From positions 310,001 through 374,000 of the forward strand of contig NZ_JAEDAE010000004.1 in NCBI RefSeq assembly GCF_016056375.1: a stretch of DNA of 64,000 nt, in the 5' to 3' direction. The position numbers and the translations under genes were made by a program. Position 1 is the first letter of the stretch. Each line of letters opens with the position of its first letter. The stretch is from Hymenobacter negativus. Lineage in GTDB: Bacteria > Bacteroidota > Bacteroidia > Cytophagales > Hymenobacteraceae. Of this stretch, positions 1 through 64,000 are shown one piece after another. Below the pieces are notes generated by a model that saw only the letters and a list, made by a program, of their open reading frames with translations, had not been told where the DNA came from and did no database searches.

Positions 1-278
1 GGCTGGGTAATGAAGCGTACCTCATACTTCTTACCAAGGAGCCACCTCCTATCTTTAAAGGAATAGGCCAATGGGGCGGTACTTACCGGAATTGGCTTGT
101 CTCCTTTGTTGTATTTAGTTGCGGCATTCGTACACGCGGCATCAGTGGCGTACTGAAATTCCTCTGATGCGACCCTCCCGAACTTCAGCTTATCCGAAAT
201 ATAAATGTGTTCGTCCGTCTCACAGGAAGCAACACTTAGCGCGAATAACAGGCAGGCAACCAATGGATACGGCTTCAT
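1..278 (-). CDS. Putative lipoprotein, 3' end cut by window edge
   Basis: An open frame runs from an ATG at 276-278 to the window edge without a stop, giving about 92 residues of an incomplete protein. It begins MKPYPLVACLLFALSVASC, a short signal peptide whose last residues V-A-S-C form a lipobox, so the mature protein should be lipid-anchored from Cys19. The rest (ETDEHIYISDKLKFG...) is hydrophilic and I do not recognise a family. It is transcribed away from the M13 peptidase, with an AT-rich divergent spacer between them. Function unknown; the evidence is the signal peptide, the long open frame and the position. Confidence 0.6.
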   Translation of the reverse strand, partial: MKPYPLVACLLFALSVASCETDEHIYISDKLKFGRVASEEFQYATDAACTNAATKYNKGDKPIPVSTAPLAYSFKDRRWLLGKKYEVRFITQ

Positions 279-390
279 GAACCAAATATGCAAATTATAC
301 TATCAATATTCATTGTTAGAATTGTTTAATCGAAAAATAATTTAGTAATGTCCTCCTAAACTCAGTGGGCACACAAGCATCCTTTGTAGA

Positions 391-419
391 TTGGTAATTG
401 TCGTTGCCTGCCAACTTTG
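391..419 (+). promoter_or_regulatory. Possible Bacteroidota-type promoter for the M13 peptidase
   Basis: A TTG at 391-393 is followed after 18 bases by CAACTTTG at 412-419, one mismatch from the phylum's TAnnTTTG -7 box. It lies about 65 bases before the chosen start at 483 in an otherwise AT-rich spacer. Weak, motif-only evidence. Confidence 0.3.
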
Positions 420-482
420 CTTGCTGGCTCATGGCCTGACTTTGCAACTCACTTCATCATCAAACGCCGCCGTTTTTCCCGC

Positions 483-2531
483 ATGAAAAAACCCCTCTTC
501 TTGCTTCCTCTGCTGGCCGCGGCCGTCACCGGCTGCCCCTCGAACTCCCTGAAAACGGCCAGCACGGCCGATAAGCCCGACATCCTGCACGCGGCCCTGG
601 ACACGACCGTGGCTCCCGGCGACGACTTTTTCACCTACGCCAATGGCACCTGGCTGAAGAACAACCCCATTCCGGCCTCGGAGAGCAATATGGGCATCGG
701 CAAAAAGGTGCAGGACGAGATTTACACCCGCCTGCGCCAGACCAGCATTGAGGCCGCCGACGCCAAGGCTACGGCCGGCAGCAATCAACAGAAAATCGGC
801 GATTTCTGGGCCGTGGGCATGGATTCGGTGAAGGCTGATAAGCTGGGGGCCACGCCCCTGAAAACGGAACTGGACCGCATCGCGGCAATGAAAACGGTGG
901 CCGAAGTGCCGGGCGTCATCGCCCACGAAATTCCGCTGGGCGTGAATGCGCTCATCGGCCCGCGCGTGGGCCAGGACGATAAGAACAGCGACAAAATGGC
1001 CCTCTACCTGCGTCAGGCGGGCCTGGGCCTGCCCAACCGCGACTACTACTTCAACACCGACTCGCGCACCAAAAACATCCGCGCCGAGTACCTGAAGCAC
1101 GTCGCCAATACCTTCAAGCTGCTGGGCCAGGACGCCGCCACGGCCCAGGCCAACGCCGCCAAAGTAATGGCCCTGGAAACCACGCTGGCCAAGTCCTCGC
1201 GCAAGCTTGAAGCCCTGCGCGACCCCTACGCCAACTACCACAAAATGAGTATTGCGCAGCTCGACAAGCTCACGCCCGGCATCGACTGGAAAACCTGGCT
1301 CGGGCAGATGGGCAGCGCCAAAACGGATACGGTGATTGTGGGCCAGCCCGAGTTTTACCAGACCGTGGGCCAGCTCCTGAAAACCCAGCCGGTCGATACC
1401 TGGAAAGCCTACCTCGCCTGGCACGTGGCCCACGAGTTTGCGCCCACACTCAGCCGCCCGTTCGTGGATGAGAACTTCCATTTCTACGGCACGGTGCTGC
1501 GCGGGGCCACGGCCATTCGCCCGCGCTGGAAGCGGGTGCTCGATATGCAGGAAAACGCCCTGGGCGATGCACTGGGCCAGCTTTTCGTGAAGGAATACTT
1601 CAAGCCCGAGGCCAAAGCTCGCTACGATACGCTGGTGAAAAACATGGTGGCAGCCTTCGCCCAGCACATCCAGAAACTGGATTGGATGAGCGCGCCTACC
1701 AAAGTGGTGGCTCTGGATAAGCTCCACAAAATCACGCCTAAAGTAGGCTACCCCAACAAATGGAAAGATTATTCGAACCTGAAAATTGACCGCAGCTCGC
1801 TGGCCGAAAACGTGATGCGCGCCAACGAGTGGCAGTACAACTACCAGCTGAACAAGCTGGGCAAGCCCGTGGACCGCACCGAGTGGGACATGACGCCCCA
1901 AACTTATAACGCTTACTACAATTCCTCTAACAACGAAATTGTGTTGCCTGCCGCGGCCTTTGCCGTGCCCGGCCTGCTCGATGCCGATGCCGACGACGCG
2001 CTGGTGTATGGCTACGCCGGGGCCAGCACCATCGGCCACGAGCTGACCCACGGCTTCGACGACGAAGGCAGCCAATACGACGCCCACGGCAACCTGCACG
2101 AGTGGTGGAGCAAAGAAGACCGCAAGCGCTTCAATGAGCGTGTGAACGGCATCGTGAAGCAGTTCAACGGCTACACCCTGCTGGATTCGCTGCACATCAA
2201 CGGCAAGGCCACGGCCGGCGAAAACATTGCCGACCTAGGCGGCATCGTCATTGGTTTGGATGCTTTCAAGAAAACCAAGCAGTACAAGGAAGGCAAGAAA
2301 ATCAACGGCCTCACGCCCACGCAACGCTATTTCCTGGGCTATGCCCTGGGCTGGCAGATGCACGTGCGCGACGAAAGCCTGGCCTCACAACTGCTCACCG
2401 ATGTGCACTCGCCCGCCCAGTACCGCGTGAACGGCCCGATGGCCGACGTGCCCGCCTTCTACGAAGCCTTTGGCATCAAGCCCGGCCAGAAGCTCTACCG
2501 CTCCGATTCGACGCGGGTGGTTATCTGGTAA
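483..2531 (+). CDS. M13 family zinc metallopeptidase (neprilysin/PepO-like), lipoprotein
   Basis: Zinc endopeptidase of family M13, which cleaves short peptides outside the cytoplasm. The start at 483 gives MKKPLFLLPLLAAAVTGC, a lipoprotein signal with a V-T-G-C lipobox; the in-frame ATG-less extension upstream to 417 adds only non-signal sequence. The zinc motif HELTH is at residues 519-523 (H519, E520, H523) inside TIGHELTHGFDDEG, and the third ligand is in GENIADLGG (E580, with D584). The conserved NAYYNSSNNEIVLPAA stretch before the zinc motif is the usual substrate-binding strand. The protein is 682 residues, normal for M13, and ends RVVIW, close to the family's usual terminal tryptophan. 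It stands alone; the next gene is convergent. Confidence 0.93.
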   Translation: MKKPLFLLPLLAAAVTGCPSNSLKTASTADKPDILHAALDTTVAPGDDFFTYANGTWLKNNPIPASESNMGIGKKVQDEIYTRLRQTSIEAADAKATAGSNQQKIGDFWAVGMDSVKADKLGATPLKTELDRIAAMKTVAEVPGVIAHEIPLGVNALIGPRVGQDDKNSDKMALYLRQAGLGLPNRDYYFNTDSRTKNIRAEYLKHVANTFKLLGQDAATAQANAAKVMALETTLAKSSRKLEALRDPYANYHKMSIAQLDKLTPGIDWKTWLGQMGSAKTDTVIVGQPEFYQTVGQLLKTQPVDTWKAYLAWHVAHEFAPTLSRPFVDENFHFYGTVLRGATAIRPRWKRVLDMQENALGDALGQLFVKEYFKPEAKARYDTLVKNMVAAFAQHIQKLDWMSAPTKVVALDKLHKITPKVGYPNKWKDYSNLKIDRSSLAENVMRANEWQYNYQLNKLGKPVDRTEWDMTPQTYNAYYNSSNNEIVLPAAAFAVPGLLDADADDALVYGYAGASTIGHELTHGFDDEGSQYDAHGNLHEWWSKEDRKRFNERVNGIVKQFNGYTLLDSLHINGKATAGENIADLGGIVIGLDAFKKTKQYKEGKKINGLTPTQRYFLGYALGWQMHVRDESLASQLLTDVHSPAQYRVNGPMADVPAFYEAFGIKPGQKLYRSDSTRVVIW

Positions 2532-2538
2532 CCGGCAT

Positions 2539-2616
2539 ATTAGCGGGTTAGTGGATGGGTGAATTATTGTTGCGAACGAAGCCGTAACAACCCACCAATT
2601 CACTAACCCGCCAATC
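2539..2616. repeat. Imperfect intergenic inverted repeat (GGGTTAGTG type)
   Basis: Between the convergent M13 peptidase and sensor kinase genes, TAGCGGGTTAGTG with GGGTGAATTATTGTT on the left is mirrored by AACAACCCACCAATTCACTAA and CCCGCCAATCCACTA on the right. The arms are built from short purine-rich words and pair imperfectly. It begins eight bases after the peptidase stop and ends just before the kinase stop on the other strand, so it could serve as a shared 3' hairpin. Confidence 0.6.
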
Positions 2617-2618
2617 CA

Positions 2619-4577
2619 CTACTTCGCCGCTGGCAAACTCACCGTTACGTTAGTCCCCGCCCCGGGGCGGCTCTGAATCACGAGCGTGCCGCCGTGGCGG
2701 TGCACAAAGGCCCGGCACAAAGCCAAGCCTAAGCCCAGCCCGGTAGCCTGGGGCACGGGTGATGGCTCGGGCAGCGCCGGACCGCTCATGAGCGACGACA
2801 CGGTAGCCGCGCTCATGCCCGGCCCGGTATCGGTGCAGCTGAGCAGGACCATGCGGGGGTCATCGGGGTCGCGGGCGGCTTCGAGGTGCACGTGGCCGCC
2901 GGCGGGCATGAATTTCAAGGCGTTGCCCACCAGATTGCGCAGGATGGTGCGCGTCATGTTGCGGTCGGCCAGCAGGCGCAAATCGGGCGGGGCGGCCATG
3001 GTGATGTGCTGCCAGCTGGCGGCGGCTGTGGTCTGGTACAGGGCCTGGCACTCGGCAAACAGTTCCGTGACCAGCAAGGGTGCGGGACGGCAGTCCAGCT
3101 CGCCGGTCTGGCTCACGGCCCAGTTCAGCACGTTGTCGAGCAAGTGGTTGAGGCTGTCGGAGGCCTGGCGCACCAGTGCGGGCAGCCGGGCCAGGCCGGC
3201 CTGGTCGTTCTGGGCAATGTACGAGTCAATCAGGCTGGTGACGCCGGCAAAGGCCGTGACTGGGCCGCGCAAGTCGTGGGCCACGATGGCGTAGAGCTTG
3301 TCCTTGAACACGGCCACGGCGCGCAGCTCCTCGGAGGCTTTTTCCAGGGCGCGGTTATTGGCGGCCAGGGCGGCGCGGCTGCGGCGAAGGTTGCGGTGCA
3401 GGTACACGGCTACCAGCAGCCCCAGCGCCAGAATAGCCACGGCGGCCGCCAACACGCGGTTGTGCCAGCCCTGCTCGGCCTGCTGCGCCGTGAGCTGGCG
3501 CAGGCGGCGGGCGCGCTCCTGGGTTTCGTAGCTGACCTGGGCCGCCGCCAGGGTTTGCATGGTCTGACGATTATTCAGGGTGTCGTTCAGGTCCACGTAG
3601 CGCTTGTTCCACTCATAGGCTTCGCGGTACTTGTCATGCTCAGCGGCTTCGGCGGCCAGAATGCTGTAGGCGTCGAGCACGCGCTCCAGGTAGCCGCTTT
3701 GGCGGGCCAGGCTCAGGGCTTCGCGCACGGCGGCGTCGGCCCGGTCGGGCTGGTCGGTCTGGATGTAGTACATCGCAAACAGAATCAGCTGCTCGGCCTG
3801 GTTGCGGGCTGCGTGCTGGCGGCGGCTGATGGCCAGCGCCTGCGTGAGCAGCCGTTTCACCCGGGGCAGGCGGCCCAGCTGCATCTGGTAAGTTGCCAGG
3901 CTGGAGAGGTAGGTCGATTCGGCCGTGGAGTCACTTTCGCGGCGGGCCAAAGCCAGCGCCAGCGAATCGAAATGCAAGGCCTGCGTCACCTGCCGCCGAA
4001 AAAAGAACAGGCTGCCCACATTGCCCAGCAGCTTCATGCGGGTATGGCCGCTCACCCCGGGCCGCTGGCTGAGCTGGAGCGCCCGCTGGTAGTGCCGCCA
4101 GGCCGTGGTGGAGTCGCCCCGCTCGTGGTAGATGCTGCCCTGCGCGGTGTACACGCGCATCAGGGCATCGCTGTCATGCTGGGTGCGGGCCAGCTCTTCG
4201 GCTTCGTTCAGCAGGCTCAGGGTCTCCGGGCCGTTGGATAGGTTGGCGTAGCAGCTGGCCAAGCTCAGCAGGCTGCGCAGCAGGCCGGGCTCCTGTTCGT
4301 CGGCGGGCAGGGTACGGGCCAGGGCCACGGCAGCCTCGCCGTAGGGAAGGGCACGGGCGGGCTGCTCGTCGTGCAGCCGGTAGCACATGGCCGTGAGCAG
4401 GCGCAGCCGGGTGGTATCGGGCAGGCGGGTGGCCAGCTGCCGGCGCAAAACCTCGGTGCTGGCCGGCACAACGGCCCCGGCTTGGGCAGGCACTAATTGC
4501 ACCAGCAGCCCCAGGGCTATCAGCCATCTCAGCAAAAAACCGGGCCGCGTCATAAATGGCTGCATAGTGCTAGTCAA
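2619..4577 (-). CDS. TPR-repeat sensor histidine kinase
   Basis: Membrane histidine kinase with a periplasmic TPR sensor. The N-terminus has a signal/anchor (RPGFLLRWLIALGLLVQL), then about 300 residues of helical tetratricopeptide-like repeats, a transmembrane helix near residue 375 (AAAVAILALGLLVAVYL), a short coiled coil, and the kinase core. The phospho-accepting His is in IVAHDLRGP (about residue 434), the N box is RNLVGNALKFMPAGG, and the G boxes are DTGPGMS and GLGLGLALC. The start could be the Met at residue 9 (4553), which puts the signal peptide nearer the N-terminus. No response regulator is adjacent, so its partner is unknown. This architecture is common in Cytophagales. Confidence 0.9.
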   Translation of the reverse strand: MTSTMQPFMTRPGFLLRWLIALGLLVQLVPAQAGAVVPASTEVLRRQLATRLPDTTRLRLLTAMCYRLHDEQPARALPYGEAAVALARTLPADEQEPGLLRSLLSLASCYANLSNGPETLSLLNEAEELARTQHDSDALMRVYTAQGSIYHERGDSTTAWRHYQRALQLSQRPGVSGHTRMKLLGNVGSLFFFRRQVTQALHFDSLALALARRESDSTAESTYLSSLATYQMQLGRLPRVKRLLTQALAISRRQHAARNQAEQLILFAMYYIQTDQPDRADAAVREALSLARQSGYLERVLDAYSILAAEAAEHDKYREAYEWNKRYVDLNDTLNNRQTMQTLAAAQVSYETQERARRLRQLTAQQAEQGWHNRVLAAAVAILALGLLVAVYLHRNLRRSRAALAANNRALEKASEELRAVAVFKDKLYAIVAHDLRGPVTAFAGVTSLIDSYIAQNDQAGLARLPALVRQASDSLNHLLDNVLNWAVSQTGELDCRPAPLLVTELFAECQALYQTTAAASWQHITMAAPPDLRLLADRNMTRTILRNLVGNALKFMPAGGHVHLEAARDPDDPRMVLLSCTDTGPGMSAATVSSLMSGPALPEPSPVPQATGLGLGLALCRAFVHRHGGTLVIQSRPGAGTNVTVSLPAAK

Positions 4578-4828
4578 AGATAAGCACTGCGCCGTTAACT
4601 TTCACGCTTTAATGCTATTTCAGCATGACCATATATTCCCAATTTGAAACGCTACGCCAGGTATAAAAGGCGCACAGGCGGGATAACAATTGATTTTATC
4701 TGATTAATTCTACGGGCTGCCAACTCCAAAAATGGACTCTGGGCACGATGATACAATTTTTAACACAGCAGTTCAACGAACTGCCAGGCCAACGGCACGG
4801 CCATCAGCCCGGCTACTGGCAGCGCTTG

Positions 4829-5698
4829 TTATTGGGCGGCGTCGCGCTCGGCCTGCCGGGCCAGCTTGGCGTTGAGGCGGGCGGCGTCGCCGCGGCGCAC
4901 CACGCGGGCAATGTGAATGCTGAGCTCGTAGAGCAACAGGATGGGAATGGTGACGATAATCTGGGCCGAGATGTCGGGCGGGGTGATAACGGCCGCAATG
5001 ATGAGGATGACCACAATGGCGTGCTTGCGGTAGGTCTGCATGATTTCGGGCGACACGATGCCGGCCTTGGCTAGGAAGAACACAATCATAGGCAGCTCGA
5101 ACACGAAAGCGCACGACACGCTCATGGTGGTGAGCGTGCTCAGGTAGCTCTGCATGTCAATCTGGTTTTCGATGCTGGCATCGACCACGTAGCCGGCCAG
5201 GAAGTTGATGCTGAGCGGCGCGGCAATGTAGTAGCCGAACAGCAGCCCGCAAATGAACAGCACCGACACGAAGAACACGGCCCCCTGCGAGTTGGCCCGC
5301 TCATGCGGGTAGAGGCCTGGCTTCACGAAGCGCCAGATTTCCCAGAACAAATACGGAAACGCCAGCAGAATGCCCACGATGAACGACGTGCTGATGTGCA
5401 TGGTGAGCTGCCCGCTCATCTCGCGGTTCTGAATCACAAAGCCCACGTCGTTGATGCACAAATCGGGCGCGTGCACCCACTGCCCGAACTTGCAAAACAT
5501 GCGGTAGGTCCAGAAATCGGGCCGCGAAGGGCCCAGAATCAGGGTGTGAAACAGGAAGTCTTTGGCGAAAAACGCACCGGTGGCAAACACCACCACCGAA
5601 ATAGCCGCCCGGATGATGTGCCAGCGCAACGCCTCCAAGTGGTCGATGAAGGACATTTCGTGCTGGTCGCCCGAGGAGTTTGTTTGTTGAGGTTGCAC
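4829..5698 (-). CDS. tatC: Twin-arginine translocase subunit TatC
   Basis: Core receptor of the Tat pathway, which exports folded proteins carrying an RR signal. The N-terminus has the TatC signature MSFIDHLEALRWHI, followed by the long first periplasmic loop and six hydrophobic segments; the conserved FLAYPYLFWEIWRF-like stretch is seen as AFPYLFWEIWRFVKPGLYPHE. At 289 residues it is in the normal range for the phylum. The listed start is GTG; an internal ATG at 5656 begins exactly at MSFIDHLEAL and is a real alternative giving 275 residues. No tatA gene lies next to it. It is followed on the far side by glyA across a long inverted repeat. Confidence 0.94.
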   Translation of the reverse strand: MQPQQTNSSGDQHEMSFIDHLEALRWHIIRAAISVVVFATGAFFAKDFLFHTLILGPSRPDFWTYRMFCKFGQWVHAPDLCINDVGFVIQNREMSGQLTMHISTSFIVGILLAFPYLFWEIWRFVKPGLYPHERANSQGAVFFVSVLFICGLLFGYYIAAPLSINFLAGYVVDASIENQIDMQSYLSTLTTMSVSCAFVFELPMIVFFLAKAGIVSPEIMQTYRKHAIVVILIIAAVITPPDISAQIIVTIPILLLYELSIHIARVVRRGDAARLNAKLARQAERDAAQ

Positions 5699-5737
5699 GG
5701 AAGAGGAACGGGGAAATTAAAGGGAAGGGGATAAAAC

Positions 5738-5847
5738 CGTTTGTCATCCTGAGCGCAGCGAAGGACCTTATCACGCTCGCAGCAGCTGGATTACTGCAAA
5801 CCGTTTAGCGGTGATAAGGCCCTTCGCTGCGCTCAGGATGACAAACG
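5738..5847. repeat. Long inverted repeat, GTCATCCTGAGCGCAGCGAAGG family, copy 1
   Basis: Left arm CGTTTGTCATCCTGAGCGCA then GCGAAGGACCTTATCAC, right arm GTGATAAGGCCCTTCGCTGC then GCTCAGGATGACAAACG, around a loop of about 35 bases. It lies between tatC and glyA. When translated, these arms give the VILSAAKDL and RSFAALRMT peptides that litter spurious ORFs in many bacterial genomes, a known sign of this dispersed family. Confidence 0.9.
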
Positions 5848-5869
5848 ATTTAGTCCTATACGTAAAAAC

Positions 5870-7162
5870 CTACGCAAAAAGCGGGTAGTCCTGTAGCCAG
5901 GTGTTCACGCGCTGGCGCACCTGCCCGATGCGGGTGTCGTTGTCGTGGTTCATCAGGGTTTCGTCAATCAGCTCCACGATGCGGTGCATGTCGGTTTCGC
6001 CCAGGCCGCGGGTAGTTACGGCGGCCGAGCCAATGCGGATGCCGCTGGTCACAAACGGCGACTTGTCATCAAACGGCACCATGTTTTTGTTGATGGTGAT
6101 GTCGGCCTTCACCAGCGTGTTTTCGGCCAGCTTGCCGCTGAGGCCCTTCGAGCGCAGGTCAATCAGCATGAGGTGGTTGTCGGTGCCGCCCGAAATGATG
6201 TCGTAGCCCAGGCCCACGAAGCCTTTGGCCAGGGCCTGGGCGTTGCGGGCCACCTGCTGGGTGTAGGTTTTGAAGTCGTCGGTCAGCGCCTCGCCGAAGG
6301 CCACGGCCTTGGCGGCGATGACGTGCTCCAGCGGGCCGCCCTGGGTGCCGGGGAACACGGCCGAATCGAGCAGGGCCGACATGGGACGGATTTCGCCTTT
6401 CGGGGTTTTCAGGCCGAAGGGGTTGTCGAAGTCCTGGCCCAGCATGATGAGGCCGCCGCGCGGGCCGCGCAGGGTTTTGTGCGTGGTGGTGGTCACGATG
6501 TGGCAGTGCTCGAAGGGCGAGTTGAGCAAACCCGTGGCGATGAGGGCCGAGGGGTGCGAGATGTCGGCCAGCAGCAGGGCGCCCACTTCATCGGCGGCTT
6601 CGCGCAGGGCTTTGTAGTTCCAGTCGCGCGAGTAGGCCGAGGCGCCGCAGATAATCAGTTTGGGGCGCTCGCGGCGAGCAGTTTCCTTGATTTTGCTCCA
6701 GTCGATGAGGCCGGTTTCTTTTTCGACCCCATAGAAGCTGGGCTGGTAGAGTTTGCCCGAGAAGTTCACGGCCGAGCCGTGGGTGAGGTGGCCGCCGTGC
6801 GAGAGGTCGAAGCCAAGGATTTTGTCGCCGGGCTGCAGGCAGGCCAGCATCACGGCGGCGTTGGCCTGGGCGCCGGAGTGGGGCTGCACGTTGGCCCACT
6901 GCACACCAAACAGTTGCTTGATGCGGTCGATGGCCAGCTGCTCCACCTGGTCCACCACTTCACAGCCGCCGTAGTAGCGCTTGCCGGGCAGGCCCTCGGC
7001 GTACTTGTTGGTGAGCACGGAGCCCTGAGCGGCCATCACCTGCTCCGACACGTAGTTTTCGGAGGCGATGAGTTCGAGGCCGTGGGTCTGGCGGGTTTTC
7101 TCCTGCGCGATGAGGTCGAAAACGGCGGTATCGAGGAGGCGGGCGGGGGCGGCTGTTTGCAT
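5870..7162 (-). CDS. glyA: Serine hydroxymethyltransferase
   Basis: PLP enzyme that converts serine and tetrahydrofolate to glycine and 5,10-methylene-tetrahydrofolate, the main entry of one-carbon units. Diagnostic stretches are [37 protein letters not shown], the PLP-lysine motif [14 protein letters not shown], and [19 protein letters not shown]. The start at 7162 gives [19 protein letters not shown] and a normal 430-residue protein. The frame stays open for another 41 codons upstream, but those run through the inverted repeat at 7221-7326 and encode repeat-derived peptide ([11 protein letters not shown]), so they are excluded. TACCTTTA just before the start resembles a -7 box with one mismatch. 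Confidence 0.96.
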
Positions 7163-7175
7163 GGACGTAAAGGTA

Positions 7176-7372
7176 AGGGGGGATAAGGGATAGGGAATAC
7201 GCGAGGAGGGGATAGGGGTGCTTGTCATCCTGAGCACAGCGAAGGACCTTACCACTGTTGCGCCAATTGGATTGCAGCCAACCATTCTGTAATGAGAAGG
7301 TCCTTCGCTGCGCTCAGGACGACAAGTACCCCTTTGCCCTATTCCCTCTTACCCTTATCCCTTATTCCCCAT
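7176..7372. repeat. Nested double inverted repeat between glyA and a sigma factor gene
   Basis: The inner part (7221-7326) is copy 2 of the GTCATCCTGAG family: CTTGTCATCCTGAGCACAGC on the left and GCTGCGCTCAGGACGACAAG on the right. Outside it lie a second pair of arms made of different sequence: GGGGGATAAGGGATAGGGAATA on the left is mirrored by TATTCCCTCTTACCCTTATC and CCTTATTCCCC on the right. The whole structure sits between the divergent starts of glyA and the sigma factor. Confidence 0.8.
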
Positions 7373-7408
7373 TTCCGTCGTTACTTGCTATGGCCTTTAC
7401 TGTCTGCT

Positions 7409-7930
7409 ATGTCCACTCCTCTTGCCGAAACCCTTACTCAGCTGCGCATCGGCAATCAGAAATTTCTGATTGACTTTTACCAGCGCAGCCGGCACCTGTT
7501 TGCCCGCTGGGCGCAGCGCAAGCACCGGCTGCCGCCCGACAAGGCCCACGGCCTGCTGCAAGACACACTACTCGATTTCTACGACCACGTGGCCGACGGC
7601 CGCATCACCCGCATGCCCGAGGACCTGCGCGCCTACCTCTACGGCATGGCCCAGGAGCGCATTGCGGCCCAGGTGCCCGCCCACCAGCCCCTGCCCGCCG
7701 CCGAGGCCAGCCGCCGCCAGCGCCTGCTGGCCCAGTTCAACCAGCTCAGCACCGACTGCCAGCAGGTGCTCACCTACTTCTACTTCCGGGGCTACCATTT
7801 CGAGAAGATGGGCGGCAAAATGGGCTTTCCTAACGCCACCGTGGCCCGCCGCCAGAAAAGCACCTGCCTGCGCAAGCTATACGACCTGGTGCGCGGCGGC
7901 TATGAGCCGATAACGGGCGAGGTGGCGTGA
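7409..7930 (+). CDS. RNA polymerase sigma factor, sigma-70/ECF-like
   Basis: Small sigma-70 family protein, 173 residues from the ATG at 7409 (MSTPLAETLTQLRIGNQKFL). A region 2-like helix set is visible at FLIDFYQRSRHLFARWAQ and LLQDTLLDFYDHV, and a region 4 helix-turn-helix in STDCQQVLTYFYFRGYHFEK followed by MGFPNATVARRQKSTCLRKL. It is an ECF-size protein with divergent region 2. The frame extends upstream into the nested repeat ([10 protein letters not shown]), which is not coding. The gene that follows in the same direction encodes a single-pass membrane protein and is probably its regulator, as in other Bacteroidota sigma/anti-sigma pairs. Transcription would start within or just after the repeat. 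Confidence 0.8.
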   Translation: MSTPLAETLTQLRIGNQKFLIDFYQRSRHLFARWAQRKHRLPPDKAHGLLQDTLLDFYDHVADGRITRMPEDLRAYLYGMAQERIAAQVPAHQPLPAAEASRRQRLLAQFNQLSTDCQQVLTYFYFRGYHFEKMGGKMGFPNATVARRQKSTCLRKLYDLVRGGYEPITGEVA

Positions 7931-7967
7931 GGAGGCTGAACGAAACAAGCACAACGGAAAACATCCC

Positions 7968-8057
7968 TCATGCCGAGCGCAGCGAAGCATCTTTACCGCT
8001 TCGTTGAATCGATTGGATTACTATTGCGGTAAAGATGCTTCGCTGCGCTCGGCATGA
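7968..8057. repeat. Long inverted repeat, CATGCCGAGCGCAGCGAAGC variant, copy 3
   Basis: Left arm TCATGCCGAGCGCAGCGAAG then CATCTTTACCGC, right arm GCGGTAAAGATGCTTCGCTG then CGCTCGGCATGA. It differs from copies 1 and 2 by the CATGCCG/CATCTTTACC words but keeps the GAGCGCAGCGAAG core. It lies between the sigma factor and its membrane partner, within what would be one transcript. Confidence 0.9.
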
Positions 8058-8107
8058 CGGGCTTTTAATTAATCGTCTCCTCCCACACTCTCTTTCCCCT
8101 TCGCCCC

Positions 8108-8914
8108 GTGCCCATAGACCTCCGCCCCTACTTCGATGAGCTCGAACGCTTCGCCGACGGCCAGATGAGCCCGGCCGAGCAGGATGCTTTCGAGCTGCGG
8201 CTGGAGCAGGACGAGGCCCTGGCCGACGCCCACGCCGCCTACGAGCAGCTGACCGCCGACCTGCGCTGGGCGGCCGGCCACGACACCCTGCGCCAGCGCC
8301 TGCAAGCCCTCGACGACCGCATGAACGAGCGCGGCACCGCGCTGGCCCGCGCCCACCACCTGGCCCAGCGCCGCCAGCGCCGCTGGGCCGTGTGGGGCAC
8401 CGTGGGCGCGGTGCTGCTGCTGGCCGCCGGCGTGGCCTCCTGGTACCTGGGCCGCCCCGGCCCGGCCCGCCCCGCCCGCAGCTGGGAAGCCTACTACCAG
8501 CCCGACCCCGGCCCCGCCGTGACCACCGGCCTGCTGCACAGCCGCCCCCTGCTGGCCGAAGCCCTCGACCAGTACCAGTCTGGCCACTACCCGGCCGCCC
8601 TGCACTCGCTGGGCCGCGTGAACCCCGGCAACGTGGGCGCCGACACCCTGCTCTACCTGCGCGGCCTGATGCTGCTGCGCCAGGGCCAGGGCAACGCCGC
8701 CCAGCTCTACCTGCGCCGCGTGAGCGACGACAGCGCCGCTTCCGGCAGCGAGCTGGCCCGCCGCGCCCGCTACCATCTCGGTATGGCCTACTGGCAGGCC
8801 CAGGAGCTGGCCCCCGCCCTGGCCACCCTCCGCGCCGTAGCCGCCGACTCGCTCAGTCCCTACCGCGCCTCGGCCCACCGGGCGGTGGCGGCGGGCGTGC
8901 TGGACGGGCAATAG
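8108..8914 (+). CDS. Single-pass membrane protein with TPR-like C-terminus, putative anti-sigma factor
   Basis: A 268-residue protein with a GTG start. An acidic cytoplasmic part (FDELERFADGQMSPAEQDAF) resembles the N-terminus of anti-sigma factors, then a transmembrane helix near residue 100 (AVWGTVGAVLLLAAGVASW) and an extracytoplasmic Ala/Leu-rich helical region with TPR-like periodicity (DQYQSGHYPAALHSLGRVN, ARYHLGMAYWQAQELAPAL). No zinc-finger HxxxCxxC is seen, so it is not a classical ZAS anti-sigma. Its position 177 bases downstream of the sigma gene is the main reason for the functional suggestion. A hairpin repeat lies between the two genes. Confidence 0.65.
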   Translation: MPIDLRPYFDELERFADGQMSPAEQDAFELRLEQDEALADAHAAYEQLTADLRWAAGHDTLRQRLQALDDRMNERGTALARAHHLAQRRQRRWAVWGTVGAVLLLAAGVASWYLGRPGPARPARSWEAYYQPDPGPAVTTGLLHSRPLLAEALDQYQSGHYPAALHSLGRVNPGNVGADTLLYLRGLMLLRQGQGNAAQLYLRRVSDDSAASGSELARRARYHLGMAYWQAQELAPALATLRAVAADSLSPYRASAHRAVAAGVLDGQ

Positions 8915-8978
8915 GGTGCGCTGACCTGATGCAGCGCCGCCAAATTCAGAAGTTTCACCAGATTTAACTTCGACAAGA

Positions 8979-9006
8979 AGCCCCGGCCGCAAACGCAGCC
9001 GGGGCT
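8979..9006 (-). terminator. Hairpin between convergent genes
   Basis: AGCCCCGGC, a 10-base loop, then GCCGGGGCT. On the minus strand the stem follows the T9SS gene's stop and is followed by TCTTGTCG. It is a probable terminator for that gene and possibly for both convergent transcripts. Confidence 0.7.
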
Positions 9007-9046
9007 CCGGGAAACAGGCGGAAACGCGCGGGGCGCGGCCCTCGCC

Positions 9047-11590
9047 TCAGTCTTTCACCACGTGCTGGCGCAACACCTGCCCGCCCACGGTAGCCGTAAG
9101 CACGTAGGGGCCAGCCGCGCAGATGGGCTGCACCCGCACGGGGGCCGCGCCGGGCGCGAGGGCCTGCTCCTGCCGCCACACCTCGCGGCCCATGGCATCG
9201 AGCAGGCGCAGGGTGGCGGTGGTGGCGGTGGGGTGATTCAGGGCCACGGTCAGCTCGGGGCCGAACTGCGTGGGATAGGCGGCCAGCGTGGCCGGGGCCG
9301 CGTCGAAGCGCAGCAACTGGGGGTCGTAGTAGTGGGCGGTGCCGTCGCGGTCGTCCTGGCGGAGGCGGTAGTAGCGGGGGCCGGCCTTGCCCTCGGCGGC
9401 ATCCACGAAGCGGTAGGCGCGGGGGGCGCTGCTGTTGCTGCCCTCGGCGGCCACGAAGCCGATTTGCTTGAAGGCGTGGCCATCCGTCGAGACTTCGAGG
9501 CCGAAGCCCAAGTTGTTCTGCTCGGTGGCGGTGGCCCAGGTGAGGACGGCGTTATTGCCCTGGCGCTCGGCCCGGAAGGCGGTGAGGCCCACCGGCAGCG
9601 GCGCGGTGAGGTCGCCCAGCGTCCAGCGCGAGAAGCCGTTCACGCTGCTTAGCGTGGCAAAGCCGCTACCGGCGCTGCTGATGCCTTTGTTCTGCCAGGT
9701 CACGCCGTTGTCCACCGACTTATAAAAGCGCAGGTTGGATGGGGTGATGCCGTTCAGCTCGTGGGCGAAGTAGCTCATGGTCAGGCCCAGGTTGAGGCCC
9801 GTGATGGTGGGCGCGCTGATATCGAAGTAGCGCAGAATGCCCTGGTGGCCGGCCACGCCCACCGGCGCGGAGCCCGTGATGCGCGTCACCTGCGTGAGGC
9901 CCGGCAGCGTGGAGCCCACGGCCGGTAGCATGGTCAGGCCCACGCCCCCAAAGTCTTCAAGCACGCCCTCGGCAGGCAGGCGGCGCACGTCTACGCGGCC
10001 CAGCACGTAGCTGGCGTCGGTTTCGGAGAGGTTGGCCAACGGGTCAATCTTGAGGCGGTAGGGGCCTGTGGCCAGGATGCCGCTCAGCATCTGCACGCCA
10101 TTGTACACCTCGGCGTCGTCGGTGAAGGTTTTCACGCCACCGCCGTTCACTTCCAGGTTGAAGTAGAGGCCGCCGCTCACGGTTTGGTTGCCGGCTCCGG
10201 TCAGCTTCACCTTGCCCGTGGAACAGGTGAACTGGCCCGTGCTGAGCATGTTGCCCTTCACCTCCAGGTCGCCCAGCGTCTGGGCAAAGGTGCCGGTGTT
10301 GGTGAAGTTGCCGTTGATGAGAATGTCGCCCCCCGTGTGGTTGAGGATGCCGGCGTTGGTGAGGTCGCCGAGCACCACGGTCAGGCCGTTTTCCACCACC
10401 ATGAGCTGGCCGCTGCTCACCGAAAACGAGTTCAGGATGGTAGTGGCCTGGCTCACGAGGCTGTTCACGCCGCTGGTGCCGGTGTTGGTCACGTTCGTGA
10501 CGGAGTTGCCGGTGAGCTCGGCGCGGCCCGCCGCCACGCCCAGGGCCGTGAGGGCGGCGCTGCTGCCCGCGCCGGTCAGGCTCACCTGGCGCACGGTGTT
10601 GCCGCTCACCTGGTTGGTGAGGGTGGTGCTGTTGCCGCAGCTCAGCACAATGCCCTTGAAGTTCTGGGTACCCGCGTTTTCCCAGATGCCGCCGGTGGCC
10701 CCGGCCGTGCGCCCGCCAATGAAATTACTGCTCACCAGCGCCCCGTTGGCCCCGGAGCCGGGCCGGAACTCGATGGCTGTCTGGGCCGTAATGGGCACGG
10801 CTGTGGCGTTGTAGTAAAAGCTATTTCCGCTGATGGTCCACTGGTCGCCGTTGCCAGCCCCCACCAGCACCCCGGTGCGGCTGAAGTTGAATAGCTGGCT
10901 GTTCAGCAGGCTGAAGTTGTCGTTGGTGCCGCCGCCCGCGCCGGCGGCGTAGAGCAGATTGGCGGGCAACAGGGCCGGGTCGGCATTGCCCACGAAGCTC
11001 TGAATGATGGTGTTGTTGTCGTTGCCGCTGGTCAGGCCGCTGCCTATTACCACCACGCCGCTGGTTAGCAGCGTGTTCGAACCCAGCACGATGGCCTCGC
11101 GCACCTCATTGTTGGAAGCGTCGTTGCCAAACACCACAGCTGGGGCCGAGAGGCTGGGCTGGCGTAGCGTGAGGGCGCGGGAGATGGTGCCGTTGTTGCC
11201 ATTGAGGCTGGTGAAAGCGCTGCCCGCCCCAAAGGTGAGCGTGCCCGTAAGCACGGTGCTGACGCCCGCCGCCGGCTCGATGATGAGCGGGTTTTCGGCG
11301 GTGCCGGTTTTGGTCAGCAGCACGTCTTCGGTGTACGCCGCATCCAGCAAGCGCAGCTCGTAGGGCTGCGGCAGCGGCGAGGGCACGGCCGCCAGTGCCG
11401 CGCCAATGGTGGAATAGTTACCACTGCTGCCCACTGTGATGATGACGCCGGCCTGCGCCCGCACACCCAGCAGCAGCAAGGCGCTCAGCAGCAGGCCTAC
11501 CAACTGCCAACGTCGGCGCACCCACCACGGCTGCGCCGGCAACGTCCCGAATGTATGCGCCTGGGGAAAAGAGGAGACGAAGTGTTTCAT
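9047..11590 (-). CDS. Secreted beta-helix protein with type IX secretion sorting domain
   Basis: An 847-residue exported protein. After a basic N-terminus comes a hydrophobic signal (WQLVGLLLSALLLLGVRAQA), then several hundred residues rich in N, G, S and T with pectate-lyase/parallel beta-helix-like repeats (NNEVREAIVLGSNT, NDNNTIIQSFVGNA, LTNQVSGNTVRQVSL). A second beta-rich part (LSETDASYVLGRVDVRRLP) leads to a domain that begins LPVGLTAFRAERQGNNAVLT, the linker usual before a T9SS type A C-terminal sorting domain. The C-terminus (LRLLDAMGREVWRQ ... GPYVLTATVGGQVLRQHVVKD) matches that sorting domain, so the protein should cross the outer membrane by the T9SS and be attached to the surface. 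Ligand or substrate unknown. Confidence 0.85.
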   Translation of the reverse strand: MKHFVSSFPQAHTFGTLPAQPWWVRRRWQLVGLLLSALLLLGVRAQAGVIITVGSSGNYSTIGAALAAVPSPLPQPYELRLLDAAYTEDVLLTKTGTAENPLIIEPAAGVSTVLTGTLTFGAGSAFTSLNGNNGTISRALTLRQPSLSAPAVVFGNDASNNEVREAIVLGSNTLLTSGVVVIGSGLTSGNDNNTIIQSFVGNADPALLPANLLYAAGAGGGTNDNFSLLNSQLFNFSRTGVLVGAGNGDQWTISGNSFYYNATAVPITAQTAIEFRPGSGANGALVSSNFIGGRTAGATGGIWENAGTQNFKGIVLSCGNSTTLTNQVSGNTVRQVSLTGAGSSAALTALGVAAGRAELTGNSVTNVTNTGTSGVNSLVSQATTILNSFSVSSGQLMVVENGLTVVLGDLTNAGILNHTGGDILINGNFTNTGTFAQTLGDLEVKGNMLSTGQFTCSTGKVKLTGAGNQTVSGGLYFNLEVNGGGVKTFTDDAEVYNGVQMLSGILATGPYRLKIDPLANLSETDASYVLGRVDVRRLPAEGVLEDFGGVGLTMLPAVGSTLPGLTQVTRITGSAPVGVAGHQGILRYFDISAPTITGLNLGLTMSYFAHELNGITPSNLRFYKSVDNGVTWQNKGISSAGSGFATLSSVNGFSRWTLGDLTAPLPVGLTAFRAERQGNNAVLTWATATEQNNLGFGLEVSTDGHAFKQIGFVAAEGSNSSAPRAYRFVDAAEGKAGPRYYRLRQDDRDGTAHYYDPQLLRFDAAPATLAAYPTQFGPELTVALNHPTATTATLRLLDAMGREVWRQEQALAPGAAPVRVQPICAAGPYVLTATVGGQVLRQHVVKD

Positions 11591-11763
11591 ATAGCAGAAT
11601 AAAAAATGAGGAAATCTTTTTGACGAGTTACCCGGCGTTCATCTGGTCCTGCGTAACTGGCGCCCATAACGCGAACCTTGGATAACCATATTATCAGCCT
11701 TAATCCTGGCCCAACCGACACAGGTCTCGCACCCTATGAGCAATTACCACAAATAGAATTTAT

Positions 11764-11794
11764 CAAACGTAAACTAGCCTGCCACGCTTCGCAA
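11764..11794 (-). promoter_or_regulatory. Candidate promoter for the T9SS beta-helix protein
   Basis: Read on the minus strand, GTTG is followed after 20 bases by TACGTTTG, a full match to the TAnnTTTG -7 box with near-canonical spacing from a -33 TTG. It would start a transcript with a leader of roughly 165 bases before the ATG at 11590. Confidence 0.4.
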
Positions 11795-12062
11795 CGACGT
11801 AATCAATTGCTCAAAGGCATAATGCAAATTGAGTGCTATTTTCTGCTTATCATCCTATCAATATCAAATATTGGTGACATTATTTTTTTATCATTTCAAT
11901 TATTTGCCTCTTTTAATAAATCAAGCCAGCATTTATAAAACGTACAGCACATCGCCGAGCACAAACCCATATTTTATAATTATTTAAATATCGACAAAGC
12001 CAAAAATATCATACCCTCACCCATGCATCTACAAAACTGCTTCCTCCATATAGTCATAATGC

Positions 12063-12099
12063 AAAACCGCCTCTACCGAGGCGGGCAGAGGCGGTTTGG
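12063..12099 (-). terminator. Intrinsic terminator of the phosphoesterase gene
   Basis: AAAACCGCCTC and GAGGCGGTTT pair around a GC-rich loop. On the minus strand the stem is followed by TTTTGC. It lies about 30 bases after the stop of the gene at 12127. Confidence 0.75.
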
Positions 12100-12126
12100 A
12101 ACGACAGTATCCGTGTTTGGCCGGAG

Positions 12127-12825
12127 CTAGCGCTTGCCAATGGTGTAGGCGGGCTCGCGGTTGGGCACCAGGGTCAGTTTCCAAGTGTCGAGGTTGAGGG
12201 CGGCGAGGTGGGCCAGCTCAGGGTTGTGGCGGTACACGCAACCGGTATCGAGGCCCAGTGCGCCGGGGTGCAGGGCTGCTTTGGCGCGCACCTGGGCCGT
12301 GGGGGTGGGCACGTGGCCGTGCAGCAGGCGGCGCCCCCCTAGTCGCACGGGGTCATACACGTAGCTCTTGGTGTTGAGCATGGTGCTGTGGTCCTGGCGC
12401 ATCTCGGCGGGCGTCAGGGCAAAGTTGTAGCCGGCGTGCACGAGCATGAAATCGGGCAGCTCAATCTCGTAAGGCAGCGTGGCCAGCCAGTTGAGGTAGG
12501 GCGCGGGGATGTCGGAGAGGCGCGATACGCCGAAGCTGCGCAGCGTGGGCAGGCGGCCGCGGGGACCCAGCCAGTCCCAGCGCCAGCGGTGGCGGGCGGC
12601 ATCGAGCAGAGCTTGGTCGTGGTTGCCGCGCAGGCAGTGCACCTGGTAGCCGGCGGCCTGCAGCCACATCAGGTAGTCGAGCACGCCACGGCTGTCGGGG
12701 CCTTTGTTCACGTAGTCGCCCAGCAGGTACAGCTCATCTTTCCGGCTAAGGTTGAGTTCTTCTTCAACCAAATAGCGAAAAGTGTGCAGGCAGCCGTGCA
12801 GGTCGGTAGTGGCGTAGCGGCTCAA
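12127..12825 (-). CDS. Metallophosphoesterase, serine/threonine phosphatase-like
   Basis: Calcineurin-like metallophosphatase of 232 residues. The metal-binding motifs are present in order: TDLHGCLHTF (DxH), LGDYVNKGPDSRGV (GDxxxxGPDS), LRGNHDQAL (GNHD) and LVHAGYNF (the later His). Length and the GPDS motif fit the PrpE/PphA/ApaH-like group of small bacterial phosphatases acting on phosphoproteins or dinucleotides; the substrate cannot be told from sequence. It is monocistronic, with its own terminator downstream and a long inverted repeat upstream. Confidence 0.88.
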   Translation of the reverse strand: MSRYATTDLHGCLHTFRYLVEEELNLSRKDELYLLGDYVNKGPDSRGVLDYLMWLQAAGYQVHCLRGNHDQALLDAARHRWRWDWLGPRGRLPTLRSFGVSRLSDIPAPYLNWLATLPYEIELPDFMLVHAGYNFALTPAEMRQDHSTMLNTKSYVYDPVRLGGRRLLHGHVPTPTAQVRAKAALHPGALGLDTGCVYRHNPELAHLAALNLDTWKLTLVPNREPAYTIGKR

Positions 12826-12855
12826 AGTTGTCGGAGATTGGCGATTTACAAAAAG

Positions 12856-12949
12856 AACGTCATACTGAGCGGAGCCGGGGCATCTTCACCGCAATAGTAA
12901 ATAGATTACTTGCGCGGGAGAGATGCTTGGCTTCGCTCAGCATGACGTT
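12856..12949. repeat. Long inverted repeat, CATACTGAGCGGAGC variant, copy 4
   Basis: Left arm AACGTCATACTGAGCGGAGC then CGGGGCATCTTCACCGC, right arm GAGATGCTTGGCTTCGCTCA then GCATGACGTT. The pairing is less perfect than in copies 1 and 3. It lies between the phosphoesterase start and the stop of the hydrophilic gene at 12986, so it is upstream of one and downstream of the other. Confidence 0.8.
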
Positions 12950-12985
12950 TCTTCTTAATTAGCAACTTACGCCACACTGGCGCGG

Positions 12986-13201
12986 CTAGTGGCCGCCGCC
13001 GTAGGCCGGCTTGTCCAGGTCAGGCTTGTCGTGGCTGCGGTTGGGGTGGCGCTGGCCGGCATCGAGGGCATCCTGTTCGAGTTGGTCCTCGGCTTGGTCG
13101 TCGGCGGAGTTTACTGGCAGCGCATCGGCTTTGGGTTTGCCTTCCAAGTTGCGCTTATCGGGATGTTCGCCGGTTTTCTGGTCATTATGGTGCGTAGACA
13201 T
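12986..13201 (-). CDS. Small very hydrophilic protein, unknown function
   Basis: A 71-residue protein (MSTHHNDQKTGEHPDKRNLE...) made almost entirely of D, E, K, H, N, Q, P and G, with no cysteine and no hydrophobic core, ending DLDKPAYGGGH. It is predicted to be disordered from composition alone. It lies 55 bases downstream of another very hydrophilic protein gene in the same direction, so the two may be one operon. I do not recognise a family. The hydrophilin-like composition would suit a stress-protection role, but this is inference. Confidence 0.55.
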   Translation of the reverse strand: MSTHHNDQKTGEHPDKRNLEGKPKADALPVNSADDQAEDQLEQDALDAGQRHPNRSHDKPDLDKPAYGGGH

Positions 13202-13256
13202 AGCGAAAGAAAATTAAGGTGGAGAAAAAGGAAAACCCTGCCGACGGCCGGGGTAT

Positions 13257-13760
13257 TTACTGGTCGATGGCCGAGTCTACCGCGTTGGGGTCGGTGAGTT
13301 CGGCGTTGGTATCGGTCCCGGTAATGGGCTGTATCGGGCGGGGCTCCATTTGGCCCATTCCCACCCGGGAATTGGGGTTCAACATCTCATCCACGCCGGG
13401 ACGGAAGTCGTGCACGTCGAGCTCATCGACGGGTCGGCCGCTGGGCACAATGGTGTCGGTGTAATCGTCGAGGGGCGGCATGTCCTGGTTGGCGCGGTCG
13501 TCGCGGCCCTCGTCCTGCGAGCGCATGTTGTCCTTGGGCGGGCTCATGTTGTCGGCGGTTTCGTTCACGCCCACGGCGGTTTCGCCGCCCGCGGTGTCGG
13601 AACCGAAGCCTTCTTTGCCGTCGCGGTTGCCAAAGCCGCCGCGCGCTGCCTCATTCTTGGGCGGGTCGGCGTTGGGAATGTGGTGGCCGGCCTCCATTTC
13701 TTCGTTGGTCGTGTCGTCGTTGATAACGCGGATGGGGCGGTTGTTGGGGTCGATGGCCAT
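13257..13760 (-). CDS. Hydrophilic, probably disordered protein, unknown function
   Basis: A 167-residue protein starting MAIDPNNRPIRVINDDTTNE and rich in D, N, G, P, E and R, with several short similar segments (GGFGNRDGKEGFGSDT, SPPKDNMRSQDEGRDD, PIQPITGTDTNAELTDPN). No signal peptide, membrane segment or cysteine is present. Codon use and the long clean frame support it being real. It is followed by the second hydrophilic gene. No known domain was recognised; together the pair resembles stress-related hydrophilic proteins common in desiccation- and radiation-tolerant bacteria. Confidence 0.65.
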   Translation of the reverse strand: MAIDPNNRPIRVINDDTTNEEMEAGHHIPNADPPKNEAARGGFGNRDGKEGFGSDTAGGETAVGVNETADNMSPPKDNMRSQDEGRDDRANQDMPPLDDYTDTIVPSGRPVDELDVHDFRPGVDEMLNPNSRVGMGQMEPRPIQPITGTDTNAELTDPNAVDSAIDQ

Positions 13761-13897
13761 GTTTTTAGGGGATGAGGGTATGGGGGTATGAGGGCGGGAA
13801 GTGTGTGGGATTGGTTTACTTTGGTTTGGCCGTTAGGGTTGTGCCTGGCTCTTGTCCGCCCCTTGCCCTCCTCCCCCCATCCTCCTGCCTTAAACTC

Positions 13898-14158
13898 ATG
13901 TGGAACAACATCGATAATAGCCTGCGTCGCAGCTTCCGGTTCAGCAACTTCAAAACGGCATTCGCCTTTCTCACCGAAGTGGCTGCCGAGGCCGAGCGGC
14001 TCGACCATCATCCGTGGTTCAGCAACGAATACAATGTGGTGGAATTCCGCCTCCGCACCCACGACGCGGGCAACACCGTGACTCCGCGCGACCACCGGCT
14101 GGCGGCGGCCATTGATGCCGTGGCGGCGCGGTATCACGCTTCGCTCAATGAGGAATGA
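13898..14158 (+). CDS. 4a-hydroxytetrahydrobiopterin dehydratase (pterin carbinolamine dehydratase)
   Basis: An 86-residue protein from the ATG at 13898 (MWNNIDNSLRRSFRFSNFKT). It carries the family signature: DHHPWFSNEYNVVEFRLRTH followed by DAGNTVTPRDHRLAAAID, with the paired catalytic histidines and the late THDAG histidine. The enzyme dehydrates the 4a-carbinolamine made by aromatic amino acid hydroxylases, recycling tetrahydropterin; related proteins also work in molybdopterin metabolism. The listed start replaces a longer frame beginning at 13772 whose N-terminal part looks non-coding. The stop codon lies inside a perfect hairpin. rsmI follows 47 bases later. Confidence 0.92.
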   Translation: MWNNIDNSLRRSFRFSNFKTAFAFLTEVAAEAERLDHHPWFSNEYNVVEFRLRTHDAGNTVTPRDHRLAAAIDAVAARYHASLNEE

Positions 14159-14182
14159 GGAGCCGCTCCCGGCTCCTCATTC
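14152..14182 (+). terminator. Perfect 14-bp hairpin across the dehydratase stop codon
   Basis: GGAATGAGGAGCCG, loop CTCC, CGGCTCCTCATTCC. The TGA stop of the pterin dehydratase (14156-14158) is in the left arm. There is no T-run after it. It may terminate or protect the upstream transcript; it sits 11 bases before the rsmI -7 box. Confidence 0.6.
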
Positions 14183-14193
14183 CACCAACCCGC

Positions 14194-14201
14194 TACCTTT
14201 G
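14194..14201 (+). promoter_or_regulatory. -7 box (TACCTTTG) close to rsmI start
   Basis: A full match to TAnnTTTG, ending five bases before the rsmI ATG. If used, transcription would begin at or next to the start codon, giving a leaderless mRNA. No clear -33 TTG is present, because that region is occupied by the hairpin. Confidence 0.5.
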
Positions 14202-14205
14202 CTCC

Positions 14206-14970
14206 ATGCCCAACACGGTTCTGTACCTCGTGCCCACGCCCATTGGCAATCTGGAAGATATTACCCTTCGGGCCATCCGCGTGCTGGGCGAAGTGGGCAC
14301 CGTGCTCTGCGAAGACACCCGCACCAGCGGCCGCCTCCTGCAGCACCTGAACATCAAAAAGCCCCTCCTCTCTTACCACCTGCACAACGAGCACCAGCAG
14401 GTGCCGCGCCTGCTGGACCGCCTGGAGAAAGGCGAAACCATGGCCCTTGTCTCCGACGCCGGCACGCCGGGAATCTCCGACCCCGGGTTTCTGTTGGTGC
14501 GCGAGTGCCTGGCGCGGGGCCTGGGCGTGGAGTGCCTGCCGGGCGCCACAGCTTTCGTACCAGCGCTGTTGAAATCAGGCTTTGGGGCCGAGCGGTTCAC
14601 GTTCGAGGGGTTTTTGCCGGTGAAAAAGGGCCGGCAAACGCGCCTGCAGCAATTGGCTTCGGAAACCCGAACCATGATTTTCTACGAGTCGCCGCACCGC
14701 ATTGTGAAAACCCTGGGCCAACTGGCCGAAGTGCTGGGGCCGACGCGGCCGGCTTCGGTCAGCCGCGAGCTCACCAAATTATTTGAAGAAACCGTGACCG
14801 GCACGCTGGCCAGCCTGGAGGCTGATTTCGCGGCCCGGACCGCTATTAAAGGAGAAATTGTCGTTGTCGTCGAAGGAAACCTTGCCCCGCCCCCCCGCGA
14901 GCCCCGCCCCGGCCGCGAAGACCGTTACCGCCGCGCTGCCGACGACGATGACACCGCCTACGAGGACTAG
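14206..14970 (+). CDS. rsmI: 16S rRNA 2'-O-ribose C1402 methyltransferase
   Basis: SAM-dependent enzyme that methylates the 2'-OH of C1402 in the ribosomal P site. The start at 14206 gives MPNTVLYLVPTPIGNLEDIT. Family motifs: VPTPIGNLEDITLRAIRVL, CEDTRTSGRLL, ALVSDAGTPGISDPG and FYESPHRIVKTL. At 254 residues it is slightly longer than the usual core, with an acidic/basic tail (REPRPGREDRYRRAADDDD). Its last 23 bases overlap the start of lnt, suggesting coupled translation. Confidence 0.95.
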   Translation: MPNTVLYLVPTPIGNLEDITLRAIRVLGEVGTVLCEDTRTSGRLLQHLNIKKPLLSYHLHNEHQQVPRLLDRLEKGETMALVSDAGTPGISDPGFLLVRECLARGLGVECLPGATAFVPALLKSGFGAERFTFEGFLPVKKGRQTRLQQLASETRTMIFYESPHRIVKTLGQLAEVLGPTRPASVSRELTKLFEETVTGTLASLEADFAARTAIKGEIVVVVEGNLAPPPREPRPGREDRYRRAADDDDTAYED

Positions 14971-16672
14971 CCCGCTGCTGCAACAGCCGCTGGTGCTGGC
15001 CGTGCTGGGCGCGTTGCTGCTAAGCGGCGGCTGGGCGCCGTGGCCCACGGCCTGGCTGGCGCCGCTGCTGCTCATCGGCTGGGTGCCCTACCTGCTGCTG
15101 GAGCGGCAGCTCACACTGACCGGGGCCCGCAAAGGCCGCGTGTTTGCCAGCACTTACCTGATGCTGGTACTCTGGAACGCCCTCACCACCTGGTGGGTAA
15201 GCTACGCCGACCTGGCCGCGGGCATTGCCGCCGTGGTGCTCAATGCGCTGCTGATGTGCCTGCCGCTCATGGCCTTTCGCCAGACCAAGAAGCGACTGGG
15301 CAACCGCTGGGGCTACCTGTCGCTGCCCATCTACTGGATTGCGTTTGAGCAGCTGCACCTGCACTGGGACATCACCTGGCCCTGGCTCACGCTGGGCAAC
15401 GGCTTCGCGGCCGCGCCGCAGTGGGTGCAGTGGTACGAGTACACGGGCTTTCTGGGCGGCTCGGTGTGGGTGTGGGTGGTGAACTTGCTGTTTTTCAACG
15501 AGGTGCTAAAGCGCTTAACGGTGACCACCTTCTACACGAAGTCAGCCGCCGGGCTTCAGGAAACGGAAATGCCGACAAATATTCAGGCGGCGGCCGGTTC
15601 GTTTATTAAACTGCGGACTTCGTTGGCAGTGCCTTTACTAGCCATCGCCTTGCCAATTGGCTTGTCGTACCTCATTGGGGCCGCTTACACCGAAAAAGGC
15701 CCCACGGCCGAGGTGGTAGTGGTCCAGCCCAACTTCGACCCTTATGTGGAAAAATTTGAGGGCGGCCCCAAGTTCATTCCCTACGACGAGCAGCTCACGC
15801 GATTGATGCAGCTTTCTGAGCAGCACCTCACGCCCGCCACGCGCCTCGTGCTCTGGCCCGAAACCGCGCTGGAGGAACCCTACTGGGAAAACACCTTCGA
15901 AAGCAACCCCAAAATCCGCCGCGTGCGCGAGTGGCTGGGGCGGCACCCCGGCGTGGCGCTGCTCACGGGCATCACCACCCTCGGCTCCTACCCCAGCAAG
16001 GAGGCAGCCAGCGAAACTGCCCGCTACCGCGACGACCTCGGCTACTACGATTTCTTCAATACCGGTGCCTTTTTCGCCGATGCTACCGCGCCCGTGGTGT
16101 TTTACCACAAATCGCGTCTCGTGCCCGGCGTGGAGAAGATTCCCCCCGTGCTGGCTTCGCTCATCTCGCACATCGACCTGGGCGGCACTGTGGGCAGCGT
16201 GGGCAGCCAGCCCGAGCGCACCGTGTACCCCGCGCCGGCCAACGTGCCGGCCCTGCGCGTGGCCCCGGTTATCTGCTACGAATCCATCTACGGCGACTTC
16301 ATCGGCGAATACGCCCACAACGGGGCCACGCTGCTGGGCCTCGTCACCAACGATGCCTGGTGGCACGATTCGCCCGGCTACCGCCAGTTGCTAAGCTACG
16401 GCCAGCTGCGCTGCATCGAAACTCGCCGCGATTTGGCTCGCTCGGCCAACACCGGTTTCACCGGCTTCATCAACCAGAAAGGCGAAATTACGCAGCGCGA
16501 AAAAGCCTGGATTCCGACCGCCAGCCGCGCTACGGTGCACCTCAATGACGAGGTGACGTTTTATGTGCGCTTCGGCGAACTGATTGGGCGCGGCGCGCAG
16601 GCGCTGGCGGTGCTGTTATTGGTGTGGGCTATTGTGATGGGCTGGCAGCGGAAAAGTAGTGTGGAGCTGTAG
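14948..16672 (+). CDS. lnt: Apolipoprotein N-acyltransferase
   Basis: Inner-membrane enzyme that adds the third acyl chain to the N-terminal cysteine of lipoproteins. An N-terminal multi-helix region is followed by a nitrilase-like domain with the catalytic triad: Glu305 in WPETALEE, Lys388 in YHKSRLVPGVEKIP, Cys443 in VICYESIYG. The start at 14948 (MTPPTRTSPLLQQPLVLAVL) is preferred over a TTG at 14858 that would overlap rsmI by 113 bases. A long insertion follows the first helices (the QETEMPTNIQAAAG region). At 574 residues it is a little longer than the E. coli enzyme. The stop TAG is part of the next inverted repeat. Confidence 0.93.
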   Translation: MTPPTRTSPLLQQPLVLAVLGALLLSGGWAPWPTAWLAPLLLIGWVPYLLLERQLTLTGARKGRVFASTYLMLVLWNALTTWWVSYADLAAGIAAVVLNALLMCLPLMAFRQTKKRLGNRWGYLSLPIYWIAFEQLHLHWDITWPWLTLGNGFAAAPQWVQWYEYTGFLGGSVWVWVVNLLFFNEVLKRLTVTTFYTKSAAGLQETEMPTNIQAAAGSFIKLRTSLAVPLLAIALPIGLSYLIGAAYTEKGPTAEVVVVQPNFDPYVEKFEGGPKFIPYDEQLTRLMQLSEQHLTPATRLVLWPETALEEPYWENTFESNPKIRRVREWLGRHPGVALLTGITTLGSYPSKEAASETARYRDDLGYYDFFNTGAFFADATAPVVFYHKSRLVPGVEKIPPVLASLISHIDLGGTVGSVGSQPERTVYPAPANVPALRVAPVICYESIYGDFIGEYAHNGATLLGLVTNDAWWHDSPGYRQLLSYGQLRCIETRRDLARSANTGFTGFINQKGEITQREKAWIPTASRATVHLNDEVTFYVRFGELIGRGAQALAVLLLVWAIVMGWQRKSSVEL

Positions 16673-16768
16673 AGACGCATATTTGCGTCTCGTCGTTGAA
16701 CGGCTTGTGCTACGTAAGTAATCAATCTTTTCTCGTTCAACGACGAGACGCAAATGCGCGTCTCTACA
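16669..16768. repeat. Long inverted repeat, GTAGAGACGCA family
   Basis: Left arm GTAGAGACGCATATTTGCGT then CTCGTCGTTGAACG, right arm CGTTCAACGACGAGACGCAA then ATGCGCGTCTCTAC, around a 30-base loop. Each arm itself contains a short hairpin (GAGACGCA/TGCGTCTC), so it can fold two ways. The lnt stop codon (16670-16672) is in the left arm. Related TAGAGACGC hairpins are known as dispersed repeats in several bacterial groups. Confidence 0.9.
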
Positions 16769-16787
16769 TTGTTCTGTTTCAGTTCAC

Positions 16788-17591
16788 ATGCCCCTCAATT
16801 TCACCCAACTATCCCACGACCTCGCCACCCTGTGCCGCCGCACGGCCGAATTCATTCGCGAAGAAGCTGCTACGTTCGACCGCGCCAAGATTGAGCACAA
16901 GGGTCTGCACGACCTTGTGAGCTATGTGGACCAGGAAACCGAGCGCCGCCTTGTGGCCGGCCTGCGCCAGTTGCTGCCCGAAGCCGGCTTCATCACCGAG
17001 GAAGGCACCGCCGGCCCCGATGCCCACACCGAAGAATTCGTCTGGATAATCGACCCGCTTGACGGCACCACCAATTTCGTGCACGGCCTGCCGGTGTACT
17101 GCATCAGCGTGGCGCTGGCGCAGCACCGGGAGCTGGTGGTAGGCGTGGTGCACGAGGTGGGCCGCGACGAGAGCTTCCGGGCCGTGCGCGGCGGCGGCGC
17201 GTTCTGCAACGACCAGCCCATCCGCGTCACCGACGTAGCCGAGCTGAACAGCTCGCTCATCGCCACCGGCTTTCCCTACAAGGACTTCGGCAAGATGGAT
17301 GCCTTCCTACAAATCCTTGGGGCGTTTTTCACCCGCAGCCACGGCGTGCGCCGCCTGGGCTCCGCCGCCGCCGACCTGGCCTACGTAGCCGCCGGGCGCT
17401 GTGAGGGCTTCTTCGAATTCAACCTAAACTCCTACGACGTGGCGGCGGGCATCCTGCTGGTGCGCGAGGCGGGCGGCCACGTCACCCAGTTTCTGGTGGA
17501 TGGCGACCCGCTGTTTGGTCGCGAAATAGTGGCCAGCAATGGGCTGATTCATCGCGAGATGCAGGCGACAATTGGCGAGTTCTGGCAGTAG
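16788..17591 (+). CDS. Inositol monophosphatase family protein (SuhB-like)
   Basis: Mg2+-dependent, Li+-sensitive type phosphatase of 267 residues. The metal-binding motifs are present: ITEEGTAG (the Glu of GEE-type motif), WIIDPLDGTTNFVHGLP (DPxDGTxN) and NSYDVAAGILLVREAGGHV (WDxAAG-like with Y for W). Substrate is probably a sugar or inositol phosphate; this family also includes SuhB, which acts in rRNA antitermination. It starts 20 bases after the GTAGAGACGCA repeat and ends before copy 5 of the GTCATCCTGAG repeat, so it is flanked by hairpins on both sides. Confidence 0.92.
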   Translation: MPLNFTQLSHDLATLCRRTAEFIREEAATFDRAKIEHKGLHDLVSYVDQETERRLVAGLRQLLPEAGFITEEGTAGPDAHTEEFVWIIDPLDGTTNFVHGLPVYCISVALAQHRELVVGVVHEVGRDESFRAVRGGGAFCNDQPIRVTDVAELNSSLIATGFPYKDFGKMDAFLQILGAFFTRSHGVRRLGSAAADLAYVAAGRCEGFFEFNLNSYDVAAGILLVREAGGHVTQFLVDGDPLFGREIVASNGLIHREMQATIGEFWQ

Positions 17592-17606
17592 TCGGTTCAC
17601 TCGCAT

Positions 17607-17702
17607 CGTTTGTCATTCTGAGCGCAGCGAAGGACCTTACCACCGCTAAACAATGCGTTGGGAGCGTGATAAGGTCCTTCGCTGCGCTCAGGATGACAGA
17701 CG
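17607..17702. repeat. Long inverted repeat, GTCATTCTGAGCGCAGCGAAGG, copy 5
   Basis: Left arm CGTTTGTCATTCTGAGCGCA then GCGAAGGACCTTACCAC, right arm GTGATAAGGTCCTTCGCTGC then GCTCAGGATGACAGACG. Located between the monophosphatase and the small Cys-rich membrane protein. The outer ends match copy 1 (CGTTTGTCAT). Confidence 0.9.
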
Positions 17703-17740
17703 GGTGCAAACTATTCTTTTTTCTACTCGGTTTACCCACC

Positions 17741-17953
17741 ATGCTCCTGCTTGCCATTACCTCCGTCGAAATTCAGTACCTGCTGATTGGCGCGCTGTTC
17801 ATCGCGGCGGCGTTTTACGTGGGCCGCATTTTCTACCGGGCGTTTTTCAGCAAGACGGCGGCTGGCTGCGCCAAGGGCTGCGGCGGCGCCTGCGGGCAGC
17901 TCGATGTGGACAGCTTGCAACGCACCATTGAGGCGCGGGCCGCCGCCAAATAG
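17741..17953 (+). CDS. FeoB-associated Cys-rich membrane protein-like
   Basis: A 70-residue protein with one N-terminal transmembrane helix (YLLIGALFIAAAFYVGRIFY) followed by a short cysteine cluster, AGCAKGCGGACGQLD, and a basic C-terminus. This matches the FeoB-associated Cys-rich (P12-like) family of Bacteroidota, which is often encoded next to ferrous iron transporter genes. No feo gene is in this window, so the assignment rests on topology and the CxxxCGGxCG pattern. The start at 17741 is chosen because upstream codons come from the inverted repeat. Confidence 0.75.
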   Translation: MLLLAITSVEIQYLLIGALFIAAAFYVGRIFYRAFFSKTAAGCAKGCGGACGQLDVDSLQRTIEARAAAK

Positions 17954-18004
17954 CACGGCCCGCTGAGGCATAGCATTTCCGCATTTTTTCTATGGGTTTG
18001 ATAT

Positions 18005-18049
18005 AACCCGCCCCCGCCCTGGCTGCGTATAGCCGGAGCGGGGGCGGTT
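18005..18049 (+). terminator. GC-rich hairpin after the Cys-rich membrane protein
   Basis: ACCCGCCCCCGC with CCTGGCT pairs with AGCCGG and GCGGGGGCGGTT. The stem is long and GC-rich, followed by GGCATTTGAG rather than a T-run. It lies 50 bases after one stop and 53 bases before the next start. Confidence 0.6.
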
Positions 18050-18101
18050 GGCATTTGAGCTGGCTCGCCCCGCTTCATCCTTACCCAAACACCCCACCGC
18101 C

Positions 18102-18443
18102 ATGCAGGACAAAGAAGAAGAACGGTCACTTGTCAACGTTGAGAGCAAACTGACCAAGGACGGCTTCACCCAGGATTTCAACGTCGTGGATGGCCGCCTG
18201 CATACCATCGGCAGCGACTCCAACAAGACTTACGCTCCTGACGAAGTGACCATCGTGGATTTTTACCGCTTCGAGGGCGAAAGCGACCCCGATGATATGT
18301 CCGTCCTCTACGCCATTGAGGCCAGCGACGGCACCCGTGGCACCATCTCGAATGCCTACGGCACCTATGCTGACTCTGATACCGACGACTTCCTCAAACA
18401 GGTCGAAGACCTCGGCAAAAACCTGACGAAGAAGGACAAGTAG
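18102..18443 (+). CDS. Conserved small acidic protein of the phylum, often misnamed phosphoribosylpyrophosphate synthetase
   Basis: A 113-residue acidic protein starting MQDKEEERSLVNVESKLTKD. The stretch GFTQDFNVVDGRLHTIGSDS, EVTIVDFYRFEGESDPDDMS and VLYAIEASDGTRGTISNAYG is a pattern I recognise from short Bacteroidota proteins that databases label phosphoribosylpyrophosphate synthetase. The protein is far too short for that enzyme and lacks its PRPP loop, so that label should not be trusted. Real function unknown. Its TAG stop is the first codon of the inverted repeat at 18441. Confidence 0.75.
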   Translation: MQDKEEERSLVNVESKLTKDGFTQDFNVVDGRLHTIGSDSNKTYAPDEVTIVDFYRFEGESDPDDMSVLYAIEASDGTRGTISNAYGTYADSDTDDFLKQVEDLGKNLTKKDK

Positions 18444-18513
18444 AGTTAAGAGTTAACGGTTAGGAGTTAAGAGTTGGCAGAACGTCAACTCTTAACTCCT
18501 AACCGTTAACTCT
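18441..18513. repeat. Inverted repeat made of GTTAAGAGTTA words
   Basis: Left arm TAGAGTTAAGAGTTAACGGT then TAGGAGTTAAGAGTTG, right arm CAACTCTTAACTCCTAACCG then TTAACTCTA; pairing is nearly perfect with a loop of about 10 bases. The left arm starts with the stop codon of the preceding gene, and the right arm ends four bases before the stop of the convergent radical SAM gene. Confidence 0.92.
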
Positions 18514-18516
18514 AAA

Positions 18517-19536
18517 TTACCCCCAGACTTTAGTGCCCTCCGAGCAGTTGCGACACATCTCAATCTGGTCGCGGCCCTTGAGGAGGCTGCCACGAAACTG
18601 CTGATACCTGGGGCCGCGCCAGAGCTGGCGGAATGTTTCGGTTTTGAGGTCGCCCTGGCGGTATTCTGCGTCTTTATCGAAGCAGCAGGGCACCACCAGG
18701 CCGTCCCAGGTAATGACGCAGGAGTGCCACATTTTCCAGCAATGGTCAACCAGCTTGTTTTTCAGGCTCCAGGTACCGTTACCATTGTTCTGGTAGCGCG
18801 AATAATAGTCGATGGTGGGAATGAGCGGCGAGCCCTGTGCGTGGTCGTAAATCTGCGCGGTTTTAAACCACACGTCGTCAACACCCAGCGCTTCGGCCAG
18901 CTGCTTGGCGTCGCCAATCTGGTGTTCATTGGGTCGCACTACCAGGAACTGGAAGATAATGCGCGGCGTATTCGACTTCAGCTCCTTGCGCCATTTCACC
19001 ACATTACGGGTACCTTCCAATACCTTTTCCAGTTTGCCGCCCACGCGGTACTGCTGGTACACATCCTGTGTGGTGCCGTCGAGGGAGATGATGAGACGGT
19101 CGAGGCCGCTTTCCACCGTTTTGCGGGCGTTCTGGTCGTTGAGGTAGTGGGCGTTGGTACTGGTAGCGGTGTAAATGCCTTTGTCGGCCGCGTATTTCAC
19201 CAACTCCAGGAATTGCGGGTGCAGGTACGGCTCACCCTGGAAATAGAAAATTAGGTACCACAGCCGGCTGGCCACTTCGTCAATTGTCTTCTTGAACAAT
19301 TCCCCCTGCAGCATGCCCGTGGGCCGCGTGAATGAGCGCAGGCCGCTGGGACACTCCGGGCAGCGCAGGTTGCAGCTGGTAGTGGGCTCGAAGCTGAGCG
19401 CCATGGGCAGGCCACGCAGCCGGGCCTTGCCCGTAATCTTGCTCAAGATATAAGAGCCGATGATTTGCGTTGCATTCCAGACCCGCAGTGGGGTGGCTTT
19501 CGACAAAACATTGAGGCTATCGGTGAGCACGGACAT
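18517..19536 (-). CDS. Radical SAM/SPASM domain protein
   Basis: A 339-residue radical SAM enzyme. The [4Fe-4S]-SAM motif is TTSCNLRCPECPSG (C55, C59, C62). A C-terminal SPASM-like region has cysteines in DHCWKMWHSC, VVPCCFDKDAEYRQGD and EMCRNCSEG, expected to bind auxiliary clusters. SPASM proteins modify peptides or proteins, or act on sugars and small molecules; the neighbours give no substrate. This form, with an N-terminal 50-residue lead and the text LEPTTSCNLRCP-like opening, is common in Bacteroidota near glycan genes. Monocistronic, flanked by two different inverted repeats. Confidence 0.88.
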   Translation of the reverse strand: MSVLTDSLNVLSKATPLRVWNATQIIGSYILSKITGKARLRGLPMALSFEPTTSCNLRCPECPSGLRSFTRPTGMLQGELFKKTIDEVASRLWYLIFYFQGEPYLHPQFLELVKYAADKGIYTATSTNAHYLNDQNARKTVESGLDRLIISLDGTTQDVYQQYRVGGKLEKVLEGTRNVVKWRKELKSNTPRIIFQFLVVRPNEHQIGDAKQLAEALGVDDVWFKTAQIYDHAQGSPLIPTIDYYSRYQNNGNGTWSLKNKLVDHCWKMWHSCVITWDGLVVPCCFDKDAEYRQGDLKTETFRQLWRGPRYQQFRGSLLKGRDQIEMCRNCSEGTKVWG

Positions 19537-19564
19537 AGGAAGAAAACGAAAGCGCTAAAAATAG

Positions 19565-19673
19565 GTCATCCTGAGCGTAGCGAAGGACCTTGTCACGTCA
19601 GAACAGTTAGCGTTAGAATTGTTCTAACGGCTTCTCTGACGCGACAAGGTCCTTCGCTACGCTCAGGATGACA
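19565..19673. repeat. Long inverted repeat, GTCATCCTGAGCGTAGCGAAGG, copy 6
   Basis: Left arm GTCATCCTGAGCGTAGCGAA then GGACCTTGTC, right arm GACAAGGTCCTTCGCTACGC then TCAGGATGAC. The GCGTAGC variant is matched by a compensating GCTACGC in the other arm. The middle also pairs (GTCAGAACAGTTAG with CTAACGGCTTCTCTGAC), making this the longest stem in the set. Confidence 0.92.
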
Positions 19674-19686
19674 AGGAATGCGGTAG

Positions 19687-21300
19687 CTACTTCTTGGTAG
19701 CCGGGAAATCGATGGCGCTGGTGTAGGTGCTAGCTTTGCCGAACGACTGATTGATTTCATCCACGGCGGCGCGGCTACTCAGGCGCTTGGGCTTGGTATT
19801 GAGGAAGGTACCGTCCTCCCCAACCAGCATATACGTGGGCACTTCCTGCAAAGCGTATTCCTTGGCTACCATCGAGCGCAGGCCGCCGCCGGGTACGCGC
19901 ACCTGCACGCCGGGCAGCTTTTTCACTGTCACCAGCTGCTTCCAAGCCTGCTCGTTCTCATCCAGCGCAATGTTGATGAAGGTGATGTTCTTGCCTTCAA
20001 ACTTGCGCATCAATTCCTGGGCGTAGGCTAGGTCGCGCAGACATAGACCGTTGGTGCTTTTCCAGAAGTTGAGGTACACCAGCTTGCCAGCGAAGTCGTG
20101 CAGATGCACCGTGTCGCCAGTAGCCGAGGGCAGCTTGAAATCGGGCGCCGGCGCGCCGATGGCGAAATCCTTGTGCTGATTAAAATCGGCCTGCAGGGTG
20201 GGATAATACTGATTTTTGGGGTCGTAGTTGCGGAAATCAGCCAGCATGGCCGCCGACTGCTTCACGTGCCCGAACCGGAACGACTCCTGCAGCACGCGGC
20301 CCAGAATGATGGCGCGCGACGGGCCGGAGAGCTTTTTGCTGGCCAGCGCATAGCAGGCCGGGTAAAAATCGGGGTCGGAGCGCTGGTGGTGGTCCTGGCT
20401 CACGGTGAAGTGCACGTAGTTGAGCAGAAACTCGTGGTACAGCTCGCTCTGCACGGCGTTGGGCTCGTTTAGCAGGCCCGGCTCACGCAGAAAATTGTAG
20501 TAGTCGGGGGCCATTTTCAGGCGGCCTTCGGTGTTCACCACCTGCTCGCGCAGGTCCTGGAAAGTGAGCTTATCGTTGGCGTAGGCATACACCACTTCGG
20601 CGTGGGCGTAATTGTAAAATTCCTGCGTAAACGACTGCTTGGCTGCGTGGTCCTCCAGAAACTCGTATTCGTGCTTGCGGCGGTACTCTAGGAAGGACAG
20701 GAACGGGGCTTCGTAGAGCTGGATGTTATCGGGCAGCACCTGGAAACCATCGTTTTCCACAAACTGTGCATCGGCTTCTACCAGGTAGTTGTTGGCGTTG
20801 GCGGCTTGCTGACGGTGGCGCTGCTCGTCGGTCAGGTTCGAGCGGTTGCGCAGCTTGGTAGCAAAGCCCGAAGGCACGTCGTTGGGCTTAAAGCGCAGCG
20901 TGCCCGACATATCGCTGCCCTTGAAGCGCACGTCCATGTCGGTGCCGGGGTCGAGAAACAGCGGAGCCACGTCGTCGCCGTACACGAGGTCGGCCTTGGT
21001 GGCACCGCTCACGGGCACCACTATCTTGAAATCGCCCTTGTCGTTGAGCGGCACCCGAAACAGCTTTTCCTTGGGGTCGAGCGGGTTTTCGCGCAGCGAA
21101 ACCGCCACGGAATCAGTGGTAGGGCCACTCACCCGGCCGGTGAGCGTAGCCGTGCCCGCCGAGGTAGCAGCCGCAACCGCAGCCGTTTTTGCGGCAGCAC
21201 CCACCACCGTGGTTCGGCCCTGGGCGTGCCCCAGCAGCGGGGCCAAAACCAAAGCCGCTCCGACCAGCCGGCGCGCACAAGTGACGAAAGATAATTTCAT
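19687..21300 (-). CDS. TlpA-like thioredoxin-fold protein with degenerate active site
   Basis: A 537-residue exported protein. The signal peptide (RRLVGAALVLAPLLGHAQG) is followed by about 340 residues of beta-rich then helical sequence and a C-terminal TlpA/AhpC-like thioredoxin domain: APDFKLPSATGDTVHLHDFA, GKLVYLNFWKSTNGLCLRDL and EVPTYMLVGEDGTFL (the cis-Pro strand). Family members normally have CxxC after FW; here FWKSTNGLC keeps only the second cysteine. It should not be able to do standard dithiol exchange. The layout resembles Bacteroidota cell-envelope proteins with DUF4369-like N-termini. Substrate or partner unknown. Confidence 0.85.
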   Translation of the reverse strand: MKLSFVTCARRLVGAALVLAPLLGHAQGRTTVVGAAAKTAAVAAATSAGTATLTGRVSGPTTDSVAVSLRENPLDPKEKLFRVPLNDKGDFKIVVPVSGATKADLVYGDDVAPLFLDPGTDMDVRFKGSDMSGTLRFKPNDVPSGFATKLRNRSNLTDEQRHRQQAANANNYLVEADAQFVENDGFQVLPDNIQLYEAPFLSFLEYRRKHEYEFLEDHAAKQSFTQEFYNYAHAEVVYAYANDKLTFQDLREQVVNTEGRLKMAPDYYNFLREPGLLNEPNAVQSELYHEFLLNYVHFTVSQDHHQRSDPDFYPACYALASKKLSGPSRAIILGRVLQESFRFGHVKQSAAMLADFRNYDPKNQYYPTLQADFNQHKDFAIGAPAPDFKLPSATGDTVHLHDFAGKLVYLNFWKSTNGLCLRDLAYAQELMRKFEGKNITFINIALDENEQAWKQLVTVKKLPGVQVRVPGGGLRSMVAKEYALQEVPTYMLVGEDGTFLNTKPKRLSSRAAVDEINQSFGKASTYTSAIDFPATKK

Positions 21301-21540
21301 GACAATAAAAACCAGCGTCGGGAAGTTAGGAACAACTCCAGAAGCTAATTGGACAATGGATAGAACTGACGCCGTTTACCAGGCCATTCGCGGTAAAAGC
21401 CTATCAGCAATCCGAAGATAAGGCTTTTTCGTTTATAAAATCCAAATCAAAATTCCGGCCTTTTGCGGCGGGCCAGGTGATGTACGCCCATCCCACTGCA
21501 AACCTTTGCAGCCACCGACTGATAATCAAGCGGCTTTTCG

Positions 21541-22938
21541 CTACCCGAATAAGCCGTTCAGCACTTCATCGAGCCGGCTCACGGCGTGTACTTTTAAGCC
21601 AAACCGGGCTAAATCCAATCCCTTGCCATTAAACTGGGACACATACATCTGCTGAAAGCCGAGTTTCTCGGCCTCAGCAAGGCGCTGGTCGAGGCGGCTT
21701 ACGGCCCGGATTTCGCCGCTCAGTCCTACCTCGGCGGCTAGGCAGACGTTGCCGGGAATGGGCAGGTCGTTGAGGGAGGAGACCACGGCGGCGCACACGG
21801 CCATGTCGAGCGCGGGGTCGTCGAGGCGCAGGCCGCCGGCGATGTTCAGGAACACATCGTGCTGGCCCAGGCGCAGACCGGCGCGCTTTTCGAGCACGGC
21901 CAGCAGCATTTGCAGGCGCTTGGCGTCGAAGCCCGTGCTGCTGCGCTGCGGCGTGCCGTAGGACGTGGGCGAAACCAGCGCCTGCACTTCCACCAGCAGC
22001 GGGCGGTTTCCTTCCAGCGTGGCCCCGATGGCCATGCCGCTCAGGCTCTCGCCGCGCTGCGAAAGCAGGATTTCGGAGGGGTTGCTCACCTGCCGCAAGC
22101 CGTCGCCCTGCATTTCATAAATTCCTAGCTCCGAAGTGCTTCCAAATCGGTTTTTGGTGGTGCGCAGGATGCGGTAGCTCATGTGCCGGTCGCCCTCGAA
22201 CTGCAACACGGTATCCACCATGTGCTCCAGAATTTTGGGGCCGGCAATGCTGCCGTCCTTCGTGATGTGGCCGATGAGCAGGACCGGCGTGCTGGTTTCC
22301 TTGGCAAATTTCAGGAACTCGGCGGTACATTCGCGCACCTGGCTCACGCTGCCCGCCCCGCTCTCCACCAGCGTGGAGTGCATGGTCTGAATGGAGTCGA
22401 TAACAAGGATGTTGGGCTGCACCTGGTCAATCTGCCGGAAGATGTTCTGGGTGTTCGTCTCCGTCAGAATGTAGCAGCCGGAATGCTGGCCGTCGGCCAT
22501 GCGCTCGGCCCGCATTTTTATCTGCGATTCGCTTTCTTCACCGCTCACATACAGCACTTTCATATTCCTAAGGCTGAGGGCAATCTGGAGCATGAGCGTG
22601 CTTTTGCCAATGCCCGGCTCGCCGCCGATGAGGGTGATGGAGCCCGGCACCATGCCGCCGCCGAGCACGCGGTTCAGCTCGCCGTCGGGGGTCAATATCC
22701 GGGGCTCGTCTTCGGCCTGAATGCTGTTAAGCGGAACCGGTTTGGCGGCTTTGGTGAGGCTGCCGCCGGGCACGGTGCTGGCGGGCTTCCACTGGCCGGT
22801 GGTGGTAGCGGCGGTTTCTTTCTGAACAACTTCCTCGACGTAGGTATTCCACTCGCCGCAGACAGGGCAGCGGCCTATCCATTTCGCCGATTGGGCGCCG
22901 CAGGACTGGCAGAAAAAGACGGTTCTGGCTTTGGCCAT
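21541..22938 (-). CDS. radA: DNA repair protein RadA
   Basis: RecA-like helicase that promotes branch migration in recombination. The N-terminal C4 zinc finger is clear (FFCQSCGAQSAKWIGRCPVC, C10, C13, C24, C27), then Walker A GGEPGIGKSTL, Walker B ILVIDSIQTM, the RadA-specific KNRFG motif in RTTKNRFGSTSELG, and a Lon-protease-like C-terminal domain (NIAGGLRLDDPALDMAVCAA). Length 465 is normal. It is not in an obvious operon. Confidence 0.97.
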   Translation of the reverse strand: MAKARTVFFCQSCGAQSAKWIGRCPVCGEWNTYVEEVVQKETAATTTGQWKPASTVPGGSLTKAAKPVPLNSIQAEDEPRILTPDGELNRVLGGGMVPGSITLIGGEPGIGKSTLMLQIALSLRNMKVLYVSGEESESQIKMRAERMADGQHSGCYILTETNTQNIFRQIDQVQPNILVIDSIQTMHSTLVESGAGSVSQVRECTAEFLKFAKETSTPVLLIGHITKDGSIAGPKILEHMVDTVLQFEGDRHMSYRILRTTKNRFGSTSELGIYEMQGDGLRQVSNPSEILLSQRGESLSGMAIGATLEGNRPLLVEVQALVSPTSYGTPQRSSTGFDAKRLQMLLAVLEKRAGLRLGQHDVFLNIAGGLRLDDPALDMAVCAAVVSSLNDLPIPGNVCLAAEVGLSGEIRAVSRLDQRLAEAEKLGFQQMYVSQFNGKGLDLARFGLKVHAVSRLDEVLNGLFG

Positions 22939-23022
22939 AGGGGTAGATTCCGGGGATTAATAGGTTGTGATTACAAGGCCAATCTGCCCGAAAAAGTTGC
23001 TTGGTTAATGGGTTTGCATGGG

Positions 23023-23724
23023 CTATTTACCCCCGGTAAAGTGCGCGTTGTAATCCCACACCAGCTGCGGCATATTCTTGTAGCCGGCATTGGGAGCTTG
23101 TTGCCGGACGCGGGCCGCCAGCTCCGGGTAATCGGCAAAGGCGGTGGCCATCAGTGTGGCGAACGCCTTGTCGGAGCGGGGCACTTCCTGGATAATGCCC
23201 CCGGCCGGCTGCACGTACCAGAAATACTTATCGTGCGACCCCACCGGGATGAATGCTGCCCCTACCAGCAGCGGAATGGGAATGTACATATTGGCTTTGG
23301 TGATGGAGTAGCCGTAGATTTTGGCGCCGGCGGCGGGTGTCATGTTTTCGGCCAGCATGCCCAGCGGCTTGCCGTTTTTCGTGAGGGCATCCAGGGTGTG
23401 GCCTTCCACTACCATGGTTTTGATGCGCTCCACGGCCATCTCCTTCATGGGCGGAGGCGGCAGCTGGTTGGGTGGCTGCTCGTAGCATTCCACTTTGTCG
23501 TGCATGAACAGGTCGTAGCTGGTCACGTAACCGCGTACCTGCTTGCCACTAACCATGGTAAACACCACCGGCGAGTACGTAATAGGTGCGTTGCGAGCCG
23601 CGCGAAGCGAGTCGACCCGGGTGGCTACCCGCGCCGGACGCTGAGCGTGCACAGCCGTTACGCTGCCGGCGGTCAGCAGTCCGGCCGCGAGCAGGCGGGA
23701 GGTTTTTTGCAGAAATTCTTTCAT
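23023..23724 (-). CDS. Exported protein of unknown function
   Basis: A 233-residue protein. Choosing the ATG at 23724 gives a clear signal peptide (MKEFLQKTSRLLAAGLLTAGSVTAVHAQ). The mature part has a beta-rich start (ITYSPVVFTMVSGKQVRGYV) and a central hydrophobic stretch with prolines (ANMYIPIPLLVGAAFIPVGS), and ends in a helical, charged segment. No known domain was recognised. It is divergent from the histidine kinase at 23844 with a 119-base spacer. Confidence 0.7.
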   Translation of the reverse strand: MKEFLQKTSRLLAAGLLTAGSVTAVHAQRPARVATRVDSLRAARNAPITYSPVVFTMVSGKQVRGYVTSYDLFMHDKVECYEQPPNQLPPPPMKEMAVERIKTMVVEGHTLDALTKNGKPLGMLAENMTPAAGAKIYGYSITKANMYIPIPLLVGAAFIPVGSHDKYFWYVQPAGGIIQEVPRSDKAFATLMATAFADYPELAARVRQQAPNAGYKNMPQLVWDYNAHFTGGK

Positions 23725-23843
23725 CAGAACAAATACTATTGAACCCGCTTGCAGCACGGCTTCGACTTAACGAATTGGCGAAAATACACCCGGCCCCGCA
23801 CTGGCCCGCACCAACTTTCCGCCTGCCCCGGGGTTATTCAAAC

Positions 23844-25244
23844 ATGGCTATTTCTACTACGCTCACCACCGCCGACCTCTCCACCATCACCGCCTTCGCC
23901 GGCCTGCCCGCCGATACGCTGGCCTGGCTGATAGCGCACGGCGAAGGCCGCACCTATGCCGCCGGCGAAACCATTTTCGAGCCCGGGGCACCCGCCGAAT
24001 TTATGACGGCGGTGGTGCAGGGCGGTATTCAATTCTACGCCGTGAAGGGTGCCCAGCACGACCCAATATTCCGGATTGATACCGCCCAGGTATCCGGGGT
24101 GCTGCCCTACTCGCGCCTTCGCATCATTGCCGGCCAGGGCGTGGCGGCCGGCGAAACGGTACTCTACCTGCTGCACCGCGACCATTTCCCCGCCCTGGAG
24201 CAAACCAGCCCCGAACTGGTGCAACGCTTGGTGGGCATCATGAACGACCGCAGCCGCGACCAGGTGCGCGGCCAGGAGCGCGACGACAAGCTGCGCGCCT
24301 TGGGCAAGCTCTCGGCCGGCCTGGCCCACGAGCTGAATAACCCCGCCGCCGCCATTGCCCGCGCCGCCCAGGCCCTGGCCAACCGCGTGGGGGCCAAGCC
24401 AGCGCTGTTTGTGGAGCTGGTGAGCCACTGCCCTTCGCCCGAAGCCATGCTGGCCCTCACCGGCTTGGCCGTGCCCAGCGCCGAGGCCCAGCCCCCGCAA
24501 AGCGCCCTGGCCCGCGCTGACCGCGAAGACGAGCTGGCCGACTGGCTCGCATCGCACAACGTGCCCAATGGCTACCACCTGGCCCCGGCTCTGCTCGAAG
24601 CCGGCGTGACGCCCGCCGCCCTGGCCACCGTGGCCGATTTACTGCCGCCCGCCGCCCGCCCGGCCGCGTTTGCCTGGCTTGAAGGCCAGCTCACCACCAT
24701 GCAGCTGGTGCACGATGTGCAGGAAGCCGGCAGCCGCATCAGCAAGCTGGTGTCCGATGTGAAAACTTACTCGCACATGGACCGGGCCAGCGGTTTCGAG
24801 CCCATTGACGTCACTGCTGGCCTAGAAAGCACGCTCAACATCCTGGGCTTCCAGCTGCGGCAGAAGAATATTCGGGTTGTCCGCGATTTCGCGTCCGGCC
24901 TGCCGTCCATTCGCGGGCAGGTGAGCAGCCTCAACCAGGTGTGGACCAATCTACTTGATAACGCCATTGATGCACTGCCCGCGCAGGGCGGTGAAATTAC
25001 CATCCGCACCCAGCGGGAAGGCGGCTTTGTGCGCGTATTTTTGATTGACAACGGCACCGGCATCCCGGCCGACGTGCTGCCGCACATCTTCGAGCCCTTC
25101 TTTACCACCAAGCAGGCCGGCGACGGCTCCGGGCTGGGCCTCGATATTGCGCAGCAGATTATCCGCCAGCACAACGGCCGGCTGGAAGTCCATTCCGAAC
25201 CCGGCCGCACCGAATTCTGCGCTTGGCTGCCAGTCGCTAATTAA
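23844..25244 (+). CDS. Sensor histidine kinase with N-terminal cyclic-nucleotide-binding-type domain
   Basis: A 466-residue soluble histidine kinase. Residues 1-130 resemble a CRP/cNMP-binding beta-roll (LPADTLAWLIAHGEGRTYAA, GETIFEPGAPAEFMTAVVQG). The His box is LSAGLAHELNNPAAAIARAA with phospho-acceptor His162. After a long helical insertion come the N box (QVWTNLLDNAIDALP), DNGTGIP and GDGSGLGLDIAQQI. No transmembrane segment is seen, so it senses an internal signal. It lies 15 bases before the receiver/thioredoxin reductase fusion and is very likely its kinase. Confidence 0.9.
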   Translation: MAISTTLTTADLSTITAFAGLPADTLAWLIAHGEGRTYAAGETIFEPGAPAEFMTAVVQGGIQFYAVKGAQHDPIFRIDTAQVSGVLPYSRLRIIAGQGVAAGETVLYLLHRDHFPALEQTSPELVQRLVGIMNDRSRDQVRGQERDDKLRALGKLSAGLAHELNNPAAAIARAAQALANRVGAKPALFVELVSHCPSPEAMLALTGLAVPSAEAQPPQSALARADREDELADWLASHNVPNGYHLAPALLEAGVTPAALATVADLLPPAARPAAFAWLEGQLTTMQLVHDVQEAGSRISKLVSDVKTYSHMDRASGFEPIDVTAGLESTLNILGFQLRQKNIRVVRDFASGLPSIRGQVSSLNQVWTNLLDNAIDALPAQGGEITIRTQREGGFVRVFLIDNGTGIPADVLPHIFEPFFTTKQAGDGSGLGLDIAQQIIRQHNGRLEVHSEPGRTEFCAWLPVAN

Positions 25245-25259
25245 CTCAGCCCTTCCATC

Positions 25260-26918
25260 ATGCCCGACAAAAAACCCATAATCCTCGCTGTTGATGACGA
25301 CCCGCAAGTGCTGGCCGCCATTGCCCGCGACCTGCGCCAGGAGTTCAGCGAGGACTACCGCATTCTGCGCGTGAACTCCGGCCCCGAGGCGCTCACGACC
25401 GTTAAGGAGCTGCACGAAAAGGAAGAGCCGCTGGCCCTCATCGTGGCAGACCAGCGCATGCCCGAGCTAGAAGGCGTGGAGCTGCTTACGGCTTCGCGCG
25501 AGTTTTTTCCCGATGCGAAGCGCGTGCTGCTCACAGCCTACGCCGATACCGAAGCCGCCGTGCGCGCCATCAACTCGGCCCGGCTCGACCACTACCTGAT
25601 GAAGCCCTGGGACCCGCCCGAAAATCTGCTTTATCCGATTCTGCACGATTTGCTCACTGCCTGGCAGGTCACGCACAAGCCCAAGTTTGGCGGCATCCGG
25701 CTCATCGGTTTTCAATGGTCGCCGCTCTCGCACGAACTCAAGGATTTCCTGAGCGGCTACATGGTGGGCTACCAGTGGCTCGACTACGAAACCAACCCCG
25801 AAGCCAAAGAGTTAGTAAAAGCCCGCGGCTTCACCTCTAGTGACTTACCACTGATTATCTGCGCCGACGGCAAAGCCGTGGCCAACCCCACCAAAACCGC
25901 CCTGGCCGAGCACCTGAACATCGCCAACCAACCCCTGCAGGACCTGTACGACGTGGTGGTGGTGGGCGCCGGGCCGTCTGGGCTGGCCGCTGCCGTGTAC
26001 GGGGCCAGCGAAGGCCTCAAAACCCTCATCGTGGAGCGGCAGACGCCCGGCGGGCAGGCCGGCACCAGCTCGCGCATCGAAAACTACCTGGGCTTCCCCA
26101 CCGGCCTGAGCGGGGCCGAGCTGGCTTTCCGCGCCTGGACCCAGGCCGTGCGCCTCGGGGCCGAGTTTCTGGCACCGCAGGAAGTGGCCGACCTCTGCAT
26201 TCAGGACGGCTACAAAGTCCTGACCCTGAGCGACGGCCGCGAAATCAGCACCAAAGCTGTGGTCCTCACTACCGGCGTGAGCTACCGCACCCTCGACGTG
26301 CCCGGCATGGAGCGCCTGAGCGGCGCGGGTGTGTATTATGGCGCGGCCCGCACCGAAGCCCGCAGCTGCGACGAGCAGGACGTGTACATTGTGGGCGGCG
26401 GCAATTCGGCCGGGCAGGCAGCCATGTACCTGGCCACCTACGCCCGCAAGGTGTTCATCGTCATTCGCGGCGCCAATTTGGCTGCCAGCATGTCGGCGTA
26501 TCTTATTGAGCAGATTCGTACTACGCCCAATATTGAGCTTTTGCCGCATTCCCAAATCAAGGAAGCCTGCGGCCAGGACCACCTCGAAGCCGTGATGGTA
26601 GACGTGAACGGGACCGTCGAAAAACGCCCGGCTCGCGCCTTGTTTGTTTTCATCGGCGCCAAACCCAGCACCGAATGGATTTGCGACCAGGTGTTGTGCG
26701 ACGGCAAGGGCTTCCTTCTCACCGGCCGCGACCTCGTGACTGACCCGCGCTACGCCGAAGTATGGAAAAAAGACCGGGAGCCTTACTTGCTCGAAACCTG
26801 CGTACCCGGCATTTTCGCAGCTGGTGACAGCCGCGCCGGGGCTATGGCCCGCGTAGCCTCCGCCGTGGGCGAGGGCAGCATGGCCATCAAGTTTGTGCAC
26901 CAGTACCTAGACGAGTAA
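25260..26918 (+). CDS. Response regulator fused to a thioredoxin reductase-like flavoprotein
   Basis: A 552-residue three-part protein. Residues 1-130 are a receiver domain (AVDDDPQVLAAI, Asp64 in IVADQRMPEL, LMKPWD). Residues about 140-220 look like a glutaredoxin-type fold without a cysteine pair (IRLIGFQWSPLSHELKDFL). From residue about 228 on is a thioredoxin reductase-like FAD/NADPH unit: VVVGAGPSGLAAAVYGASEG, GGQAGTSSRIENYLGFPTGL, IVGGGNSAGQAAMY and GIFAAGDSRAGAMARVASAV. The usual CxxC redox site is missing: the equivalent stretch reads YYGAARTEARSC. The output is therefore probably an NAD(P)H-dependent redox activity controlled by phosphorylation, using the kinase 15 bases upstream. 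Confidence 0.88.
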   Translation: MPDKKPIILAVDDDPQVLAAIARDLRQEFSEDYRILRVNSGPEALTTVKELHEKEEPLALIVADQRMPELEGVELLTASREFFPDAKRVLLTAYADTEAAVRAINSARLDHYLMKPWDPPENLLYPILHDLLTAWQVTHKPKFGGIRLIGFQWSPLSHELKDFLSGYMVGYQWLDYETNPEAKELVKARGFTSSDLPLIICADGKAVANPTKTALAEHLNIANQPLQDLYDVVVVGAGPSGLAAAVYGASEGLKTLIVERQTPGGQAGTSSRIENYLGFPTGLSGAELAFRAWTQAVRLGAEFLAPQEVADLCIQDGYKVLTLSDGREISTKAVVLTTGVSYRTLDVPGMERLSGAGVYYGAARTEARSCDEQDVYIVGGGNSAGQAAMYLATYARKVFIVIRGANLAASMSAYLIEQIRTTPNIELLPHSQIKEACGQDHLEAVMVDVNGTVEKRPARALFVFIGAKPSTEWICDQVLCDGKGFLLTGRDLVTDPRYAEVWKKDREPYLLETCVPGIFAAGDSRAGAMARVASAVGEGSMAIKFVHQYLDE

Positions 26919-26933
26919 GGCATAGGACATCGC

Positions 26934-27121
26934 CTGTCATTGCGAGCGAAACGTAGTGAAGCGCGGCAAACGAAGTTCAGCGTAGCTAATCCGACCTATC
27001 ACATCCAGACACACCCTTTCATCAAAAAGCCCCGGCACTATGTAGTGTCGGGGCTTTTCACATTATCAGGCTGGTCGCTGAGCACAGGACGGATTACTTC
27101 GGCTTCGCCTCGCAACGACAG
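26934..27121. repeat. Inverted repeat, GTCATTGCGAGCGAA family, enclosing a terminator
   Basis: CTGTCATTGCGAGCG near the left end is mirrored by CGCCTCGCAACGACAG near the right end. The arms belong to another widely dispersed repeat type (GTCATTGCGAGCGAAGCGAAG). An intrinsic terminator (27025-27058) lies between them. The element fills the spacer between two convergent genes. Confidence 0.65.
27025..27058. terminator. Bidirectional intrinsic terminator
   Basis: AAAAGCCCCGGCACTA, loop TG, TAGTGTCGGGGCTTTT. The stem is flanked by A- and T-runs, so it can work in both directions between the convergent reductase fusion and rfbA. Confidence 0.9.
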
Positions 27122-27125
27122 CCGA

Positions 27126-28004
27126 CTACCCCTCCATCAGTAGCTGCTCGGGCAGATTCATCAGGTAGTCGCCGTAGCCGCTTTTGCGCAGCGGGGCGGC
27201 AATGGCGCGCAGTTGGTCGGCGTCAATAAAGCCCTGGCGGTATGCGGCTTCTTCAATCGAGCCCACTTTCAGGCCCTGGCGCTGCTCAATCACCTTCACA
27301 AATTCGCCGGCCTGCATCAGGCTTTCGAACGTGCCGGTGTCGAGCCAGGCCGTGCCGCGGCCGAGGATGCCCACTTTCAGCGTGCCCCGGCGCAGGTACT
27401 CCTTGTTCACGTCCGTGATTTCGTATTCGCCGCGGGGGCTCATTTCGAGGTTCTTGGCAATTTCCACCACGTCGTTGTCGTAGAAATAAAGGCCGGGCAC
27501 GGCGTAGTTGCTCTTAGGCTTGGCCGGCTTTTCTTCAATGCTAAGGGCTCTTTTATCGGCGTCGAACTCCACCACACCGTAGCGCTCGGGGTCGTGCACG
27601 TGGTAGGCGAACACCACGCCGCCCTTCGGGTCGTTGTTCGATTTCAGCAGTTCTTCCAAGCCAGCGCCGTAGAAAATATTGTCGCCGAGCACCAGGGCCA
27701 CGCTATCGGTACCGATAAAATCAGCGCCCAGCACAAAAGCCTGAGCCAGGCCGTTGGGCACCTCCTGCACCACGTACTGGAAATCGCAGCCCAGGCTTTT
27801 GCCGTCGCCAAGTAGCTTTTTGAACTGCTCCTGGTCGTGAGGCGTGGTGATAATCAGCACTTCCCGAATACCTGCCGACAGCAGAATCGACAGCGGATAA
27901 TAAATCATCGGCTTGTCGTACACGGGCATGAGTTGCTTCGATACGGCCAGCGTGAGCGGGTGCAGGCGGGTGCCGGAGCCGCCGGCGAGGATAATTCCTT
28001 TCAT
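27126..28004 (-). CDS. rfbA: Glucose-1-phosphate thymidylyltransferase
   Basis: Makes dTDP-glucose from glucose-1-phosphate and dTTP, the first step to dTDP-L-rhamnose and other deoxy sugars. The nucleotidyltransferase motif [20 protein letters not shown] and [18 protein letters not shown] are typical, as are [10 protein letters not shown] and [17 protein letters not shown]. Length 292 is normal. It is the last gene of a minus-strand nucleotide-sugar block and would work with rfbB at 29240, which is two genes upstream. rfbC and rfbD are not in the window. Confidence 0.96.
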
Positions 28005-28012
28005 AGTACTTC

Positions 28013-28117
28013 TGTCATCCTGAGCGCAGCGAAGGACCTTATCACGTTCGCGCCGCAGTGGGTTAGTAATTCTGACGCAGGCAGCCGTGATAAGATGCTT
28101 CCTTCGTCAGCATGACA
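28013..28117. repeat. Chimeric inverted repeat, copy 7
   Basis: The left arm, TGTCATCCTGAGCGCAGCGA then AGGACCTTATCACG, is of the copy 1 type; the right arm, CGTGATAAGATGCTTCCTTC then GTCAGCATGACA, carries the ATGCTT/CAGCATGAC words of copies 3 and 4. The arms therefore pair well near the loop (TTATCACG with CGTGATAA) and at the ends but not between. Located between rfbA and the WbpP-type epimerase. Confidence 0.75.
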
Positions 28118-28122
28118 ATGAT

Positions 28123-29130
28123 TTAGTTACGCTCCTGAATAAACTCCTGATTGGCTTTGAACCACTCCAGCGTCTTCTTCAACCCCTCACGAATGCGTAC
28201 CTGCGGCTGGTAGCCCAGCAACCGGTTAGCCTTCGAGATATCGGCCAGGGAATCGCGGATATCCCCGGCGCGGTTGGGGCCGAATTTCGGAGCCAAATCC
28301 GAACCGGCTTCTTCGCGCAGGATGTCGTACATCTGCACCAGCGAAGTCCGGTCGCCCACGGCAATGTTGTACACCTGGCCCAGGGCCTCGGGATTCTGCA
28401 CCAGCGCGGCGCGGATGTTGGCTTCCACGCAGTTTTCCACGAAGGTGAAGTCTCGGGTCTGGCCGCCGTCGCCGTTCAGCGTGGGCGGCTCGTTGCGCAG
28501 AATGGCATCGATAAACAGCGGAATCACTGCTGCATAGGCTCCGCCGGGGTCCTGGCGCGGGCCGAAGATGTTGAAGTAGCGCAGGCCGACGATTTCCATG
28601 CCGTAGGTTTTGGCAAACACGTCGGCGTACAGTTCGTTGGCATATTTCGTCACGGCGTAGGGCGAGAGCGGCTTGCCGATGCGGTCTTCCACCTTGGGCA
28701 GACCGGGGTGGTCGCCGTAAGTTGAGGACGAAGCGGCATACACGAAGCGCTTCACGCCAGTGTCCTTGGCGGCCGTCAGCATCTGCACGAAGCCGCCCAC
28801 GTTCACGTCGTTGGTCAGCACCGGGTCTTTGATGGAGCGCGGCACCGAGCCAAGCGCGGCTTCGTGCAGCACCACGTCCACGCCTTCGCAGGCCGCAGCG
28901 CAGGTGGCGGCGTCGCGGATATCGCCCTCAACGATTTCCAGGCGAGAATCGCCCGCAAATAGCGCCAGGTTCTTGCGGAAACCGTTGGAATAGTTGTCCA
29001 GCGTCCGCACTTTCTTCACGCCGTACTTCAGCAGGTACTCCACGATGTTAGAACCGATGAAGCCCGCGCCGCCAGTCACGAGAAAAGTCAGGTTATCGAG
29101 CGGCTGCTCGTGAAAAGGGTGTTCGTACAC
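28123..29130 (-). CDS. NAD-dependent UDP-sugar epimerase, WbpP-like
   Basis: Extended SDR of 335 residues with a GTG start. The NAD motif is LVTGGAGFIGSNIVEYLL; the catalytic Ser/Tyr/Lys are in YAASSSTYGD and SPYAVTKYANELYA. The pattern EAALGSVPRSIKDP and FGPRQDPGGAYAAVIPLFID is close to the UDP-N-acetylglucosamine C4-epimerases of the WbpP/TviC group. With the WbpO-like dehydrogenase at 31394 it would convert UDP-GlcNAc to UDP-N-acetylgalactosaminuronate. It lies between two inverted repeats in the minus-strand sugar block. Confidence 0.88.
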   Translation of the reverse strand: MYEHPFHEQPLDNLTFLVTGGAGFIGSNIVEYLLKYGVKKVRTLDNYSNGFRKNLALFAGDSRLEIVEGDIRDAATCAAACEGVDVVLHEAALGSVPRSIKDPVLTNDVNVGGFVQMLTAAKDTGVKRFVYAASSSTYGDHPGLPKVEDRIGKPLSPYAVTKYANELYADVFAKTYGMEIVGLRYFNIFGPRQDPGGAYAAVIPLFIDAILRNEPPTLNGDGGQTRDFTFVENCVEANIRAALVQNPEALGQVYNIAVGDRTSLVQMYDILREEAGSDLAPKFGPNRAGDIRDSLADISKANRLLGYQPQVRIREGLKKTLEWFKANQEFIQERN

Positions 29131-29136
29131 TTCGTC

Positions 29137-29233
29137 GAGTTAAGAGTTAAAAGGTAGGAGGTAAGAGTTGAGTCCTGGCAGCTTGAGTTGCTTATAGTAT
29201 CAACTCTTACCTCCTAACTTTTAACTCTTAATT
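29137..29233. repeat. Inverted repeat made of GTTAAGAGTTA-type words, second copy
   Basis: Left arm GAGTTAAGAGTTAAAAGGTA then GGAGGTAAGAGTTGA, right arm TCAACTCTTACCTCCTAACT then TTTAACTCTTA. It is related in words but not in exact sequence to the copy at 18441. It fills the spacer between the WbpP-like gene and rfbB, starting seven bases after the rfbB stop on the minus strand. Confidence 0.9.
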
Positions 29234-29239
29234 AAAGCG

Positions 29240-30295
29240 CTAGCGCCCCGCGTACTGCTTCGCGTTGTATTCCTGATACGCGCCGCTCGTTACGCTATTG
29301 AGCCACTCTTCGTTGGCGAGGTACCAGTCCACGGTTTGGGCCAGGCCTTGCTCGAAGGTTACGGACGGCTTCCAGCCCAGCTCGTTCATGATTTTGCTGG
29401 AGTCGATGGCGTAGCGCATGTCGTGGCCGGCGCGGTCGGTCACGAACTTGATGAGCTTGCGCGAGGTGCCCTGCGCCTGGCCGGTTTTCTCGTCCACTAC
29501 GTCGCAGAGCAGCTCGATGAGCTTTAGGTTCTGCCACTCGTTCACCCCGCCAATGTTGTAGGTATCGCCGTTTTTGCCCTTGTGGAACACCGCGTCGATG
29601 GCCGTGGCGTGGTCTTTCACGAAGAGCCAGTCGCGCACGTTTTCGCCTTTGCCGTACACGGGCACCGGCTGGCCGGTGCGCAGGCGGTGAATGGCCAGCG
29701 GAATCAGCTTCTCGGGGAAGTGGTTGGGGCCGTAGTTATTCGAGCAGTTGCTCAGCTTGATGGGCAGACCATACGTGTGGTGCCAGGCCCGCACGAAGTG
29801 GTCGGAGCTGGCTTTCGAAGCCGAGTAGGGCGAGCGGGGGTCGTAGCTGGTTTCCTCAGTGAACATCTCGGGTCCGAAGTCCAGCGAGCCGTACACCTCG
29901 TCGGTGCTCACGTGGTAGAACACGTGGCCGTCGTAACCGCCGGGCTGCCACAGGTGGCGGGCTGCATTCAGCAAATTCACCGTGCCAATGACGTTGGTTT
30001 TCACGAAAGCCATTGGGTCGGTGATGCTGCGGTCCACGTGCGACTCGGCCGCAAGGTGAATTACCGCATCGGGCTCCTCGTTGGCAAACAGCTGGTCGAT
30101 AAAGCTCTGGTCGGCAATGTCGCCTTTGATGAACTTGTAGTTCGAGGCATTCTCGATGTCGCGCAGGTTTTCCAGGTTGCCGGCGTAGGTCAGCGCGTCG
30201 AGGTTGATAATCTGATAGTTCGGGTATTTCGTTACGAAGAGCCGAACTACGTGAGAGCCAATGAAACCGGCGCCGCCAGTGATGAGGATTTTCAT
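29240..30295 (-). CDS. rfbB: dTDP-glucose 4,6-dehydratase
   Basis: Converts dTDP-glucose to dTDP-4-keto-6-deoxy-glucose. The NAD motif ILITGGAGFIGSHVVRLF, IHLAAESHVDRSITDP, the active-site VSTDEVYG, and PYSASKASSDHFVRAWHHTY are diagnostic for this enzyme. Length 351 is normal. Its product is needed after RfbA, whose gene is in the same strand block. The gene is preceded by galE and separated from the next by a repeat, so transcription of the block may be punctuated. Confidence 0.96.
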   Translation of the reverse strand: MKILITGGAGFIGSHVVRLFVTKYPNYQIINLDALTYAGNLENLRDIENASNYKFIKGDIADQSFIDQLFANEEPDAVIHLAAESHVDRSITDPMAFVKTNVIGTVNLLNAARHLWQPGGYDGHVFYHVSTDEVYGSLDFGPEMFTEETSYDPRSPYSASKASSDHFVRAWHHTYGLPIKLSNCSNNYGPNHFPEKLIPLAIHRLRTGQPVPVYGKGENVRDWLFVKDHATAIDAVFHKGKNGDTYNIGGVNEWQNLKLIELLCDVVDEKTGQAQGTSRKLIKFVTDRAGHDMRYAIDSSKIMNELGWKPSVTFEQGLAQTVDWYLANEEWLNSVTSGAYQEYNAKQYAGR

Positions 30296-30349
30296 GGTGT
30301 TGCTTGTTTTTCGGGCGCGCCATGCGCCGCCGAGGTCTATATAATCTAT

Positions 30350-31375
30350 TTATTTCTTAGCCAATGCCTGCTGCCATTTCCAGGCGCTGGCCAACGAATC
30401 CGCCAGAGAAGTTTCGGTTTTGAAGCCCAGCCCTTCCGCGGCCTTGGTGGCGTCGGCGTAGATGGCGGGCACATCGCCGGCACGGCGCGGGCCGATGCGA
30501 TAGTTGAGCTTCTGGCCGCTCACCCGCTCGAAGGTTTGCACCACTTCCAGCACCGAGTTGCCGTGGCCGGTGCCCACGTTGAAGGTTTCCACCGTTTCGC
30601 TGCCTTTGCGGTCCAGCAGGCGTTGTACAGCCACTACATGCGCTTTGGCGAGGTCCACGACGTGGATATAGTCGCGGATGTTGGTCCCATCCACGGTGTC
30701 GTAGTCGCCGCCGTTGATGGTCAGTTGCTCGCGAATGCCGGCCGCCGTCTGGGTAATGAACGGTACGAGGTTGTTGGGCACGCCCAGCGGCAGCTCACCA
30801 ATCTTGGCCGATTCGTGGGCGCCGATGGGGTTGAAATAACGCAGCAGAATGGTGTGCAGCTCGTTGGTCGGCGCGGCCGATACGTCGCGCACCACGTCTT
30901 CGCACATCTGTTTGGTGCGGCCGTAGGGCGACGAAGCCGGTTTGGTGGGCGTATTTTCCGTTACGGGCAGCGCGTCGGGAATGCCGTACACGGTGCACGA
31001 CGACGAGAACACCAGGTTGTGCACCTTGAATTCGGCCATCACGCCCAGCAGCGTCAGCAGCGAGCCCACGTTGTTTTGGAAATACATCAGCGGCTTTGCT
31101 ACCGATTCGCCCACGGCCTTGTAAGCCGCAAAGTGAATGACGCCCTGAATATCGTTCTCGGTCTCAAACACGCCGCGCAAGGCCGTCGCGTCGGCGCAGT
31201 CGATGCGGTACGTTGGCACTTTCACGCCCAGAATGGACTCGATGCCGGCCAGCGCCGACTCTTCCGAATTGCTGAAGTTATCCACGATAACCGGCTGGTA
31301 ACCGGCCTGCTGGAGCGCCACCACCGCGTGGGAGCCAATGTAGCCGGCGCCGCCGGTAACGAGTATCTTGCTCAT
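30350..31375 (-). CDS. galE: UDP-glucose 4-epimerase
   Basis: Interconverts UDP-glucose and UDP-galactose. Motifs: ILVTGGAGYIGSHAVVALQQ, SSSCTVYGIPDALPVTE, SPYGRTKQMCED, LRYFNPIGAHESAKIGE and RDYIHVVDLAKAHV. The start at 31375 (MSKILVTGG) is preferred to the ATG five codons upstream. At 341 residues it has the usual length. It lies 54 bases upstream of rfbB and 19 bases downstream of the dehydrogenase gene, so these three are probably co-transcribed. Confidence 0.95.
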   Translation of the reverse strand: MSKILVTGGAGYIGSHAVVALQQAGYQPVIVDNFSNSEESALAGIESILGVKVPTYRIDCADATALRGVFETENDIQGVIHFAAYKAVGESVAKPLMYFQNNVGSLLTLLGVMAEFKVHNLVFSSSCTVYGIPDALPVTENTPTKPASSPYGRTKQMCEDVVRDVSAAPTNELHTILLRYFNPIGAHESAKIGELPLGVPNNLVPFITQTAAGIREQLTINGGDYDTVDGTNIRDYIHVVDLAKAHVVAVQRLLDRKGSETVETFNVGTGHGNSVLEVVQTFERVSGQKLNYRIGPRRAGDVPAIYADATKAAEGLGFKTETSLADSLASAWKWQQALAKK

Positions 31376-31393
31376 ATACTGCTCAGTCAATTA

Positions 31394-32689
31394 CTACAGG
31401 CTCCAGTATTGCAGGTCCTTCATTTTCCCGCGGTACAGGCCTTTGATGTCGACCAGCACCGCATTGTCGGAGGTGATGGACTGGAAGTACGCTTCGTCTT
31501 TTGATGCGTAAGGAGCGTGGCTCACGGCCACAATCACGGCGTCGTAGTCGTTGCGCACGTCGTCGTTGTGGGTCAAGCGGAAGCCGTACTCGTGGTGCAG
31601 CTCGTTCGAATCAGCGTGCGGGTCGATGATGTCAACATTCACCGAGAAGTTTTTCAGCTCCTGAATTACGTCGGCCACCTTGGAGTTGCGGATGTCCTCC
31701 ACGTTCTCTTTAAATGTAGCGCCCATCACCAGCACGCGGCTTTTGGCCACATCCTTGCCCTTCTTAATCATCATCTGCACCGTTTTGCGGGCGATGTATG
31801 CGCCCATGTTGTCGTTGGTGGTGCGGCCCGAAAGAATCACCTTGGCGTCGTATCCCAGTTCTTTCGCCTTGTAGGTCAGGTAGTACGGGTCGACACCGAT
31901 GCAGTGGCCGCCCACCAGACCGGGCGAGAATTTCAGGAAGTTCCACTTGGTGCCGGCAGCTTCCAGCACTTCGTAGGTGTTGATGCTCATGCGGTCGAAA
32001 ATCATCGACAGCTCGTTCATCAGGGCGATGTTGACATCGCGCTGGGTGTTTTCGATGATTTTAGCGGCCTCGGCCACGCGAATGCTGCTGGCGCGGTGCA
32101 CGCCGGCCTTCACCACCAGCTCGTAAACTTTGGCAATGGTATCGAGCGACTCTTCGTCGCAGCCGCTCACCACTTTCACAATGCGCGTGAGGGTGTGCTC
32201 TTTATCGCCAGGGTTAATGCGCTCGGGCGAGTAGCCGACCTTGAAATCGGTCGGAAACTTCAGGCCCGAGAGGCGCTCCATCACCGGAATGCAGTCCTCC
32301 TCGGTGCAGCCGGGATACACAGTGCTTTCGAACACCACGTAGTCGCCTTTTTTCAGCACTTTGCCTACCGAGCCGGACGCGCCAAGCAGGGGCTTCAGGT
32401 CGGGCTGGGCATGCTCGTCGATGGGCGTGGGCACGGCCACAATGTAGAATTGCGCCTGGCGCAGCACTTCCAGCGAATCGGTGAAGGTGATGTCGCAGCC
32501 TTCGAATGCTTCTTTATCCAGCTCGCCGCTGGGGTCAATGCCTTCTTTCATCTGGGCCACACGGCCGGCATTGATGTCGAAGCCAATCACCTTGAGTTGC
32601 TTGGCAAATTCGAGGGCGATAGGAAGGCCCACGTAGCCGAGGCCGATGACGGCCAGGGTGGCCTCTTTGCGCAATAGTTGGTCGTACAC
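31394..32689 (-). CDS. UDP-N-acetyl hexosamine dehydrogenase, WbpO/TviB-like
   Basis: NAD-dependent four-electron oxidation of a UDP-HexNAc to its uronic acid. The NAD motif is AVIGLGYVGLPIALEFAKQ; the catalytic cysteine is Cys263 in LVGGHCIGVDPYYLTYKA, a form typical for the WbpO/TviB group rather than UDP-glucose dehydrogenases. ESTVYPGCTEEDCIP and GYSPERINPGDKEHTL support this. 431 residues, GTG start. With the WbpP-like epimerase the likely product is UDP-GalNAcA. Confidence 0.93.
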   Translation of the reverse strand: MYDQLLRKEATLAVIGLGYVGLPIALEFAKQLKVIGFDINAGRVAQMKEGIDPSGELDKEAFEGCDITFTDSLEVLRQAQFYIVAVPTPIDEHAQPDLKPLLGASGSVGKVLKKGDYVVFESTVYPGCTEEDCIPVMERLSGLKFPTDFKVGYSPERINPGDKEHTLTRIVKVVSGCDEESLDTIAKVYELVVKAGVHRASSIRVAEAAKIIENTQRDVNIALMNELSMIFDRMSINTYEVLEAAGTKWNFLKFSPGLVGGHCIGVDPYYLTYKAKELGYDAKVILSGRTTNDNMGAYIARKTVQMMIKKGKDVAKSRVLVMGATFKENVEDIRNSKVADVIQELKNFSVNVDIIDPHADSNELHHEYGFRLTHNDDVRNDYDAVIVAVSHAPYASKDEAYFQSITSDNAVLVDIKGLYRGKMKDLQYWSL

Positions 32690-32720
32690 GAGCGTAATGT
32701 TCAGTTGCTAATTTTCACGG

Positions 32721-33353
32721 TTAGTTGCTGATTTTCGGCAACTTATTAGTAGTGTGCCCCAGCGGACGAACCGCACGGCCGTCGGGACTCAGTTCATATT
32801 TTTCGGCACTTTCGGGGCAGGTGGCGTGGCCGTGCTGGTCGAAAGTGAGGCGGTGCCCGTAGGCGCTCATCCAGCCTTGCGGGCGGGCGGGCGTGCCGTA
32901 TACGAGGGCGTAGGCCGGAACGTCATGCGTGACCACGCTGCCCGCGCCCACAAAGGCGTAGCGGCCCAGCCGCGTGCCGCACACGATGGTGGCATTAGCC
33001 CCAATGGTAACGCCCTGCTCCAGGTAAGTGGTCTGGTATTGGCCGGGGCCCTTGCGGGGCACGGCGCTGCGCGGGTTTTTCACGTTGGTGAACACCACCG
33101 AAGGCCCCAGGAACACGTCGTCTTCGCACACCACTCCGCCGTACAGGCTCACGTTGTTCTGCACCTTCACGTTACGTCCCAGGGTCACGCCGTCGGCCAC
33201 AAATACGTTCTGGCCCAGGTTGCAGTCTTCGCCGATATCGGCCCCGGCGCACACGTGGCAAAAGTGCCAGATGCGGCTACCCCGGCCTATCTGGCATCCC
33301 TCGTCGAGGATGGCCGTGGGATGGGCGTAATAATCGGGGGTGGCGTGGGGCAT
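32721..33353 (-). CDS. Left-handed beta-helix acetyltransferase, WbpD-like
   Basis: A 210-residue hexapeptide-repeat acetyltransferase. The repeats are visible from [18 protein letters not shown] through [20 protein letters not shown] to [13 protein letters not shown] and [35 protein letters not shown] and the loop with [11 protein letters not shown] fit the WbpD group, which acetylates the 3-amino group of UDP-GlcNAc(3N)A. The other WbpABE steps are not encoded here, so they must lie elsewhere or the substrate differs. It is the first gene of the minus-strand sugar block. Confidence 0.88.
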
Positions 33354-33379
33354 TCGGGGCAGTCAAGCGGTTCAGCCCG

Positions 33380-33387
33380 CAAAGGTA
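33380..33387 (-). promoter_or_regulatory. -7 box (TACCTTTG) for the nucleotide-sugar block
   Basis: CAAAGGTA on the plus strand reads TACCTTTG on the minus strand, 26 bases before the WbpD-like start. It is in the divergent spacer with the Uma2 gene. No clear -33 TTG at the right distance. Confidence 0.45.
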
Positions 33388-33445
33388 AGGACAAGGGCGG
33401 GGTTGGCTTCGTACTTTTGGGTAATTCCCTTATTGTGCTTGTATT

Positions 33446-34033
33446 ATGGCTCAGCCCGCCTTCCAAACCGAACCTATCAGCCACGTTTCGCCCGAAGAAT
33501 ACCTACGCTTGGAGCGCGAGGCGGAATTCAAACACGAATATTTTCAGGGCGAAATCCGCGCCATGGCCGGGGCCGGCTACGCGCACAACCTGATTTGCGC
33601 GAACCTGACCATCGAAATTGGCAGCCGATTGCGCGGCAAGGGCTGCTCGGTAGTAGGTAGCGACCAACGCCTGCAAATCATGAGCGGCAGCGCCTTCGTG
33701 TACCCCGACCTGACGGTGGTGTGCGGCAAGCCGGAATTCAACGAAGAAAAAAAACCCGACACGCTGCTGAACCCCACGCTACTGGTGGAAGTGCTGTCGC
33801 CTACCACCAGCCAGTACGACCGCAGTGAGAAATTCATGCTTTATCGCCAGGTGCCCAGCCTGCGCCAGTACCTGACACTGGACGCCCAATCCATTCATGC
33901 CGAGCTACACACGCTGGACGACCTGGGCCGCTGGGTGCTCACCGAAACCCGCGACATGAGCGCCGTGCTGGATTTGAGCAGCATAGCCTGCCAGGTGCCA
34001 CTGGCTGAAGTATATGCGGGCGTTGAATTCTAA
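33446..34033 (+). CDS. Uma2 family putative endonuclease
   Basis: A 195-residue protein of the Uma2/DUF820 group with a PD-(D/E)xK nuclease fold. YLRLEREAEFKHEYFQGEIR, the catalytic VYPDLTVVCGKPEF and LVEVLSPTTSQYDRSEKFML are the family's typical blocks. These genes are multi-copy in cyanobacteria and many Bacteroidota; their role is unknown, and both restriction-like and transposon-linked functions have been suggested. Here it stands alone and overlaps the convergent aldehyde dehydrogenase gene by four bases. Confidence 0.9.
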   Translation: MAQPAFQTEPISHVSPEEYLRLEREAEFKHEYFQGEIRAMAGAGYAHNLICANLTIEIGSRLRGKGCSVVGSDQRLQIMSGSAFVYPDLTVVCGKPEFNEEKKPDTLLNPTLLVEVLSPTTSQYDRSEKFMLYRQVPSLRQYLTLDAQSIHAELHTLDDLGRWVLTETRDMSAVLDLSSIACQVPLAEVYAGVEF

Positions 34034-35472
34034 AGCTTCACGCACACGTTTTGCGCCTCGGTAAAAAACCGCAGCGCCTCCAAGCCGCCTTCGCGGCCCA
34101 CGCCGGAATTTTTCATGCCGCCGAAGGGCGTGCGCAGGTCGCGGTGCAGCCAGGTGTTTACCCACACGATGCCGCTGTGCAGCTGGTGGGCCACGCGGTG
34201 GGCGCGCTGCAAGTCGCGCGTCCAGAGGGTGGCGGAAAGGCCGTAGTCGGTGCTGTTGGCCATCATCAGGGCTTCCTCGTCGGTGTCGAAGGGCGTGAGG
34301 GTAACCACGGGGCCGAAGATTTCCTCCTGGTTGGTGCGGCAGTCGAAGGGAAGGTTTTCGAACACGGTGGGCTCTAGGAAGTAGCCGTCGGCACAGCGGC
34401 CGGGCACGGTGGCGCGGTGGCCGCCAGCCAATAATTTGCCGCCTTCTTCGTGCGCCAGCTTGATGTAGGCCAGCACTTTATTCAGGTGGGCCTCGCTCAC
34501 CAGCGCCCCCTGTTTGGTATCGGCCTCAATTGGGTCGCCAATTTTCTGGTCCTTGAGCTGCTTCAGAAACTCGGTTTTGAAGGTTTCGTATATCGGGCGT
34601 TCGATGAAAATGCGCGAGCCGCACAGGCAAATCTGGCCCTGATTGGCGAAGCTGCTGCGGATGCTCGTGGCCACGGCGGTGGCCAGGTCGCAATCGGCAA
34701 AAATGATGTTCGGGTTCTTCCCGCCTAACTCCAGGCTCAGCTTTTTGAACATGGGCGCGGCCGTGGCGGCCAGGTGCCGCCCGGTGGCCGTGCCGCCCGT
34801 GAAGCTGATGGCCTTGATGCCCGGATGCTCCACTATGGCCTGCCCGCAGTTCGGGCCGTTGCCGTGGATGATGTTGAGCACGCCAGCCGGCAGCCCGGCT
34901 TCGATGCATAGCTCACTCAGCAAAAAAGCCGTGGCGGGCGTAATTTCCGAGGGCTTGGCCACCACGCAGCAGCCCACGGCTAGGGCCGGCGCAATTTTCC
35001 AGGTGAAGAGGTAGAGCGGCAGGTTCCAGGGCGAGATGCAGCCCACCACGCCCACGGGGTGGCGCACGGTGTAATTCACGGCCACGCCTTCCTGCACGTG
35101 GGCTTCGGTGGCGAAGTGGCCGGCGGCAGTGCCGAAGAAGTGGAAATTGGAGGCGGCGCGGGGGATGTCCATCACGCGGGCCAGGCTCAGGGGCTTGCCG
35201 TTGTCCTGGCTTTCGGCGCGGGCCAGGCGGTCGAGGTTGGCGTCGATGAGGTCAGCGATTTTTACCAGGAGGCGGCCCCGGTCTTCGGCGGGCAGGGCGC
35301 GCCAGGCGGGCAGGGCGGCTTCGGCGGCGGCTACGGCGGCGGCTACATCGGCGGGACCGGAATCGGGAATCTGGCCGTAGACCTGGCCGGTGGCGGGGTC
35401 CACGTTATTGAGGTAGCGGCCGGCCTGCGGCGGTACGAGCTGGCCGTTGAGGTAATTCTGAATGCGAAGCAT
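34030..35472 (-). CDS. 2-aminomuconate 6-semialdehyde dehydrogenase (aldehyde dehydrogenase family)
   Basis: NAD-dependent aldehyde dehydrogenase of 480 residues. Motifs: PWNLPLYLFTWKIAPALAVG, the general-base LELGGKNPNIIF, catalytic Cys282 in NQGQICLCGSR and the C-terminal PFGGMKNSGVGREGG. The form LCGSRIFIERPIYE and LHRDLRTPFGG is typical for aminomuconate-semialdehyde dehydrogenases of the kynurenine pathway. The decarboxylase, dioxygenase and kynureninase of that pathway are encoded at 50.7-53.6 kb, which supports the assignment; other semialdehydes remain possible. It is not in an operon with them. Confidence 0.87.
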   Translation of the reverse strand: MLRIQNYLNGQLVPPQAGRYLNNVDPATGQVYGQIPDSGPADVAAAVAAAEAALPAWRALPAEDRGRLLVKIADLIDANLDRLARAESQDNGKPLSLARVMDIPRAASNFHFFGTAAGHFATEAHVQEGVAVNYTVRHPVGVVGCISPWNLPLYLFTWKIAPALAVGCCVVAKPSEITPATAFLLSELCIEAGLPAGVLNIIHGNGPNCGQAIVEHPGIKAISFTGGTATGRHLAATAAPMFKKLSLELGGKNPNIIFADCDLATAVATSIRSSFANQGQICLCGSRIFIERPIYETFKTEFLKQLKDQKIGDPIEADTKQGALVSEAHLNKVLAYIKLAHEEGGKLLAGGHRATVPGRCADGYFLEPTVFENLPFDCRTNQEEIFGPVVTLTPFDTDEEALMMANSTDYGLSATLWTRDLQRAHRVAHQLHSGIVWVNTWLHRDLRTPFGGMKNSGVGREGGLEALRFFTEAQNVCVKL

Positions 35473-35509
35473 GGGACGAACTTACGACCCGCCCGGCCAC
35501 CGGATTTGC

Positions 35510-36493
35510 TTAGCTTCGGGGCGCAGCCTCCGCTAAATCCGGCACGGCCACGGCGGGCAGGTTGGTATCGGCAATAAAATAGAGGGGACGCTGCCGCACG
35601 TTGGCCGACATGCGGGCCATGTACTCGCCGATGATGCCAATGGCAATGAGCTGCACGCCACCCAGGAACAGGATGCTCACCATCAGCGAAGCCCAGCCCG
35701 GTTCGTAATTGTGAGTAATAAACCGCGAATAGAGTGTGTAAAGCATCACCAAAAAGGCAATACCCGAGACAGTGAAGCCCATGAGCGTGGCAGCTTTCAG
35801 GGGCACGTCGGAGAAGGCGGTGATGCCATCCAGCGCCAGCCGAATCATCTTGCGGTAGGTGTAGCCGGTTTCGCCGCCGGCCCGCTCGGCGCGGTCGTAC
35901 TCCACAAAGGTCTGGCGGTAGCCAATCCAGGAAATCTGACCGCGCAGAAACTTGTTCTGCTCAGGCATCCGCCGCAGGCCTTCCACTACTTTGCGGGAAA
36001 TGATGCGGAAGTCGCCGGTGTCGACCGGAATGGAAACGTTGGTGATGCTGGCCAGAATGCGGTAGAACAGGCGGGCGGTAAACTTTTTGGCCACGCTCTC
36101 GCCCTGCCGCGAGCGGCGCTTGGCGTACACCACTTCGTAGCCCGTGCGCAGCTTGCGGTAGAGCTCAGGGATGAGTTCGGGCGGGTCCTGCAGGTCGGCG
36201 TCGATGATGACGACGGCTTCGCCATTGGCGTTGTCGAGGCCCGCCGTGACGGCAATCTGGTGGCCGAAGTTGCGGCTCAGGTCGATGTAGCGCACCCGGG
36301 CGTCGCGGGCGGCCAGGTCCAGGAGCATGGGCAGCGACCGGTCGCGGGAGCCGTCGTTGATGAAAATCATTTCGTACCCACCGGCCAGGGCCATGCCTTC
36401 CAGCACGTTGCGCACGCGCGGGTACAGCTCACCCAGGGTGCTTTCCTCGTTGTAGATGGGGATGATGACGGATAGCTCCAATGGGGTAAACAC
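35510..36493 (-). CDS. Family 2 glycosyltransferase, polyprenyl-phosphate type
   Basis: A 327-residue GT2 with an N-terminal catalytic domain and two C-terminal transmembrane helices, the build of GtrB/ArnC/DPM enzymes that load a sugar on undecaprenyl phosphate. LSVIIPIYNEESTLGELYPR, FINDGSRDRS, LSRNFGHQIAVTAGLDNANG, IDADLQDPPELIPEL and the late RKMIRLALDGITAFSDVPLK are typical. The GTG at 36493 puts the catalytic domain at the N-terminus; upstream in-frame sequence has no signal. Its product could feed the GT-C-like proteins nearby. Confidence 0.9.
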   Translation of the reverse strand: MFTPLELSVIIPIYNEESTLGELYPRVRNVLEGMALAGGYEMIFINDGSRDRSLPMLLDLAARDARVRYIDLSRNFGHQIAVTAGLDNANGEAVVIIDADLQDPPELIPELYRKLRTGYEVVYAKRRSRQGESVAKKFTARLFYRILASITNVSIPVDTGDFRIISRKVVEGLRRMPEQNKFLRGQISWIGYRQTFVEYDRAERAGGETGYTYRKMIRLALDGITAFSDVPLKAATLMGFTVSGIAFLVMLYTLYSRFITHNYEPGWASLMVSILFLGGVQLIAIGIIGEYMARMSANVRQRPLYFIADTNLPAVAVPDLAEAAPRS

Positions 36494-36757
36494 TAAGCGC
36501 GGTAACAATTTGGGCCCAACCACACTGGCCAGACGAACAAATATACTCGGCGCTTCCTGACATTTTGGGCGGCGGCAACCCCGGCACAGGGGCTGGCTAC
36601 CGTGTACTTTTATGGTTTCGGAAGCATACCAGGCAGCCCGCACCGGTGGCCAGGCACGTTTTTCCGGCCATTTTTGAAGCGCGGCAAGCGTTGTTCCTTC
36701 CTTTTAATTGAACCTGATTACCTACTTGCTTTGCCTGGTCAGGTTTTTTCTTTGAGT

Positions 36758-38695
36758 ATGACTCCTTCTTCTACCACTACTGCGGTGGTGCCCCCCTTCC
36801 GGCGTGGGCCGGTGGCATTGCTGGCGCTGCTGGGCCAGGCGCTGCTGCTGGCTTACACGTATGCCAAACTGCTGTTCAACCCGGGCCAGTACCTGATTGT
36901 GGACCACTACGATGGCATCAAAAGCTATTTTTCGGTGGCGTCGTTTCTGCGGCAGCCATTGGGCGATGGCATGCTGGTGCGCGGGCACAACTACCCGTTT
37001 GGCGAGTACATGTACTACACCGACAGCACGCCGCTGCTGGTGGCCCCGCTGCATTGGCTGGTGCAAGCCATTCCGGCGCTGGCCCCTTACGGGCTATACC
37101 TGTATGACCTGTTTATTCTGTCCAGCATTCTGATTAGCACGGGGTTGCTGGTGCTCATTCTGCGGCGGCTGGCGGTGCCAGCCTGGCTGGCCATCCTGCT
37201 GGCCATTGCGCTGCCGTGGCTGGGGCCGCAAACCTACCGCCTCACCGTGGGCCACATGAGTCTGGCTTACACGCCCGCCATGCTGTTTCTGGTGTGGGGC
37301 CTGCAGCGCTTGTACGCGGCCTGGCGGGCCGGGCAGTCGCTCACGCGCCATTTTGCGATGCTGCTAGTGGGCACGGTGCTGGCGTCGTGGCTGCACTTCT
37401 ACTACCTGGCCCTGATGGTTGGCACGCTGGTGTTCTTTGTGGCGGTGCTGCTGTATGAAAGCGTGCGCGAGCGCCGCCCGTGGCGCCCGCTGGTGGTGGG
37501 CACGGCGGCTACTATGGCGGGCGCGGTGGTACTGACCTGGGGGCTATTGCAACTGCTGGACCCGCGCGCGAAAGAGCGACCCGTGGGCAGCAACGGCTAC
37601 GACTGGATAGAGTGGCGCTTTCAGTTCACGTCCTTGTTCAAGGGATATGTCTACAACAAAGTGACCTTCCCGCTGGAGCGCACGGCTTACGTGCCCTACG
37701 AGTCGGTGTCCTACCTCACCGGTTTTGTGCTGTTTGGGGCGCTGCTGGTGGCGGTGCTGTGGCTGTTCAAGCGCTTGCCCGTGGAGGCCCGCCTGCCTGA
37801 GCCGACGGCCGATGCCACGGCAGGCTTTGTGAAGTACCTGCTGCTGGCAAGCGTGCCGCTGGCCTTTATTGCGTTGGGCGAAAACATTGAGATTGATAAC
37901 GGCGCCTACGTGGTGCACAACTACCTGAACGTGTTCCGGTGGCTGCATAAAATAACCGACCGTGTCACGCAGTTCCGGGCGTTGGGGCGGTTTATCTGGC
38001 CCTTCTGGTGGGCCGTGGTGCTGGGCTTTAGCTGGTACGTGGCCCGGTGGCGCTTCATTCCGATGCTGCGCTGGGCGCTGGTGGCGCTGTGTGCGCTGCT
38101 GGTGGTTGACACCGTAAATGCCACGCATTTTTATCAAACCGATACCCAGCGACCAAATTTACTTTGGCCCGAGCCGGGCACTCCCGTGCAGCAACTGCTA
38201 GGCTGGGCTGATAAGGACCGGTACCAGGCCATTCTGCCCATCCCCTTCTACCACGTGGGCACGGAGTGGGACAGCGAGCCCACCAACCTCAACGTGGACC
38301 CCGACGACCCGCACTGCAACACCACCTATCAGCTGTCGATGGTGTCGGGCCTGCCCCTGATGTCGCACAAGGCCACCCGTGCCATCACCAGCCAGGCCGA
38401 AGACCTGTATTCCATCTTCAAACCCGGCGGCCCAAACCCCGCCCTGCTGGAGCGCCTCGACCAGCGCCCCATTCTTGTGTTTCTGGACACAGCGTACTAC
38501 GACGGGCGCAACAACTACTACCGCGACATGCTGCGCGAGCGTCCCACCATGCAGGCCGTGTACGAGCGGGCTCCGGTTTTCATCCGCGAGCAGCACCTTC
38601 GTCGCATCAAGCAGCAGGGCAGCTGGTCGCTCTACGAATGGTACCCGAAAGGCCAGCCAACCGCCGCCCCGGCCACCGCGCCCCTGGCTCAATAG
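36758..38695 (+). CDS. Polytopic membrane protein, possible GT-C type glycosyltransferase
   Basis: A 645-residue protein with about ten or more hydrophobic segments in its first 500 residues (LLALLGQALLLAYTYAKLLF, YDLFILSSILISTGLLVLIL, LAILLAIALPWL) and a soluble C-terminal part. An acidic first loop with DHYDGIKSYF fits GT-C enzymes, where an early-loop Asp/Glu is catalytic. No named family was recognised. The start at 36758 follows an upstream non-coding in-frame stretch. It is next to a GT2 polyprenyl-phosphate sugar transferase on the other strand. Confidence 0.72.
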   Translation: MTPSSTTTAVVPPFRRGPVALLALLGQALLLAYTYAKLLFNPGQYLIVDHYDGIKSYFSVASFLRQPLGDGMLVRGHNYPFGEYMYYTDSTPLLVAPLHWLVQAIPALAPYGLYLYDLFILSSILISTGLLVLILRRLAVPAWLAILLAIALPWLGPQTYRLTVGHMSLAYTPAMLFLVWGLQRLYAAWRAGQSLTRHFAMLLVGTVLASWLHFYYLALMVGTLVFFVAVLLYESVRERRPWRPLVVGTAATMAGAVVLTWGLLQLLDPRAKERPVGSNGYDWIEWRFQFTSLFKGYVYNKVTFPLERTAYVPYESVSYLTGFVLFGALLVAVLWLFKRLPVEARLPEPTADATAGFVKYLLLASVPLAFIALGENIEIDNGAYVVHNYLNVFRWLHKITDRVTQFRALGRFIWPFWWAVVLGFSWYVARWRFIPMLRWALVALCALLVVDTVNATHFYQTDTQRPNLLWPEPGTPVQQLLGWADKDRYQAILPIPFYHVGTEWDSEPTNLNVDPDDPHCNTTYQLSMVSGLPLMSHKATRAITSQAEDLYSIFKPGGPNPALLERLDQRPILVFLDTAYYDGRNNYYRDMLRERPTMQAVYERAPVFIREQHLRRIKQQGSWSLYEWYPKGQPTAAPATAPLAQ

Positions 38696-38720
38696 GCTCC
38701 CCTGACCAAGTCTTCGTTAA

Positions 38721-40262
38721 CTAAATAGCCGTTGGGCCGGCCAGGTTCGATAAATCCATTGGAATCGAGCCTTTCCAGAGCTGTTTGAAGCGGCTGTCCT
38801 TTTGTAGAAGCTCCAGCGGCAAGTGGCTCTCTACTGGGCAAAACCATCCGTCCCAGTAGATGTAGGTGCCCACCGGCACGCCATCCAGGTAGGGGGCATA
38901 ATCCTTGGTGAGCGGCGGCTTGGCGTCGAGATTGAAGATATCGACATCCATGGGCACCGCGAAGTAGAGGTGCGAGAATGAGATGGGGTGCCACTTATAC
39001 CCCGCATCGTGGTTTTTCAACCAGGCCGCCCCTTGGTCGGCCAGTATCATGTCGGGGCTTTCCTGGAAATCGCGGCGCCAGTGCAAGGTGCTGCGCCAGC
39101 CAACGTTGGTTCCGCTTTCGGCCTGATAGGTATAATCACGAGAAAAGAGCAGGACCACCACGGCCACTACGCCAGCCGTCGCAATCAGGCCGCGTACGCG
39201 CGCGGAACGACCCAACTGGCTTAGCCAGGCCAGCCCGCTTAGCGCCGCCACAACACACAAGGGCGTAATCACCACCAGAACCCGCGTCATGCCAAAGGAA
39301 CCAAACAAGCCAAAGGCCCAAAAAGCCGACTGCATGACAATAAACGCCACAATGCTGCCGTAAATCAGCAGCAGCTCGGCCCTGAACAATGGCTGCAGCC
39401 ATTCTCTCAGCTTGGTAGCATGCCACAGCATGCGCAGCCCGCCCAGCACCGCGAAAATAAGCAGCGGCCAGCCCAACAGCGTCGGCATGCTCTCCACAAA
39501 ACGCCCCCACAAACCGTGGCCGTATTGCGAATGCAGGCCGTAGGGATTTTTAGTGAATACCCACGTAAAGTCGCCAAGCACCAGGCCCCCAACGAAGCTG
39601 TAGACGGCGTAACCAACAAACAGAAAGGGCAGGGCGCGCCAGCTACGGTTCCAGACCAGGTAAACCGTCCAGATGCCCAGAAACATGGAGCCTTCTGAGC
39701 GCACAAAGGGCAAAAAGGACAGCACCACCGCCGACCAAACGGGGCGGTTGGTCACTGCCAACGCAACGGCGGCAATCAGCACCAACCCAAAAGTGGGCTC
39801 CGTCAGCCCCGAAAACTGCACGCGGAAATAGTCGGGGGCCGCGTAGCAGAACAAGATGGCCAAAGCCGGCCAGGGCAGCCGCAGCTGCCGCGCCGTGACG
39901 TAGGCCAGCCGGGCCGACACCGCCACCACCACGCATTGGAATAGCTTCATCCCCAGAAACCCGCCCTGCGACGGCAGCGCGGCGAGCAGCGTAAACACGG
40001 GCTTGGCCCAGGGGTCAAGCAGATTTTCGGGGTGTTGCGGGACAGCCCTCGCGAACAAAAAGTGGAGAATGCTGTCGCCGCTATCATACGTATTCTTGGT
40101 CAGGAACGCCACCAGTACCGACACCCCCAACAGCACGACCGACAACAGCCGCGCGATAAGTTCGTTGTTCAGCAGTACCCGCAAGCGCATATCGTAAGCC
40201 GTTGTTTGGCGCGTGCCCTTCTGGGCAACCACCTGGCTGTTCCAATCCGATATTTTTATCAT
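38721..40262 (-). CDS. Polytopic membrane protein, possible GT-C type glycosyltransferase
   Basis: A 513-residue protein with many transmembrane segments (LLSVVLLGVSVLVAFLTK, LAILFCYAAPDYF, VVLSFLPFVRSEGSMFLGI) and a soluble C-terminus. The early loop NTYDSGDSILHFLFAR and FVRSEG resemble GT-C family loops. The start is uncertain: the ATG at 40262 (MIKISDW) is chosen, but a later Met (MRLRVLLNN) directly before the first membrane helix is an alternative. It is convergent with the polytopic gene at 36758. Function beyond membrane glycosyl transfer is not supported. Confidence 0.68.
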   Translation of the reverse strand: MIKISDWNSQVVAQKGTRQTTAYDMRLRVLLNNELIARLLSVVLLGVSVLVAFLTKNTYDSGDSILHFLFARAVPQHPENLLDPWAKPVFTLLAALPSQGGFLGMKLFQCVVVAVSARLAYVTARQLRLPWPALAILFCYAAPDYFRVQFSGLTEPTFGLVLIAAVALAVTNRPVWSAVVLSFLPFVRSEGSMFLGIWTVYLVWNRSWRALPFLFVGYAVYSFVGGLVLGDFTWVFTKNPYGLHSQYGHGLWGRFVESMPTLLGWPLLIFAVLGGLRMLWHATKLREWLQPLFRAELLLIYGSIVAFIVMQSAFWAFGLFGSFGMTRVLVVITPLCVVAALSGLAWLSQLGRSARVRGLIATAGVVAVVVLLFSRDYTYQAESGTNVGWRSTLHWRRDFQESPDMILADQGAAWLKNHDAGYKWHPISFSHLYFAVPMDVDIFNLDAKPPLTKDYAPYLDGVPVGTYIYWDGWFCPVESHLPLELLQKDSRFKQLWKGSIPMDLSNLAGPTAI

Positions 40263-40601
40263 AAAGTAGAAAATGTGCCGCCCGGCATTTGGGGTGCGAC
40301 TTGAGCAGAAAGGATTAAAATCGTCCGTGTAGGGTGAGCAACCGGCTATGAGCAATAGGCTTACCAGGTTTTTTATTGCATAGTAGCCCGCTGCAATTTA
40401 CGACCTCCTGGCCGATTCAGCCGGGGCTACTGTCCGTAGGAAGCCCGGTGCCAGCATCCTTTGCAGGAGCACGGCACCGGGCCGCGGCGGCAACGGGAAC
40501 GGCTCAATTTTGTCCGGCAGCAACCAAAATCCAGCTGCAGCCGCGTGTACATTTAAGGCCCGCTCCGCTCCCGCCATCTACATCTACCCAGAACTGCAAT
40601 T
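40263..40601. other. Spacer between divergent genes with a hairpin
   Basis: About 340 bases without a gene. It contains the stem GCCCGGTGCC / GGCACCGGGC at 40443-40482 around a 20-base loop. TACATTTA at about 40546 is one mismatch from a -7 box for the GH16 gene. No other structure was seen. Confidence 0.5.
40443..40482 (+). repeat. Hairpin upstream of the GH16 gene
   Basis: GCCCGGTGCC and GGCACCGGGC pair perfectly over 10 bases with a 20-base loop. It lies 120 bases before the GH16 start, too far and without a T-run to be called a terminator; it may be structured DNA or the end of an unseen transcript. Confidence 0.4.
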
Positions 40602-41984
40602 ATGAAACGTCTTCCTTACTGGCTGTTGGTTGCCCGGCTGGCCGTCGTGGCGGGCACGGCCCATGGCCAGGCTCCCCCGGATACCCTGCGCCATGCCAAC
40701 TGGCAGCTTTACTGGGCCAACGAATTTAACACTCCCGGCGATAGCAGCGTGGTAGCCGCGCGCTGGCAGTTTGCTTACCCGTGGGGGCGCAACCTGGGCG
40801 GTTCCGAGGGCCAGTACTACACCGGCGAGCAGGTTGCAGTCGACTCGGCCGGACTGCTGCACCTGCGCGCCCGGCTCCGCGACACGCCGAGGCCCTACCG
40901 GGCACGACAGCTACGCTACGACTCCGGCATGCTCTTCAGCCGGTCGGGCAAGGACTCGCTGGCCTTAGTGGGCTGCGACAACAGCCGGACGGGATTTACC
41001 TATGGCTTGTTTGAGATTCGCTGCCGACTGCCCCGGGCCGATGCTTCGACCTCCGCATTCTGGCTCTACGGCGCCCCCGACGAAGTAGACGTTTTTGAAG
41101 CGGGTGGCCAGGAGGAAATCACGAACAATATCATTCTCTGGAACCACGAATTTTGGCGCCTCGGGCAGCCGGGCATCGCCAACGAAGCTTCGCAAAGCTT
41201 CTTTCACTGGACCGGGCCGGGCCGCCTCACCGATAGCCTGCACACCTACGCCGTGAGCTGGCAGCCCCAGGAGCTGGTGTATTATTTCGATGGCGTGGCC
41301 ATTCGGCACGAAACCCGGCTGCTACCACTGGGCTGCCCGCTCGACGTAATTTCCAACCTGGGCATGTATTCGTGGGCGCAGACCCGGACAGCTTCGCTCG
41401 ATATTGACTACATCCGGGTGTATAAGCAGCCGAAAGGCACCGTGGCCCGCCCGCCGGTGGCCCCGGTGGCCCCCGCGCCGGGCATTTTGCAATTTCCCCA
41501 CACCACGGCGGGGGTATTGGGAGCCGAACCGCCCGAAATGCGCTGGCGCTGGCAGGAGCACCCCAACCAGCGCCCCCGGCTCGAACTCGTCTACAACCGC
41601 AACCCGCACGACTTTGCCTCGCTGCCGCTGCCGGTGCGGGGCCGCTGGCTGGCCCCCCTGGTGGCTTTCAACGACGCCGACTCGCCGCGCCACCGGGTGG
41701 CATCGCCGGATAGCGGCCGCTCGTCGCTTAGCTGGACGCTTTACGACCTGTGTGGCCAGCCGGTGCGCAGCGGCCAGCAACTGCCCGCCGTCGCCTGGGA
41801 GCTGAGCTGGCCCGCGCTGCCGCCGGGCGCTTACTCCCTGCGCCTGCGGGCCGGCACCCACCAGGTGCGCCAAACGGTGTACCAGCTGGGCCGCCCCGAC
41901 GCTACCGTGTTCACACCGGAGTGGCTGGCGGGGCCGCCCGCCCCGGCAGAGACTGATGCCGCTGGCTCTACACCGGCACGCTAA
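40602..41984 (+). CDS. Glycoside hydrolase family 16 protein, secreted
   Basis: A 460-residue exported protein. The signal peptide ends at about residue 23 (VARLAVVAGTAHGQA). The beta-jelly-roll catalytic domain has NWQLYWANEFNTPGDSS, YGLFEIRCRLPRADASTSAF and the GH16 catalytic motif ExDxxE in APDEVDVFEAGG (E161, D163, E166), then LHTYAVSWQPQELVYYFDG and DIDYIRVYKQ. GH16 enzymes cut beta-1,3- or beta-1,4-glucans, agar or carrageenan. The C-terminal 170 residues are Pro-rich and include a possible beta-sandwich without a clear T9SS signal. It overlaps the convergent acyltransferase by 17 bases. Confidence 0.88.
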   Translation: MKRLPYWLLVARLAVVAGTAHGQAPPDTLRHANWQLYWANEFNTPGDSSVVAARWQFAYPWGRNLGGSEGQYYTGEQVAVDSAGLLHLRARLRDTPRPYRARQLRYDSGMLFSRSGKDSLALVGCDNSRTGFTYGLFEIRCRLPRADASTSAFWLYGAPDEVDVFEAGGQEEITNNIILWNHEFWRLGQPGIANEASQSFFHWTGPGRLTDSLHTYAVSWQPQELVYYFDGVAIRHETRLLPLGCPLDVISNLGMYSWAQTRTASLDIDYIRVYKQPKGTVARPPVAPVAPAPGILQFPHTTAGVLGAEPPEMRWRWQEHPNQRPRLELVYNRNPHDFASLPLPVRGRWLAPLVAFNDADSPRHRVASPDSGRSSLSWTLYDLCGQPVRSGQQLPAVAWELSWPALPPGAYSLRLRAGTHQVRQTVYQLGRPDATVFTPEWLAGPPAPAETDAAGSTPAR

Positions 41985-43182
41985 CCGGCTCCGGAGCCGG
42001 CACCGGCGGCGCTACCAGGGTGCGCTGCTGGCGAAAGGCATCGAAATATTTTTTCAGGCGCAGAATGGGCTTCTCGACCAGTTCGTAGGAAGCCGCGGAC
42101 ACAGCCAGCGTGGCCAGCAGCACCCACAAAATGAAGAGCGGCGTGTGAAACATGGGGAAGACCCGAACCAGAGCAAAAATCACGAAGCCGTGAAACATGT
42201 AGATGCCGTAGGAAATCTTGCCGAAGTAGTGGAAGATGGTGCGCCCCCGCCACTGCACTGCCGAATCGGGGTTGAAGAGGACGTTGCCGATAAAGAAAGC
42301 AATGACTCCCAGAAACACGTATTTCTTGAACGAAAGCAGAAAGACGTTGTCCCAGTTGCCGTATGAATCGCTGGCAAAAACCAGCAGCGTTGCGCCGTAG
42401 AGCATCCAGCGCAGGGCGGCCGGCACACGCGGCAACTGGTAGCCGTAGAAGTAGGCATAGGCAAACAAAGCCCCGATGGCCAGCGCATCCCACCGGCACA
42501 AGGTATTCAGGTACAGGCTCATGTACGAGTCCGGCACGAAGTAGAAGAAATACAGCCGCGTCAGAAAGCTGAGCAGAATGACAGCTCCGAAAGCAGTGGT
42601 GAGCTTGTGCCGGGGCACGAAGGCGATGAGCAGCGGCCACACCAGGTAGAAATGCTCTTCGATGCAGATGGACCACAAATGGTTGACGGCTGTGGAACCC
42701 CAGCCGTGCTTGGCCAAATCGAAGTTGCCGAGAAAGAGCAGGTGGGCCGGCATGTTGGCCGCCGGCTCGTTGGCGAAGTGCGCCAGCACCGGGGCCATGG
42801 CCACGCAGAAGTAGTAGAGTGGCCAGATGCGCAGCACCCGCCGCATGTAGAAGCTCTTGATATCAATGCGGGCGTAGCGCTGCTTTTCGGCCAGCAGAAG
42901 GTAGGTAATGAGGAACCCGCTCATCAGGAAAAAAATGTCGACCCCGATGTTGAAGCTGCCCACAAATACCTTGAGCTTGGTGGCCCACCACGCAGTCTGC
43001 CCACCCCAGTCGACCATGGTGGCCGCTACCTGGGGCACATCCGTCCAGTGCTCATAGCTGTGGGTGATGAGGATGAGCAGGGCAGCCGCAAAACGGACAA
43101 TATCGAGGGGCTGAAAATAGGGCACGGGCGCCGCCGGGGCTGCAATGGTAGGAGCAGTATCTGCGGAAGGAGAAATCGACAC
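41968..43182 (-). CDS. Acyltransferase family 3 (OafA/YrhL-like)
   Basis: An integral membrane O-acyltransferase of about 404 residues with ten or so transmembrane helices. The family opening YFQPLDIVRFAAALLILITH (with the catalytic His), FIEHFYLVWPLLIAF-like ICIEEHFYLVWPLLIAF, and SYGIYMFHGFVIF near the end are diagnostic. Such proteins acetylate or otherwise acylate O-antigens, capsules or peptidoglycan. The start is taken as GTG at 43182; a TTG at 43224 would add 14 residues. It suits the nearby sugar genes. Confidence 0.88.
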   Translation of the reverse strand: MSISPSADTAPTIAAPAAPVPYFQPLDIVRFAAALLILITHSYEHWTDVPQVAATMVDWGGQTAWWATKLKVFVGSFNIGVDIFFLMSGFLITYLLLAEKQRYARIDIKSFYMRRVLRIWPLYYFCVAMAPVLAHFANEPAANMPAHLLFLGNFDLAKHGWGSTAVNHLWSICIEEHFYLVWPLLIAFVPRHKLTTAFGAVILLSFLTRLYFFYFVPDSYMSLYLNTLCRWDALAIGALFAYAYFYGYQLPRVPAALRWMLYGATLLVFASDSYGNWDNVFLLSFKKYVFLGVIAFFIGNVLFNPDSAVQWRGRTIFHYFGKISYGIYMFHGFVIFALVRVFPMFHTPLFILWVLLATLAVSAASYELVEKPILRLKKYFDAFRQQRTLVAPPVPAPEPVSVPV

Positions 43183-43270
43183 GGGATAAGAAAAAATTAA
43201 ATTGGCCTCTAAAGTACAATCCAACCATTATTCGGCCGGTCTGCTCACTCGGCTATCCCGCATTCTACCA

Positions 43271-43278
43271 TACCTTTG
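43271..43278 (+). promoter_or_regulatory. -7 box (TACCTTTG) for the lipoprotein gene
   Basis: A full match to TAnnTTTG, 36 bases before the lipoprotein ATG at 43315 in the divergent spacer with the acyltransferase. No clear -33 TTG. Confidence 0.5.
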
Positions 43279-43314
43279 CAGTGCTACAAAAGCGTTTGTT
43301 TTCATTTTTTTTCT

Positions 43315-43857
43315 ATGAAAAAATATACTTTGCTTCTGCTAACAGCAGCTACTCTGGCTGGTTGCGGCGACAAAAACGGCACCTCGCGTCCGGCAAATTA
43401 TCTAACCGGTAATGATTTTGACCAATTGGACGGCTGGATTGGTGACACCCCCCAGCCCTCCCTGACCAAAGAGAAGGCACATTCCGCGCCCTACTCAGCG
43501 CACGTAGGCCCGGGCATTGAGTTTAGCAATGGATTCATCGGCACTTTGGGCAAGCTCAGCCCGACCCGCCTCACCCAGCTTAAGGTGAAGGGCTGGGTGT
43601 ACGTACCGGCGGGCCCCGTAACGGCGAGCATCGTAACCCAGCTCGTAGACCCCGCCGCCACCGATGGCAAACCGGCCATGTGGGAGGCCCTGCCCCTTGA
43701 CAAAGCCGTGAAGAAGCGCAACGAGTGGGTAGAAGTGGAGAAAACCCTGACCCTACCGGCCAACGCGGGCTCCAACTTCAAGCTGTATATGTACCTCTGG
43801 AGCGGCGGGTCGCAAAACGTGGCCTACCTCGACGACGTGCAGATTCTGCGCCCCTAA
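43315..43857 (+). CDS. Lipoprotein with a probable beta-sandwich domain
   Basis: A 180-residue lipoprotein: signal MKKYTLLLLTAATLAGCG with lipobox L-A-G-C. The mature part (GNDFDQLDGWIGDTPQPSL, HSAPYSAHVGPGIEFSNGF, LKVKGWVYVPAGPVTASIVT, YLDDVQILRP) has the shape of a galactose-binding/CBM-like beta-sandwich, with the usual final LDDVQIL strand. No family name can be given from sequence alone. A strong hairpin follows the stop. Confidence 0.75.
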   Translation: MKKYTLLLLTAATLAGCGDKNGTSRPANYLTGNDFDQLDGWIGDTPQPSLTKEKAHSAPYSAHVGPGIEFSNGFIGTLGKLSPTRLTQLKVKGWVYVPAGPVTASIVTQLVDPAATDGKPAMWEALPLDKAVKKRNEWVEVEKTLTLPANAGSNFKLYMYLWSGGSQNVAYLDDVQILRP

Positions 43858-43866
43858 TCCTGATTC

Positions 43867-43945
43867 CACGCAACACCGGGTCCTTGGCAAGGAGCTGCGG
43901 CCGGCGGAGCCGCCTCGTTGCCAGTGGCTCGGTGTTGCGTGTTTT
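43867..43945 (+). terminator. Large hairpin after the lipoprotein gene
   Basis: CACGCAACACCG and CGGTGTTGCGTG form perfect outer arms, followed by TTTTGCG. Inside, GGCAAGGAG and GGCGGAGCCGCC can form further small stems. Probable terminator. Confidence 0.75.
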
Positions 43946-44023
43946 GCGTTATCTACTTTCGGGGCTTCCCAAGGCTCATCGCGCAGTGGGCTGGCCGCTC
44001 CGAGCCCTAGCCGCCATGTCTCA

Positions 44024-45370
44024 ATGATTAGCTCTCCCCGCTCCACGAGTTCGTCCCGGAACGGTATTCAGTACCTGGTGTACGCCTTGTTTGCCGCCGA
44101 ACTAGTGCTTTTTACTTGGCAGCGCAACTATTTCGGGCCGTTCGTTAGCCCGACTGTGCTTTACACCCTAGCCATTGCCTTGACTTTGAGCACGCTGGCG
44201 CTGGCACGTGGCCGGCAGTGGGTATTGCCGCAGGCTACTGCTCAGGCCGAAGGCCAGACTATGTGGCTGCGCCTAGTGGCGCTCCTGACAAGCGCCATTG
44301 CGGGCGGCTGGTACAACACCAACTTGGTAAAGGTGCAAATCCGGGCCTTCCGTCCCGTGCTGGAGTACGCCGACATCATTCCTGCACTGCAGGCCTACGC
44401 CCGGCGCTGGCTGAACGGGGCCGAAGTGTATGCGCCCATGACGTGGGAGCTGGGTTATTTCGAGCTGCCGGCCTACCTGCCAGCCACCTGGTTTCCGTTT
44501 ATCCTGGCCGAGTGGCTGGGGTTCGACTATCGGTTTGTGGCCTGGGGCATCTTTCTGCTGGGGGTGCTGGCGTATGAGTACCTGCTGTGGCGCCTGCGCC
44601 AGCCCTGGCTCCAGACGCTGGTGCTGGCCGGGGTGCCGTTTGTGGTTTTCTATGCCTTGGTTACCACGCAGTGGGGCTACGTCGGCATCACCGTCGAGTA
44701 CATGATGCTGGGCTACTACTCGCTGTTGGTGGTGGGTATTCTGCTGCGCTTCTGGCCTTTGCAGGCAGCGGCGTTGCTGCTGTGCGTGCTCTCGCGCTAC
44801 TCGCTGGTGATATGGGCGCCGCTGTACCTGGGCCTGATGTTTTTCTACGACTCAAAAAAGAATGCGCTGCTGATTGCCGGCACGGTGCTGCTGGGCGTGA
44901 TTGGCTTCTACATCGTGCCTTACCTGTCGCACAACTGGGGCTTGTTCATGGAAGTGCAGCGCTCGTACACCGACGCCGCCGTTTACGAGTGGAAGCACTT
45001 GGGCGATGACGGCCTGCCGATACACCCCTTCAATGGCCTGGGCTTCGCCTCATTCTTTTATAAATACGCGTCCGGCTCGCTCTACGAGAAGATTGGCTTG
45101 CTCAAAACCGTGCACGTGGGCCTGCTGCTGACGGTGGTAGCCGTAGCCGCGGTGGCTTATGTGCGCCAGCAGACGCGCCGCATCGACTACCGCGTTTATG
45201 TGGTGACCATTCTAAAGCTCTACCTGGCTACTTTTTACGCCTTCCTGCAAGTGCCGTATGCCTACCTGGCCACGCTGGGCCTATTCATGTCGGTATTTCT
45301 GGTGCTCATGACGGCTTGCCTCCGGCCGGCGGCTGAAGCGGGGCAAATTCTGCCCGCTATCGACGCGTAA
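44024..45370 (+). CDS. Polytopic membrane protein, possible GT-C/GT87-type glycosyltransferase
   Basis: A 448-residue protein with about ten transmembrane helices (VLYTLAIALTLSTLALARGR, WGIFLLGVLAYEYLLWRLRQ, LLLCVLSRYSLVIWAPLYLG). A long first extracytoplasmic loop contains the acidic YADIIPALQAYARRWLNGAE, as in mannosyltransferase-type GT-C proteins. The family is not certain. It faces the convergent GT2 at 45391 with a 20-base gap, suggesting that both handle polyprenyl-linked sugars. Confidence 0.7.
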   Translation: MISSPRSTSSSRNGIQYLVYALFAAELVLFTWQRNYFGPFVSPTVLYTLAIALTLSTLALARGRQWVLPQATAQAEGQTMWLRLVALLTSAIAGGWYNTNLVKVQIRAFRPVLEYADIIPALQAYARRWLNGAEVYAPMTWELGYFELPAYLPATWFPFILAEWLGFDYRFVAWGIFLLGVLAYEYLLWRLRQPWLQTLVLAGVPFVVFYALVTTQWGYVGITVEYMMLGYYSLLVVGILLRFWPLQAAALLLCVLSRYSLVIWAPLYLGLMFFYDSKKNALLIAGTVLLGVIGFYIVPYLSHNWGLFMEVQRSYTDAAVYEWKHLGDDGLPIHPFNGLGFASFFYKYASGSLYEKIGLLKTVHVGLLLTVVAVAAVAYVRQQTRRIDYRVYVVTILKLYLATFYAFLQVPYAYLATLGLFMSVFLVLMTACLRPAAEAGQILPAIDA

Positions 45371-45390
45371 GCTCAGTCTACCGGGCGCTG

Positions 45391-46134
45391 TTATTGGCCC
45401 AGCAAGCCGTACTTGACAATGCAGTAGATGGCGCGAAACCCATCGCGCCAGCCAATTTTTTTGCCCTCTGCGTAGGTACGGCCGTAGTAGCTGATGCCGA
45501 CTTCGTAGACGCGCACGTCCTTGACGCGGGCTACTTTGGCAGTTACTTCGGGCTCGAAGCCGAAGCGGTTTTCAACCAGCTTCAGGCCCTGAATGATGTC
45601 GCGCCGGAACATCTTGTAGCAGGTTTCCATATCGGTCAGGTTCAGGTCGGTCACCATGTTCGAGAACAGGGTGAGCCAGTAGTTGCCGATGCTGTGCCAG
45701 AAAAACAGGATGCGGTGCGGGTTGCCTCCCATGAACCGGGAGCCGAAAACCACGTCGGCGAAGCCCTTTATAACGGGCTTAATCAACAGGTTATATTCTT
45801 CGGGGTCGTATTCCAGGTCGGCATCCTGAATGATGACGTAGTCGCCGGTGGCCTCGCGGATGCCCGTGTGCAAGGCGGCCCCCTTGCCCTGGTTCACGGC
45901 GTGTTCCAGCAGGCGCAGGCCCATTTCGGGGTAGCGCGCGGCGTAGGCCCGGATGGTTTCAGCCGAGGCATCGGTGGAACAGTCGTTGACGAGGATGATT
46001 TCCTTGCCGATATTATTCACCAGCTCCAGCCCGCGCAGCAAATCCAGAATCTGATGAATGGTACGAGCCTCGTTATAAACCGGAATAACGATGGATAGAG
46101 TGTCGAATTTTACCACAGGAAAGAAATTGGGCAC
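45391..46134 (-). CDS. Family 2 glycosyltransferase
   Basis: A 247-residue cytoplasmic GT2 of the dolichyl-phosphate-mannose/glucose synthase-like group, with a GTG start. [70 protein letters not shown] and [14 protein letters not shown] are standard. It has no C-terminal membrane helices. A likely product is a polyprenyl-phosphate sugar. A TACCTTTG -7 box lies 14 bases before the start. Confidence 0.9.
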
Positions 46135-46147
46135 AGCCGGAAAGCCG

Positions 46148-46155
46148 CAAAGGTA
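46148..46155 (-). promoter_or_regulatory. -7 box (TACCTTTG) for the GT2 gene
   Basis: CAAAGGTA on the plus strand is TACCTTTG on the minus strand. It ends 14 bases before the GTG start, leaving a very short leader. Confidence 0.45.
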
Positions 46156-46242
46156 AACGCTTCGCCTAACGAGGGATGAAGAATGAGAACGTGGAAAAGG
46201 GAAAATTCGTGAAATACCTTATTCCCCGTCAAGCCGTAGGCG

Positions 46243-47034
46243 CTATAAGCTGCCCGTGCGGCCACCATCAACGGGCACGCTGGTGCCGTTGATGTAGCCG
46301 GCGGCGGGCGAGGCCAGGAAAGCCACGGCGGCCGCCACCTCTTCGGCATGGCCGAAGCGGCGGGCCGGAATGGTTTTCAGCATATCGGCCTCGATGGCTT
46401 CGGCCGATTGACCGGTTTGGGCCGTTTTCTTCTCGATGAGGGAGGTGTGGCGCTGGGTGAGCGTGGCCCCGGGCAGCACGTTATTTACCGTAATACCGTC
46501 CGGTCCCAGCTCATTGGCCAGGGTTTTGGCCCAGCTGGCCACCGCCCCGCGAATGGTATTGCTCACGCCCAGGCCCGGCAGCGGAATCTTCACCGAGGTG
46601 CTGATGATGTTGATGATGCGCCCGAAACCGGCTGCCCGCATGCCCGGCACCACCGCTTGCGCCAGCAAGTGGTTGCAGATAATATGCTGGTTGAAGGCTG
46701 TTTGCAACGCGTCGACGGGCGCATCAAGCAGCGGGCCACCGGCTGGGCCGCCGGTGTTATTTATCAGAATATGAAAGCCGGCGGGGTGCTGGGCCAGGTG
46801 TTCGTGCACGCTGGCGGCCACCGCTTGCGGGTCAGAAAAATCGGCGACCAGGAAATCGTGCGTCTGGCCGGCGGGCGTGGGCAGGGCGGCGGCTACTTCG
46901 CGCAGGCGCTCGGCATCGCGAGCTAGCAGCGTGATGGTGGCCCCCTGAGTGGCCAGCACCTCGGCAATGGCCCGGCCAATGCCCTGGGTGGAACCGCCCA
47001 CAAGGGCGTGGCGGGAAGTCAACGGAAGGCTCAT
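46243..47034 (-). CDS. SDR family oxidoreductase with atypical active site
   Basis: A 263-residue short-chain dehydrogenase/reductase. The NAD(P) motif GGSTQGIGRAIAEVLA, INNTGGPAGGP and the C-terminal PARRFGHAEEVAAAVAFLAS with YINGTSVPVDGG are typical. The usual YxxxK is replaced: the region reads GLGVSNTIRGAVASWAKTLA, so both the catalytic Tyr and Lys are lost (Ser/Asn and Arg). I recall a recognisable SDR subgroup with this S-N-x-x-R pattern, and SDRs of this type sit in kynurenine gene clusters of some Bacteroidota; both points are from memory. Its gene is 3.6 kb from the dioxygenase gene. Confidence 0.85.
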   Translation of the reverse strand: MSLPLTSRHALVGGSTQGIGRAIAEVLATQGATITLLARDAERLREVAAALPTPAGQTHDFLVADFSDPQAVAASVHEHLAQHPAGFHILINNTGGPAGGPLLDAPVDALQTAFNQHIICNHLLAQAVVPGMRAAGFGRIINIISTSVKIPLPGLGVSNTIRGAVASWAKTLANELGPDGITVNNVLPGATLTQRHTSLIEKKTAQTGQSAEAIEADMLKTIPARRFGHAEEVAAAVAFLASPAAGYINGTSVPVDGGRTGSL

Positions 47035-47076
47035 AAATGATTGGTTTTAGAAGGCTGTGGCGAAAACCCGGGCTTG

Positions 47077-48837
47077 TTACTGGGCTGGCGGGGCCAGCAG
47101 CACGTAGCCGCCTACCAGTTGCTCGCGGTAGCCGTAAGGCTGGAGCAGCTGGCGCAGGTAGGCATGGATGGGCTGGTCGCGGTAGGCCGGGCTGATGACG
47201 AAAGCGGCAGGGTCGTACTGGTGGAAAAAAGCCTGGAGCTGGCGGGCGGTGGGCGGCGCCGGCTGCACGGTGTCGGGGTTGGTTTGCAGGCGCAACAGCG
47301 GGCGCAGCACCGCGTCCTGGTCGAGCAGTGCAAATAACGCAGGGCTGACGCGGGATAGATAGCCGACGGGCAGTTTTTTGCGGTGCAAGGTCTGGTAAAA
47401 CATCTCGCCCGCTTCCAAGTGGCCCACCTGCCGGTTGCCATCTAGGATGCCCAGCGGAATGGGGATGAGCGTGGTGCCTGGCAGCTTCGCCACCTCGTCA
47501 TACACGGCCGGAATGTTGGCGGTGGATTGCCGGGGATAGGGCCGGGGCCAGAATTCGGCCAGGATGATGGCAGCCAGCAGGCCGGTTAAAGCAGCCTGGC
47601 CGGCCGGGCGCAGCCGCCCCTGCCAGGCCGCCTCCAGGGCGCTGAACGACACGATGGGCAGCAGCAGCCCCACCATCATAATCCAGCGGGTGGGGCAGCG
47701 AATGTTATTGAAGAAGGGCACGAAGTGCAGCAGGGCGGTGGGCAGGTTCAGTCGCTCGTGGCCCAGCACGCGGAGCGAAGGCACCGTCAGAAGCAAAAAA
47801 AACACCAGTACCCAGGCCAGCGGGCGCCCCTGCACATCGAGGGCGCGGGCCGAAGCCGGGCGGCGGCGGGCTAGGCGCATTATGCCCAGTACCAACGCCA
47901 GCAGCGGCAGGGCATAGCCGATAAACAGGGTATTTTCGATAGAACCCGGCAAGTTGAACACCTTGGGATTGTGGGCCAGCCGCGCAGCCCAGTCCCAATA
48001 CACCAGCCGGCTGGTGGGTGGGGGCAGCAGGTAGGCCACCAAATCACCCCCCCACCAGATACCGTTATCCTTCAGCCCGGCCAGGTGCAGCAGCCGGATG
48101 AGCACGTGGCTGACTACCAATATGCCCACCAGCCAAGCCCAGGCCGGCCACCGCCGCCACTGAATGCGCCCCAGCCGAAACCAGAACCACGCAGCATAAG
48201 CCAACGAAAAATAGATAAGGCCGAACAGCACATAATAGTCGCTGAGCAGCGTGACGAAGCCCAGCGCCACGCACCCCGCCACCGCGCGCCAGCTGCGCGC
48301 CAGCGGTAGAAACTGCCCTTCCCGAAACGTGAAAGCCCGCAAAAACAGCAGCACATAAAATGGCACCGTAGCCGTGAGGACCAGGTTGTAATGCTCGGGC
48401 AGGCGCTGGAGTTTGTAAGGCGAGTAGGCGAATACAAAGCCGGCCAGCAGGGCCAGCAATGGGCTCTTGACCCAGCGGCGCGCCAGCAAATACGCTCCCG
48501 TGCCCGACAGCGTATAGCTCAGCAGCAAGGCCGTGTTGATGGCCAGCATCTCATTACCGAGCAGCAGGCTGAGTACGCCAATCAGGGGCGTGTAGGCGTG
48601 CATCACAAGGCTGGAGCCTTTGGGGTAAAACAGCCAGTCGGTAAAAAGCGGGTTGTGCCCACTGAGCACCGCCTCGCGAAAATGCCAGGCGTTCCAGAAA
48701 AACTGGGAAGTATCGGGGCCGGGCACTGCCACGAAGGAAGTACTGAAATGCGCCGCCAGCGGCCAGGTGAAAACGATAAAAAACGCACCGTAAACCAGCA
48801 GCAGCCACGGCCAGAGCAGCCGGTTTTTCACCTCCAT
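47077..48837 (-). CDS. Polytopic membrane protein, possible GT-C type glycosyltransferase
   Basis: A 586-residue protein with about twelve transmembrane helices and a soluble C-terminus. The start at 48837 gives MEVKNRLLWPWLLLVYGAFF; 70 in-frame upstream codons are non-coding. The first extracytoplasmic loop, VPGPDTSQFFWNAWHFREAV, followed by GHNPLFTDWLFYPKGSSLV, is a pattern seen in large GT-C-like proteins of Bacteroidota and archaea. It is divergent from the DUF2079 protein gene; the two may act on the same sugar polymer. Confidence 0.72.
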   Translation of the reverse strand: MEVKNRLLWPWLLLVYGAFFIVFTWPLAAHFSTSFVAVPGPDTSQFFWNAWHFREAVLSGHNPLFTDWLFYPKGSSLVMHAYTPLIGVLSLLLGNEMLAINTALLLSYTLSGTGAYLLARRWVKSPLLALLAGFVFAYSPYKLQRLPEHYNLVLTATVPFYVLLFLRAFTFREGQFLPLARSWRAVAGCVALGFVTLLSDYYVLFGLIYFSLAYAAWFWFRLGRIQWRRWPAWAWLVGILVVSHVLIRLLHLAGLKDNGIWWGGDLVAYLLPPPTSRLVYWDWAARLAHNPKVFNLPGSIENTLFIGYALPLLALVLGIMRLARRRPASARALDVQGRPLAWVLVFFLLLTVPSLRVLGHERLNLPTALLHFVPFFNNIRCPTRWIMMVGLLLPIVSFSALEAAWQGRLRPAGQAALTGLLAAIILAEFWPRPYPRQSTANIPAVYDEVAKLPGTTLIPIPLGILDGNRQVGHLEAGEMFYQTLHRKKLPVGYLSRVSPALFALLDQDAVLRPLLRLQTNPDTVQPAPPTARQLQAFFHQYDPAAFVISPAYRDQPIHAYLRQLLQPYGYREQLVGGYVLLAPPAQ

Positions 48838-48873
48838 TGAGTAATTATTGAACGCTCGATACCGAATGAAGGG

Positions 48874-48881
48874 CAAAGGTA
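48874..48881 (-). promoter_or_regulatory. -7 box (TACCTTTG) for the polytopic protein gene
   Basis: CAAAGGTA on the plus strand reads TACCTTTG on the minus strand, 36 bases before the start at 48837. Located in the divergent spacer with the DUF2079 gene. Confidence 0.45.
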
Positions 48882-49085
48882 GCGCCGCTAATTGGCGGAG
48901 CACGGCCAGGGAAATAACGCAGCAGTCCACCGGCTGTTTTCTCTTGCTAATAAATACAGAAGCAAGCCAAAGGATTGTTGCGTTGTTTTGTACCGTTGAG
49001 CCTTGTGGGTTGGCGGCCGCGTTTTTCTGCGAAGCCCTATCATGCACTCTTCGGCAAACCGTTTTATGTTGCTCTGCCCATCCCG

Positions 49086-50645
49086 ATGTCGCAAATATTA
49101 TCCGCCCGCACCTCTCCGCACCGCCTGACCATCCTCGGGGTGCTGGCGGCTTTTGGAGTGGCCTATGGGCTGCTGGCCCTGGTCAACCACTACCTGTTCC
49201 GCACCTACGCCTTCGACCTGGGCATCTACAACCAGGCCGTGTGGGACTACGGGCACCTGCGGCTGAACGCCAACTCGGTGATGCGCTACAACAACCTGCT
49301 CAGCGACCACCTCACGCTGGTGCAGCCGTTTTTCGGACCACTGTATTATCTATTCGGCTCTTACACGTTGCTCCTAGTGCAAATCGGGCTCATGCTGCTG
49401 GGCGGCTATGGGGCCTACCGCCTGCACCAGCTGCGCACCAACGGCACGCAGCCGGGCACCTCGCTGGCCCTGATGGTCATGTTTTTGAGCACCTGGGGCA
49501 TCTATTCGGCGCTGGCCTTCGATTACCACGACAATGTGCTGGCCGCCATGCTGCTGCCCTGGCTGCTGTACTGGCTGGAGGCCGACCGGCGCGGCCGGGC
49601 CGCCGTGGTGGCCCTGCTCATGGCCTTGAGCAAGGAGAACATGGCTTTGTGGCTGGTTTTCATTGCGCTTGGGCTGGCGTGGCTGCACTGGCGCGAGCCC
49701 GCAAAGCGACGCTGGGCGCTGGCCGTGGCAGCGGGCGCAGCTGTTTACTTTCTGGTAGTGGTGAAGTTCATTATCCCTGCCTTGGGCTCGGGCGATGCCT
49801 ATGTGTACCAACAGCAGTACGCGGCGCTGGGCCACAGCACCGGCGAGATGCTGCACACGCTGCTCACCCGGCCGTTCTACGTCATCGGCCTGTTGTTTCG
49901 CAACAACCTGCCCTCGGCCGATGGCGATTATGCCAAGCTAGAGCTGCACGCCATGGTGCTGCTTTCGGGCGGGCTAGCCCTGGTGCGGCGGCCCGCCTAC
50001 CTGTTCATGCTGGCCCCCATTTACGGGCAGAAGCTGCTCTCGGCCAACGTGGCTCACTGGGGCATCAACTATCAGTATTCCATCGAGTTTGTGCCTGTGC
50101 TGCACGCAGCCGTCAGCCAGTGGCTAGCGAATGTGGAGCCGCAGCGGGCCCGGCGGTGGGGCATTGGTGCGGCGGTGCTGGCGCTGGTAGCCACGGTGGT
50201 GTCCATGCAGGTGCGGGTGTCGCCATACTATGACAAGAGCGCGACGAAATTCTTCAGCGGCAAGCACTACCACGTCGATTTCGATGCCGGCTCTGTGCAT
50301 CGCGGCTTGGCCGTGATTCCGGCCGAAGCGCGGGTGAGCGCCACCACGGCGCTGGTGCCGCACCTGGCGGCGCGGCGCTCCATCTACCAGTTCCCCTACG
50401 TGGCCGATGCCGATTACATCGCGGCCCTGCCGCCGTCCTCCATCTATCCCCTGAGCGCACCCGAGCTGGCGGCCCAGCTGCAGGCCTACCAGGCCAGCGG
50501 GCGCTGGCGAGTGGTGTCGGCCCCTGGGGCGCTGCTGGTGCTGCAGCGCGTGCACCCACTGCCGGTGCCGACCGGGCAGCCGTTGTTCGAGCGCCGGGGC
50601 CAGGGCGGCACCGACACCGCGCGCGGGCCGGGCGCCCGGCAGTAG
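49086..50645 (+). CDS. DUF2079 family polytopic membrane protein
   Basis: A 519-residue membrane protein. The conserved DUF2079 opening is present: YLFRTYAFDLGIYNQAVWDY followed by NNLLSDHLTLVQPFF. About ten transmembrane helices and a soluble C-terminal part follow. DUF2079 proteins are predicted GT-C-like enzymes of unknown substrate. The start at 49086 (MSQILSARTSPHRL) is chosen because upstream in-frame sequence overlaps the divergent promoter region. The kynurenine genes start 30 bases downstream, so co-transcription is possible. Confidence 0.85.
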   Translation: MSQILSARTSPHRLTILGVLAAFGVAYGLLALVNHYLFRTYAFDLGIYNQAVWDYGHLRLNANSVMRYNNLLSDHLTLVQPFFGPLYYLFGSYTLLLVQIGLMLLGGYGAYRLHQLRTNGTQPGTSLALMVMFLSTWGIYSALAFDYHDNVLAAMLLPWLLYWLEADRRGRAAVVALLMALSKENMALWLVFIALGLAWLHWREPAKRRWALAVAAGAAVYFLVVVKFIIPALGSGDAYVYQQQYAALGHSTGEMLHTLLTRPFYVIGLLFRNNLPSADGDYAKLELHAMVLLSGGLALVRRPAYLFMLAPIYGQKLLSANVAHWGINYQYSIEFVPVLHAAVSQWLANVEPQRARRWGIGAAVLALVATVVSMQVRVSPYYDKSATKFFSGKHYHVDFDAGSVHRGLAVIPAEARVSATTALVPHLAARRSIYQFPYVADADYIAALPPSSIYPLSAPELAAQLQAYQASGRWRVVSAPGALLVLQRVHPLPVPTGQPLFERRGQGGTDTARGPGARQ

Positions 50646-50675
50646 ATTAGCATTCCCAACCAACCCCCTCCGCCC

Positions 50676-51203
50676 ATGATAGCCCGTCCGTTTAATTTCC
50701 AGAAGTGGATTGATGAGCACCGCCATTTGCTGAAGCCCCCGGTGGGCAACCAGCAGGTTTTCAAAGACAATAAGGACTTCATCGTGATGGTGGTGGGCGG
50801 CCCCAACGCCCGCAAAGACTACCACGTGGACGCCGGCGAGGAGCTGTTCTGGCAAATCGAGGGCACGATGACCGTCAAAATCATTGAGGACGGCAAGCCG
50901 GTTGACATCACCATCGGGCCCGGCGAGATGTTTCTGCTGCCGCCCCACGTGCCCCACTCGCCCCGCCGCCCGGCCGGCACCGTGGGCCTGGTGCTGGAGC
51001 GCTACCGCACCACTGATGAGCTGGATGGCTTTCAGTGGTACTGCGAAAACTGCGGCCACAAGCTGCACGAGGAGTTTGCCCTCATCACCGACATCGTGAC
51101 CCAGCTGCCGCCCATAATGAACAAGTTCTGGGCGTCGGAAGACCTGCGCACCTGCAAAAACTGCGGCACGGTGATGCAGCCGCCCGCGCCTGTTACTACC
51201 TGA
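50676..51203 (+). CDS. 3-hydroxyanthranilate 3,4-dioxygenase
   Basis: Fe(II) enzyme that opens the ring of 3-hydroxyanthranilate to give 2-amino-3-carboxymuconate semialdehyde. A 175-residue cupin with ligands in [17 protein letters not shown] (H50, E56) and [13 protein letters not shown] (H94), and LVLERYR (E108). The bacterial rubredoxin-like second iron site is complete: WYCENCGHK (C123, C126) and RTCKNCGTV (C160, C163). It is the first of three tightly spaced genes with the decarboxylase (22-base gap) and kynureninase, which fits consecutive kynurenine pathway steps. Confidence 0.96.
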
Positions 51204-51225
51204 TTTTCGCCCCACCCGCCCCGCC

Positions 51226-52287
51226 GTGTTGCCCCACCCTCTCAGCATCGACATCCACACCCACATACTGCCCGAGCGCTGGCCCGACCTGCGCGAACGG
51301 TACGGCTATGGCGGCTTCATCCGGCTCGACCACCACAAGCCCTGCTGCGCCCGCATGATGCAGGACGACAAGTTCTTCCGCGAAGTGCAGGACAATTGCT
51401 GGGACCCCGCCGTGCGCCTGCGCGAGTACGACCAGTTTGGTGTGCAGGTGCAGGTGCTCAGCACGGTGCCCGTGATGTTCAGCTACTGGGCGCAGCCGCT
51501 GGACTGCCTGGACCTGAGCCAGCTGCTGAACGACCACATTGCCGACGTGGTGCGGCGCTACCCCACCCGCTTCGTGGGCCTGGGCACCATTCCGATGCAG
51601 GCGCCCGACCTGGCCATTCGGGAGTTGGAGCGCTGCATGAAAATCGGGCTGGCCGGCGTGCAGATTGGCTCGCACGTCAACGACTGGAACCTCGACGCAC
51701 CCGAGCTTTTCGAAGTCTTTGCCGCCGCCGAGGAGTTGGGGGCCTGCGTGTTCGTGCACCCGTGGGACATGATGGCCCAGGGGAAAATGCCCAAATACTG
51801 GCTGCCCTGGCTGGTAGGCATGCCCGCCGAAAGCACGCTGGCGCTCTGCTCGCTGATATTCGGTGGGGTGCTGGAGCGCCTGCCCAACCTGCGCGTGGCC
51901 GTGGCCCACGGTGGCGGCTCGTTTGCCAGCACCATCGGGCGCATCGAGCACGGCTGGCAGGTGCGGCCGGATTTGTGCGCCATCGACAACCCGCACAACC
52001 CGCGCAAGTACATGGGCAAGTTCTGGGTCGATTCGCTGGTGCACGACCCGCTGATGCTGGACTACCTGGTGAAAACTCTGGGGCCCGATAAAATCACGCT
52101 CGGGACCGACTACCCGTTTCCGCTGGGCGAGCTGGAGCCGGGCCAGCTCATCAAGTCCATGCCTTTTTCGGACGATATCAAAGCCCGAATGCTGGGCCAG
52201 AACGCGTTGGACTGGCTGGGCCTGACCGCGGAGCGGTTCGGGCATGCCCGGTCAGGTACCGGTGCTGGTTCGCTGCAGAGGCCATAA
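51226..52287 (+). CDS. 2-amino-3-carboxymuconate-6-semialdehyde decarboxylase
   Basis: Zinc amidohydrolase-superfamily decarboxylase (ACMSD) of 353 residues. Motifs: HxH in [13 protein letters not shown] (H11, H13), [20 protein letters not shown] and [11 protein letters not shown], which match the ACMSD metal and substrate residues. It turns the dioxygenase product into 2-aminomuconate 6-semialdehyde, steering the pathway away from quinolinate. The GTG start overlaps no other gene; the kynureninase starts 45 bases after its stop. Confidence 0.95.
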
Positions 52288-52332
52288 CCTTTTGTTAGCA
52301 TGGGCACCCGCTTTGCCCCGACCTTTGCGGCC

Positions 52333-53622
52333 ATGACTGCCCCCGTTACCTCCTCCCCCGCCGCCCACCTCGACGCTACTGACCCGCTGGCCGCTTTCCG
52401 CCAGGAGTTTCACCTGCCGCCCGGCCCCGATGGCCAACCCTGCGCCTACTTCTGTGGCAACTCGCTGGGCCTGATGCCCAAGGCCGCCCGCGCCGCCGCC
52501 GAGCAGGAATTCGAAACCTGGGAACGGCTGGGCGTGGAGGGCCATTTCCACGCGCCTTCGTTCTGGATGCACTTCCATGACACCCTCACCGAGGCCACGG
52601 CCCGTCTGGTCGGTGCCAAACCCATCGAGGTAGTGGTGATGAACAACCTGACCGTGAATCTGCACCTGCTGCTGGTCACGTTTTACCGTCCCGCGGGCTC
52701 GCGCTACAAGATTTTGATGGAAGGCGGCGCGTTCCCGTCCGACCAGTACGCCATCGAAAGCCAGGCCCGTCTGCACGGCCTCGACCCCGATGAGGCCATC
52801 GTGGAGCTGGTGCCCCGCCCCGGCGAGCACACCCTGCGCACGGAAGACATTTTGACCAAAATTGCGGAGCTGGGTGACTCGCTCGCCACCGTGCTCATCG
52901 GCGGCGTGAACTACTACACCGGGCAGGCTTTCGACATGGCCGCCATTGCCACAGCAGGCCACGCCGTGGGTGCCTACGTGGGCTTCGACCTGGCCCACGC
53001 CGCCGGCAACCTCGACCTGCGCCTGCACGACTGGGACGTGGATTTTGCCTGCTGGTGCACTTACAAGTACCTAAATTCCGGCCCCGGCGGCACCTCGGGT
53101 GTGTTCGTAAACGAGCGGTTTGCCAACCGGCCCGACCTGGTGCGCCTGGCCGGCTGGTGGGGCCACGATGCCTCGGTGCGCTTCCAGATGAAGAAAGGGT
53201 TCCGGCCCATGCCCGGCGCGGCGGGCTGGCAGCTTTCCAATGCCCAGATTTTCCCGATGGCCATCCATCGCGCCAGCCTCGAAATAGTGGACCGGGCCGG
53301 TGGCATGGCCGTGCTGCGCCGCAAGAGCGAGCAGCTCACCGCCCGCCTCGAAAGCCTCATCCGGGGCCTGAATCTTCCCGCTGATAAGCTCGAAATCATC
53401 ACCCCCGCCGACCCGGCCCAGCGCGGCTGCCAGCTTTCGGTATTGGTACACGAGCGCGGGCGCGAGCTGTTCGACTTCCTGGCCGCGCAGGGCATCATCG
53501 CCGACTGGCGCGAGCCCAATGTTATCCGCCTGGCACCCGTGCCGCTCTATAATTCGTTTGAGGACGTGGAGCGGGTGGGCGCCGCGTTGCGGCAATGGAT
53601 GAATGAGCGAATGGGTGAATGA
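52333..53622 (+). CDS. kynU: Kynureninase
   Basis: PLP enzyme that cleaves kynurenine or 3-hydroxykynurenine to (3-hydroxy)anthranilate and alanine. 429 residues from the ATG at 52333. Motifs: YFCGNSLGLMPKAARAAAEQ, VVMNNLTVNLHLLL, GAYVGFDLAHAAGNLDLRLH, the PLP lysine K245 in WCTYKYLNSGPGG and GWWGHDASVRFQM. The last seven residues (MNERMGE) are encoded by the left arm of an inverted repeat, so the repeat may have extended the original C-terminus. It is the last gene of the dioxygenase-decarboxylase-kynureninase run. Confidence 0.96.
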   Translation: MTAPVTSSPAAHLDATDPLAAFRQEFHLPPGPDGQPCAYFCGNSLGLMPKAARAAAEQEFETWERLGVEGHFHAPSFWMHFHDTLTEATARLVGAKPIEVVVMNNLTVNLHLLLVTFYRPAGSRYKILMEGGAFPSDQYAIESQARLHGLDPDEAIVELVPRPGEHTLRTEDILTKIAELGDSLATVLIGGVNYYTGQAFDMAAIATAGHAVGAYVGFDLAHAAGNLDLRLHDWDVDFACWCTYKYLNSGPGGTSGVFVNERFANRPDLVRLAGWWGHDASVRFQMKKGFRPMPGAAGWQLSNAQIFPMAIHRASLEIVDRAGGMAVLRRKSEQLTARLESLIRGLNLPADKLEIITPADPAQRGCQLSVLVHERGRELFDFLAAQGIIADWREPNVIRLAPVPLYNSFEDVERVGAALRQWMNERMGE

Positions 53623-53698
53623 GTGAATGTTTTCATTTATCTCTTCAATACATCTGCCTATTCATTCACGCATTCGCTCATTCACCCATTCACCCATT
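53594..53698. repeat. Inverted repeat made of GAATGAGTGAATG words, overlapping the kynU 3' end
   Basis: Left arm AATGGATGAATGAGCGAATG then GGTGAATGAGTGAATG, right arm CATTCATTCACGCATTCGCT-like TATTCATTCACGCATTCGCT then CATTCACCCATTCACCCATT. The words repeat within each arm, so several registers of pairing are possible. The kynU stop (53620-53622) is in the left arm, and the next gene starts five bases after the right arm. Confidence 0.88.
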
Positions 53699-53702
53699 GA
53701 AA

Positions 53703-54398
53703 ATGGAAGATTACGCCGCCAAGATGCTGCTCAAGACCGACGCGGCCCTGCGCGAGTACGTGACCGGCCATGTCCAGTACCGCGAAGCTGCCGTGCTCGC
53801 CGCCCTCGATGAGCTGCGCCGCCGGGGCCAGCCCGCCCCCGAGGAAGCCGCCCTGCGCCCTGCTCTCGAAGCTGGGGCCGCCGCCCAGCGCACCCTCGAA
53901 GAGGCCGCCGAAGCCGAGCGCCGCCGGGAACTTCCGGCTTCCGTTTCTGACGACGCTGAAGCCGACGAAAACACGCCCGCGCTGTATTCGCCGGTGACCA
54001 TCGTGCTGTTCTCCATCCCGTTTACGCTGCTGGCGGGTGCCGTGCTGCTGGGCCTCAACCTGTGGCGGCTCGGCCGCAAGCGGGCGCTGCTCAGCCTGGC
54101 AGTTTTCATCGTGGCCTACCTGCTGGTTGGCATGCTGGCCCTGAGCTGGGCGCTGCCCCGCTATGGCCTGAGCCCGTGGTACGGGCCGCTGTTCAATCTG
54201 CCTGCTATTCTGGCCTATGTGCTGTGGTTCTGGCCGCGCTATGTGGGGCAGCCGGTGTACCGCAACCGCAGCTGGCTGCCGCCGCTGCTGGTGTGCTTTG
54301 CCCTGGCCTACGGAGCCCAGCGCTTTCAGTCCTACATGCTGCAGCAGCAGCCCAAAGAGGTACAGCAGGAATTTGAGCGCATGATGCCGAAGCAGTAG
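53703..54398 (+). CDS. Membrane protein of unknown function
   Basis: A 231-residue protein. Residues 1-95 are a charged, Ala/Glu-rich helical cytoplasmic part (LAALDELRRRGQPAPEEAAL, RTLEEAAEAERRRELP), followed by four transmembrane helices (VTIVLFSIPFTLLAGAVLLG, ALLSLAVFIVAYLLVGMLAL, LPAILAYVLWFWP, WLPPLLVCFALAYGAQ) and a charged tail. No family recognised. It starts directly after the repeat that ends kynU and is in the same direction, but nothing ties it to kynurenine. Confidence 0.75.
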   Translation: MEDYAAKMLLKTDAALREYVTGHVQYREAAVLAALDELRRRGQPAPEEAALRPALEAGAAAQRTLEEAAEAERRRELPASVSDDAEADENTPALYSPVTIVLFSIPFTLLAGAVLLGLNLWRLGRKRALLSLAVFIVAYLLVGMLALSWALPRYGLSPWYGPLFNLPAILAYVLWFWPRYVGQPVYRNRSWLPPLLVCFALAYGAQRFQSYMLQQQPKEVQQEFERMMPKQ

Positions 54399-54408
54399 GC
54401 CCACTGGC

Positions 54409-56043
54409 CTACCACTGGTGCAGCACCGATAGCGCCGTAATGCCGAATGGCTTCACGGCATATATTTCGCCGCCCAGGGTTTCCGTATAAGGCTCAGCCC
54501 GTGTCCGATAAGCGCCGAGAAAATACAGCGTGGGGCCGGCTTCCACCCACTGCCCGGGTTGCCATACGCGGAAGCGCGCCCGGATTTCCGGCTTTATAAT
54601 GGCCAGGTTGTTCTCGATGACGCCGTCGTTTTGGGCCATCACATTGAGCTGCGGAGCGGGGTCGTGCGCGGCTATCCATTCCAGCCCCTGCCGGTACGAC
54701 AGGCCCCAATAGTCGCGCTCAAACAATCGTGCTGCCTGCTCGCCCGATAAAAAGGAAAAATAAACCTGTTCCTGCGGGTGCGCCTGCATTATGCGGCCAA
54801 TGGTATAGGCCACCTCAAGGCTGGCCAGCGAGGCCGCGCCTATCGCAACCGGCCGTAGCCAGCGCAGCTGCCGCCCCTGCTGCCACAATGCCCAGGCGCC
54901 GCGCAATGCCACCAGCAGCAGGGCCGGATACACGAAATACAGATGCCGCCAGCCGTCGTAAATAACCGAATTCAGGGCGATGACCATGATGATGGGCAGG
55001 GCAAACCAACCCATAAACAATACATCCAGCCGCCCCTCGAATGTGCGCAGATAGTCGAGGGGCCGGCGCAGCAGCGCGTAGCCAATTGCCCCTGCGCCAA
55101 GCAAAAATGCCACGATGTAGGCAATGGGAGTGGTTATAATTATCCAGACCGGGGCGTAGTGCCAGGGCAGGGCCAGCGCCGATTCGAACGCGCCCATGTA
55201 AAGGACCAGACCGCCCCAACGGAAACGCTTCATGTTTTCGAGCGCGGTCAGGAAGTTGTCCAGCGGGGCTTCCCACAGGTAGGGCCACCCCGCAATAATT
55301 ACGATTACCGTCACAATGCCAAAGAGGAGAAACGCTTTGGCAAATTGCAGGCGGCGCGTCCGGTCGGCGGAGCTAAATAGTATTTCCAATCCGACCATGC
55401 CCACGGTGAAAGCAACGAGTAGCACGCCCAGGATGCGGACATCGATGGCTGCTGCCGTGGCCACGCCGTGCACGGCTGCGCGGGCCAGCGAGGGCCGCTG
55501 CAGCAAGCGTACTAAGGTATAAGCCCCCAAAATGAAAAATGCCATAAAAACCACGTCCTTGCCGTTATAAAACGCTTCGGCAAAGAAGCGGGGAGACAGC
55601 ACCAAAAGTGTGCTCAGGGCCAGGCCCAACCACCAGCTATTGAAGCGAATACGGCCAATTCGATACAGCGCCCAGGTGCCCGCCGCAAAAACAGCAAACA
55701 CCGCAAAGTGCCGCATCAGGAAGTACGTACGCGAGTCGTCGATGCCAATAATCTGGTCGATAAAGGCAAGCGGCATTTCAAAGAATACCCCGTGGTCATT
55801 ATCGAGGTAGCCATGGATATCAGGCGTATTGGCAAAGTGTTGGCCGGCCCACCCCGGCGCCACGAACCCGGCCACGTATTTTGCGCTCACCATGCCGTTG
55901 CTACGGTCGGCCGGCTCGTCCCACGATACTCCGTAGTCTTTGTAGCAGCACAGGCCCAGCACCAGCAGCAGGCCAAAGTAAAGTCGTACGTAGAATGAAC
56001 CCCCTCGAGCGGTGAGAAAAGTGCGTAGATTAAAAGTGGACAT
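54409..56043 (-). CDS. Glycosyltransferase family 39-like (PMT/ArnT type) membrane protein
   Basis: A 544-residue protein with about eleven transmembrane helices. The first loop has the acidic DYGVSWDEPADRSNG, as in ArnT/PMT enzymes where an early Asp-Glu pair is catalytic; later DSRTYFLMRHFAVFAVFAAG and FNSWWLGLALSTLLVLSPRF are typical of the family. These enzymes transfer a sugar from a polyprenyl phosphate to lipid A, protein or polysaccharide. It is convergent with the membrane protein at 53703. Confidence 0.82.
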   Translation of the reverse strand: MSTFNLRTFLTARGGSFYVRLYFGLLLVLGLCCYKDYGVSWDEPADRSNGMVSAKYVAGFVAPGWAGQHFANTPDIHGYLDNDHGVFFEMPLAFIDQIIGIDDSRTYFLMRHFAVFAVFAAGTWALYRIGRIRFNSWWLGLALSTLLVLSPRFFAEAFYNGKDVVFMAFFILGAYTLVRLLQRPSLARAAVHGVATAAAIDVRILGVLLVAFTVGMVGLEILFSSADRTRRLQFAKAFLLFGIVTVIVIIAGWPYLWEAPLDNFLTALENMKRFRWGGLVLYMGAFESALALPWHYAPVWIIITTPIAYIVAFLLGAGAIGYALLRRPLDYLRTFEGRLDVLFMGWFALPIIMVIALNSVIYDGWRHLYFVYPALLLVALRGAWALWQQGRQLRWLRPVAIGAASLASLEVAYTIGRIMQAHPQEQVYFSFLSGEQAARLFERDYWGLSYRQGLEWIAAHDPAPQLNVMAQNDGVIENNLAIIKPEIRARFRVWQPGQWVEAGPTLYFLGAYRTRAEPYTETLGGEIYAVKPFGITALSVLHQW

Positions 56044-56224
56044 GAAAAGACACCCTACTGTGGAAAGGAATTAGGAAGACACCAGTCAAAAATTCCTCAA
56101 ATCTACCCTCCCAGCGCTTAGCTAGCTCCAAATCGGACAGATGCCTCAACTTTTCGGACTAAGGCTGGCCCCGTTTTGCGAAGCCCTGGCGAAACCATAG
56201 CCGTTCAAACTCCTCCCATTGGCC

Positions 56225-56824
56225 ATGATTTTATCCGAGTTGCCCCTCCCCCAGGCCGAGCTGTTGTTCGACTCCACTTTTCTCCCGGCTGCTGAAGCGG
56301 AAGCCCTGCTCGCGCAGCTCACCGCCGAAGTGGCCTGGGAGCAGCGGTCGATTCGCATTTTCGGGCAGCAGATTCCGCAGCCGCGCCTCACCGCCTGGTA
56401 CGGCGATGCCGAGGCCCGCTACACTTACTCGGGCCTGGCCTGGGAGCCGCGCCCCTGGCTGCCCGCTTTGCAAGGGCTACGCCAACGCCTCGAAACGGCC
56501 ACCGGGGCCCGCTTTAACAGCGTGCTGCTGAACCTGTACCGCGACGGCCGCGACAGCATGGGCTGGCACGCCGACGATGAGCCCGAGCTGGGTCCCGCGC
56601 CCGTCATTGCCTCGCTCAGCCTGGGCGCCACGCGCCGCTTCCGCCTGCGCCCACACGCCGGGCTAGCCCACGCCCCGTTTGGCCTCGACCTGCCCAGTGG
56701 CAGCCTGCTGCTGATGCGCGGCCCCACCCAGCAGTACTGGCAGCACGCCCTGCCCAAAACGGCCCGGCCCATCGGCCCGCGCCTCAACCTCACCTTTCGG
56801 TGGGTGGCGGGGGCAGTTGGCTAA
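56225..56824 (+). CDS. AlkB-like 2-oxoglutarate/Fe(II) dioxygenase
   Basis: A 199-residue AlkB-family oxygenase. The iron ligands are H115 and D117 in MGWHADDEPELG and H174 in YWQHALPKT; 2-oxoglutarate binding arginines are in RLNLTFRWV (R186, R192). The pattern RFNSVLLNLYRDGRDSMGWH and SLSLGATRRFRLR resembles the ALKBH2/3-like branch, which demethylates alkylated DNA or RNA bases. The ATG at 56225 is preferred to a TTG two codons earlier. Monocistronic. Confidence 0.93.
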   Translation: MILSELPLPQAELLFDSTFLPAAEAEALLAQLTAEVAWEQRSIRIFGQQIPQPRLTAWYGDAEARYTYSGLAWEPRPWLPALQGLRQRLETATGARFNSVLLNLYRDGRDSMGWHADDEPELGPAPVIASLSLGATRRFRLRPHAGLAHAPFGLDLPSGSLLLMRGPTQQYWQHALPKTARPIGPRLNLTFRWVAGAVG

Positions 56825-57218
56825 TAGCGAATTCGGGGGTGGCCAAACAACCGCGGACAAAATCCGTCGCCGACCTCATACTCTCCCACCCGAAAAACCG
56901 GGGTCAGACTGACTTTTGCCCCACCAGCCAAGCCAGCAGCCGGAGGCTCGTCTACCACAAGTGGCGAATCGGGTACGGCGGCGGGTGCAAGCCGACGGGA
57001 AGTGGCGGAACGGGGCATAAGCAGGGCGAATAATAGCGGAGAGAAGCGCTGGTTACCTCAACCGTATTCAGCTACCTGAAGCTGCGGCATCCGGGCTTTT
57101 ACAAGGAGCGTACCAGCCTGGCTGCCAAGCGCCACCGTAGCCGCAACCCGTTATCCGAGGCCAACAAAAAAGCCCCAACCAGAAACTGGTTGGGGCTTTA
57201 CAGCAACGATGTTTTTCA
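56825..57218. other. Non-coding stretch of about 390 bases with degraded-looking coding sequence
   Basis: No complete gene was found. The part 57035-57160 reads in one plus frame as YLKLRHPGFYKERTSLAAKR with coding-like character, but has a stop just upstream and no start, so it may be a fragment of a lost gene. GGGGTCAGACTGACTTTTG at about 56900 resembles sequence often seen beside transposase genes. The end holds the TonB receptor's terminator. Confidence 0.4.
57168..57199 (-). terminator. Intrinsic terminator of the TonB receptor gene
   Basis: AAAGCCCCAACCAG, loop AAA, CTGGTTGGGGCTTT. On the minus strand it follows the receptor's stop and the stem is followed by a run of T. Strong intrinsic terminator. 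Confidence 0.92.
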
Positions 57219-60008
57219 CTATTTGATGTCGAACAACAGCCCGAAGTAGCCGATGCGGCCATAGCTGGGCGCGCCGTACACCTGCAGGTTGGCCGTATCG
57301 AAAAGGTTGGTAACGCCGGCTTGCAGCGTAGTGTGCAGGCTCTTGAGGGTGTAGCCCAGCTGGGCATCCACGGTCTGGGCCGTGGGTACGGTGCCGGTGG
57401 CGAAGGTAGACTCGTAGAGGAAGCTGTCGACCCAGCGGTAGTTCAAGTTGTAGCTCAGGGCACGGTTCAGCAGCTGGCCGTCGAGGCCGAGGTTGAACTT
57501 GTTCTTCGGCGTGTTGAAAAACGACTGCGTGCCAGCTTTGAAGTCTTTCGTGATGAGGTCGTTGTAGCTGTAGTTGCCGTTCACGGTGAGACCCGGCGCG
57601 AAGGCGTAACTCAGCGTAATGCCGGCACCCTGGCTTTGCACGCGCTGGTCCACGTTGGCCGCAATCTGAATCACGCGCACGTTGCTGCCGGGCGCGTTGG
57701 TGGTTGCCAGCTCGGCCGGCGCAGGGCGGGTGCCATCGAGACGGCCCACAAAGTTCTGGGTGGCAATGAAGTTGTTGTACGTGCTGTAGAAGTAGTCTAC
57801 GTCGATGTAGAACTTCTTAAACAGCTCGGCACGGTAGCCCACTTCGTAGCTGTTCACTTCTTCGAGGCGCAGCTTGTCGGCGTGGTAGAGGTTGGCGGCA
57901 TCGGCCGGCGAAGCGCCCTTGAGCACGTTGAGCGTATAGCCGTCGAAGCCGCTGCGCACGTTGCCCAGCAGAAAGGCGCGGCCCACGTCGAGCCGGATGT
58001 ACTGGTCGTTCTGCGTGGGAGCCCGGAAGGCCCGGCTGAAGCTGGCGCGGAAGTTCTGGAGCTTATCGGCCCCCAGCGAGTACACCACCGAAGCCCGGGG
58101 CGAAAACGCGGTGCCGAAGTTCTGAAACTGGTCGACGCGACCGGCGGCCGCCAGCTTCAGGTGGTCATCGAGCAGCGTTTTGGTGGCCTGGGCGTAGGCC
58201 CCGTATTCGTAGTTCTTAATGCGGTCGCCGCCCTTGGTATCCTCAAACAAGCTGCCATCGGAGCCAAGCAGGTACTGGCGGTAGGCCGCGCCCACGGTCA
58301 GGTTGGCAATGCTGTTGTTGAAGGTGTACTGCCCGCTGCCTTCGTTGAGCACGGAGCGAATGAACAAGCGCGCCCCCTGTCCCGGCGTCTGGTCGTGAAT
58401 AATCTTGTTGCGGGCATCATTAAACGCCTGGGTACCGGGCTGCAGCAGCGGCGCGAGCTTGCCGGCTTCTTGGCGGGCTGTTTGGGCAGCCAGGTCGGCG
58501 TTTTGCCCATTGGTGGCGTAGGCCGTATTGTAGCGGGAGGCATAGGTGCCGATGTAGCGGGCACCGTAGCTCACGGGTTTGCCACTGGCATCTACTTGCA
58601 AAATGGGAGCGCCGCTGGCATCGTACCGGGCGTTGCCGTTGGCATCCACCGCAATGGCCTGCTGTGCTTGCAGAAAAGCCCCCAGAAAGCCCAGGTTATA
58701 GGAGCCGTCCTGTTGCGGGTCGCTCTTGCCCGAGAAGTCATGCGTGGTGAAACCGCGCACAAACCAATTGCGCCCTTCCAGCTGCACGCGGCCCTGGTGG
58801 GCCCCACCGTCCACGAACCGGTAGCGGCTGGCGCTCTGGTAAGACGTAGTCGCGTTGGTATATTTATAATCTACGGTAGCCTTAATGCTGTTGGTAATCA
58901 GCACTGCCAGGCTGGGCGCCACTTTGTAGGAATGCGTTTTTTTGTCGCCGGCCACCAGGTCGCTTTCGCTGAATCCGGGCAGAAACAGGGTTTTGTTGGC
59001 CAGCAACGGCCCGGCATAAACGGCACCGGGAGCGGTAGTTGGGGCGGCAGCGAACGTAGTGCCCACGTCGCCGTAGCGGCTCACCGCGTCGTAGCCCAGG
59101 TTGGAGCCGGCGGGGTTGTTGGCCGGCTCAATCAGGGCCGAAGTCGCGTCCATGTTGGTAGCCAGAAAATCGGTGGCCGTGGTGGCCCCGCCCGAGATTT
59201 TGAACGCCACCCGCTCGCCGATTTTGGTGGCGTAGCGCAGCTGGCCATCCAGCAGGTCGCGGTTGCCGCCGCGCAGGCGCACCGTCAGGCCGGGGTCTTT
59301 GAATGGGTCTTTCGAGTTGGTGAGCAGCACGCCGTTGAAGGCGTTGGCCCCGTAGAGGGCCGAGGCCGGGCCGTGCACAATCTCCACGCTGGCCACATCC
59401 AGCACCGGCGCGCCCAGCAGGTTGCCGAAGTAGCTGCTCAGGCTGGGCACCTGCGTATCCATATAGTCCGAGAGCTGAATGACCCGCTCCGAACGCGAGG
59501 AGTTGAAGCCACGCGTGCTGAAGCTGGTGGTGAGCATACTGGAACTGCTCACATCGATGCCCTTGAAACGGCCGAGGCCGGCCACCAAATCGGGGGTAGT
59601 AATCTGCTCCACCTGGCGCTGGTTGAGCTTTTCCACCGTCACCGGCACCTGGCCGATGCTTTCCTCCACGCGGGAGGCCGCCACCACCACCTGGTCGAGC
59701 ACGGCACTGGGCCGCAGCGTTACCACCAGCGCATTGTCGGGCTGGGCCAGGGTGAGCACCTGAGTTTCGTAGCCCACAAACGAAATGGACAGCACCTGCG
59801 GGCCCTTAGAAAAATCCGCTTTTATTTGAAACTGGCCTTCCTCGTTGGTGCTGCCGCCGTTGTAGGTGCCTTTGAAGAAAATGGTGGCCCCGGGCAAGGG
59901 CATTCCGGCCTCCGTTTGCACAGTGCCGCTAATGGTTTGGGGAACCTGCGCCCAGCTGTTCAACGACAGCAACAGGCCCAGGATAAGAAAGAAGTAACGT
60001 TGTTGCAT
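57219..60008 (-). CDS. TonB-dependent outer-membrane receptor
   Basis: A 929-residue outer-membrane transporter. Signal peptide FFLILGLLLSLNSWAQ, then a carboxypeptidase D-like regulatory beta-sandwich (ISGTVQTEAGMPLPGATIFF, GQFQIKADF, SISFVGYETQV), a plug domain (VVVAASRVEESIGQVPVTVE, VEIVHGPASALYGANAFNGV) and a long beta-barrel ending YGRIGYFGLLFDIK. The carboxypeptidase-like start is typical for SusC-related receptors of this phylum, but no SusD gene is adjacent, so it is more likely a siderophore/metal or cofactor receptor. The ATG at 60008 is preferred over one ten codons earlier. Confidence 0.95.
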   Translation of the reverse strand: MQQRYFFLILGLLLSLNSWAQVPQTISGTVQTEAGMPLPGATIFFKGTYNGGSTNEEGQFQIKADFSKGPQVLSISFVGYETQVLTLAQPDNALVVTLRPSAVLDQVVVAASRVEESIGQVPVTVEKLNQRQVEQITTPDLVAGLGRFKGIDVSSSSMLTTSFSTRGFNSSRSERVIQLSDYMDTQVPSLSSYFGNLLGAPVLDVASVEIVHGPASALYGANAFNGVLLTNSKDPFKDPGLTVRLRGGNRDLLDGQLRYATKIGERVAFKISGGATTATDFLATNMDATSALIEPANNPAGSNLGYDAVSRYGDVGTTFAAAPTTAPGAVYAGPLLANKTLFLPGFSESDLVAGDKKTHSYKVAPSLAVLITNSIKATVDYKYTNATTSYQSASRYRFVDGGAHQGRVQLEGRNWFVRGFTTHDFSGKSDPQQDGSYNLGFLGAFLQAQQAIAVDANGNARYDASGAPILQVDASGKPVSYGARYIGTYASRYNTAYATNGQNADLAAQTARQEAGKLAPLLQPGTQAFNDARNKIIHDQTPGQGARLFIRSVLNEGSGQYTFNNSIANLTVGAAYRQYLLGSDGSLFEDTKGGDRIKNYEYGAYAQATKTLLDDHLKLAAAGRVDQFQNFGTAFSPRASVVYSLGADKLQNFRASFSRAFRAPTQNDQYIRLDVGRAFLLGNVRSGFDGYTLNVLKGASPADAANLYHADKLRLEEVNSYEVGYRAELFKKFYIDVDYFYSTYNNFIATQNFVGRLDGTRPAPAELATTNAPGSNVRVIQIAANVDQRVQSQGAGITLSYAFAPGLTVNGNYSYNDLITKDFKAGTQSFFNTPKNKFNLGLDGQLLNRALSYNLNYRWVDSFLYESTFATGTVPTAQTVDAQLGYTLKSLHTTLQAGVTNLFDTANLQVYGAPSYGRIGYFGLLFDIK

Positions 60009-60035
60009 TATTCGGGAATATTTGAAAATAGTATG

Positions 60036-60043
60036 CAAACCTA
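60036..60043 (-). promoter_or_regulatory. -7 box (TAGGTTTG) for the TonB receptor gene
   Basis: CAAACCTA on the plus strand reads TAGGTTTG on the minus strand, a full match to TAnnTTTG, 27 bases before the ATG at 60008. A TTG lies further upstream, at 26 bases instead of about 19. Confidence 0.45.
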
Positions 60044-60125
60044 CTACTTTTTCCCGATACCGTGCATGACAACCGCTTATCTAATTACTCCAATAGTCGA
60101 GTTATTTATTCTGAATAATAATGTG

Positions 60126-60389
60126 TTAGTATCTAATATCAGGATGACCGGTCAGTTGCGGGTCACCTTCCTCGCCTACCAAGTAGCTTCCCACCTGCAA
60201 CATGAGGCCGATGGGAGCCAATAGCGCTATTGGGGGCTGCGTGCGCCGCCACGCCGCCATGCTGGGCGCGTACCGGGCATCGGCCGAAAGCGGCCAGTGC
60301 CGCGACTCAGCCCTCGCCCGCAGCGTCCTACGACGCCACCGCATATACCCCACCCGCTTGTACCGAAATCGGAAATGTGTCATAGCCAA
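60126..60389 (-). CDS. Doubtful small basic ORF
   Basis: An 87-residue frame beginning MAMTHFRFRYKRVGYM. It is rich in R, W and A, with one possible hydrophobic segment (PIALLAPIGLMLQVGSYLVG). Codon use is partly like its neighbours. No homology recognised and no upstream signal; it lies upstream of the TonB receptor in the same direction. Listed only because it is the sole frame in a long gap. Confidence 0.25.
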   Translation of the reverse strand: MAMTHFRFRYKRVGYMRWRRRTLRARAESRHWPLSADARYAPSMAAWRRTQPPIALLAPIGLMLQVGSYLVGEEGDPQLTGHPDIRY

Positions 60390-60585
60390 AGTTGTTTTAG
60401 TTCTAATTCGTCAAAGGTCTGGTAAACGTTGCCTGACCGGCGATTTTTACGACGAATTATAAATTTTAGCCGATGAATGCAATTGATAGCTCGTCGGCTT
60501 TTTGTGCCTGAATGGCTAAGCGCACGGACCGTAGTAGCTTCGCCGCTGCTTCCTGCCCACCCGTATTACAAGCACCACCCTCCTG

Positions 60586-61974
60586 ATGGCCACCCCCGCC
60601 CCATTTTCCCCCGCCACCGAACGCCTCACCGTGATGGGGGCCGGGCTGGTGGGCTCCTTGTTGTCGTTGTATCTGGCCCGACGTGGCCATGTCGTGGATG
60701 TATTTGAGCGGCGGAGTGACCCGCGCCGGGCCGGCTTCCAGGAGGGGCGCTCCATCAACCTGGCGCTGTCGGACCGGGGCTGGAAGGCGCTGGGCGGCGT
60801 AGGCGTGGCCGACGACATTCGCCAGGTGGGAATTCCGATGAGCGGCCGCGTGATGCACGACGTGCACGGCAACCTCACCCGCCAGCCCTATGGGCACGAC
60901 GGGCAGGCCATTTATTCCGTGAACCGGGGCCACCTCAACCGCCGCCTGCTCGACCTGGCCGAGGCCCAGCCCGGCGTGACGCTGCACTTCGGCCAGCAGT
61001 GCACCGGCATCGACCTCAGAACCAAAGAACTGCACCTGCGCGACACCGCCACCCAGCAGGAGCACCAAGCGCCTTACGCCCGTCTGTTTGGCACCGACGG
61101 CGCCTTTTCGGCCGTGCGCAGCACCTTGCAGCGCACCGACCGGTTCGATTACTCGCAGGACTTTCTCGACTACGGCTATAAGGAATTGACCATTGCTGCC
61201 GGCCCGGGCGGCGCGTGGCAGCTCGAGAAAAACGCCCTGCACATCTGGCCGCGCGGGCAGTACCTGATGATTGCGCTGCCCAACCTCGACGGCTCCTTCA
61301 ACGCCACCCTATTTTTCCCCTTTGAAGGCCCCGAGAGCTTTGCCGCCCTGCAAACGCCGGCCGAGGTCACGGCCTTTTTCGACCGCGTATTTCCCGACGC
61401 CGTGCCGCTCATGCCGGCCCTGACGGAGGAGTTTTTTGCGCATCCCACAGGCTCGCTCGTCACCGTGAAGTGCTTCCCGTGGAAACACGGCGACGACGTG
61501 CTGCTGCTCGGCGATGCGGCGCACGCCATTGTGCCATTCTACGGCCAGGGCATGAACGCCGGCTTTGAGGACTGCACGGTGCTTAATTCCTTATTCGAGG
61601 CGCACGGTGATTCGGACTGGGCCAGCATTTTCGCCGAATTTCAAGCGCAGCGCAAGCCCAACAACGACGCTATGGCCGACCTGGCCCTCTACAACTTCGT
61701 GGAGATGCGCGACCGCGTGGCCGACCCCAATTTCCTGCTGCAAAAGAAAATTGAGGCAAAAATCTCAGCCCAGTTTCCGGGCCGGTGGGTACCGCTGTAC
61801 TCGCAGGTTACTTTCTCCGACACGCCTTATGCCGAGGCCTGGGCCGCGGGCCAGCGCCAGGACGCCATTATGGCCCGCCTCATGCCCCGCATCAAGGCCG
61901 AGGCCGACTACGACTTGCCGGAAGTGCAGGCGCTGGTGCAGCAGGAAATGGCCACCCGCCACGAACCAGCCTGA
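60586..61974 (+). CDS. kmo: Kynurenine 3-monooxygenase
   Basis: FAD-dependent aromatic hydroxylase that turns kynurenine into 3-hydroxykynurenine with NADPH and O2. 462 residues. FAD motifs: LTVMGAGLVGSLLSLYLARR (GxGxxG), the KMO-specific RSINLALSDRGWKAL and YSVNRGHLNRRLLDLAE, and LLGDAAHAIVPFYGQGMNAG then FEDCTVLNSLF. A C-terminal helical part follows, as in the eukaryotic and bacterial enzymes. It supplies the substrate for the kynureninase/dioxygenase genes 7-10 kb away. Confidence 0.96.
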   Translation: MATPAPFSPATERLTVMGAGLVGSLLSLYLARRGHVVDVFERRSDPRRAGFQEGRSINLALSDRGWKALGGVGVADDIRQVGIPMSGRVMHDVHGNLTRQPYGHDGQAIYSVNRGHLNRRLLDLAEAQPGVTLHFGQQCTGIDLRTKELHLRDTATQQEHQAPYARLFGTDGAFSAVRSTLQRTDRFDYSQDFLDYGYKELTIAAGPGGAWQLEKNALHIWPRGQYLMIALPNLDGSFNATLFFPFEGPESFAALQTPAEVTAFFDRVFPDAVPLMPALTEEFFAHPTGSLVTVKCFPWKHGDDVLLLGDAAHAIVPFYGQGMNAGFEDCTVLNSLFEAHGDSDWASIFAEFQAQRKPNNDAMADLALYNFVEMRDRVADPNFLLQKKIEAKISAQFPGRWVPLYSQVTFSDTPYAEAWAAGQRQDAIMARLMPRIKAEADYDLPEVQALVQQEMATRHEPA

Positions 61975-61989
61975 TTCAAGACCGGTTGA

Positions 61990-62406
61990 TTAGCGCAGGG
62001 CCAGCTCGCTGCTGTCAAGTGGCAGCAGGGTATCGGTCTGGTGCTGGCACAGCACGGCGTAAGCACCGCGCTGGCTGGGGGCCAATACGCGCCGCACGGC
62101 CTGCCGGTATTGTTGAAGGGCTTCGGCGGTATCGGCGGCCGTCACGGCCAACGACAGCGCCTCAAATTTGGCCGTAGTATAGGCCTCCACGGCGTGCTGC
62201 TGGGCATTGTTGAGCACCAAGGCATCGGCCAAAAAACTGCTCACGCGCCGGGCTTCGTACAGTTGTCCCGAAAAGCTCGGGGTGGCCATTTCATTGCGAG
62301 CTTCGGCTTGCGCCGTGGTGAGCGGCTTGGGGTGGCCGGCGGCCCGGGCTCCCGCAACGCTCAGCCAACCCATCAACATCAATCCAAAAGTACGCGTCCA
62401 AATCAT
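61990..62406 (-). CDS. Small exported protein of unknown function
   Basis: A 138-residue protein with a signal peptide (TFGLMLMGWLSVAGARAAG) and a mainly helical mature part (ARRVSSFLADALVLNNAQQH, KFEALSLAVTAADTAEALQQ). The pattern of a helical repeat with LNNAQQHAVEAYTTAKFEAL is similar to small periplasmic LTXXQ-like proteins found in this genus, but no family can be fixed. It is convergent with kmo. Confidence 0.6.
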   Translation of the reverse strand: MIWTRTFGLMLMGWLSVAGARAAGHPKPLTTAQAEARNEMATPSFSGQLYEARRVSSFLADALVLNNAQQHAVEAYTTAKFEALSLAVTAADTAEALQQYRQAVRRVLAPSQRGAYAVLCQHQTDTLLPLDSSELALR

Positions 62407-62609
62407 AACCAGAAAAGCTGAAGCAACTACTCGTGTAGCAGCTTTATTTATTGCATTTTATCTTTTTCAAAACTAAACAGCGCGTGTTTTGGTAGCTTAT
62501 CCTTCCAGGCGATTGTCATGTTTTGCCCCCTGAGTGGTTACTTTATATCGGCGAATAATTTGACGCCTTGCTCCATTAACTGAATCCTGCTCTTTCTTTC
62601 TCCTATCCT

Positions 62610-63326
62610 ATGATGACTTGCGCCATTATCGACGACGATGAAATCAACCGCCTTACGCTGGAGCATTACGTCGAGCTCACGCCCAACCTGAAGCTGGTGG
62701 CCTCGCTGGCCGACGGCATTGCCGGGCTCACGTTTTTCCGCGAAGGCAATAAAGTCGACGTCCTGTTTCTGGATATTGAAATGCCGCACCTCAGCGGCTT
62801 GGAGCTGCTGCGCGTGTTACCCGACCCGCCCGAAGTCATCATCACCACTGCCCGGCAGGATTTTGCCGTCGATGCCTTCGAGCTGCGCGTGACCGACTAC
62901 CTGGTGAAACCGTTTGAATTTGCCCGCTTTACGCAGGCGGTGCAGCGGGTGGCTTCGCGCCGGGCTCCGGCGGCCGGCGCCGCCGCTCCCGCCGCCGATA
63001 GCCCCACCAGCGCCGACCTGTTTGTGAAAGTGAACAGCCGCATGGTGCGCATCAATTTCGATGACGTGCTGTATGTCGAAGCGTTGTCGGATTACGTCAA
63101 CATCGTGACGCCCAAGCACAAGTACATCGTGTACACCACGCTCAAGGCACTGGAAAACCGGCTGGCCGCATTCCCGAATTTCATGCGAGTGCACCGCAGC
63201 TACCTGCTCAACACCCAGCACATCGAATCCATTGAGGACAACACGGCCAACCTGAGCGGTGGCCATTTTGTGCCCATTGGCAAGTCGTACCAGGAAGCCT
63301 TTTTCAAGGGTTTGCAGCGCATTTAA
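62610..63326 (+). CDS. LytTR-family response regulator
   Basis: A 238-residue AlgR/LytR-type response regulator. The receiver has the acidic CAIIDDDEINRL, phospho-acceptor Asp55 in LFLDIEMPHLSG, and LVKPFEF. A short Ala-rich linker leads to a LytTR DNA-binding domain (LFVKVNSRMVRINFDDVLYV, SDYVNIVTPKHKYIVYTTLK, FMRVHRSYLLNTQHIESIED). Its cognate kinase, usually of the LytS/YehU type, is not in the window. Its stop overlaps that of the convergent exonuclease gene by four bases (TTAA). Confidence 0.93.
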   Translation: MMTCAIIDDDEINRLTLEHYVELTPNLKLVASLADGIAGLTFFREGNKVDVLFLDIEMPHLSGLELLRVLPDPPEVIITTARQDFAVDAFELRVTDYLVKPFEFARFTQAVQRVASRRAPAAGAAAPAADSPTSADLFVKVNSRMVRINFDDVLYVEALSDYVNIVTPKHKYIVYTTLKALENRLAAFPNFMRVHRSYLLNTQHIESIEDNTANLSGGHFVPIGKSYQEAFFKGLQRI

Positions 63327-63949
63327 GCTTCTTCGGGCGCTTCGGGTATTCCGATGGCCGGCACCTGCTTGTACACCGGCAGCTCGTAGAACGGCCGGAG
63401 CAGGCGCACCACGTCGAGGGCATCGGCCAGGGCTTCGTGGGCTACTTCGCGCTCCAGCCCCGCCCGGGCCTTGCAAATGCTCATGCTGGGCAGGCGCGAG
63501 TCTTTGCGCCAGTTGAGGTAGAAGACGGCGGGGTCGAGCATGGCGGGCTCGGCCCGCACCAGGGTGCCCCAACCGGGCAACTCTTTGAGAAAGCATAGGT
63601 CGAACACGGCAATGTTTTTGCCGGCCATGGTCACGCTCACGCAATCGTGCTTATCGGGGCGGAAGCCGTGCCGCAGCAGGAATTCGCGCAGTTGCGGTAG
63701 CAGCTCGGCGGGCGTGCACAGCTCGGGGTTGGGCTCTTTCTGGGCCAATTCCTCAAACAGGCGGGCATTGAGGGCAATGGCCCCGGCCGTGCCTGCGTAC
63801 TCGGGGTGGCGCACCACGCGGCGGAAGGCTGGCAGTTGGGCCAGCGGCAGCGGGTGGCGGGATTCTTCCACCACGGCGGCCAGCTCCAGAATCTGGTGAC
63901 GGGCGGGGTTCGAGCCGGAAGTTTCGAGGTCGAGGGAAACGTAGCGCAT
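63323..63949 (-). CDS. DEDDh-family 3'-5' exonuclease
   Basis: A 208-residue exonuclease of the DnaQ-like fold. Exo I is MRYVSLDLETSGSNP (D7, E9); the later DVAVFDLCFL-like IAVFDLCFLKEL holds Exo II, and HEALADALDVVRLL the Exo III His/Asp. It is a stand-alone proofreading- or RNase T-like enzyme, whose substrate is not clear. The start at 63949 replaces a 12-codon longer frame so that the catalytic core begins at the N-terminus. Confidence 0.9.
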   Translation of the reverse strand: MRYVSLDLETSGSNPARHQILELAAVVEESRHPLPLAQLPAFRRVVRHPEYAGTAGAIALNARLFEELAQKEPNPELCTPAELLPQLREFLLRHGFRPDKHDCVSVTMAGKNIAVFDLCFLKELPGWGTLVRAEPAMLDPAVFYLNWRKDSRLPSMSICKARAGLEREVAHEALADALDVVRLLRPFYELPVYKQVPAIGIPEAPEEA

Positions 63950-64000
63950 GGGAGTGTGTACGGAAGTGGGCGGCCAGCTGGCCACGGCTTTGCAGAACGG

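Follow-up and report, generated by a model that had tools for sequence, protein, structure and literature searches.

A histidine kinase paired with a CxxC-less thioredoxin reductase-like response regulator in Hymenobacter negativus belongs to a widespread flavoprotein family linked to zf-UBP genes

Hymenobacter negativus encodes a soluble histidine kinase together with a response regulator fusion, in which a receiver and a glutaredoxin-like domain precede a thioredoxin reductase (TrxR)-like flavoprotein domain that lacks the CxxC site throughout its family. The pair is a member of a widespread and already catalogued family and is not peculiar to one genome. This family is linked to zf-UBP genes and, in some relatives, to genes of quinone/electrophile defence. 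The best explanation overall is a kinase-controlled NAD(P)H:electrophile (quinone) reductase used in stress defence, to which we assign a probability of roughly 0.4. Few response regulators have a metabolic-type enzyme as their output.

Results

Gene pair and kinase

The features of the pair in the window, i.e., the whole stretch of 64,000 nucleotides that was analyzed, are collected in Table 1. The coordinates, strand and 15-base gap between kinase stop and fusion start given in the initial annotation proved exact on re-check, and its domain order of receiver, glutaredoxin-like and TrxR-like parts was borne out by Pfam (receiver and Pyr_redox_2) and by a family profile (middle part). A kinase gene lies within 800 bp of the fusion gene at 42 of 43 Hymenobacter loci and at 32 of 37 other loci. 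Rfam gave zero matches across the window, and the promoter and terminator scan yielded no more than shuffled sequences did.

Table 1. Positions of the kinase, the response regulator fusion and their domains and motifs in the window.
Feature	Position	Strand	Basis
Histidine kinase gene, soluble product, 466 aa	23844..25244	+	ORF, Pfam, alignment
cNMP-fold sensor, N-terminal, GVLPYSR where CRP has the phosphate-binding cassette	23844..24263	+	Profile, CRP alignment
His162, putative phospho-acceptor within H-box AHELNNP, present in all 30 kinases aligned	24327..24329	+	Alignment
Helical insertion, 84 residues, between both DHp helices of the model; Glu228 invariant (n=30)	24396..24647	+	Model, alignment
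HATPase_c catalytic domain of kinase	24921..25238	+	Pfam
Response regulator fusion gene, 552 aa	25260..26918	+	ORF, Pfam
Receiver domain	25260..25673	+	Pfam Response_reg 4.8e-15, alignments
Asp64, putative phospho-acceptor, 81/81 rows	25449..25451	+	Alignment
Glutaredoxin-like domain, no cysteine pair	25683..25925	+	Family profile
TrxR-like flavoprotein domain	25941..26918	+	Pfam Pyr_redox_2 4.3e-32, sequence and structure comparison
FAD motif GAGPSG	25965..25982	+	G236, G238, G241 invariant in alignment
YYGAARTEARSC, standing where CxxC would be; Y360, G361, E366 in 81/81 rows	26334..26369	+	Alignments
NAD(P)H motif GGGNSA	26394..26411	+	Sequence, alignment

Pfam matches the kinase with HATPase_c (6.7e-26), with HisKA at 8.3e-6, slightly below cut-off, and with cNMP_binding at 0.0014, also below cut-off. 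The sensor had been described as cNMP-type, and this holds for the fold: PF00027 matches all ten chosen sensor rows at E up to 0.1, eight of these rows being from Hymenobacter, and a sensor profile finds CRP at 2e-9. It does not hold for the cAMP-binding residues, as the sensor rows aligned to CRP show GVLPYSR and lack both the Gly-Glu-Leu and the Arg-Ser of CRP, which we take to be the cAMP-binding residues of the phosphate-binding cassette. Because the Glu and Arg-Ser residues are missing, cAMP binding by the sensor is unlikely, and so is cAMP as the signal of the kinase. A cyclase-like ORF is found near the pair at 11 of 37 non-Hymenobacter loci, including six Devosia-type loci, and the sensors of these six have a more usual cassette as judged by eye (L051). 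The 84-residue insertion matched nothing in Pfam at E up to 0.2, with MOZART1 appearing at 0.24. Three kinases (L001, L047 and L088) were left out of the kinase alignment.

Receiver and glutaredoxin-like domain

The alignment of the fusion has 81 rows: the window's own sequence plus the top 80 among 175 relatives, 43 of those 80 being Hymenobacter. All phosphorylation residues of the receiver are present, with D13, D64 and T92 in 81/81 rows and K115 in 44/44. The family profile of the middle domain finds glutaredoxin Rv3198.1 at 1.1e-10, and Pfam Glutaredoxin matches 10 of 18 family members at E up to 0.1; the window's own middle stretch has zero Pfam matches. As first annotated, this domain is without a cysteine pair, since C201 is its single cysteine, shared by 21/81 rows.

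Flavoprotein domain without CxxC

The replacement of CxxC first noted for the window, where YYGAARTEARSC stands instead, is family-wide: no CxxC follows residue 140 in any of the 81 rows, nor in any of the 74 rows of a second set. Besides the receiver residues D13, D64 and T92, the residues Y360, G361 and E366 are invariant among the 81 rows, and no cysteine is. Y360 is also found in 74/74 rows of the second set, and E366, which aligns with the Asp following CxxC in the genome's own TrxB and in 4zn0, is retained in 72/74. As the replacement motif is conserved across relatives, decay of an ordinary TrxR is ruled out. The same genome encodes a separate, ordinary TrxB with CAVC, which rules out that the fusion is the housekeeping TrxR. 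The FAD and NADPH sites had been called intact; the FAD and Rossmann glycines are indeed kept, but HRR of the 4zn0 TrxR reads IRG here, which gives no ground to assume that NADPH is preferred.

The fusion scored below the cut-offs of TIGR01292 (TrxB; 207.7 bits against 343.45), TIGR03140 (AhpF; 141 against 502.9) and TIGR04018 (bacillithiol disulfide reductase YpdA/Bdr; 63.8 against 339.9). TrxR-like ferredoxin-NADP reductase entries rank below TrxR entries in both sequence and structure listings, and the listed TrxR structures match the fusion model with Z of 26-34. The predicted model lies nearer to flavin-reducing (FR) than to flavin-oxidising (FO) entries of the same protein, both for L. 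lactis (5mh4, FR, 3.4 Å; 5mjk, FO, 5.8 Å) and for E. coli (1f6m, 3.6 Å; 1trb and 1tde, 6.2 Å), where we take 1f6m to be flavin-reducing and 1trb/1tde to be flavin-oxidising. A counter-case is 5w4c, which is titled FO and also fits the model at 3.3 Å.

No conserved hidden cysteine pair was found in the alignments of the fusion family. C370, C480 and C514 each occur in 44 to 50 of 81 rows, and therefore a lineage-specific pair may exist within the family.

Distribution and neighboring genes

The flavoprotein body without CxxC occurs in three settings, namely with receiver and kinase, with a fused cNMP domain, and alone, and it was found in 45/296 Bacteroidota and 29/299 Pseudomonadota genomes sampled. 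In a tree from which 12 similar f23 rows and L051 were left out, the window falls within a set of 22 rows that are all of the receiver type (support 100/99). The survey comprised 76 loci, of which L122, L130 and L131 give no row (zf-UBP genomes with the flavoprotein absent at E 1e-80) and L098 is the TrxB region of the genome itself; the neighbor set leaves out G280 and two of three G555 copies. Database records name the family thioredoxin-disulfide reductase or FAD-dependent oxidoreductase. The statement in the initial annotation that similar fusions exist in databases is correct, as comparable fusions were published earlier as the "Mycobacterium-like combination" (PMC5847659), and response regulators that join a receiver to thioredoxin reductase, SCO7298 among them, are catalogued as a class named "TrxB" (PMC9739842). 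A literature search that did not extend to older reviews retrieved no paper on the reaction of this class and none joining zf-UBP to the flavoprotein family; the available parts of PMC13421787, PMC8945050, PMC5459824 and PMC9025218 likewise held nothing on the class.

Genes for zf-UBP, a domain with solved human relatives among the structures found, accompany the flavoprotein. Among Bacteroidota, zf-UBP exceeds the cut-off in 28/45 genomes with the flavoprotein versus 3/251 without (p 3e-24), or by genus in 16/29 versus 3/110 (p 1e-10); thus 28 of 31 zf-UBP genomes carry the flavoprotein, and in 21 of these 28 the two genes are within 6 kb. In Pseudomonadota, zf-UBP is found in 10/299 genomes, all ten of which carry the flavoprotein at most 1.6 kb away. 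It is missing in 17/45 Bacteroidota and 19/29 Pseudomonadota genomes with the flavoprotein.

A Kef-type antiporter gene (PF00999) lies within 7.5 kb of the flavoprotein gene in 20/45 Bacteroidota genomes (0.53 expected), or 9/29 by genus (0.37 expected), and these antiporters are confined to families f23, f29, f41 and f44. TrkA_N was also present in both antiporters tested, and one had KefC as its best NCBIfam match (1e-40, below cut-off). In L119, zf-UBP is fused to the antiporter, and coinciding coordinates indicate the same for L120 and L121. By phmmer, Kef was found near the flavoprotein at 0/29 Pseudomonadota loci. Looser BLAST clustering placed an ORF of one Pseudomonadota locus in the antiporter cluster. 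An MhqO-like dioxygenase and a PF02230-kind carboxylesterase occur at 13/73 loci, all of family f23, and the dioxygenase of L123 matches 3oaj at 2.1e-67; outside f23 there is a single MhqD-like ORF, near L062. In S. aureus, mhqE/mhqD are induced by methylhydroquinone (PMC6798810). One locus carries an old yellow enzyme (best model NamA, below cut-off). Within about 6 kb of the 43 Hymenobacter loci, four of which have shortened flanks, zf-UBP, Kef, MhqO and MhqD were not found.

Discussion

In the proposed mechanism, the kinase would sense an intracellular signal through a cNMP-fold domain that has lost the cAMP cassette, and would phosphorylate Asp64 of the fusion. Phosphorylation might then shift the receiver and glutaredoxin-like domains and thereby switch the FAD reductase on (or off). 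We infer that the fusion is an FAD reductase that depends on NAD(P)H; a small electrophile, most likely a quinone, would accept electrons straight from the flavin, close to which Tyr360 and Glu366 would lie. The role of the fusion in Hymenobacter could be a fast post-translational defence against electrophile or quinone stress, possibly including sulfane sulfur; candidate partners are the zf-UBP protein and, for some lineages, an antiporter of the Kef K+/H+ type. This reading is favored by the loss of CxxC with E366 and Y360 retained, the separate TrxB of the genome, the nearness of the model to flavin-reducing entries, the gene links in relatives and the quinone reductase activity of KefF. 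Against it speak the activities reported for ATII-TrxR (below), the induction of SCO7298 by polysulfide, the many flavoprotein genomes that lack zf-UBP, the near confinement of the MhqO/MhqD-like pair to f23, the missing neighbors at the Hymenobacter loci and the fit of 5w4c. The initial annotation had proposed a phosphorylation-controlled flavin redox activity without dithiol exchange, which the complete receiver residues, the kept flavin fold and the family-wide loss of CxxC support in part. It is tempting, if rather unlikely, to extend this to the whole CxxC-less family as an electrophile (quinone) reductase switched by phosphorylation or ligand, acting with zf-UBP and in several lineages with Kef, and thus a second and unrelated solution of the KefF-KefC kind.

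The fusion could instead still be a disulfide reductase, passing electrons from FAD to the disulfide directly or via lineage-specific cysteines (in Hymenobacter e.g. C370 with C480 or C514), with thioredoxin or a low-molecular-weight disulfide as substrate. ATII-TrxR, by description a relative of the cNMP type, is reported to bind FAD, to use both NADPH and NADH, and to reduce DTNB and thioredoxin; its authors name four cysteines and depict two redox centres, Cys206-Cys223 and Cys376-Cys467, and CxxC is not mentioned in the available part of that paper (PMC6544261). C370 occurs in 50/81 rows and in 52/74 of the second set, including every cNMP-type row there, and also in the Kef-associated rows L119, L120, L121 and L183; L146, a cNMP-type member of 552 aa, has a cysteine at 376. 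In Rhodococcus, a trxA gene adjoins a cNMP-type relative. However, neither set has any invariant cysteine, the Kef-associated f23 rows carry Phe at 370, and the ATII protein was produced in E. coli, a host with its own TrxR. In the copy that C. metallidurans CH34 carries on its chromid, no cysteines lie three positions from one another, and the spacing agrees only partly with the four cysteines named for ATII-TrxR. We regard disulfide reduction as improbable.

A low probability is likewise given to the flavoprotein being mainly a regulatory subunit, where the NAD(P)H/FAD state and phosphorylation would set binding to zf-UBP or to a Kef-type antiporter and turnover would be secondary. The gene links to both partners and the zf-UBP-antiporter fusions are consistent with such a role, as is the report that KefF point mutants without enzyme activity still activate KefC (PMC10224563). 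The antiporter gene is nevertheless absent within 7.5 kb in 25/45 Bacteroidota genomes, and the phmmer result for Pseudomonadota also speaks against it, despite the one ORF in the looser cluster. A third reading, in which the flavin reduces sulfane sulfur such as polysulfide or persulfide to H2S, is very unlikely. In its favor, hydrogen polysulfide induces SCO7298 (trxB3) also without AdpA; against it, trxB3 is not among the genes named as overexpressed for H2S release in the available part of that source (PMC9952706). Quinones are not mentioned there, which counts against the quinone reading.

If the electrophile reductase reading is true, many database labels given to this family, which lacks the defining cysteines, are wrong, and kinase signaling leads straight to flavin chemistry. 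Should the link to Kef and zf-UBP also be functional, a two-component system would steer the activity of a detoxifying enzyme directly and not via transcription. The zf-UBP domain is known mostly from eukaryotic ubiquitin biology, and its link to the flavoprotein family offers an entry point to the role of bacterial zf-UBP genes.

Comparison with known systems

KefF has a flavodoxin-like fold. In E. coli, this flavoprotein partners KefC and acts as a quinone reductase, being an FMN protein that resembles QR1/QR2 (PMC10224563). The proposed likeness to KefF-KefC is that a soluble NAD(P)H flavoprotein gene lies beside a Kef-type antiporter gene, which applies to some relatives only, as the Hymenobacter pair has no antiporter nearby (0/43 loci). 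Low-Mr TrxB and the fusion agree in fold and in their domains for FAD and NAD(P)H, while the fusion differs in lacking CxxC, in having IRG for HRR of 4zn0, and in an extra stretch ahead of the C-terminal FAD motif. AhpF also has a thioredoxin-fold part preceding the TrxR-like part, and 4o5q is the top Foldseek match; in contrast, the fusion begins with a receiver, has a single glutaredoxin-like domain without a cysteine pair, and has no CxxC. The cNMP-domain thioredoxin-disulfide reductases (PGAP name) have the same glutaredoxin-like and CxxC-less TrxR-like body and zf-UBP neighbors, but carry a fused cNMP domain and not a receiver; a kinase was nearby at 0/29 loci by phmmer, with looser BLAST clustering placing an ORF of two loci in the kinase cluster. 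Against the TrxB-class response regulators no difference in architecture was found, the sequence compared being the Streptomyces plasmid homologue P0005 and not SCO7298 itself. The Hymenobacter pair and SCO7298 with its kinase SCO7297 have in common the receiver, the TrxR-like output and the adjoining kinase gene (PMC9739842, PMC5847659).

The gene pair and its CxxC-less site

The gene positions proposed in the initial annotation hold, with the kinase and fusion genes on one strand and a 15-base gap between them. The nearest large ORFs on both sides of the pair are on the opposite strand, and the closest homologues found, at 96-97% identity, are in Hymenobacter genomes. Within the fusion, a glutaredoxin-like domain sits between the receiver and flavoprotein parts. 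Its predicted strand-helix order in the fusion model agrees with glutaredoxin, and the family profile of this domain matches a mycobacterial glutaredoxin (1.1e-10). Pfam Glutaredoxin is matched by 10 of 18 family members at E up to 0.1, and the window's own stretch gives no match to it at that threshold.

Coordinates of the kinase-fusion pair and of gene arrangements at related loci
Feature	Location	Strand	Basis
Histidine kinase gene	23844-25244	same as fusion	HATPase_c by Pfam; HisKA just below its cut-off
Helical insertion of 84 residues between the two DHp helices	24396-24647 (kinase residues 185-268)		kinase model
Fusion gene	25260-26918	same as kinase	Response_reg and Pyr_redox_2 by Pfam
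Kef-type antiporter with C-terminal zf-UBP	L119:3267-5315		Pfam
Kef-type antiporter with C-terminal zf-UBP	L120:5575-7602, L121:6668-8701		coinciding coordinates
Run of MhqO-like dioxygenase, PF02230 esterase, Kef-type antiporter, DsbA-like protein, zf-UBP, kinase and receiver-flavoprotein	L123:2364-9645, L125:1806-8916		

Conservation was followed in two sets, the window with the best 80 of 175 relatives (81 rows; 43 of the 80 are Hymenobacter) and the window with 73 survey loci (74 rows). No CxxC was found beyond residue 140 in any row of the first set, nor in any of the 74 rows of the second. G361, E366, Y360, D13, D64 and T92 are kept in 81/81 first-set rows, while the second set has Y360 in 74/74 and E366 in 72/74. 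In both the TrxB of this genome and the thioredoxin reductase structure 4zn0, the residue aligned with E366 is the Asp after CxxC. C370, in the string YYGAARTEARSC, is frequent (50/81 and 52/74 rows); it is found in every cNMP-type row, but rows of family f23 carry Phe there. R403 is present in 81/81 rows, and in 70 of them the next residue is Gly, where 4zn0 reads HRR. On the minus strand of the window (19687-21300), a thioredoxin-family protein, TlpA-like by eye, has NGLCLRD at the motif region and no CxxC there.

Structure models

The fusion model has a mean pLDDT of 87, but domain placement is uncertain because pTM is 0.63. Its flavoprotein part matches thioredoxin reductases with Z 26-34 among the rows listed. 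Where one protein has entries in both states, the flavin-reducing entry is the nearer. For the L. lactis enzyme, the rmsd is 3.4 A to 5mh4 (flavin-reducing) versus 5.8 A to 5mjk (flavin-oxidising), and for E. coli 3.6 A to 1f6m versus 6.2 A to 1trb and 1tde, which we take to be the flavin-reducing and flavin-oxidising conformations, respectively. The exception is 5w4c, titled flavin-oxidising, at 3.3 A.

In the kinase model (pLDDT 87, pTM 0.58) a long helix (123-184) is followed by five short helices and a second long helix (269-310). Kinases of other phyla share the insertion thus formed, and Glu228 is invariant in 30 aligned kinases. The insertion may serve for docking or as a second site of sensing.

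One body under two probable modes of control

When scored at E up to 1e-80 in both phyla, the glutaredoxin-like and flavoprotein body is present in 45/296 Bacteroidota and 29/299 Pseudomonadota genomes. The domain in front of it, in the 73 loci analyzed, is a receiver in 40, a cNMP domain in 29, absent in 3 and unassigned in 1. A kinase lies within 7.5 kb of the flavoprotein (phmmer) in 38/40 receiver types and 0/29 cNMP types, although under looser clustering an ORF of 2 cNMP loci falls into the kinase cluster. In a tree of 78 rows the 5 labels require 4 changes, the minimum possible. One body is therefore probably run in two ways, through a cNMP domain fused to it or through a receiver and its kinase.

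The kinase partnering the receiver type here itself bears a cNMP-fold sensor, identified by profile at its N-terminus. Aligned to CRP, the sensor has other residues at the Glu of Gly-Glu-Leu and at the Arg-Ser pair, and G-x-L-P-x-S-R is invariant across 10 chosen sensor rows. In kinases of other phyla the aligned sensors differ by eye, with either a more typical cNMP cassette or an unrelated N-terminus; the L068 kinase begins with a receiver-like stretch. A class III cyclase-like ORF was seen near the pair in 11/37 non-Hymenobacter loci, including L079:2760-5996, for which a TOMM kinase/cyclase is the best NCBIfam model, under cut-off.

Genes linked to the flavoprotein

Matches to zf-UBP (PF02148, above cut-off) occur in 31/296 Bacteroidota genomes, 28 of which also have the flavoprotein, i.e., in 28/45 genomes with the flavoprotein versus 3/251 without (Fisher 3e-24). 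At genus level, the flavoprotein is found in 16/19 zf-UBP genera (p 1e-10). The two lie at most 6 kb apart in 21 of the 28 genomes holding both, and all 10 zf-UBP genomes of Pseudomonadota carry the flavoprotein at most 1.6 kb away. Receiver-flavoprotein, kinase and zf-UBP are consecutive on a Streptomyces plasmid and in Devosia. Collectively, the zf-UBP gene link is strong, covering the two phyla sampled and Actinomycetota plasmids. In the first set (the best 80 of 175 relatives), a zf-UBP stretch is present at 14/37 non-Hymenobacter loci and at 0/43 Hymenobacter loci; the window's genome has one, on a different contig. On a Rhodococcus plasmid (L089:60-6344), a run of J-domain protein, cbpM, clpB, trxA, zf-UBP and cNMP-type flavoprotein suggests a context of heat shock or proteotoxic stress.

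In 20/45 Bacteroidota genomes, versus 0.53 expected from 128 matches, the flavoprotein has a PF00999 antiporter no more than 7.5 kb away (by genus, 9/29 versus 0.37). These cases fall in four families (f23, f29, f41 and f44), and the Kef gene link is of moderate strength. TrkA_N, a Kef-type arrangement, is present in both antiporters checked, one of which (L119) is fused to zf-UBP. The fused antiporters of L119, L120 and L121 adjoin kinase and receiver-flavoprotein genes. The link of zf-UBP may extend to the antiporter as well, because the zf-UBP genomes of L122, L130 and L131, which have no flavoprotein, each show an antiporter-like ORF by eye. In the window's genome, a PF00999 match (C13:202275-203344) consists of two adjoining pieces, which would fit a split or frameshifted gene.

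The MhqO gene link is narrow, as the run with MhqO-like dioxygenase and PF02230 esterase is found in 13/73 loci, all of family f23. The one dioxygenase tested (L123) matches MhqO 3oaj (2.1e-67) and also a dichlorohydroquinone dioxygenase (1e-34). The esterase matches phospholipase/carboxylesterase (2.1e-56) and is likened to MhqD by family name only. An old yellow enzyme was found at one short-type locus. Adjoining a short-type flavoprotein, an ORF (L124:2777-4009) has a VRR_NUC nuclease domain and begins with a Cys-rich stretch.

Functional reading and known systems

The most economical reading is that the fusion is an electrophile, chiefly quinone, reductase controlled by phosphorylation. 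In S. aureus the mhqRED operon responds to methylhydroquinone, and in B. subtilis MhqA/E/O and quinone reductases respond to quinones (PMC6798810). KefF is described as an FMN quinone reductase required for full KefC activity, through an activation that does not need KefF enzyme activity (PMC10224563). No zf-UBP, Kef or MhqO link was found near the Hymenobacter pairs, and the electrophile or quinone reductase role in Hymenobacter would therefore rest on homology.

The main evidence against an electrophile reductase is the thioredoxin reduction published for a likely relative. ATII-TrxR has 552 residues and a cNMP domain, binds FAD, uses both NADPH and NADH, and is reported to reduce DTNB and thioredoxin, with cysteines named as Cys206-Cys223 and Cys376-Cys467 (PMC6544261). 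ATII-TrxR likely belongs to the CxxC-less family, because the cNMP-type member L146 has the same length and a cysteine at 376.

Among response regulators, SCO7298 (trxB3) is induced by hydrogen polysulfide (PMC9952706). The receiver-flavoprotein architecture is of an already known kind, to which the Hymenobacter pair adds a member.
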